IMG/VR virus record: IMGVR_UViG_3300030110_000659
Span: 30,453 to 51,806 of that record
Reading direction: 5' to 3' (one strand)
Length of the DNA stretch: 21,354 bases
Source: a virus
This document shows positions 1-21,354 of the stretch, piece by piece (positions within the stretch are counted from its first letter, which is position 1; every line of letters begins with the position of its first letter). The position numbers and the translations under genes are program-made. The notes below the pieces were generated by a model. That model saw only the letters and a program-made list of their open reading frames with translations. It was not told the origin of the DNA and did no database searches.

Positions 1-206
1 GTGTGCTTGATGCTACGTATGGGTGTGATAGCTGTTACGTCTAGTGTAACTCCCATAAACTGACTGTGTGACTTGTGAAAATTGCTGGTGGCCTGTGTGA
101 CTGCTGGCATCTTCTCAGCAATGTTAGTAAGCATAGACTTGTACTCAGGGGCAGCAGTAGGTAGTGCTTCGTTTAATGTAGTAGTAATAGCTAATTCTGT
201 AGACAT
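1..206 (-). CDS. Conserved phage protein, 5' part only (runs off the window)
   Basis: Only the first 68 codons are present; the reading frame stays open to the window edge. The protein begins MSTELAITTTLNEALP and continues through KSMLTNIAEKMPAV, SNFHKSHSQFMGVTLDV and TPIRSIKH. It looks soluble, with no signal peptide or membrane segment so far. The ATG is chosen because a GGAG Shine-Dalgarno element lies nine bases upstream and a promoter-like element (241-269) lies just before it, so this is probably the first gene of a transcript. It follows the fibre genes, which suggests a virion or assembly role, but I do not recognise the family with certainty and assign no function. Confidence 0.75.
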   Translation of the reverse strand, partial: MSTELAITTTLNEALPTAAPEYKSMLTNIAEKMPAVTQATSNFHKSHSQFMGVTLDVTAITPIRSIKH

Positions 207-240
207 TTATTGTAACTCCGTTTCTTTTTGTTTTTATTGA

Positions 241-269
241 GTTATACCATATTTTGTTAGGTATTGCAA
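241..269 (-). promoter_or_regulatory. Sigma70-like extended -10 promoter P1
   Basis: Read on the minus strand, TTGCAA (269-264) is followed after 17 bases by TATAAC (246-241), preceded by TGG as in an extended -10 (TATGGTATAACT). It lies in the short gap between the last propeller gene (stop at 274) and the ATG at 206. Expected initiation would be about seven bases past the -10, giving a leader of roughly 28 nt. The same core GGTATAACT occurs in the two other promoter-like gaps of the window (10582-10609 and 20688-20716). Confidence 0.6.
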
Positions 270-273
270 GTGT

Positions 274-1329
274 TTATGCAAGACCACCGTGACCATTAGA
301 AAGACCTCCCATATTGTATCTAGTTACAGATAAATTACCAAAATCTGTAGCATTACCTGTAGATGCTATAGTAAAATAATCTATTGTATTAACAATACCA
401 GATGTATAACCTAAAGCATGACAAGCTCTTATATTATTTGAAACAGAAGCACCAAGCTCTGAAGCCGTTGATAAATCACCAAAATCAGTAGCATTGCCTG
501 TAGTATCTATAGTAAAATATTCAACAATATTTTGAACAGTTCCACTAGTATTTGCTCCACCAAATGTTAATGCTCTAGTATTGCTAGAAGCACTTGATAA
601 TTGATGTCTTGCACTAGATGTATCACCAAAGTCTGTTGCATTACCTGCACTAGCTATAGTTATATAATCCACTACATCTACAGCAGTATTATCTTCACCA
701 GTACTATTTGCGCCAGATGCTGTATTTCCAGCAATTCTTAATCCTCTAGTAGGTGAAGATGAGCCAGCACATTTCCAGACCTGTTGCGTTAAATCTCCAA
801 AGTCTGTTTCATTACCTAGAGAAGCTATAGTTACGTATCCTATTGTATTTGAAGTAGGCTCTCCATCATATCCTCCCATAAAAACTGCTCTTGTATTACT
901 TCCAACAGTACTAGTAATCCATCTAGTCCCACTCAAATTTCCAAAATCAGCAGCATCTCCTGTTGAAGCTATAGTTACATATGATAATTTATTTGCTCTT
1001 GAATCACTATCACCACCTGTCATAACTCCCCTAGTTGAACTTCCAGTACCACTAAGAAAGTAGGCCGCATCAATTATATCACCAAAATCTGTAGCATTAC
1101 CAGTTGTAGCTATTGTTATGTAATCAATTACGTTACTATCACTTCCTGTATTACCACCAAAAAACAAACCTCTTGGTAGATTAGCTCTATTAGGCCAATT
1201 ACCACCTTTAACATAATCATACTGTTCCTGTAAAGACCACACACCAGAAGCTGCACTGTTTATAAGTATACCAGCAGGTTCTACTTTTGTGGCAGAGATT
1301 ATGTTGCCTGTCATTTGTTTGTACGACAT
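274..1329 (-). CDS. Propeller-repeat tail/fibre protein (paralogue 3 of 3)
   Basis: 351 aa. The N-terminus carries a GVWSLQEQYDYVKGGNWP segment (about 29-46), also found in shorter form at the start of the next paralogue. From residue 52 there are six repeats of about 47 aa. Each starts with TR(G/A)xxxGG-like residues, passes through a core such as DYITIASTGNATDFGD, and ends in a variable stretch. The chain closes with NGHGGLA. The repeat length, Gly-Gly pairs and beta-strand pattern suggest a kelch-like beta-propeller; that fold is inferred. Repeat 4 has a longer loop (about 10 extra residues). Its ATG overlaps the stop of the upstream paralogue (TAATG), and its Shine-Dalgarno GGAGG lies inside that gene's final His-Gly-Gly codons. 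Likely a fibre-tip or receptor-binding component. Confidence 0.8.
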   Translation of the reverse strand: MSYKQMTGNIISATKVEPAGILINSAASGVWSLQEQYDYVKGGNWPNRANLPRGLFFGGNTGSDSNVIDYITIATTGNATDFGDIIDAAYFLSGTGSSTRGVMTGGDSDSRANKLSYVTIASTGDAADFGNLSGTRWITSTVGSNTRAVFMGGYDGEPTSNTIGYVTIASLGNETDFGDLTQQVWKCAGSSSPTRGLRIAGNTASGANSTGEDNTAVDVVDYITIASAGNATDFGDTSSARHQLSSASSNTRALTFGGANTSGTVQNIVEYFTIDTTGNATDFGDLSTASELGASVSNNIRACHALGYTSGIVNTIDYFTIASTGNATDFGNLSVTRYNMGGLSNGHGGLA

Positions 1330-2288
1330 TATGCTATGCCTCCGTGATTATTACATAAAGCTGATACACCTTGTTTAGTTGCAGTTAAATCACCAAAGTC
1401 TGTAGCATTACCTGTGTTAGCTATAGTAAAATATTCTATAGTATTTACGTTAGAACCACCTCTTTCCCCTCCTGCATCTATTGCCCTAGTTTGATTTGCT
1501 GCCGCACATGGCCCGTTGATTGCACCTGCACCAGTATCACCAAAGTCTGTTGCATTACCTGTACTAGCTATAGTAATATAATCTACTACGTTATCGTCAC
1601 CACTTGAATTACCAGCAATAAATAAACCTCTTGTATTATTAGCTGCCCCTTTTACCGATTCTCTGGCTACAGTCAAATCACCAAAGTCAGTAGCATTACC
1701 TGTAGAAGCTATAGTAATATATTCTATTGTATTTTTCAACGCACTAGCATTACCACCACCAAAAACACCTCTAGTAGTAGAAGCTAATCCAGCATCATCT
1801 CTTATATTTGCTGATCTATTACCAAAATCTGTAGTATTACCTGTAGAAGCTATAGTAATATATTCTATAATATTTGTATCATTACCACTTGCATTGTAAC
1901 CTATACGAAATACACCTCTTGTTGAACTAGATAAACCAGTAAACCAATACCCACCAACACTTGTATCACCAAAGTCAGTAGCATTACCTGTTGATGCTAC
2001 AGTAATATAGTCCATAACATTAGTGTTATTAGCTAACGCAAATACACCTCTTGTACTAGAAGACACACCACCAGAAAGATATGCTGTTCCTGTATGATCA
2101 CCAAAGTCAGTAGCATTGCCAGTAGTTGATATAGTTACAAAGTCTATAACATTATTAGCTCCTGATGCGCCACTAAATACACCCCTAGCTGATGAATCTC
2201 TAGCTGCAGGACTTACATTATCTGCTGACCACGTAGCTGCATACTGATACTGTGTTGAGAGGCTCCATACGCCATTATAGTTGGGCAT
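1329..2288 (-). CDS. Propeller-repeat tail/fibre protein (paralogue 2 of 3)
   Basis: 319 aa, the shortest of the three paralogues. A short head (MPNYNGVWSLSTQYQY) leads into six repeats from about residue 34, each with an ARGVF/TRGVF/TRGLF/TRAID opening and a core of the TIASTGNATDFGD type. The chain ends CNNHGGIA. The core is nearly invariant, whereas the 12-18 residues between FGD and the next TR differ strongly between repeats, as expected if exposed loops face a changing target. It starts after a GGAGGA Shine-Dalgarno element formed by the last codons of the upstream paralogue. The beta-propeller fold and adhesin role are inferred from the repeat pattern and position; the family resemblance to marine phage fibre proteins is from memory. 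Confidence 0.8.
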   Translation of the reverse strand: MPNYNGVWSLSTQYQYAATWSADNVSPAARDSSARGVFSGASGANNVIDFVTISTTGNATDFGDHTGTAYLSGGVSSSTRGVFALANNTNVMDYITVASTGNATDFGDTSVGGYWFTGLSSSTRGVFRIGYNASGNDTNIIEYITIASTGNTTDFGNRSANIRDDAGLASTTRGVFGGGNASALKNTIEYITIASTGNATDFGDLTVARESVKGAANNTRGLFIAGNSSGDDNVVDYITIASTGNATDFGDTGAGAINGPCAAANQTRAIDAGGERGGSNVNTIEYFTIANTGNATDFGDLTATKQGVSALCNNHGGIA

Positions 2289-2290
2289 AG

Positions 2291-3484
2291 TTAAAGTCCT
2301 CCATGTCCAGATGATGTTGCTGACGTATTAAAAACATTTGTAGCTAAGTCACCATAATCAGCCGCATTACCAGTAGAAGCAATAGTTATTTTAGCTACAC
2401 CTTTTACACTAGTTATTTCTGACGTAATAGCATCTACAAATAAACCAAGAGTTTTATCTGATGTTCCAACAATTTGAGAATTTGCCTTAGTTAAATCACC
2501 AAAGTCAGAAGCATTTCCTGTAGAGGCTATTGTTATATATTCTAAAGCATTTGTACTAGTTGAGATAGCAAAAACTGCTCTTGTATTAGAGCTACAAGCA
2601 CCACACCTTCCATTTGCTGTTTGAGTTAAATCACCAAAGTCAGAAGCATTACCAGTTGTACCTATTGTAATATAATCTATTGTTGCTAAATTAGATTGAC
2701 CACCTGCTATAACACCTCTTGTTGTTGATGCTGCTCCTTGAGAGGCTGCTCTAACAGAAGTACCGTCACCAAAGTCTGTAGTATTTCCTGTAGAAGCTAT
2801 TGTAACATATTGAATACGATTTGTAGTAGAGGCATCTTTTCCACCATAAAAAATACCTCTTGTACTGTTACTAAATCCTCCTAATAAGTTATTTGCAGCC
2901 GCAAGATCACCAAAGTCAGTAGAATTGCCAGTGTTAGCTATAGTAACATAAGCCATAACATTTGTACGATTAGCTATAGTGCCACCACCAGAAATAGCTC
3001 TAGTTGAACTAGCAAATGCTGCTAACTCTGATGTAGTTGTCGTTAAATCACCAAAGTCAGAAAAGTTCCCACTTGTAGACATATCTGTATATTGTATCTC
3101 ATTAATTCTACCTCCTGTAGTTCCATTTTCCCCACCCATTACTAAAGCTCTTGTTGAAACAGGAGTAAAACTAGCACTAGCATCACTAGGTGAAGATGTA
3201 CCGTAAGCATTAATAGCCCACACTTTAGCTGTAGCTGCAGTACCGTTGGTAAGACTACTTACAACAATAGGTGAAGATGTGCCTGTGTTAGAACCTACAC
3301 TGTAGTCAGTGTCATCTGTGCTAACCTGTGCAACAAATCCTGTAATAGCAGAAGTGCCTGTATCAGTAGGGGCAGTAAATGCCACACTACCTGACGTATT
3401 TCCTGTTGTAACAGTAACACCTGTTGGTGGATCAGGTGCATCTAATCCATCAGTACCAATAAAGCCACCATTTCTTCTAGCCAT
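2291..3484 (-). CDS. Fibronectin-III plus propeller-repeat tail/fibre protein (paralogue 1 of 3)
   Basis: 397 aa. Residues about 16-109 look like a fibronectin type III domain: PDPPTGVTVTTGN opening, SAITGFVAQVS middle strand, and the TNGTAATAKVWAINAYGTSSPS end typical of the F-G strands. From residue 111 six repeats of about 45-50 aa follow, opening TRALVMGG, TRAISGGG, TRGIFYGG, TRGVIAGG, TRAVFAIS and TLGLFVDA, and the protein ends SGHGGL. The two downstream paralogues lack the FnIII domain, so this first copy may carry the attachment module for the set. Repeat 6 is the most divergent. The ATG is preceded by AAGG about ten bases upstream. Likely a tail-fibre or receptor-binding component. 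Confidence 0.8.
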   Translation of the reverse strand: MARRNGGFIGTDGLDAPDPPTGVTVTTGNTSGSVAFTAPTDTGTSAITGFVAQVSTDDTDYSVGSNTGTSSPIVVSSLTNGTAATAKVWAINAYGTSSPSDASASFTPVSTRALVMGGENGTTGGRINEIQYTDMSTSGNFSDFGDLTTTTSELAAFASSTRAISGGGTIANRTNVMAYVTIANTGNSTDFGDLAAANNLLGGFSNSTRGIFYGGKDASTTNRIQYVTIASTGNTTDFGDGTSVRAASQGAASTTRGVIAGGQSNLATIDYITIGTTGNASDFGDLTQTANGRCGACSSNTRAVFAISTSTNALEYITIASTGNASDFGDLTKANSQIVGTSDKTLGLFVDAITSEITSVKGVAKITIASTGNAADYGDLATNVFNTSATSSGHGGL

Positions 3485-3499
3485 TAGTCGTTGCCTTTA

Positions 3500-3865
3500 T
3501 TATGCATCATCCATTAGTTCAAAACTACACAAGTATGTTAAGTCACTATTTGCAGAAGCTGTAACTGCAAGCAAGTCTGTTTCATCTAAGTAAAATCCAT
3601 TGTCTTTACCTACAACAACCAGTGTTGCATCAGCAGGTACAGATACAGTCTTAGCTATAGCAACATAGCTAGAACCATTGTCTACACTTACTTCTACTGT
3701 AACATCAGCAGCATTAGTACCATCAATGTTTGATATTAAAAGTGTGTTTACTTTAGCAACTTTATCTGAAGCAACATCAATAATATCTGCTCTACTTGTT
3801 GTTACTGCACCAGCTACTGTTGTAGGAGTAATACTAGATACATTAATTAAATTTATTACGGTCAT
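3500..3865 (-). CDS. Small beta-rich virion protein
   Basis: 121 aa, with no signal peptide or membrane segment. The sequence has a strand-rich pattern (KVNTLLISNIDGTNAADVTVEV, interrupted at SVDNGSSYVAIAK, then VPADATLVVVGKDNGFYL and LLAVTASANSDL), which I associate with small structural proteins next to tail-fibre genes in marine phages, including T4-like cyanophages. It sits between the long fibre gene and the first propeller gene and has an AAGGA Shine-Dalgarno element eight or nine bases before the ATG. A role as fibre-connecting or decorating protein is plausible but inferred; I cannot name a family. Confidence 0.75.
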   Translation of the reverse strand: MTVINLINVSSITPTTVAGAVTTSRADIIDVASDKVAKVNTLLISNIDGTNAADVTVEVSVDNGSSYVAIAKTVSVPADATLVVVGKDNGFYLDETDLLAVTASANSDLTYLCSFELMDDA

Positions 3866-3876
3866 TTATTTTTCCT

Positions 3877-6009
3877 TTATCCGAATACTATTGCCATAGC
3901 AATAGCAAAACCTTTAGTAGCTGAACTACCACTAGCATAAGTTTTTACATCTGTTGCTGGAATAGTCTTCATTGTTCCACCATCATTAACTACAAAACCA
4001 TCAGCATCTGCTACTGTTATAGAACCACCAACAGAAGTACCACCGTCAAGTAAATTTAGTTCTGCAGCAGTGGCAGTAACACCGTCAAGTATATTTAACT
4101 CTGCAGCAGTAGACGTTACTCCATCTAGTATGTTTAACTCTGCAGCAGTAGACGTTACTCCATCTAATATATTTAATTCTGCTGCTGTTGATGTTACACC
4201 ATCTAGTATATTTAATTCTGCTGCTGTTGATGTTACACCATCTAAAATATTAAGTTCTGCACCAGTAGCTGTAACTGCAGTACCACCATAGTTTAAATTA
4301 CCTGCACCTATTACAATCTCACCTGTACCTTTAGGTGTAAGTGCAATACCTATGTTAGTGTCACCACCTGTAGCTGCAAGTATAGGATTACTACCAGTAG
4401 CATTATTAGTTATTTCTAGTTGATTTACAGCAGAGCTAGTAGTTTGAAACACTACAAGTTCATTGCCATTAGCATCAGCTATAAAACCACCGTCAGCTAT
4501 TTTAGGTGCAGTAAGTGTTTTATTAGTCAGTGTAGCAGTTGAAGCTGTTGAAACTAAATTGACATCACCGCCTGTACTTGGAAGTGTTAAAGTGTTTGAA
4601 GCAGCTTCAGAGTGTGGTGCTCCTTGAAGTGTTTGTGCATGAGCATTACTAGACTCACAATAAAATTTAATCTTGGATACTGCTCCTGCATTTTTTAAGT
4701 CAATTAATCCTGACTCTATTCCTACATTACCATCAATAACTACTTGACCAGAGCCTTTAGGTAATAGTTTTAAATCAATATTAGTATCACCACCAGTAGA
4801 AGCAATTTGCACACCATTACCAGTAGCAGCATTAGTAACTTCTATTTGATTAACTGCAGAGCTAGTAGTTTGAAATACTATTTGTTCATTACCATTTTCA
4901 TCACCAATAAAATGTGCATCATCTATAAGTATATTTTGAGAGTTAGTATCTAAATTACCACCTAGTTGTGGTGAAGTATCGTCAACAAGTTCACTCATAG
5001 TACCTGCAGCAAGTCCAGAAACTATAGCACTACGTTGAATTTTTTTAAGTCCACCACCAGAAGTATCAACAGCTAAAAATACATCATCATTAGCTACTGT
5101 ACTAATCTCTGATAAATCTCCTATGGTAGTATTACTTACATCAAGAATATTTAACTCTGCTGCAGTAGATGTTACGCCATCTAAAATGTTTAATTCAGCA
5201 GTAGTGCTAGTTACACCATCCATAATATTAAGTTCAGCAGCAGTTGCTGAGATAGCTGTACCATTAAAATTAATAGCATCTAAATAAGCTGTACCATCTA
5301 TGTATATATCTTTAAACTCAAATGAACTAGAACCTAAATCTATATCATTATCTGTAGTAGGAAGTATAGACCCATTGTTAAATGTAATCTGTGTTTCACC
5401 ACCAGTAGTAACAGTAATTACATCTGATCCACTAAATGCTATACTTGTATTTGTGTCACTATCACCAGATATACTATCTAGTTGTATGTCACCTGCATTC
5501 GTAAAATTAGAATCACTAAGATCAAATGTACCTGTAACATCTAAGTTACCACCTACAGACAAATTACCTGATATATCAACAAGACCATTTATATCAATAG
5601 TAGTAGCAGCAATTTGTATTTCTGTATCAGCTACAAGATCAAGTTGTCCATCTGTGCTAGAGTTAATATAAATAGCTGTATCACGAAACTGTAGTTTTTC
5701 AGAAGTTGCTATAAGTATGTCATCAGAAAACTCAAAGTAATCTTCATCTTCCATCCATTTTAAAACACCATCATTACTTTCACCATCAAAAGTTACTGTA
5801 ATATCAGTGCCTGAAGTAGCATTACCAATTGTAATAGATGTACCTAATAATGTAGTTACAGGCCCACCTTCACCTGTAGTACCATCATGTGTGTGTCCTG
5901 TGCTTGCAGCAAATGCTGCTAGTAATTGATCAAACTCATCATTAGTGTGTGCTGCAGTAATGGTATCTCCATCTGCATAAGTGGATTGTCTTGTATATGT
6001 AGCACCCAT
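3877..6009 (-). CDS. Long tail-fibre protein with AELNILDGV repeats
   Basis: 710 aa. The N-terminal 50 residues (MGATYTRQSTYADGD, then TNDEFDQLLAAFAASTGHTH and DGTTGEGGP) match the head of many marine phage fibres that dock onto the tail. Two sets of a 13-residue repeat (AELNILDGVTSTA) follow: three copies at about 255-291 and six at about 582-656. A module of about 58 aa, beginning D(E/A)NGNE.(I/V)VFQTTSSAVNQ, is present twice (about 370-427 and 512-570). The C-terminus ends in KGFAIAMAIVFG. The ATG directly follows the stop of the tail/stabilisation gene. Likely an elongated trimeric fibre; trimerisation is inferred. No pyramidal or endosialidase-type tip or chaperone is visible, so the binding tip may be supplied by the propeller proteins downstream. 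Confidence 0.85.
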   Translation of the reverse strand: MGATYTRQSTYADGDTITAAHTNDEFDQLLAAFAASTGHTHDGTTGEGGPVTTLLGTSITIGNATSGTDITVTFDGESNDGVLKWMEDEDYFEFSDDILIATSEKLQFRDTAIYINSSTDGQLDLVADTEIQIAATTIDINGLVDISGNLSVGGNLDVTGTFDLSDSNFTNAGDIQLDSISGDSDTNTSIAFSGSDVITVTTGGETQITFNNGSILPTTDNDIDLGSSSFEFKDIYIDGTAYLDAINFNGTAISATAAELNIMDGVTSTTAELNILDGVTSTAAELNILDVSNTTIGDLSEISTVANDDVFLAVDTSGGGLKKIQRSAIVSGLAAGTMSELVDDTSPQLGGNLDTNSQNILIDDAHFIGDENGNEQIVFQTTSSAVNQIEVTNAATGNGVQIASTGGDTNIDLKLLPKGSGQVVIDGNVGIESGLIDLKNAGAVSKIKFYCESSNAHAQTLQGAPHSEAASNTLTLPSTGGDVNLVSTASTATLTNKTLTAPKIADGGFIADANGNELVVFQTTSSAVNQLEITNNATGSNPILAATGGDTNIGIALTPKGTGEIVIGAGNLNYGGTAVTATGAELNILDGVTSTAAELNILDGVTSTAAELNILDGVTSTAAELNILDGVTSTAAELNILDGVTATAAELNLLDGGTSVGGSITVADADGFVVNDGGTMKTIPATDVKTYASGSSATKGFAIAMAIVFG
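4042..4275 (-). repeat. Six tandem 39-bp repeats in the fibre gene
   Basis: Six consecutive 39-bp units encode AELNILDGVTST-type repeats near the C-terminus of the fibre. The units starting at 4081 and 4120 share one synonymous-codon version (ctctgcagcagtagacgtta), while those at 4159 and 4198 share another (ttctgctgctgttgatgtta). Neighbouring units are thus alike at silent positions, pointing to recent duplication or local gene conversion. The outermost units (4042 and 4237) are more diverged. Confidence 0.9.
5137..5247 (-). repeat. Three further AELNILDGV repeats in the fibre gene
   Basis: Three units of the same 13-residue repeat lie in the middle of the fibre protein (AELN at residues 258, 271 and 284). 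The first has IMDGV and the last is truncated to ILDV. They are separated from the main tandem array by about 290 codons. Confidence 0.8.
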
Positions 6010-7749
6010 TTAACGTCTAGCTCCTAGTTGATATTCTAATTGAAATCCTTTTAAAGAATACGGATTACTTACTCCATCATCTTCTACTTTAAGTATTACA
6101 GAAAAACCTGATCCCTCTACAGATTTTCTGTCTAAGGGGTCTTGACCTCCACCATAAACAAATTGAGTAGCACTAGTAGTTGTACTATATACTGCAACTC
6201 CATACGATGCTGATAGGTTATCTGTAGAAAAAGGATAGACTGCTGGTCTAGCTGAATTTTTATCTTCATTATCATAACGTACAATTAAGTCAGCATCAAC
6301 ACTTCCTTCAGGTCTATAGTTAATAATAACTTTTTGCATATGTTTACGTATACCAGAATCACCAAACACCATGTCTGGTCCTCTGTATTTACCTTTTATA
6401 GTTGAGCCATCAAAAGTACTTCCTATTTCTTGTCTTTGTACAAACCCATCTATATCTCCATGCAATGCAATAACATCACCTGCCTCTACAAAAGAATCTG
6501 TACAAGTAGTTTTAAATCCTTTTAACTCAGAAAACTCAAAGCCATCTTTTTTTAAAACACAAGTTGCTCCTTTAGAAAGACTTGCAGCTTGGCCTGATTT
6601 ATTAAAAAATATTCTATATTGAGTTTTGTCAGGTATAACTATACTGTCAAATTCTACTGAGTTTTTAATGTTTTCATCAAATATAGATTGTATATTTTTA
6701 CTTATTGTACCTAACTCTGTATCTCCAATACGTTCTGTAGCAGCAATAGTGCGTAAACCATCTGGCCCAAGAAATATTAAATCACCTGCAAATTCCTGAA
6801 CAGTAAAACTATTAACGCATCCTATACTTCTAGTTACAGGTTCTACAACAAAATCAGAACTAGAAGAACCTGTTAATTTAAATATTCTATTTTCACAAAA
6901 TATAAATAAACTATTACGAAAAACTTTTAATGCAACAATAGTATCATCTACTTTAATACTTCCTGCACCAGAACCAGAATTAAATCCATCTTCATTAAGA
7001 GGCTCACTAAATATTACTTCTTGAGGTGTAGTAGATTTACCAGCATAAAACATATGATTTCTATAAGCAGCAACTGTTGTTGAACCAGCTACACTACTAG
7101 CACTAATATCTGTAGCAGACAAAGAAGTATTAAAAACTACAGGTGCATTAGTCTGATCTACAAACACAATTTTTTCACTGCCATCAAAATTAAATCTTTC
7201 AAACTGATATTTTTTAGCAGTAGTTCTTCCTGTATCTATTGTTGTCCAATCTTCTGATACAGAGGCATCTGTAATGTGTGCAGCAGCAGTAGTACTTGAA
7301 GTAGCTCTAGTTACTCCTGTAAAAGAATTTGATGTAACTCCTGTATATGTAAATATTTCTGAACCTATTTGTATAGTTCCACTACTAGAAAATCCTGTAG
7401 TAGAATCTACTGTTATAGAGCCTGATCCTGTCATACTTGTAGTTGATGCAATACGAATAGCTAGTTGTGTAGATGCAGATGAAAATATTTTTTCACCTCT
7501 AGCTGCTAATGTTTTATTATTAAAAGAAGCCACCATTAAAGGTTCTTCTGCACTACTACTTGTAATAGGAATTACTTGATTAATAAATTTAGTATATCCG
7601 TTTATTCTTCTATAACCACCTTGAATATCAGGTTCAAAGTTTTCTAACTCTATTGCTTGTCCTGGGTCCATTAAAAAACTAGAACGATTAAGGACTAATC
7701 CACCTTGACAATTAAATGCAACAGGTTGTAGTTGAGCATTATCGGGCAT
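6010..7749 (-). CDS. Podovirus tail/DNA-stabilisation protein (P22 gp10-like position)
   Basis: 579 aa. The N-terminal region (GGLVLNRSSFLMDPGQAIEL followed by ENFEPDIQGGYRRINGYTKF) is a signature I know from large podoviral tail proteins that follow the adaptor, in the position of P22 gp10 or T7 gp12. The middle is rich in beta strands, consistent with a tail-hub or propeller-like body. A short beta domain at about 101-166 (SGTIQIGSEIFTYTG ... FTGVTR ... STTAAAH) looks inserted; a homologous one is present in the adaptor encoded just upstream. The start overlaps the adaptor stop (TAATG), so the two are translationally coupled. The role, sealing the portal and building the short tail, is inferred from position and the N-terminal signature. 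Confidence 0.7.
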   Translation of the reverse strand: MPDNAQLQPVAFNCQGGLVLNRSSFLMDPGQAIELENFEPDIQGGYRRINGYTKFINQVIPITSSSAEEPLMVASFNNKTLAARGEKIFSSASTQLAIRIASTTSMTGSGSITVDSTTGFSSSGTIQIGSEIFTYTGVTSNSFTGVTRATSSTTAAAHITDASVSEDWTTIDTGRTTAKKYQFERFNFDGSEKIVFVDQTNAPVVFNTSLSATDISASSVAGSTTVAAYRNHMFYAGKSTTPQEVIFSEPLNEDGFNSGSGAGSIKVDDTIVALKVFRNSLFIFCENRIFKLTGSSSSDFVVEPVTRSIGCVNSFTVQEFAGDLIFLGPDGLRTIAATERIGDTELGTISKNIQSIFDENIKNSVEFDSIVIPDKTQYRIFFNKSGQAASLSKGATCVLKKDGFEFSELKGFKTTCTDSFVEAGDVIALHGDIDGFVQRQEIGSTFDGSTIKGKYRGPDMVFGDSGIRKHMQKVIINYRPEGSVDADLIVRYDNEDKNSARPAVYPFSTDNLSASYGVAVYSTTTSATQFVYGGGQDPLDRKSVEGSGFSVILKVEDDGVSNPYSLKGFQLEYQLGARR

Positions 7750-8687
7750 TAAGAAATAGTTCCTGACATAGTATTACCGTAGCCTGTTGATCTTTCTATG
7801 TGTGTAGACCTAACATACTCATACTTATTAATAAGAAGACTTTGCATATTTTTAATTCCTTGTTGAAATCTGTCAAATGTTATTTGATACTGTGGTCCTT
7901 CTCCACGATACTGATACACAAACGCAGAAGCACCATCTACAACTACAGGGGCAAATCTGTCAGGTATCGTAGTGGTATCTCCATGTGCATCTAAGTCACT
8001 AGGAAATGTAAAATAATCAAATGCTAATGTATATTGTTTATCTGGTAAAGGATACAACAAATAATTATTATCAGGTGAACGTACTATAAACTGTGGTATG
8101 CCACCATTTTCAAACTGTGTTACAGTTACTCCACTACTATGTGTAGCTGCAGTAGTACTATTAGCACCACGAGTACAACCTGTAATATCATTACCTGATA
8201 TTGCTGTATATGTAACTTGCTCACCAGCAATGTGTACAGTACCTGATGTATCAAGTCCTGTAGTAGATGTTAATGTTAATGTAGCTACGGTGCTAGAGTG
8301 AGAACCATTTAATGTTGTAGTTACAACTTCATCTTCTTGTATAGCATATTCTTTTTGAATATATTCATTATAGTTTAATGTTCTTAAATTATTTCCAGAT
8401 GCATTTACATCTGTGTCTTTTTTAATTCTAGCAGTGCTATAATCTACAGACTTTGTACTTGTAGGTAAAGAGTATCGTGCTACACCAGCAGTAAGTGTAG
8501 AACTATTAGTAGCATGATTAAAAGAATAACCAAACTCTCTTTGATTAATATATCTAATAGCTTCATTAACAGCATTTTTACATTGGACTTGCACACCTCT
8601 AGCTGCAGAAAAAGTAGTAGATGTAAGTTCTACTTCATTCATTCTTGTTATAACATCATTAGTTAATGATAAAAATGTAAGTGCCAT
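7749..8687 (-). CDS. Head-tail adaptor / tail tubular A-like protein with inserted beta domain
   Basis: 312 aa. The N-terminal part (LTNDVITRMNEVELTSTTF, then VQCKNAVNEAIRYINQREF) and the C-terminal part (NNYLLYPLPDKQYTLAFDYF, PDRFAPVVVDGASAFVYQYR) fit the helical-bundle adaptor of podoviruses (P22 gp4 / T7 gp11 type) that joins portal to tail. Residues about 121-190 interrupt this fold with a Ser/Thr-rich beta domain (SGTVHIAGEQVTYTAISGND, ITGCTRGANSTTAATH). The same type of domain occurs in the next gene. AAGGA lies about eight bases before the ATG. It follows the decoration gene after a 57-bp gap that contains a hairpin. Confidence 0.7.
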   Translation of the reverse strand: MALTFLSLTNDVITRMNEVELTSTTFSAARGVQVQCKNAVNEAIRYINQREFGYSFNHATNSSTLTAGVARYSLPTSTKSVDYSTARIKKDTDVNASGNNLRTLNYNEYIQKEYAIQEDEVVTTTLNGSHSSTVATLTLTSTTGLDTSGTVHIAGEQVTYTAISGNDITGCTRGANSTTAATHSSGVTVTQFENGGIPQFIVRSPDNNYLLYPLPDKQYTLAFDYFTFPSDLDAHGDTTTIPDRFAPVVVDGASAFVYQYRGEGPQYQITFDRFQQGIKNMQSLLINKYEYVRSTHIERSTGYGNTMSGTIS

Positions 8688-8710
8688 TAGGTTTCCTTTA
8701 GATAAGCTAA

Positions 8711-8735
8711 AGAGGCCAGTAAAATACCAGCCTCT
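8711..8735 (-). terminator. Intergenic hairpin between decoration and adaptor genes
   Basis: The minus-strand RNA forms an 11-bp stem with a three-base loop: AGAGGCUGGUA, UUU, UACUGGCCUCU. Two pairs are G-U wobbles that would be C-A mismatches on the other strand, so the leftward transcript is the one that folds. Only a short U run (UUU) follows, so it may be an attenuator or an RNA end-protecting or processing site that lowers tail-gene expression relative to capsid, not a full terminator. Confidence 0.55.
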
Positions 8736-8744
8736 AAAGTTATT

Positions 8745-9278
8745 TTAAATTAAGTCTCTTTGAGCAATTGCAGCTTCTGTCATTGCGGCAGAAACGTCAA
8801 CTACTACACAGTAGACACGTAAGCGTCCAGTTGCAGGATCAGCACCAGCGATTGTTACATCAATGGTATCTGCAGCACCAACAAGAGCTAGAGATTCTGC
8901 AGCATATGTAGAAGCTGAACCTGTACTAACAAGGTTAGCTTCACCATTAGAACCTTTTGCAAGGTATGTACCTGCAGTAGCATCAAGTGCCGCACCGTCA
9001 ATAATGTCATCACCACCACCAAAGTCAATATTACAAGTACAACTTGCAGTAAAAGACTTCATAATTTCAGCACCAGCAGCAATCACAAAGGATTCAGCAG
9101 GTACTTCTAGTAGTTGAAAGATGTCACCATTAGCAAGCGTAGCTCCTGCAGTAATCATAGCATCAATATCTAAGATCGCTTCAAGAGTGCGTACTGTGTT
9201 ACCTACATTAGTGTGAACAGCAAGAACGTCTGCGCCAACACCAGCAGTAGATGCGAGAGTCATATCAAAAGTAGCCAT
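8745..9278 (-). CDS. Head decoration-like structural protein
   Basis: 177 aa, rich in Ala, Gly, Thr and Asp, with no membrane segment. Regions such as TLEAILDIDAMITAGATLAN and GDIFQLLEVPAESFVIAAGA suggest an all-beta virion protein; a Cys pair (CTC) occurs near residue 80. The gene begins 15 bases after the major capsid stop, with a GGGAGGA Shine-Dalgarno element almost touching that stop, so it is cotranscribed with the capsid gene and probably made at high level. By position and composition it is likely a decoration or capsid-associated protein. I have no family signature to prove this. Confidence 0.65.
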   Translation of the reverse strand: MATFDMTLASTAGVGADVLAVHTNVGNTVRTLEAILDIDAMITAGATLANGDIFQLLEVPAESFVIAAGAEIMKSFTASCTCNIDFGGGDDIIDGAALDATAGTYLAKGSNGEANLVSTGSASTYAAESLALVGAADTIDVTIAGADPATGRLRVYCVVVDVSAAMTEAAIAQRDLI

Positions 9279-9293
9279 AAGTTATATCCTCCC

Positions 9294-10367
9294 TTACGCT
9301 GCGTTATAACGAGCAGTTACGATAGCTTCTGGACGAAGTATCTTTCTGCCGTATAGATGCATACCACGAACAATGTCAGCAAAGCTGTCCTGATCACGAT
9401 ATGTTTCTGTCTTATTGATTTGCTCCGCAGTTGCGACAGCAGAATCATGTCCAGCAACAATAACACCAAGGTTTGTTAATTGATTAGCTGTGCCTGATGT
9501 TCCAGGTCCAGTGCCAAGGGCAGGTAGATTGGAAGATGTATAGACACGGAAACCGTGGAAGTTATTTACAGTTAGACCATTACGTAGTCCACCTGACTCA
9601 CCGAAGTCAGCGTTCATAAAACGTGAATCTTCATCAGCAAGAATTTCCATAAACACTGGATCAACTACAAGCCAGCGATTCTGTGAATCAACTTGCTGTT
9701 GGTCAAGCAAACGCTTCATGCGTGAAATAATCATCGCAGGAGAAACTGTTGCTGTTGGCAGTGATGTAGCTCCAGGCATACGAGCAGTTACTGGAATCGA
9801 ATGAGTACCAGCAGATGTTGTCGTAATGTTACCGAAGTCACCTTTATGAAGCTGCATTGAAGAAAGCAGTTCGTTTGAACCTGCAGTAGATACAGCTTTA
9901 GTACCATTAACAGTTGTGTTAAGAGTACTTGCTTTACTATGCAAAGAACTTTGTGCGTAGCCAGCCATATATCCAAGAACTTCTTGGTCATACTGGTCAG
10001 ACAAACGATAAGCAGCACGATTGCTTGCTAAGTCCATGAAATTGATGTGGCTGTGAGCTTCTTCAATATCGTCCATTTTAAAAGCATAGTAGTTAGCTTT
10101 GTCAATAACAAGTGAGAAGTCTTCATCAGTTAAATCTTGGGCTGTAACATTTGTGCCACGTGCATATTCCGACACTGAAATTTCAGGCTCTTTGATAATT
10201 TTAACTGTATCACCTTGCCCAGAAATCTCTCCGAAATAATCAGAGTTAGTAATGTCTCCTACAACAGTAGACTTGCGGAATGCAAGTTGTACCTGTTTGG
10301 AGTAGATTACAGGACTAAAATTACCATTAGGTAAATTCCCATAACCTGTTGCGGTTTTAAAAGCCAT
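9294..10367 (-). CDS. Major capsid protein
   Basis: 357 aa, a common length for an HK97-fold coat protein without a long delta domain. The N-terminus (FSPVIYSKQVQLAFRKSTVV, then GEISGQGDTVKIIKEPEISV) is the pattern seen in coat proteins of many marine tailed phages: an N-arm followed by E-loop strands. Later segments include DEDSRFMNADFG and a C-terminal RKILRPEAIVTARYNAA. The gene directly follows the scaffold gene, has the strongest Shine-Dalgarno sequence in the window (AGGAGG, six bases before ATG) and has its own promoter and long leader, as expected for the most abundant virion protein. The HK97 fold is inferred from family knowledge; the assignment as coat protein rests on context plus sequence style. 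Confidence 0.85.
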   Translation of the reverse strand: MAFKTATGYGNLPNGNFSPVIYSKQVQLAFRKSTVVGDITNSDYFGEISGQGDTVKIIKEPEISVSEYARGTNVTAQDLTDEDFSLVIDKANYYAFKMDDIEEAHSHINFMDLASNRAAYRLSDQYDQEVLGYMAGYAQSSLHSKASTLNTTVNGTKAVSTAGSNELLSSMQLHKGDFGNITTTSAGTHSIPVTARMPGATSLPTATVSPAMIISRMKRLLDQQQVDSQNRWLVVDPVFMEILADEDSRFMNADFGESGGLRNGLTVNNFHGFRVYTSSNLPALGTGPGTSGTANQLTNLGVIVAGHDSAVATAEQINKTETYRDQDSFADIVRGMHLYGRKILRPEAIVTARYNAA

Positions 10368-10576
10368 TATATCCTCCTATAAAGTTTAGGCTTGCTTATA
10401 AGCTAAACATTATCACATAGAGGCTGTTTGTTTTCTAGGGTGCATATTGTTATTAGTTGGCCTACCAATAACGTTATGGGCCTATACTTGAACAGGTAAG
10501 TCTTACGTATTGTTTAGTTTTAGATTTGGTAGTTTATTATTAGGTAGACCCAATGGGCGGCTAATAATGATTATAC
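10368..10576 (-). other. Long structured 5' leader of the capsid gene
   Basis: About 200 nt separate the predicted start of transcription from the capsid ATG, with no open reading frame longer than about ten codons. The stretch holds several inverted repeats on the minus strand: GGGTCTA (10551-10545) paired with TAGGCCC (10484-10478), a near-perfect palindrome around CATAACGTTATTG (about 10464-10479), and a strong hairpin at 10384-10408 next to the ribosome binding site. I recognise no known riboswitch or tRNA in it. Confidence 0.5.
10384..10408 (-). promoter_or_regulatory. Hairpin directly upstream of the capsid ribosome binding site
   Basis: On the minus strand GTTTAGCTT pairs with AAGC-C-TAAAC: a nine-pair stem with one bulged C and the loop ATAAGC. 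It ends only five bases before AGGAGG (10378-10373). Such a hairpin could protect the 5' part of the capsid mRNA, keep the ribosome binding site single-stranded, or modulate initiation. The role is inferred. Confidence 0.55.
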
Positions 10577-10581
10577 CTATA

Positions 10582-10609
10582 GTTATACCGTATTAATTTT
10601 ATTTGTCAA
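10582..10609 (-). promoter_or_regulatory. Sigma70-like promoter P2 for the capsid gene
   Basis: On the minus strand a perfect TTGACA (10609-10604) is followed after 16 bases by TATAAC (10587-10582) within the shared core GGTATAACT; a second possible -10, TATAAT, lies at 10575-10570. It starts eight bases past the scaffold stop codon and so sits at the right place to boost capsid expression over scaffold and terminase. Confidence 0.65.
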
Positions 10610-10616
10610 CAGTATT

Positions 10617-11477
10617 TTATCGTGCAGAACCAGACATATCGTAAATAAATTTTCCAGTTCTTATTGCTTCCATGATCGCATCAGAAGCCTTTTCGTATTG
10701 TTTAGTTGTCATACTGGCAACTTGCGATTCACTAAACGTACCGTCTTTGCTATCTGTATCAGGAGCATTACGACTAGTGCGATTAACAGAACGTGCAGCA
10801 TCTTTGTTGCTTGCAGGTTTTTTTGTGCTAATGTTCATGTCTGCTTTGTACAAATCAATTGCACGACTTGCAGAACGAGCATCTGTATCATTTTCGTATA
10901 GAGCATCTTGAACCCACTTAGGTTGTTCTTCTGCCCAATTGTGAAAGTCATCACTATCTCGTATCTCACCAAAGTCAGGATGAACCTTTAACAGTTCTAC
11001 TTCTGCTTTTTCACGAGATGCTGTAGCTCTCATTTCATCTATTTCTTTTACACGGTTTTCTAAACCTTCTGACTGTTCACGAGCTTTCTTAATTGCTATT
11101 GTTTCTACAATGGCTGCTACATCAGGATACTGTGCTGCCCATGCATCAATGTCTTCATCAGACTTAGGCAGTTTAATCTCTTTACGTGTAACATCTTTTA
11201 ACTGTGTCTCTAGTTGGCTAAACTTATCTTCCCAAGACTTTTCTTTTTCTTGCATATGCCGCCTAAGATCACCATAACGTTTCTTAAAACTTTTTTCTTC
11301 TGCATTAGTAGGTTCAGTTTCTTGTGCTTGAGCCTCTGGTGCATCTTCTTTATCTGCAAGTAGTTGCTTTAGTTCTTCCTCATCTTGATCAATGCGGTTT
11401 GAGTTAGCACTCTTCCTATCTACAAATGCAACCTTTTTGGGAGTGGTTACTTCTCCTGCCATAGTAGTAGTATTCAT
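10617..11477 (-). CDS. Capsid assembly scaffolding protein
   Basis: 286 aa, highly charged and without a globular hydrophobic core. Two stretches have coiled-coil character: about 60-100 (KSFKKRYGDLRRHMQEKEKS, followed by WEDKFSQLETQLKDV) and about 128-165 (KKAREQSEGLENRVKEIDEM). A central part (LPKSDEDIDAWAAQYPDVAA) and the segment HPDFGEIRDSDDFHNWAEEQ are typical of phage scaffolds. The C-terminal third is polar and probably flexible. Its place directly before the major capsid gene fits. The first ATG has only a weak AGAAAG-type ribosome binding site; an internal ATG at codon 6 is possible. Expected to guide procapsid assembly and then leave or be cleaved. Confidence 0.85.
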   Translation of the reverse strand: MNTTTMAGEVTTPKKVAFVDRKSANSNRIDQDEEELKQLLADKEDAPEAQAQETEPTNAEEKSFKKRYGDLRRHMQEKEKSWEDKFSQLETQLKDVTRKEIKLPKSDEDIDAWAAQYPDVAAIVETIAIKKAREQSEGLENRVKEIDEMRATASREKAEVELLKVHPDFGEIRDSDDFHNWAEEQPKWVQDALYENDTDARSASRAIDLYKADMNISTKKPASNKDAARSVNRTSRNAPDTDSKDGTFSESQVASMTTKQYEKASDAIMEAIRTGKFIYDMSGSAR

Positions 11478-11552
11478 TATAGTTCTTTCTTTCTGGGGCC
11501 ACCGTAGCCTAGTGTTGGTAGGGGGATGAGTAGCCAGCGTATAAGGTGATTG

Positions 11553-13652
11553 TTATTTTCTACGAGAAGCTAGGCCACCTCTATTCATAGGACCAGTTAT
11601 ATTACTGCCTCCTGTACCTGCTCCAACTCCTGTACCTGAAATCATTTTTGATCCAGATAGTTTTCCTGCTGTTGATCCACTTACACCAGCCGCAATAGCT
11701 TTCTTTTGTGCTGCAGACTTACTAGCTGCTGTAGCTGTACTTGCTTTACTTGCTTTAGCCTGTGCTGCTTTTTGCATTTGTTCTGCTAAACTAGGTCTAT
11801 CATCATCATCACTACTACTAGTTGAAGGTGTTACAGGATCAGGTTTTGTTTGTTTACTTCTAGGTGTAAATGGAGTAGCAGTTCCATCACTACGTATTAT
11901 TTCATCTTCTTCTGGCTTAGGTTCTTTACCAAAAACTTCTGCTACTTTAGTTGTAAAACTTTTAGCTGCTTGATCTAATTGTTTATTTAGTGCTGTTGCG
12001 CCACGTACACCAGCAGTATAATCATAAGAAGTTAAATTCATATTTTCTGTTCTTTTTACCATGTCTTGATAGTTTTCATATTGATTATTAAAGTTAAGTG
12101 TTGATGCTTTTAATGCATCATAGGCTGCGTTTCCTGTTTTCATTTCTGGAATAAGTCCTGTTCTATCTACTGGCGGTTTATATGTACCATCTTTTATTTT
12201 TTCTCGACCAGAAATAAACTCTTTATTATCTAATGGTATAGTAACATTATCTTGTAAATTTACATTTGGAGCCACCATTTCATCAAATGGTATATTTTCA
12301 GTTGGAGACCCAAAATCAGTATATTCAAGTGCCAAATCAGTTTCAGTTTTTTTAGGTATGCCTAATTCTAGTTCAGCATCATTAATTTGTTTTTGTAAAT
12401 CACCTTGCATGGTTCGTATATCTGCGTCTTCTAATGCACCATCTGATAAACCTTGACCTGTATATCCTTCTGCAAAAACTGCATCTCCCATTATTTTACC
12501 AAATTCTTCACTCTCTTTACTTTCTTCTAATGATGGTTTTGCACCTGTTAAAGGCGCAGTATCTATATCTTGTCTACCTGTTTGTGTATAAGAAAACGCA
12601 TCTTTATTTGGATTAGCAAGACTATTACCTGCATTACCTCCAACTTTTGTAACAATATTTTTTTCTTTTTCACCAAACCCAAGTGCATTAGAAATACCAT
12701 CTACAATTTTATTAAATATATTTTTATCTGCACCTTCTTTAATAGCTTTATCTATTGCATTAAGTTTAGCAACTTGTCCTGCAGTAGCTGTTTTCTTTGC
12801 TGCAGCTAATGCTTTTTCAAAAGAAGCATCTCTACCTTTAGCATTCATTTTATTACCAAGATGTACAAAGGCAGCTAGTGGGCCACCAAGTGCAGCAGCT
12901 ACACCTGTTACAATAAGAGGCGCATTACCTGTAGTTTTTTCTGCTTCTTTAATCCACAAGTCAACTTTAGCTGCATCAGGTGGATCACCAAACTCCATAT
13001 CCCAACCACCAGCTTCTTGAAAAGGTGTTTTATCTGGAAAACGTTGTGAAGGTTCACGATCACTACCTGTGGGTATAGCTTTTTCTGTTTCTGTTTCTTC
13101 TTCTACAGGTGCAGAACCTTTTAGTACATAACCTGCTGGAATAGGTATAACTGGCTCACCATCAAAGAAAGGTATACGTCTATCTGGTGAACCTTCTTTT
13201 ACATATATACGAACATCTTGATTGCTAAAGTCAAAGTCAGGCATACGTATACTACCACCAGACTGTAAGAACAAACCACCCTGTGCTTTTTTCTTTGGTT
13301 TATCATCTTTATCTGGCCCACCAATAACAACTAGATCAGCCATACCAAATGGCATATCGTCAGGCATTGTAGCTTCATCACTATTACCCATTTGACCCAT
13401 AGCTTCCATTTGCTTGAGGCCCATCTTAGCAGCTTGCCGCATCTCCATAAGTTTCTCAAGGCCAAGAAACCTAACTACATCAGCAGGAAATACAAACTCA
13501 CCTTCACTTACCTGTGCAGGTATATCATCTCTAACTTCTTTACGAGTGCTACCAATAGGAACTTCATTACCAGATTCTTCATCTACCATACCACCTTCAT
13601 CACGTAAGCCACCTTCTTCAAACATATCCATTTGACGTTGCATGTTATCCAT
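11553..13652 (-). CDS. Large conserved phage protein between portal and scaffold, unknown function
   Basis: 699 aa. The N-terminal 110 residues look conserved in style (GGMVDEESGNEVPIGSTRKE, then VRDDIPAQVSEGEFVFPADV, then GLEKLMEMRQAAKMGLKQME), a pattern I recall from marine phage proteins in this slot. A hydrophobic Ala/Gly-rich stretch lies at about 244-265 (PLIVTGVAAALGGPLAAFVH), able to contact or span a membrane. The rest is polar and low in complexity, and the C-terminus is Ala/Ser/Lys-rich, ending MNRGGLASRRK. The start overlaps the previous small gene by eight bases. Possibilities are an internal virion or ejection protein, or an assembly factor; no catalytic motif is visible, and I assign no function. 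Confidence 0.75.
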   Translation of the reverse strand: MDNMQRQMDMFEEGGLRDEGGMVDEESGNEVPIGSTRKEVRDDIPAQVSEGEFVFPADVVRFLGLEKLMEMRQAAKMGLKQMEAMGQMGNSDEATMPDDMPFGMADLVVIGGPDKDDKPKKKAQGGLFLQSGGSIRMPDFDFSNQDVRIYVKEGSPDRRIPFFDGEPVIPIPAGYVLKGSAPVEEETETEKAIPTGSDREPSQRFPDKTPFQEAGGWDMEFGDPPDAAKVDLWIKEAEKTTGNAPLIVTGVAAALGGPLAAFVHLGNKMNAKGRDASFEKALAAAKKTATAGQVAKLNAIDKAIKEGADKNIFNKIVDGISNALGFGEKEKNIVTKVGGNAGNSLANPNKDAFSYTQTGRQDIDTAPLTGAKPSLEESKESEEFGKIMGDAVFAEGYTGQGLSDGALEDADIRTMQGDLQKQINDAELELGIPKKTETDLALEYTDFGSPTENIPFDEMVAPNVNLQDNVTIPLDNKEFISGREKIKDGTYKPPVDRTGLIPEMKTGNAAYDALKASTLNFNNQYENYQDMVKRTENMNLTSYDYTAGVRGATALNKQLDQAAKSFTTKVAEVFGKEPKPEEDEIIRSDGTATPFTPRSKQTKPDPVTPSTSSSDDDDRPSLAEQMQKAAQAKASKASTATAASKSAAQKKAIAAGVSGSTAGKLSGSKMISGTGVGAGTGGSNITGPMNRGGLASRRK

Positions 13653-13860
13653 TTTTTAATACCTCATCTCGTAATAGTTGTAATCTACGTAACTGATATA
13701 TTGCACCTTGTGCTCTATGTATTGTCATAGTATTATCTGCTTGTTCCATAGAACGATGTTGTTGCTCTATAATAGTATCTAAATAACTACTGAACTGGCC
13801 CCACTGCTGGTGGTTGCTGACCAGCCCCTTGAGCTTGTTGAGGTGCTCCTTGTCCTTCAT
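13645..13860 (-). CDS. Small conserved phage protein overlapping the portal gene
   Basis: About 71 aa, predicted mostly helical (KDKEHLNKLKGLVSNHQQWG, YLDTIIEQQHRSMEQADN, GAIYQLRRLQLLRDEVLKNG). It sits just after the portal and overlaps its last 74 bases in another frame. The ATG at 13860 is preferred because AAGGA lies about ten bases upstream; a GTG two codons earlier (13866) is possible. In the overlap the codons are unusually GC-rich (CAC, CTC, AAG, CAG), because the portal frame there encodes a Gln/Gly/Pro-rich tail. The downstream 699-aa gene overlaps its end by eight bases. The helical, charged character suits a small assembly chaperone or connector partner, but this is conjecture. Confidence 0.75.
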   Translation of the reverse strand: MKDKEHLNKLKGLVSNHQQWGQFSSYLDTIIEQQHRSMEQADNTMTIHRAQGAIYQLRRLQLLRDEVLKNG

Positions 13861-15925
13861 TACCACTAAATCCTTGTTCTTGTGGTACTGGAACCTGTCC
13901 TGTACCTATAGTGCCACCACCTGCACCTGTAGGGTCTGCTGGATTTGCACCTGCTGGTGGTTGTCCTTCAGGTGCTGGCTGTTGGAAACCTTTCATAAGT
14001 TCTGCCTGTACAGCAGCCTCATCCATATTATTAGTTACTTTATCTGGATCAAGATCAAGAGACTTTGCAATCTCACGAATAACATACTGAAACTTAGCAA
14101 ACGGTGCAAGTGCAGGGCTAGATGCAATCTGCATAAACTGCATTAGTCTTTGACTACGTACTTCATTAGCCATTAGACTTTCTGTACCACGAGCCTTAAC
14201 CTCTAAGTCACCTTTAATGTTTGGATCAAAGTCAAACTGCATATTAAATCTAAATAAACCTTCACCTAGTGGCCTAAGTAAGTAGTCATCTACATTTTTA
14301 ATAACACTCTTTATACTACCTTGTGCAGCACCCATAAGCATACTAATACCAGAAGCAGTACGGCCCACGCCCGATACGCCTGTTTGACCATGTGCGAAAG
14401 ATGGAAAGCCAGTTGATTCATCTGCTAATACTCTTGCTTTATCAAATAACTGTAAGTTTTCCTGTGACACGTTAGGAAACTTAGTACCAAAGATAGCTTG
14501 TCCAGGTGCTCCACCCTGTCTCCTAAATACCTTGCCTGGATATACTGATAAGTCTTGGCCTGGAACTAGGTTAGTTTCATCTACCTCAATAAGAAGATTA
14601 CCAGATAATACAGCATTGTCAACAGCCATTCTCATAAAACCATTCATAAGAGTTTGTGTATCGTCCATATTTTCTGCAATACCTACCCCAAAGAATGAGT
14701 AAGGATTTAATTCGTATGGTGAAGCCATATAAGGTATAGTGGCAGGTTTAAACGGATTAAGAACCATACGCAATAATTTACCATTACATATCCATATGTT
14801 TGCTTGCAGTTCGTCTACATTAGATAGTTCTTTAGGTATATCTACACCTTGTTCTACTAACATATCTGTATCGCACATACCCCAATACTCTAAAACTTCG
14901 TAACGATTTACGCCGTAGTCAGGTACATAATCAGCTAGATCATCTTCCCAATACTCTTTATTATAGTTCTCTCCTAACTGTACAGCTTCCTCAATTACAG
15001 TAGGACGAAAGTATGGTCTACGTTTTAATCCACGTAACTGTGTACGTGACATCTTATGTCTCTCAATAACAAACTGAGCTTCGTCCATATTATTTGCATC
15101 TGGATCAGGATAAAAGTTCCACACAGATACATGAGATACTTGCGGTATAGTTTTTATAACAGGGTTATACTCACCATCTTCTCCCCAATTAGGGTACTCT
15201 TTGTCTATAGCAAACGGACCTTTCATTACACCAGTACCAAACAATGCCATCTCAAATGCTGTACTGCGTAAATGTTTACTTGCACTAGACTCTTCTAGTT
15301 GATCATGTATTTTCTTTTGCATTGTCTTAGCAGCTACCATAGCTGGACTAAATGTAATTGCAGTAGGTGTTTTACCTACACCTTGACGTAAGCCATCTAT
15401 GTTATTTAACTTTTCTGACAGTGGACCAAGGCTATCCGCTAGTGTTGCTGCTGTAGCACCTTTAGGTAATTCTTTACCATCACCTTTAAAACCATACGGA
15501 TTTACTTCTTCATCCATACCAGATTCTTTTAATTGCTCTGGTTCTTTAGGATCAAAGTGTACATCTGCAACTACACCGTCAGGTAATTCTGTTGGGTCTA
15601 CTGTTAGCGGAAACTTTTGACTAGCAAATAGTACATCAACAATCTGTCCATAAGCTGCAAGTGTTTTTGTTTTAGTTACTTTAATAAATACTCTTGACTT
15701 TTCAGCCTCTGTAAACTGCACATCAGGCCCATACAAACCACGATAGTTTCTGTAAGAACGTAACCATCTGTGTTCATCTTGTTGTCTGTGATCTTCTGCA
15801 CGACTATACCTGTCCATAATAAATGGAATAATCTTTGATGTGTTTACGTCTTCTACGTCAGAGTTATCACTGTCTTCTAAGACAATAGAATCATCTTCAA
15901 TAAAACCTTCGTTATCTTCTGCCAT
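13787..15925 (-). CDS. Portal protein
   Basis: 712 aa, the normal size for a podoviral portal. It begins with an acidic leader (EDNEGFIEDDSIVLEDSD), then a helical region (KIIPFIMDRYSRAEDHRQQ, RWLRSYRNYRGLYG) typical of portal N-termini. The middle contains HVSVWNFYPDPDANNMDEAQ, a hallmark of this portal group, and NGFMRMAVDNAVLSGNLLIE in the stem/wing region. The C-terminal 70 residues are rich in Pro, Gln and Gly and overlap a second gene. It directly follows TerL, as in most tailed phages. Twelve copies should form the ring at one capsid vertex through which DNA is packaged and released. AAGGAAAA precedes the ATG. Confidence 0.9.
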   Translation of the reverse strand: MAEDNEGFIEDDSIVLEDSDNSDVEDVNTSKIIPFIMDRYSRAEDHRQQDEHRWLRSYRNYRGLYGPDVQFTEAEKSRVFIKVTKTKTLAAYGQIVDVLFASQKFPLTVDPTELPDGVVADVHFDPKEPEQLKESGMDEEVNPYGFKGDGKELPKGATAATLADSLGPLSEKLNNIDGLRQGVGKTPTAITFSPAMVAAKTMQKKIHDQLEESSASKHLRSTAFEMALFGTGVMKGPFAIDKEYPNWGEDGEYNPVIKTIPQVSHVSVWNFYPDPDANNMDEAQFVIERHKMSRTQLRGLKRRPYFRPTVIEEAVQLGENYNKEYWEDDLADYVPDYGVNRYEVLEYWGMCDTDMLVEQGVDIPKELSNVDELQANIWICNGKLLRMVLNPFKPATIPYMASPYELNPYSFFGVGIAENMDDTQTLMNGFMRMAVDNAVLSGNLLIEVDETNLVPGQDLSVYPGKVFRRQGGAPGQAIFGTKFPNVSQENLQLFDKARVLADESTGFPSFAHGQTGVSGVGRTASGISMLMGAAQGSIKSVIKNVDDYLLRPLGEGLFRFNMQFDFDPNIKGDLEVKARGTESLMANEVRSQRLMQFMQIASSPALAPFAKFQYVIREIAKSLDLDPDKVTNNMDEAAVQAELMKGFQQPAPEGQPPAGANPADPTGAGGGTIGTGQVPVPQEQGFSGNEGQGAPQQAQGAGQQPPAVGPVQ

Positions 15926-15935
15926 TTATTTTTCC

Positions 15936-17516
15936 TTAATAACCAAACGTTGAATCTGCAACCTGCATACTTCTTTTAGGTGGACCCATAGGATCATAAT
16001 CAAATATGCTAAACCTTGGTCTTGACATGATACCATACCGTAAAGCATCGTACAAGTGGTCTTCTGATGTAGTATCTATATCCTCTGGATTTCTTTTGTC
16101 AATAGGTAGTGCAGGTAGTTGAGAAATTAAATTTGTACAGTTTTCAAAAAATACTAATCTAGGTTCTTCTGTAAACTCATCTATCTGTAAACGCCTGTGT
16201 ACTTCATTCTTTCCTGATACTCTTGATCCTCTTGATCTATCAGATGGTCGCCACCTGCAACCTCTCATAATCATTTGCTCTGCTAGGCTAGGGCCAGTAT
16301 CTCCACGTTTATGCCACAAACTAGAATCAAGTACACCATATTTAATATTACCGTCACCTGCTTCTAGTTCTAGTATCATATCAGCTAAATCTGTAGCAAG
16401 AACTTTACCTACATATAATTCTCTATACACAATTAACTTTTCGTCAGGAGATACAGCAAACCAGACTACACCAGACTTACTTCCGTATCCATAGTCACAT
16501 GCTCTAAACTTTACCCAGTTACTAGGTATATCATATGGTTCTACTACATGTACTTTTCTGTCAAACTCAGTAAAAGCTGCACCTTCTTTAATATCCCAAT
16601 CACCATCTAGTAACTGTCTTCTTTGTTGTTCTGGTAGTGACAAAAGCATTGCTTCATAGTCACCTTGTTCTGCTAAGTAAGGATTGTCGGAAAGACGGGC
16701 AGGTATAAACCTACGTTTGAATAAAGATTTACCAGCTTTGGAGTGTCCAGCAGGATAGCGTAGTACCTCACTTGTTTCAATATCTGTTGCCTCAAAAGCT
16801 GTTCCGTATGCAGCAGGATCAATAAACATTTTTTTAACCCAATGATGTCCTCTTCCTCCTGGGTTAGTAGTAGCTCTCATATATACAGGCAAGTCGGGTG
16901 CAGTGGACCGTAGACGTGATCTCATATAGTTCCACGAAAAAGGTGTGGGCCATTGAGTCAACTCATCAAAGCCTATCCAGCTAAACGCTAGACCTTGGTA
17001 GCGCAGGACATCATCTTCCCTGTCTAGGTAGGACATCCACAACCTCGCACCAGAGGGCGCAGTCCACTGCATCTTACGTTCTGACCATTTAATTCCAGGC
17101 CATATCTTAGGGTACATTTCTTGTGACTTAAAGATAAGTTCCCTTAGTTCTTCCGTAGTATGCCGTAGGAGCAATCCTGAGAAGGCTGGATGGCCCATAA
17201 AGCGTAATGGGTCTGCAAGCATAGCGTAGCTCTTTCCACCACCTGCACTGCCTCCAAATAGTACCTCACGTTCACCTGCAGCTAGGAAGTCTGTCTGGGG
17301 GCCAGCATTCGGTTTAAAGATAATGTTATGTTGTTCTTCAACTGGTGCAGTGTACGTAATAGTAGGCTCTATATCAGGCTGCGTTTTCTTGCGTGTTGTT
17401 GTTTTCTGTTGCACCGAGCCTTGTGCTTTCGATTTCTTCCGCTTTGGCGATTGCCTTTTTCGCATAGTCTGCCCATTTGCGTAGGCTTCCAGCTTTGTTT
17501 TTGCGTCTTCGCTCAT
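15936..17516 (-). CDS. terL: Terminase large subunit (packaging ATPase and nuclease)
   Basis: 526 aa. The ATPase half has a Walker A-like GGSAGGGKS (88-96), Walker B WIGFDE (180-185) and the coupling motif ATTNPGG (215-221). The nuclease half has the acidic residues expected of the RNase H-like fold: D341 in CDYGYG, D397 in VLDSSLW, and D486/D490 in EDHLYDALRY. It forms the packaging motor with TerS and portal. The first 47 codons lie inside the upstream gene and encode a very basic, low-complexity tail (RKRQSPKRKKSK); the conserved protein begins near residue 63 (HNIIFKPNAGPQTDFL). The ribosome binding site at this ATG is weak, so the true start is not certain, but no other ATG occurs between codon 18 and codon 99. 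Confidence 0.95.
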   Translation of the reverse strand: MSEDAKTKLEAYANGQTMRKRQSPKRKKSKAQGSVQQKTTTRKKTQPDIEPTITYTAPVEEQHNIIFKPNAGPQTDFLAAGEREVLFGGSAGGGKSYAMLADPLRFMGHPAFSGLLLRHTTEELRELIFKSQEMYPKIWPGIKWSERKMQWTAPSGARLWMSYLDREDDVLRYQGLAFSWIGFDELTQWPTPFSWNYMRSRLRSTAPDLPVYMRATTNPGGRGHHWVKKMFIDPAAYGTAFEATDIETSEVLRYPAGHSKAGKSLFKRRFIPARLSDNPYLAEQGDYEAMLLSLPEQQRRQLLDGDWDIKEGAAFTEFDRKVHVVEPYDIPSNWVKFRACDYGYGSKSGVVWFAVSPDEKLIVYRELYVGKVLATDLADMILELEAGDGNIKYGVLDSSLWHKRGDTGPSLAEQMIMRGCRWRPSDRSRGSRVSGKNEVHRRLQIDEFTEEPRLVFFENCTNLISQLPALPIDKRNPEDIDTTSEDHLYDALRYGIMSRPRFSIFDYDPMGPPKRSMQVADSTFGY

Positions 17517-17799
17517 TATCCAACCGTTTCTTTAATCCTACGTGAGATATTTCTCTGCCTGTATTTGTAGTTAGCCAGTTAGATACTTCACGATATGAGT
17601 ACTGTTTTAAATACTTCTTTGCTTTCTCAAGCATATCAAGTTCTATAGCTATTGGCAAGAGAATAAAATTATCATTAGGGTCTAGCTCATAGCCGTATGG
17701 TATTGTTCTTGATATACGTGGTATAGGAACCCACTCGTTGTTTTCTTTAATGTCGGTTGGTTGAGGGAGTTTCCATTGACCTACGGATTTAGTCATCAT
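17374..17799 (-). CDS. Conserved terminase-linked phage protein, HTH-like
   Basis: 141 aa, located between TerS and TerL and overlapping both (11 bases with TerS, 143 with TerL). The N-terminal part has a motif RISRTIPYGYELDPND and LLPIAIELDMLEKAKKYLKQ. Then YSYREVSNWLTTNTGREISH leads into VGLKKRLDNER; this resembles a helix-turn-helix as used by resolvase-like and other DNA-binding proteins. The C-terminal third is basic and helical (KAGSLRKWADYAKKAIAKAE). I have seen such a protein beside terminase genes in marine phages, but its function is unknown to me. A role in recognising or marking packaging DNA is conjecture from context and HTH character. Confidence 0.8.
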   Translation of the reverse strand: MMTKSVGQWKLPQPTDIKENNEWVPIPRISRTIPYGYELDPNDNFILLPIAIELDMLEKAKKYLKQYSYREVSNWLTTNTGREISHVGLKKRLDNERRRKNKAGSLRKWADYAKKAIAKAEEIESTRLGATENNNTQENAA

Positions 17800-18163
17800 C
17801 GTCCTGTGCTTGTTTAGCTGGCATTAACATAACACCACCTTTTGCTTCTACTTGCATCTTCTCTGTTTTTACAAGACCTGTACGATCTAGTAGTTCTTTA
17901 GCTGCTGCCATTTTGTCACGTATACCTAACTCAGTAGGATCGTTTAAAGCACTGACCATAGCCATAGCTGCCTTTGGCACATTACGTGCCAAGTAGTTAT
18001 GTGTTACGTCAATTATCTCTTCTTTTAAACTGCTAGTAATCTCACGGTTAGCTGTACTAGGTGAGTACCCTGCAAGTTTTTTAGCTGTAGTAATATTACC
18101 ACCAGCTTCATCCATAAGGACATCAAGAAACTTTTGTTGACGTGGTGTTAATTCTCTAGCCAT
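17789..18163 (-). CDS. terS: Terminase small subunit
   Basis: 124 aa. The N-terminus (ELTPRQQKFLDVLMDEAGGN, followed by ITTAKKLAGYSPSTANREIT) is the classic DNA-binding helix-turn-helix of phage small terminases. A helical middle (RNVPKAAMAMVSALNDPTEL, then GIRDKMAAAKELLDRTGLVK) would provide oligomerisation, and the end (QAQDDDD) is acidic. It is two genes ahead of TerL, the expected order. It should bind the packaging initiation site and hand the DNA to TerL. The start codon overlaps the stop of the previous gene (TAATG), indicating translational coupling. Confidence 0.85.
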   Translation of the reverse strand: MARELTPRQQKFLDVLMDEAGGNITTAKKLAGYSPSTANREITSSLKEEIIDVTHNYLARNVPKAAMAMVSALNDPTELGIRDKMAAAKELLDRTGLVKTEKMQVEAKGGVMLMPAKQAQDDDD

Positions 18164-18429
18164 TATTTAAATAAACCTTTTTTTCTATAATCTATATGAA
18201 TTGTTTTATTTTTTACTAATCCACCAACACTATAACCTAAAAAATTACCAACAGATTGTGCTTTTGTATTAACACCAAAAGAACGTGTATTACCGTCAGG
18301 ATCAATAAGTTTTATGCCTCTATCTGTAAGTTCATAATCAAATCCATGATCTTGTGCTAATTTAATAGCACCTTTAATGCCTATTTTACTAGATTTATTT
18401 AAATCATCATACCCCATATATCCAGGCAT
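18163..18429 (-). CDS. Small hypothetical protein
   Basis: 88 aa, between the endolysin and TerS genes. The sequence (NKSSKIGIKGAIKLAQDHGF, DYELTDRGIKLIDPDGNTRS) suggests a small alpha/beta fold with a short Gly-rich hydrophobic stretch (VGNFLGYSVGGLV) near the C-terminus, too short and too Gly-rich for a sure membrane anchor. It ends basic (DYRKKGLFK). AAGGAAAA precedes the ATG, and its stop codon overlaps the TerS start. I do not recognise the family. Confidence 0.7.
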   Translation of the reverse strand: MPGYMGYDDLNKSSKIGIKGAIKLAQDHGFDYELTDRGIKLIDPDGNTRSFGVNTKAQSVGNFLGYSVGGLVKNKTIHIDYRKKGLFK

Positions 18430-18439
18430 TATATTTTCC

Positions 18440-18892
18440 TTATATCATCTCAAAATGTGGGGCATCAATAAATGGTCTGCGACCTTCTGATCTACGCAAA
18501 TCTATATAAGCATTCATAGAATCTTCAGCAGAACCACTGTACATTCTTATGTCTCCTTCAGACCAAGCTGCGCCCCACTTAATAGCAACAGTGTTACGTC
18601 TAGCTGCTTCTGCCATTGCATCACATATATCATCGTATACGTTTAGCTCCCAAGATATATCAGAACCAAAGTATGCAACAAGGTCTACAGCCCTACCATC
18701 TAGGTGTTTGCTTTTCATAGTCTGTGATCTACCTGAGTCATAGAGCTTTTGCTGTTCCTCTAAAGTACGCATACCATAAGTAACACCAAAGTCTACCTTA
18801 GTCAACTTAATAGCTTCTAGTACTACATTTACAAGGTCTTTTTCTACACCTTCTAGTTTGCCAATACTTCTTGCACTTAGTTTAAATCCCAT
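18440..18892 (-). CDS. Endolysin, M15-type L-alanyl-D-glutamate peptidase
   Basis: 150 aa, close to the length of the phage T5 endolysin family. The zinc-peptidase pattern is complete: GMRTLEEQQKLYDSG (40-54), SKHLDGRAVDL with ligands H63 and D70, and IDAPHFE with D143 and H146 (a D-x-x-H motif). This matches VanY/M15 enzymes that cut the L-Ala-D-Glu bond in the peptide stem of peptidoglycan. There is no signal peptide, so release should depend on the holin encoded just upstream. The ORF begins nine bases after the holin stop. Confidence 0.9.
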   Translation of the reverse strand: MGFKLSARSIGKLEGVEKDLVNVVLEAIKLTKVDFGVTYGMRTLEEQQKLYDSGRSQTMKSKHLDGRAVDLVAYFGSDISWELNVYDDICDAMAEAARRNTVAIKWGAAWSEGDIRMYSGSAEDSMNAYIDLRRSEGRRPFIDAPHFEMI

Positions 18893-18901
18893 ATTACTTC
18901 C

Positions 18902-19360
18902 TTACATAGATGTCTTTACATACTTGGATACTGCTCTACCACCAAACCAAAAACTAATTATAGCTGCAAACAGTCCACTTGTAGCATCATCCCAAATTAA
19001 AGACAGTGACCTACCAAGATCATTACCTGCATCCATAAGAGATATAAGTGCTGTTACTTTGATGGCAACAAAAAGGCCAAAGAAAACATAAGTGATGACA
19101 GGACGGACACTGCCTCGTAGTGCGTTGATAAAACCTCCTGCATCCATACTATCATGTTTATACAGTCCTTCTGTTTCTTTTATCTCTGCTTGCTTATCTA
19201 TTATGTTTAGCTTTAGCTCATTACGCTTTGCCATCATATCCATCTCAAGCGACATACGCTCAAGGTTATGTTTGTGATCTTGTCCTGCCTTAAAGTAATT
19301 TAATATCTCAGGTAGGAAAGAAGTACCAAATCCTAGTAAACTACCAAGTAGTGTAATCAT
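18902..19360 (-). CDS. Holin of the GTA/marine-phage 3TM type
   Basis: 152 aa. A hydrophobic N-terminal segment (ITLLGSLLGFGTSFLPEILN, 2-21) is followed by a charged coiled-coil region (about 28-66) and two membrane segments: RPVITYVFFGLFVAIKVTA (86-104) and ATSGLFAAIISFWFG (126-140). The pattern SVRPVITY...IWDD...LFAAIISFWFGGRA is the signature I know from the GTA-type 3TM holin family. It lies directly before the endolysin gene, with its ATG overlapping the previous stop (ATGA), as in a lysis cassette. It would form membrane lesions that give the endolysin access to the wall. Confidence 0.8.
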   Translation of the reverse strand: MITLLGSLLGFGTSFLPEILNYFKAGQDHKHNLERMSLEMDMMAKRNELKLNIIDKQAEIKETEGLYKHDSMDAGGFINALRGSVRPVITYVFFGLFVAIKVTALISLMDAGNDLGRSLSLIWDDATSGLFAAIISFWFGGRAVSKYVKTSM

Positions 19361-19566
19361 AATGTTACCTTTGTTTTATCTGCTTCAAAAGAAAGTTTTG
19401 TACATTTAGAAAATGAAAAAGCCTCTTCTGTAGGTTTACTAGCTTCTAATTGTGTAACTAGAATACCTCTTGCTGTTTCACACATTTCCATTGATGGATA
19501 CAATACTTGATCTGAGGCTATCCTATGCTGCCCCACTTGTATTAATACTAGTACTATAACATACAT
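19357..19566 (-). CDS. Small membrane-anchored or exported protein in lysis cluster
   Basis: 69 aa from the ATG at 19566, which overlaps the stop of the upstream gene as TAATG with GGAG 11 bases ahead; an in-frame TTG three codons earlier (19575) is the alternative. The N-terminus is hydrophobic (MYVIVLVLIQVGQ), followed by a polar region with Cys at two positions (EMCETARG and SKCTKLSF), so it could be exported with one disulphide. It sits between a second small exported protein and the holin. It might be part of a spanin-like pair, but there is no lipobox and the hydrophobic segment is short, so this is only a suggestion. Confidence 0.65.
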   Translation of the reverse strand: MYVIVLVLIQVGQHRIASDQVLYPSMEMCETARGILVTQLEASKPTEEAFSFSKCTKLSFEADKTKVTL

Positions 19567-19781
19567 TAATCCCAAAACTCCGTATTCTTAGAAACCATCT
19601 TAGGTAAACAGTATGCATCTATTCTGTCTGTCCTATATATATACCCACCATAATGTAAGCGATTTCCTTTTTCTATTTGTTCAGCAAAATAATTACAACG
19701 ATTTACATCCCTAAAATACATCCCTTGTGTATTTTGCGCTTGGCCCTCAAATGTAACCAATAATAAAAACGCCATAACCAT
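19566..19781 (-). CDS. Small exported protein in lysis cluster
   Basis: About 71 aa from the ATG at 19781, five bases after the upstream stop; a GTG at 19799 would add six residues. The N-terminus (MVMAFLLLVTFEGQAQ) looks like a signal peptide with cleavage after GQA. The mature part has two Cys (NRCNYFAEQ and DAYCLPK), compatible with a disulphide in the periplasm, and many aromatic residues (YFRD, HYGGYIYRT). It is in the same tight cluster as the following small anchored protein, the holin and the endolysin. A role in outer-membrane disruption or superinfection control is possible but not shown by any motif. Confidence 0.65.
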   Translation of the reverse strand: MVMAFLLLVTFEGQAQNTQGMYFRDVNRCNYFAEQIEKGNRLHYGGYIYRTDRIDAYCLPKMVSKNTEFWD

Positions 19782-19785
19782 GACA

Positions 19786-20004
19786 TTACTTAGTACCACC
19801 TCTGTCAGTTTTTGCTTCTTTGTTCATCCAGATACCAAAGCAACCTGTTAATGCACCCATGCATACAGATACAAGTCCTGCTTGTCCATTAGAAGGATCG
19901 GGTAAAGACATGTACCAATGTACAGATTGATATGTTAATATAGTAACTACTAACATCATTAGTCGTGGAAATATTTTATAGTCATCAATAATACTATGCG
20001 CCAT
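19786..20004 (-). CDS. Two-helix membrane protein, holin candidate
   Basis: 72 aa with two predicted membrane helices: about 12-32 (FPRLMMLVVTILTYQSVHWY) and about 42-60 (AGLVSVCMGALTGCFGIWM). A short proline-containing loop (SLPDPSNGQ) joins them, and the tail is charged (NKEAKTDRGGTK). The layout and the VSVCMGALTGCFGIWMNKE style are common in small membrane proteins of marine phages near lysis genes. It may be a class II holin or an antiholin partner of the 152-aa holin downstream. The Shine-Dalgarno AGGAT overlaps the stop of the preceding gene. Confidence 0.7.
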   Translation of the reverse strand: MAHSIIDDYKIFPRLMMLVVTILTYQSVHWYMSLPDPSNGQAGLVSVCMGALTGCFGIWMNKEAKTDRGGTK

Positions 20005-20007
20005 ACT

Positions 20008-20319
20008 TTATCCTACCATGCCACCCCTAGCGGCTCTAAATCGTTTGGTTTTCTTTGCAATACTTTTAGGTTGAGCCACAAACTGCTTACCTGCCGCCTT
20101 GCCTTTTCGTTTTGCTCTTGAAGTAGCTGCATACTCAGAAGCACTAAGAGACTTAATAGCAGCAGTAGGGAGATAACGTTCTCCTGTTTTGGCACTAGGT
20201 TTCCCACTTTTAGTACGCCACTTCTGTTTTGTCCAGTTAGTTAGGCTTTGTTGAGATTTAGCTTTTGCCACGTTAACAGCAATCACAGTCTTCGTGACAC
20301 TTCCTATTAGTAAGCGCAC
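20008..20319 (-). CDS. Basic conserved phage protein (WTKQKWRTKSGKPS type)
   Basis: Up to 103 aa and strongly basic. The conserved-looking part runs from QQSLTNWTKQKWRTKSGKPS through KTGERYLPTAAIKSLSASEY to AATSRAKRKGKAAGKQFVAQ and ends KKTKRFRAARGGMVG. I recall proteins of this style from marine phages and large algal viruses, with no assigned function. The start is unsure: the GTG at 20319 gives the longest form, but the first 16 residues (RLLIGSVTKTVIAVN) look unlike the rest, and a GTG at 20271 would begin the protein with MAKAKSQQ. Nucleic-acid binding is likely from the charge alone. Confidence 0.7.
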   Translation of the reverse strand: MRLLIGSVTKTVIAVNVAKAKSQQSLTNWTKQKWRTKSGKPSAKTGERYLPTAAIKSLSASEYAATSRAKRKGKAAGKQFVAQPKSIAKKTKRFRAARGGMVG

Positions 20320-20343
20320 ACCACAATCTTCTTAAATACCTTC

Positions 20344-20532
20344 TCACGATTTGTATCCTCCACCTGCGGCCTTATAAGCCTTAGCTAACATCTGGGCTTT
20401 ACGTGCAGACCATTGACCTGCACCTCCACCCTTAGTTCCTGCTTTAATTCTGCTAAATATACGTTTACGTTTTGCTGGTTGTGTATAGTTACCAGCTTTA
20501 TTGACCGTAGACTTTCCTGTAGATTTCGCCAC
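20344..20532 (-). CDS. Small basic conserved phage protein (GQWSARKAQ...GGGY type)
   Basis: 62 aa, very basic, starting at a GTG. A TAGGAG element lies six bases before it. The first half is flexible (KSTGKSTVNKAGNYTQPAKR) and the second half holds a compact motif: KAGTKGGGAGQWSARKAQ, MLAKAYKAAGGGY. The WSARKAQ and GGGY elements are a recurring signature of short phage proteins of unknown function. The start lies inside the upstream DUF1127-like gene (35-base overlap, different frame), so translation of the two is probably coupled. Confidence 0.75.
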   Translation of the reverse strand: MAKSTGKSTVNKAGNYTQPAKRKRIFSRIKAGTKGGGAGQWSARKAQMLAKAYKAAGGGYKS

Positions 20533-20641
20533 GAGATACTCCTATATCTTTTAGCTCCATGTCAGTCATATTTTGCAACTGCCACAAAGCCACTTTCTTT
20601 TGTTGACTTTTTTGAATAAACTTTATAAGTTTTTTAAACAT
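20498..20641 (-). CDS. DUF1127-like small protein, first gene of the late unit
   Basis: 47 aa. The N-terminal half is basic (MFKKLIKFIQKSQQKK), followed by the DUF1127 signature: LQNMTDMELKDIGVSRGEIY at residues 22-41, in which the D-x-E-L-K-D-I-G-[hydrophobic]-S-R pattern is complete. Proteins of this family are short, Arg/Lys-rich and common in alphaproteobacteria; members in Agrobacterium and Rhodobacter have been linked to RNA turnover and metabolic regulation. AAGGAGATA stands seven bases before the ATG, and promoter P3 lies about 45 bases further up. The gene overlaps the start of the next one by 35 bases. A phage copy could bind RNA or alter host gene expression; that function is inferred. 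Confidence 0.8.
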   Translation of the reverse strand: MFKKLIKFIQKSQQKKVALWQLQNMTDMELKDIGVSRGEIYRKVYGQ

Positions 20642-20687
20642 ACACTATCTCCTTTTTGTTATGTCAGAGATAGTTATATCACAGTTA

Positions 20688-20716
20688 GTTATACCATACT
20701 ATAGATAATAATGCAA
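20688..20716 (-). promoter_or_regulatory. Sigma70-like extended -10 promoter P3
   Basis: On the minus strand TTGCAT (20716-20711) is separated by 17 bases from TATAAC (20693-20688), with TGG before the -10 (TATGGTATAACT). A second TATAAC lies 15 bases further down (20678-20673). The -35 box shares its first two bases with the foot of the preceding hairpin. It is placed to drive the DUF1127-like gene and the lysis/packaging genes that follow. Confidence 0.6.
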
Positions 20717-20742
20717 CCCCGATATGCATTTATATCAGGGTT
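20715..20742 (-). terminator. Hairpin terminator after the 103-aa gene
   Basis: The minus-strand RNA forms an 11-bp stem (AACCCUGAUAU with AUAUCGGGGUU) around a six-base loop (AAAUGC), including one U-G pair that would be a C-A mismatch on the other strand. It starts nine bases after the stop of the upstream gene. No U run follows on this strand; on the plus strand a run of seven T does follow, so it might also stop any rightward transcript. Confidence 0.55.
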
Positions 20743-20751
20743 ACACTTTTT

Positions 20752-21063
20752 TTATGATAGTACTACTTTAATAGTTACGTTGTCACTAGTAGCTGCTAAG
20801 ATGTTCATTATAACAGCATCACCAACAGCGTCAGGTATTGCAAGAGTGTAATTACCTGCCTCTAGTTCTAAATCATTAGCACCACAGTTTGCCTCTGCAG
20901 CACCAAAGTTAATTAAAAACTCTTGGTCAGCATGAAGGTGTACAACTTTAAAGCCAGTGCAGGTAAAATGTGCAGTATTACCTGCAGTATTATCTATGGT
21001 TGCTTTTGTTTGTACACTCCATCGTAACGTATTAGGTTGGAATGTGCCTACGGAAGTTGACAT
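20752..21063 (-). CDS. Small beta-rich structural-like protein
   Basis: 103 aa. The sequence alternates hydrophobic and polar residues (FTCTGFKVVHLHADQEFLIN, GANDLELEAGNYTLAIPDAV, NILAATSDNVTIKVVLS), suggesting a small beta-sandwich of the kind found among phage virion proteins. No signal peptide or membrane helix is present. AGGAGG stands eight bases before the ATG and the gene follows another beta-rich gene after only 14 bases, so the two are cotranscribed. The hairpin at 20715-20742 ends the unit. No family is recognised. Confidence 0.7.
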   Translation of the reverse strand: MSTSVGTFQPNTLRWSVQTKATIDNTAGNTAHFTCTGFKVVHLHADQEFLINFGAAEANCGANDLELEAGNYTLAIPDAVGDAVIMNILAATSDNVTIKVVLS

Positions 21064-21077
21064 TTATCATTCCTCCT

Positions 21078-21354
21078 TTAATGTACTGAGTATTCTAGTT
21101 CAACAGTAAATCTACCTGCAGATGCATCACCGTTCATAGTAGTAGTAGCAAATACATACAAGTGTGTGTTTGCAATAGGTGCTTGTACTAATGGATCAAA
21201 TATATGATACCCTGCTGCATCCAGATTTAAATCAATTTCAGTTACTGAGTCAGTAGCAGAAATACGTGGATTAAAAGATGCAACACCTGCACCTACAATC
21301 TCTGTGCCTGATGATACTACAGCAGCATTAGTAGCAATGCCAGAAGTAGGGTTA
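21078..21354 (-). CDS. Beta-rich structural-like protein, 3' part only
   Basis: The last 92 codons are present; the start lies beyond the right edge. The visible part reads NPTSGIATNAAVVSSGTEIV, then ASFNPRISATDSVTEIDLNL, AAGYHIFDPLVQAPIANTHL, and ends RFTVELEYSVH before TAA. The composition (Ser, Thr, Ala, Val) and the short strand pattern suggest a virion or fibre-associated protein, like its downstream neighbour. I do not recognise the family. Confidence 0.7.
   Translation of the reverse strand, partial: NPTSGIATNAAVVSSGTEIVGAGVASFNPRISATDSVTEIDLNLDAAGYHIFDPLVQAPIANTHLYVFATTTMNGDASAGRFTVELEYSVH

Follow-up and report, generated by a model that had tools for sequence, protein, structure and literature searches.

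A predicted Shine-Dalgarno hairpin and a conserved promoter precede a DUF1127 gene in HMO-2011-type roseophages

A short reading frame stands just before the terminase and portal genes of a marine podovirus, and it raises two questions: whether it is a real gene, and from which RNA its protein would be made. We studied it by computation in a stretch of 21,354 nucleotides (the window), which corresponds to positions 30453-51806 of a 57,078-base virus record (IMGVR_UViG_3300030110_000659). The features discussed below are listed in Table 1.

Table 1. Features of the DUF1127 locus, in window coordinates
Feature	Position	Strand	Evidence or remark
Upstream gene, 103 aa, same strand; possible source of read-through	20752..21063	-	
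Terminator-like hairpin with weak T tail, after the upstream gene	20710..20747	-	not above shuffle expectation
Conserved upstream box GCATATCGGGGTTGC, consensus GCATAACGGGGTTGC	20713..20727	-	CGGG and the T downstream hardly vary across 84 leaders
P1 -35-like element TTGCAT, overlaps the box	20711..20716	-	sequence
P1 -10-like element TATAAC, extended TGGTATAAC	20688..20693	-	box+29/30 in 49/84 leaders; 17 nt from TTGCAT
P2 -10 element TATAAC, extended TGATATAAC	20673..20678	-	44-47 nt 3′ of the box in 84 leaders
Hairpin left arm, overlaps P2 -10, ends at the predicted start	20665..20680	-	fold predictions
Shine-Dalgarno sequence AAGGAG	20649..20654	-	sequence
Hairpin right arm, contains the Shine-Dalgarno sequence and AUG	20639..20653	-	duplex and fold predictions; arm covariation across phages
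DUF1127 gene, 47 aa, ATG start	20498..20641	-	Pfam PF06568 match, slot conservation, dN/dS
Next gene, 62 aa, PHROG 17747; GTG start within the DUF1127 gene, 35-nt overlap	20344..20532	-	
Large terminase gene (Terminase_6N), downstream landmark	15936..17516	-	

Identity and ancestry of the 47-codon gene

Translation of the frame gave the product MFKKLIKFIQKSQQKKVALWQLQNMTDMELKDIGVSRGEIYRKVYGQ. The signature D-x-E-L-K-D-I-G-x-S-R, for which the first-pass annotation had singled the frame out, was found in it letter for letter as D-M-E-L-K-D-I-G-V-S-R, and the Shine-Dalgarno sequence (SD), located 8 nt 5′ of the ATG, was rightly called strong. A Pfam profile search bore out the proposed DUF1127 membership, with 29.9 bits against PF06568 (E 4.8e-7; gathering cut-off 23.3), the aligned part being only profile positions 17-37, the C-terminal half. 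Relatives of the protein scored 30.5-36.9 bits, and in several of them most of the profile was aligned. NCBIfam gave no match above its cut-off for the protein, and PHROG 26566 matched it weakly.

DUF1127 proteins contain about 14% Arg (PMC12501420). The window protein has 2 Arg and 8 Lys among its 47 residues, with a net charge of about +6 by residue count, and so lacks the high Arg content, which is typical of DUF1127 and lies outside the profile definition. The sequence QQRR is present in many of its relatives. Compared with the nearest non-identical viral relative, the gene had 7 synonymous and 2 nonsynonymous changes (dN 0.018, dS 0.34, dN/dS ∼0.05), and the pooled pN/pS over 92 pairs was 0.30. 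As judged from these substitutions, the gene is under purifying selection, in agreement with a coding frame. The frame is a real DUF1127 gene, as first observed, and a further member of a known family. It shares with YjiS of Salmonella and E. coli, CcaF1 and the small Agrobacterium proteins the C-terminal core D-x-E-L-x-D-I-G-[IV]-x-R, a length below 75 aa, a basic character and a helical fold. Unlike the bacterial proteins it is phage-borne, belongs to a distinct clade and is rich in Lys instead of Arg.

The gene had also been described as acquired from the host. In a tree of 88 short sequences and 60 columns, which is a guide only, the DUF1127 proteins of HMO-2011-type phages formed one clade (98/95 support) that included one long-branched bacterial sequence and was not nested among the sampled Rhodobacteraceae copies. 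This tree suggests one old phage clade and speaks against a recent acquisition from a roseobacter host. The four Rhodobacteraceae genomes examined had two to five DUF1127 copies of their own. DUF1127 genes with 44-49 bits to PF06568 were also seen elsewhere in unrelated alphaproteobacterial phages, namely SIO1 and CRP-5 (Zobellviridae) and phiM12 (Emdodecavirus) (L276, L277 and L279); the gene is unannotated in SIO1. Since these genes stand at other places, alphaproteobacterial phages may have acquired the family more than once.

The slot before the terminase genes

The window showed nucleotide similarity to the Roseobacter phages CRP-13, CRP-1 and CRP-345 and to HMO-2011, which makes it an HMO-2011-type marine podovirus. 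Its SU10-type portal and adaptor genes and its Terminase_6N gene agree with membership in this group. The DUF1127 gene is followed on its 3′ side by genes for an endolysin-like protein, the small terminase, the Terminase_6N large terminase, the SU10-type portal, the capsid and the SU10-type adaptor. From the distribution of the gene, the host of the window phage is probably a roseobacter.

Homologues were found by tblastn in ten HMO-2011-type roseophages, each with a non-coding gap before the gene and terminase genes after it. CRP-9, which was not detected by tblastn, has a gene with 33.6 bits to DUF1127 in the same slot. All 11 HMO-2011-type roseobacter isolates examined (CRP-1, -2, -3, -9, -13, -207, -212, -235, -345, -603 and -738) carry the gene in this slot, 5′ of the terminase genes, and the homologues there have 43-64% identity. 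Neither the gene nor the leader described below was found in HMO-2011, whose host is a SAR116 bacterium, by tblastn or by locus and pattern search. A search of viral contigs for the gene gave 80 loci. Wherever the large terminase gene (terL) could be located with a DUF1127 gene (153/153 loci), it was downstream on the same strand, with a median distance of 1.5 kb; of the 113 loci having more than 4 kb of downstream sequence, 111 have it there. The slot is conserved, which the first-pass annotation had proposed to check. Its placement of the gene at the head of a lysis/packaging unit holds for packaging, with the gene first after the promoter and before terminase and portal, but the lysis half is variable: only 22 of the same 113 testable loci have an endolysin homologue downstream.

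In deposited genomes the homologues are mostly annotated as hypothetical proteins, and the name DUF1127 appears only in CRP-603. The CRP-13 gene (L003 5001-5162) is unannotated and overlaps the start of the small terminase gene. In CRP-1 (L005 2954-3232) and CRP-345 (L008 3842-4108) the protein is about 30-40 residues longer and has an identical SWRQYIYSKLGWELHKANHA tail. Two viral contigs, L028 and L053, have a DUF1127 gene without the upstream box and without packaging genes downstream, and apparently come from other phage types. In contig L012 (1676-2273) the upstream ORFs encode low-complexity repeats rich in ARGG/KKKGM, and the contig has short N runs here.

The layout of the DUF1127 gene and the 62-aa PHROG 17747 gene suggests that the two are translationally coupled. 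The SD of the second gene (ATAGGAGTATCTCGTG, within 20498-20550, minus strand) consists of codons of the conserved DIGVSR core of DUF1127.

Upstream box and predicted promoters and hairpin of the leader

About 3.7 kb of further same-strand ORFs lie 5′ of the leader, followed by a divergent region. Read-through is thus a realistic problem, and the intervening terminator looks weak. The hairpin after the upstream gene is without a clean T-run, and terminator-like matches in the region were rarer than in shuffled sequence (3 observed, 6.3 expected). Of the terminator-promoter junction described earlier, the terminator is the doubtful half. The promoter is backed by conservation: in 84 of 85 non-redundant leaders the box GCATAACGGGGTTGC was followed by a -10 element (TATAAC, TATAAT or TAAAAC) 44-47 nt after the AxCGGG of the box. 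In the window this -10 belongs to promoter P2, with a predicted transcription start at about 20666. P2 is without a clear -35 element, and the extended TG is present in only 49/84 leaders. A second promoter further upstream, P1, has a -10 with a TTGCAT-like -35 in 49/84 leaders. A simple consensus scan listed neither P1 nor P2 because its rule requires T at the final -10 position, which here is C.

The exact box pattern occurred as one copy in 10 of the 12 gene-carrying genomes (the window record and the 11 isolates), and CRP-235 and CRP-212 have variant boxes. A reversed-pattern control of box and -10 gave zero matches in the genomes scanned, and the box is also absent from HMO-2011. In viral contigs the exact box was found in at least 129 places and at least 103 distinct contexts. 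A DUF1127 ORF lay no more than 700 nt 3′ of it in 103/103 distinct contexts among the matches listed. The conserved box 5′ of the -10 is most likely an activator binding site. None of 101 bacterial genomes from the family to which an Amylibacter genome belongs contained the box/leader pattern, a further difference from bacterial DUF1127 genes. For this reason the idea that promoter and gene had been lifted together from the host was dropped.

The SD of the gene is predicted to be hidden. In 78/85 leaders at least three of the four SD core bases were in a stem with upstream sequence. The predicted unpaired probability of the SD core was 0.09 in the 85 leaders and 0.48 in 118 other genes (p 9e-25, a value that overstates independence because the leaders are related sequences). 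These control genes came from CRP-13, CRP-1, CRP-738 and the window, and one SD-core rule was used for all genes. After the upstream sequence was shuffled, the predicted probability was 0.45. No Rfam family was found in the leader at gathering or relaxed thresholds.

Stronger evidence comes from exchanging the arms and from the two geometries described below. Because loop lengths vary too much for a formal covariance model, we swapped arms between phages instead. Own arms paired at a mean of -14.4 kcal/mol and swapped arms at -10.4 kcal/mol (permutation z -14.3). The pairs flanking the SD core are A-T, T-A, G-C or C-G, depending on the phage; as tabulating them involves a selection of pairs, the fair comparison is that of swapped arms. 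By this comparison of sequences the hairpin arms covary across phages.

The covariation also bears on another reading, in which the inverted repeat or the box serves as an operator on the DNA or as a pac/cos signal for packaging. In its favour, the box is present as one copy per genome near the terminase genes, and part of it is palindromic. However, the arm sequence differs between phages while complementarity is kept, the loop length varies widely, and the fixed spacing is that from box to -10, which is promoter-like. We consider an operator or packaging signal very improbable.

With a promoter of the sigma-70 type, transcription is expected to begin at position +12 from the start of the -10. 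The predicted SD accessibility was 0.08 for RNA starting 30 nt 5′ of the -10, 0.12 for a start at the -10, 0.19 at +6 and 0.46 at +9; it reached a peak of 0.68 at +12/+13 and was then lower again. P2 RNA was predicted to be more open than read-through RNA in 83/84 leaders, and RNAs started at P1 stayed closed (0.05). In the window the predicted values were 0.01 for read-through RNA, 0.01 for P1 RNA and 0.92 for P2 RNA. The predicted accessibility of P2 RNA was still below 0.5 in 20 of the 84 leaders, though above that of read-through RNA in nearly all. The left arm overlapped or preceded the predicted start, and was never wholly 3′ of it, in the 85 leaders. CRP-235 and CRP-738 have another geometry, in which the -10 of the promoter sits in the hairpin loop, and the left arm is again excluded from P2 RNA. 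That two geometries give one outcome is hard to explain without selection.

We propose that read-through RNA from the genes upstream, like RNA started at P1, would fold the hairpin that hides SD and start codon, so that the DUF1127 protein would not be made from it. Since the P2 -10 lies in or after the left arm, P2 RNA would be without this arm and its SD would be exposed. Translation of P2 RNA would then make the DUF1127 protein the first product of the head/packaging operon, and a transcription activator would bind the box. The conserved promoter-hairpin module, missed by the first-pass annotation, argues that production of the protein is held back until one particular promoter becomes active. 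We think it fairly likely that this small, basic, three-helix regulator is made only from one local promoter, probably a late one. We infer that P2 is active and late, that the silencing occurs in cells, and that the protein tunes host physiology through RNA turnover or through sensor kinases such as PhoR.

The hairpin might instead be an mRNA-stabilizing or RNase-processed 5′ structure. RNA would then start at P1, just 5′ of the stem, and the structure would protect the late operon RNA or be cut to free the SD. P1 (TTGCAT-17-TATAAC) is indeed near the sigma-70 consensus where it is present. But in the 35/84 leaders from which P1 is absent, hairpin and P2 are kept, the stem of CRP-235 and CRP-738 spans a long loop holding the -10, and a left arm that ends at the predicted P2 start is left unexplained. 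A stabilizing or processed structure is therefore an unlikely account of the hairpin.

It is also conceivable, though quite improbable, that the hairpin is a switch worked in trans by a factor of phage or host origin, for which the DUF1127 protein is a candidate, and that this factor binds the box or the leader RNA and controls translation. The constant association of box and DUF1127 gene in the contexts listed would fit, as would CcaF1, an RNA-binding DUF1127 protein with an effect on the RNAs of its own operon (PMC12501420, PMC10253847). However, the box would be 5′ of the P2 start and thus absent from P2 RNA, its fixed spacing to the -10 fits a DNA site, and box and gene may merely be co-inherited.

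Possible role of the protein and comparison with known systems

An AlphaFold model of the protein (pLDDT 84; structure-model alignment of the window and viral loci only) has three helices, at residues 2-23, 27-32 and 37-45. Among solved structures no relative of the protein was found, either by sequence or by fold search of the PDB, so the model names no function. Published work on DUF1127 points in two directions, to the binding of RNA (CcaF1) and to the binding of sensor kinases (PhoR, SsrA) (PMC12501420). CcaF1 of Rhodobacter sphaeroides binds RNA and alters RNA turnover (PMC10253847), whereas other DUF1127 proteins bind PhoR in Agrobacterium and E. coli and SsrA in Salmonella (PMC12501420, PMC11707872). 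The role in RNA turnover and host takeover that had been suggested for the phage protein is plausible, and binding to PhoR or another sensor kinase is an equal rival.

One form of this rival, compatible with any reading of the leader, is that the phage protein acts on host phosphate signalling via PhoR and not on RNA. PhoR is bound by DUF1127 proteins of alphaproteobacteria and E. coli, and those of several species can stand in for one another (PMC12501420). In addition, one of the proteins of CRP-13 has been annotated as phosphate-starvation-inducible. Late expression, however, would be an odd time for changing phosphate uptake, and we regard an action on phosphate signalling as possible but rather unlikely. 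More tentatively than the leader mechanism itself, one may picture activator box, promoter and anti-read-through hairpin as a lineage-wide lock on a protein that would switch host RNA turnover or two-component signalling late in infection and whose early production would be harmful.

The leader resembles those of T4 genes e, soc, 49 and I-TevI, where translation occurs from locally started RNA while early read-through RNA stays silent (PMC3014915, PMC2988022). Common to both, though predicted here, are an SD held in a stem in read-through RNA and a local promoter in the left-arm region, which yields local RNA without the left arm. The T4 genes belong to unrelated phages, and the marine podovirus leader would work alike without being homologous. 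The T4 late promoter TATAAATA was not found; with TATAAC/T or TAAAAC as -10, the roseophage promoter is not of the T4 late type. Unlike T4, the roseophage leader has an upstream box at a fixed distance. The genes controlled in T4 encode lysozyme, capsid decoration and homing endonuclease proteins, whereas the roseophage gene encodes a host-like regulator. In Sinorhizobium meliloti, the duf1127_1 leader acts by uORF-dependent transcription attenuation (PMC12218461). There too an RNA leader with pairing to the ribosome binding site controls a DUF1127 gene, but the uORF and premature termination decide, while in the roseophages we propose that the promoter of origin of the RNA decides.

The roseophage leader is a known control principle in a new form, within an abundant group of phages unrelated to T4, whose promoter-in-hairpin logic it would extend. 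In a published description, HMO-2011-type phages are dominant and widespread in the ocean (PMC9038755). Gene, slot and leader module are common to the window and the 11 isolates, CRP-1 to CRP-738. Our literature search, whose coverage was incomplete, found no discussion of a phage DUF1127 gene and no published account of gene timing in HMO-2011-type phages; the published descriptions of HMO-2011-type roseophages that we checked do not mention promoters or DUFs. The 110-nt module is a concrete candidate for a late promoter with its activator site. Its constant place before the same host-like regulator, among the matches listed, is ground for thinking that the timing of the protein matters. The leader also narrows the purpose of the protein: its production would be useful when directed by one local promoter, probably a late one, but not when directed by read-through RNA. 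A debated family, RNA binder or kinase binder, thus gains a new functional context, and cultured phages and hosts exist for the group.

Two other leaders were seen on the minus strand of the window. At 207-273 there is a second promoter of like design, TTGCAA-17-TGGTATAAC, in which TAACTC overlaps the -10 and could base-pair with GGAGTTA, the Shine-Dalgarno arm of the gene that follows; the SD accessibility predicted for this gene was 0.26 in read-through RNA and 0.66 in RNA from the local start. At 10368-10616 a 249-nt leader precedes the capsid gene; a promoter close to the consensus (TTGACA-17-TATAAC) lies far upstream in it, and several hairpins are possible.
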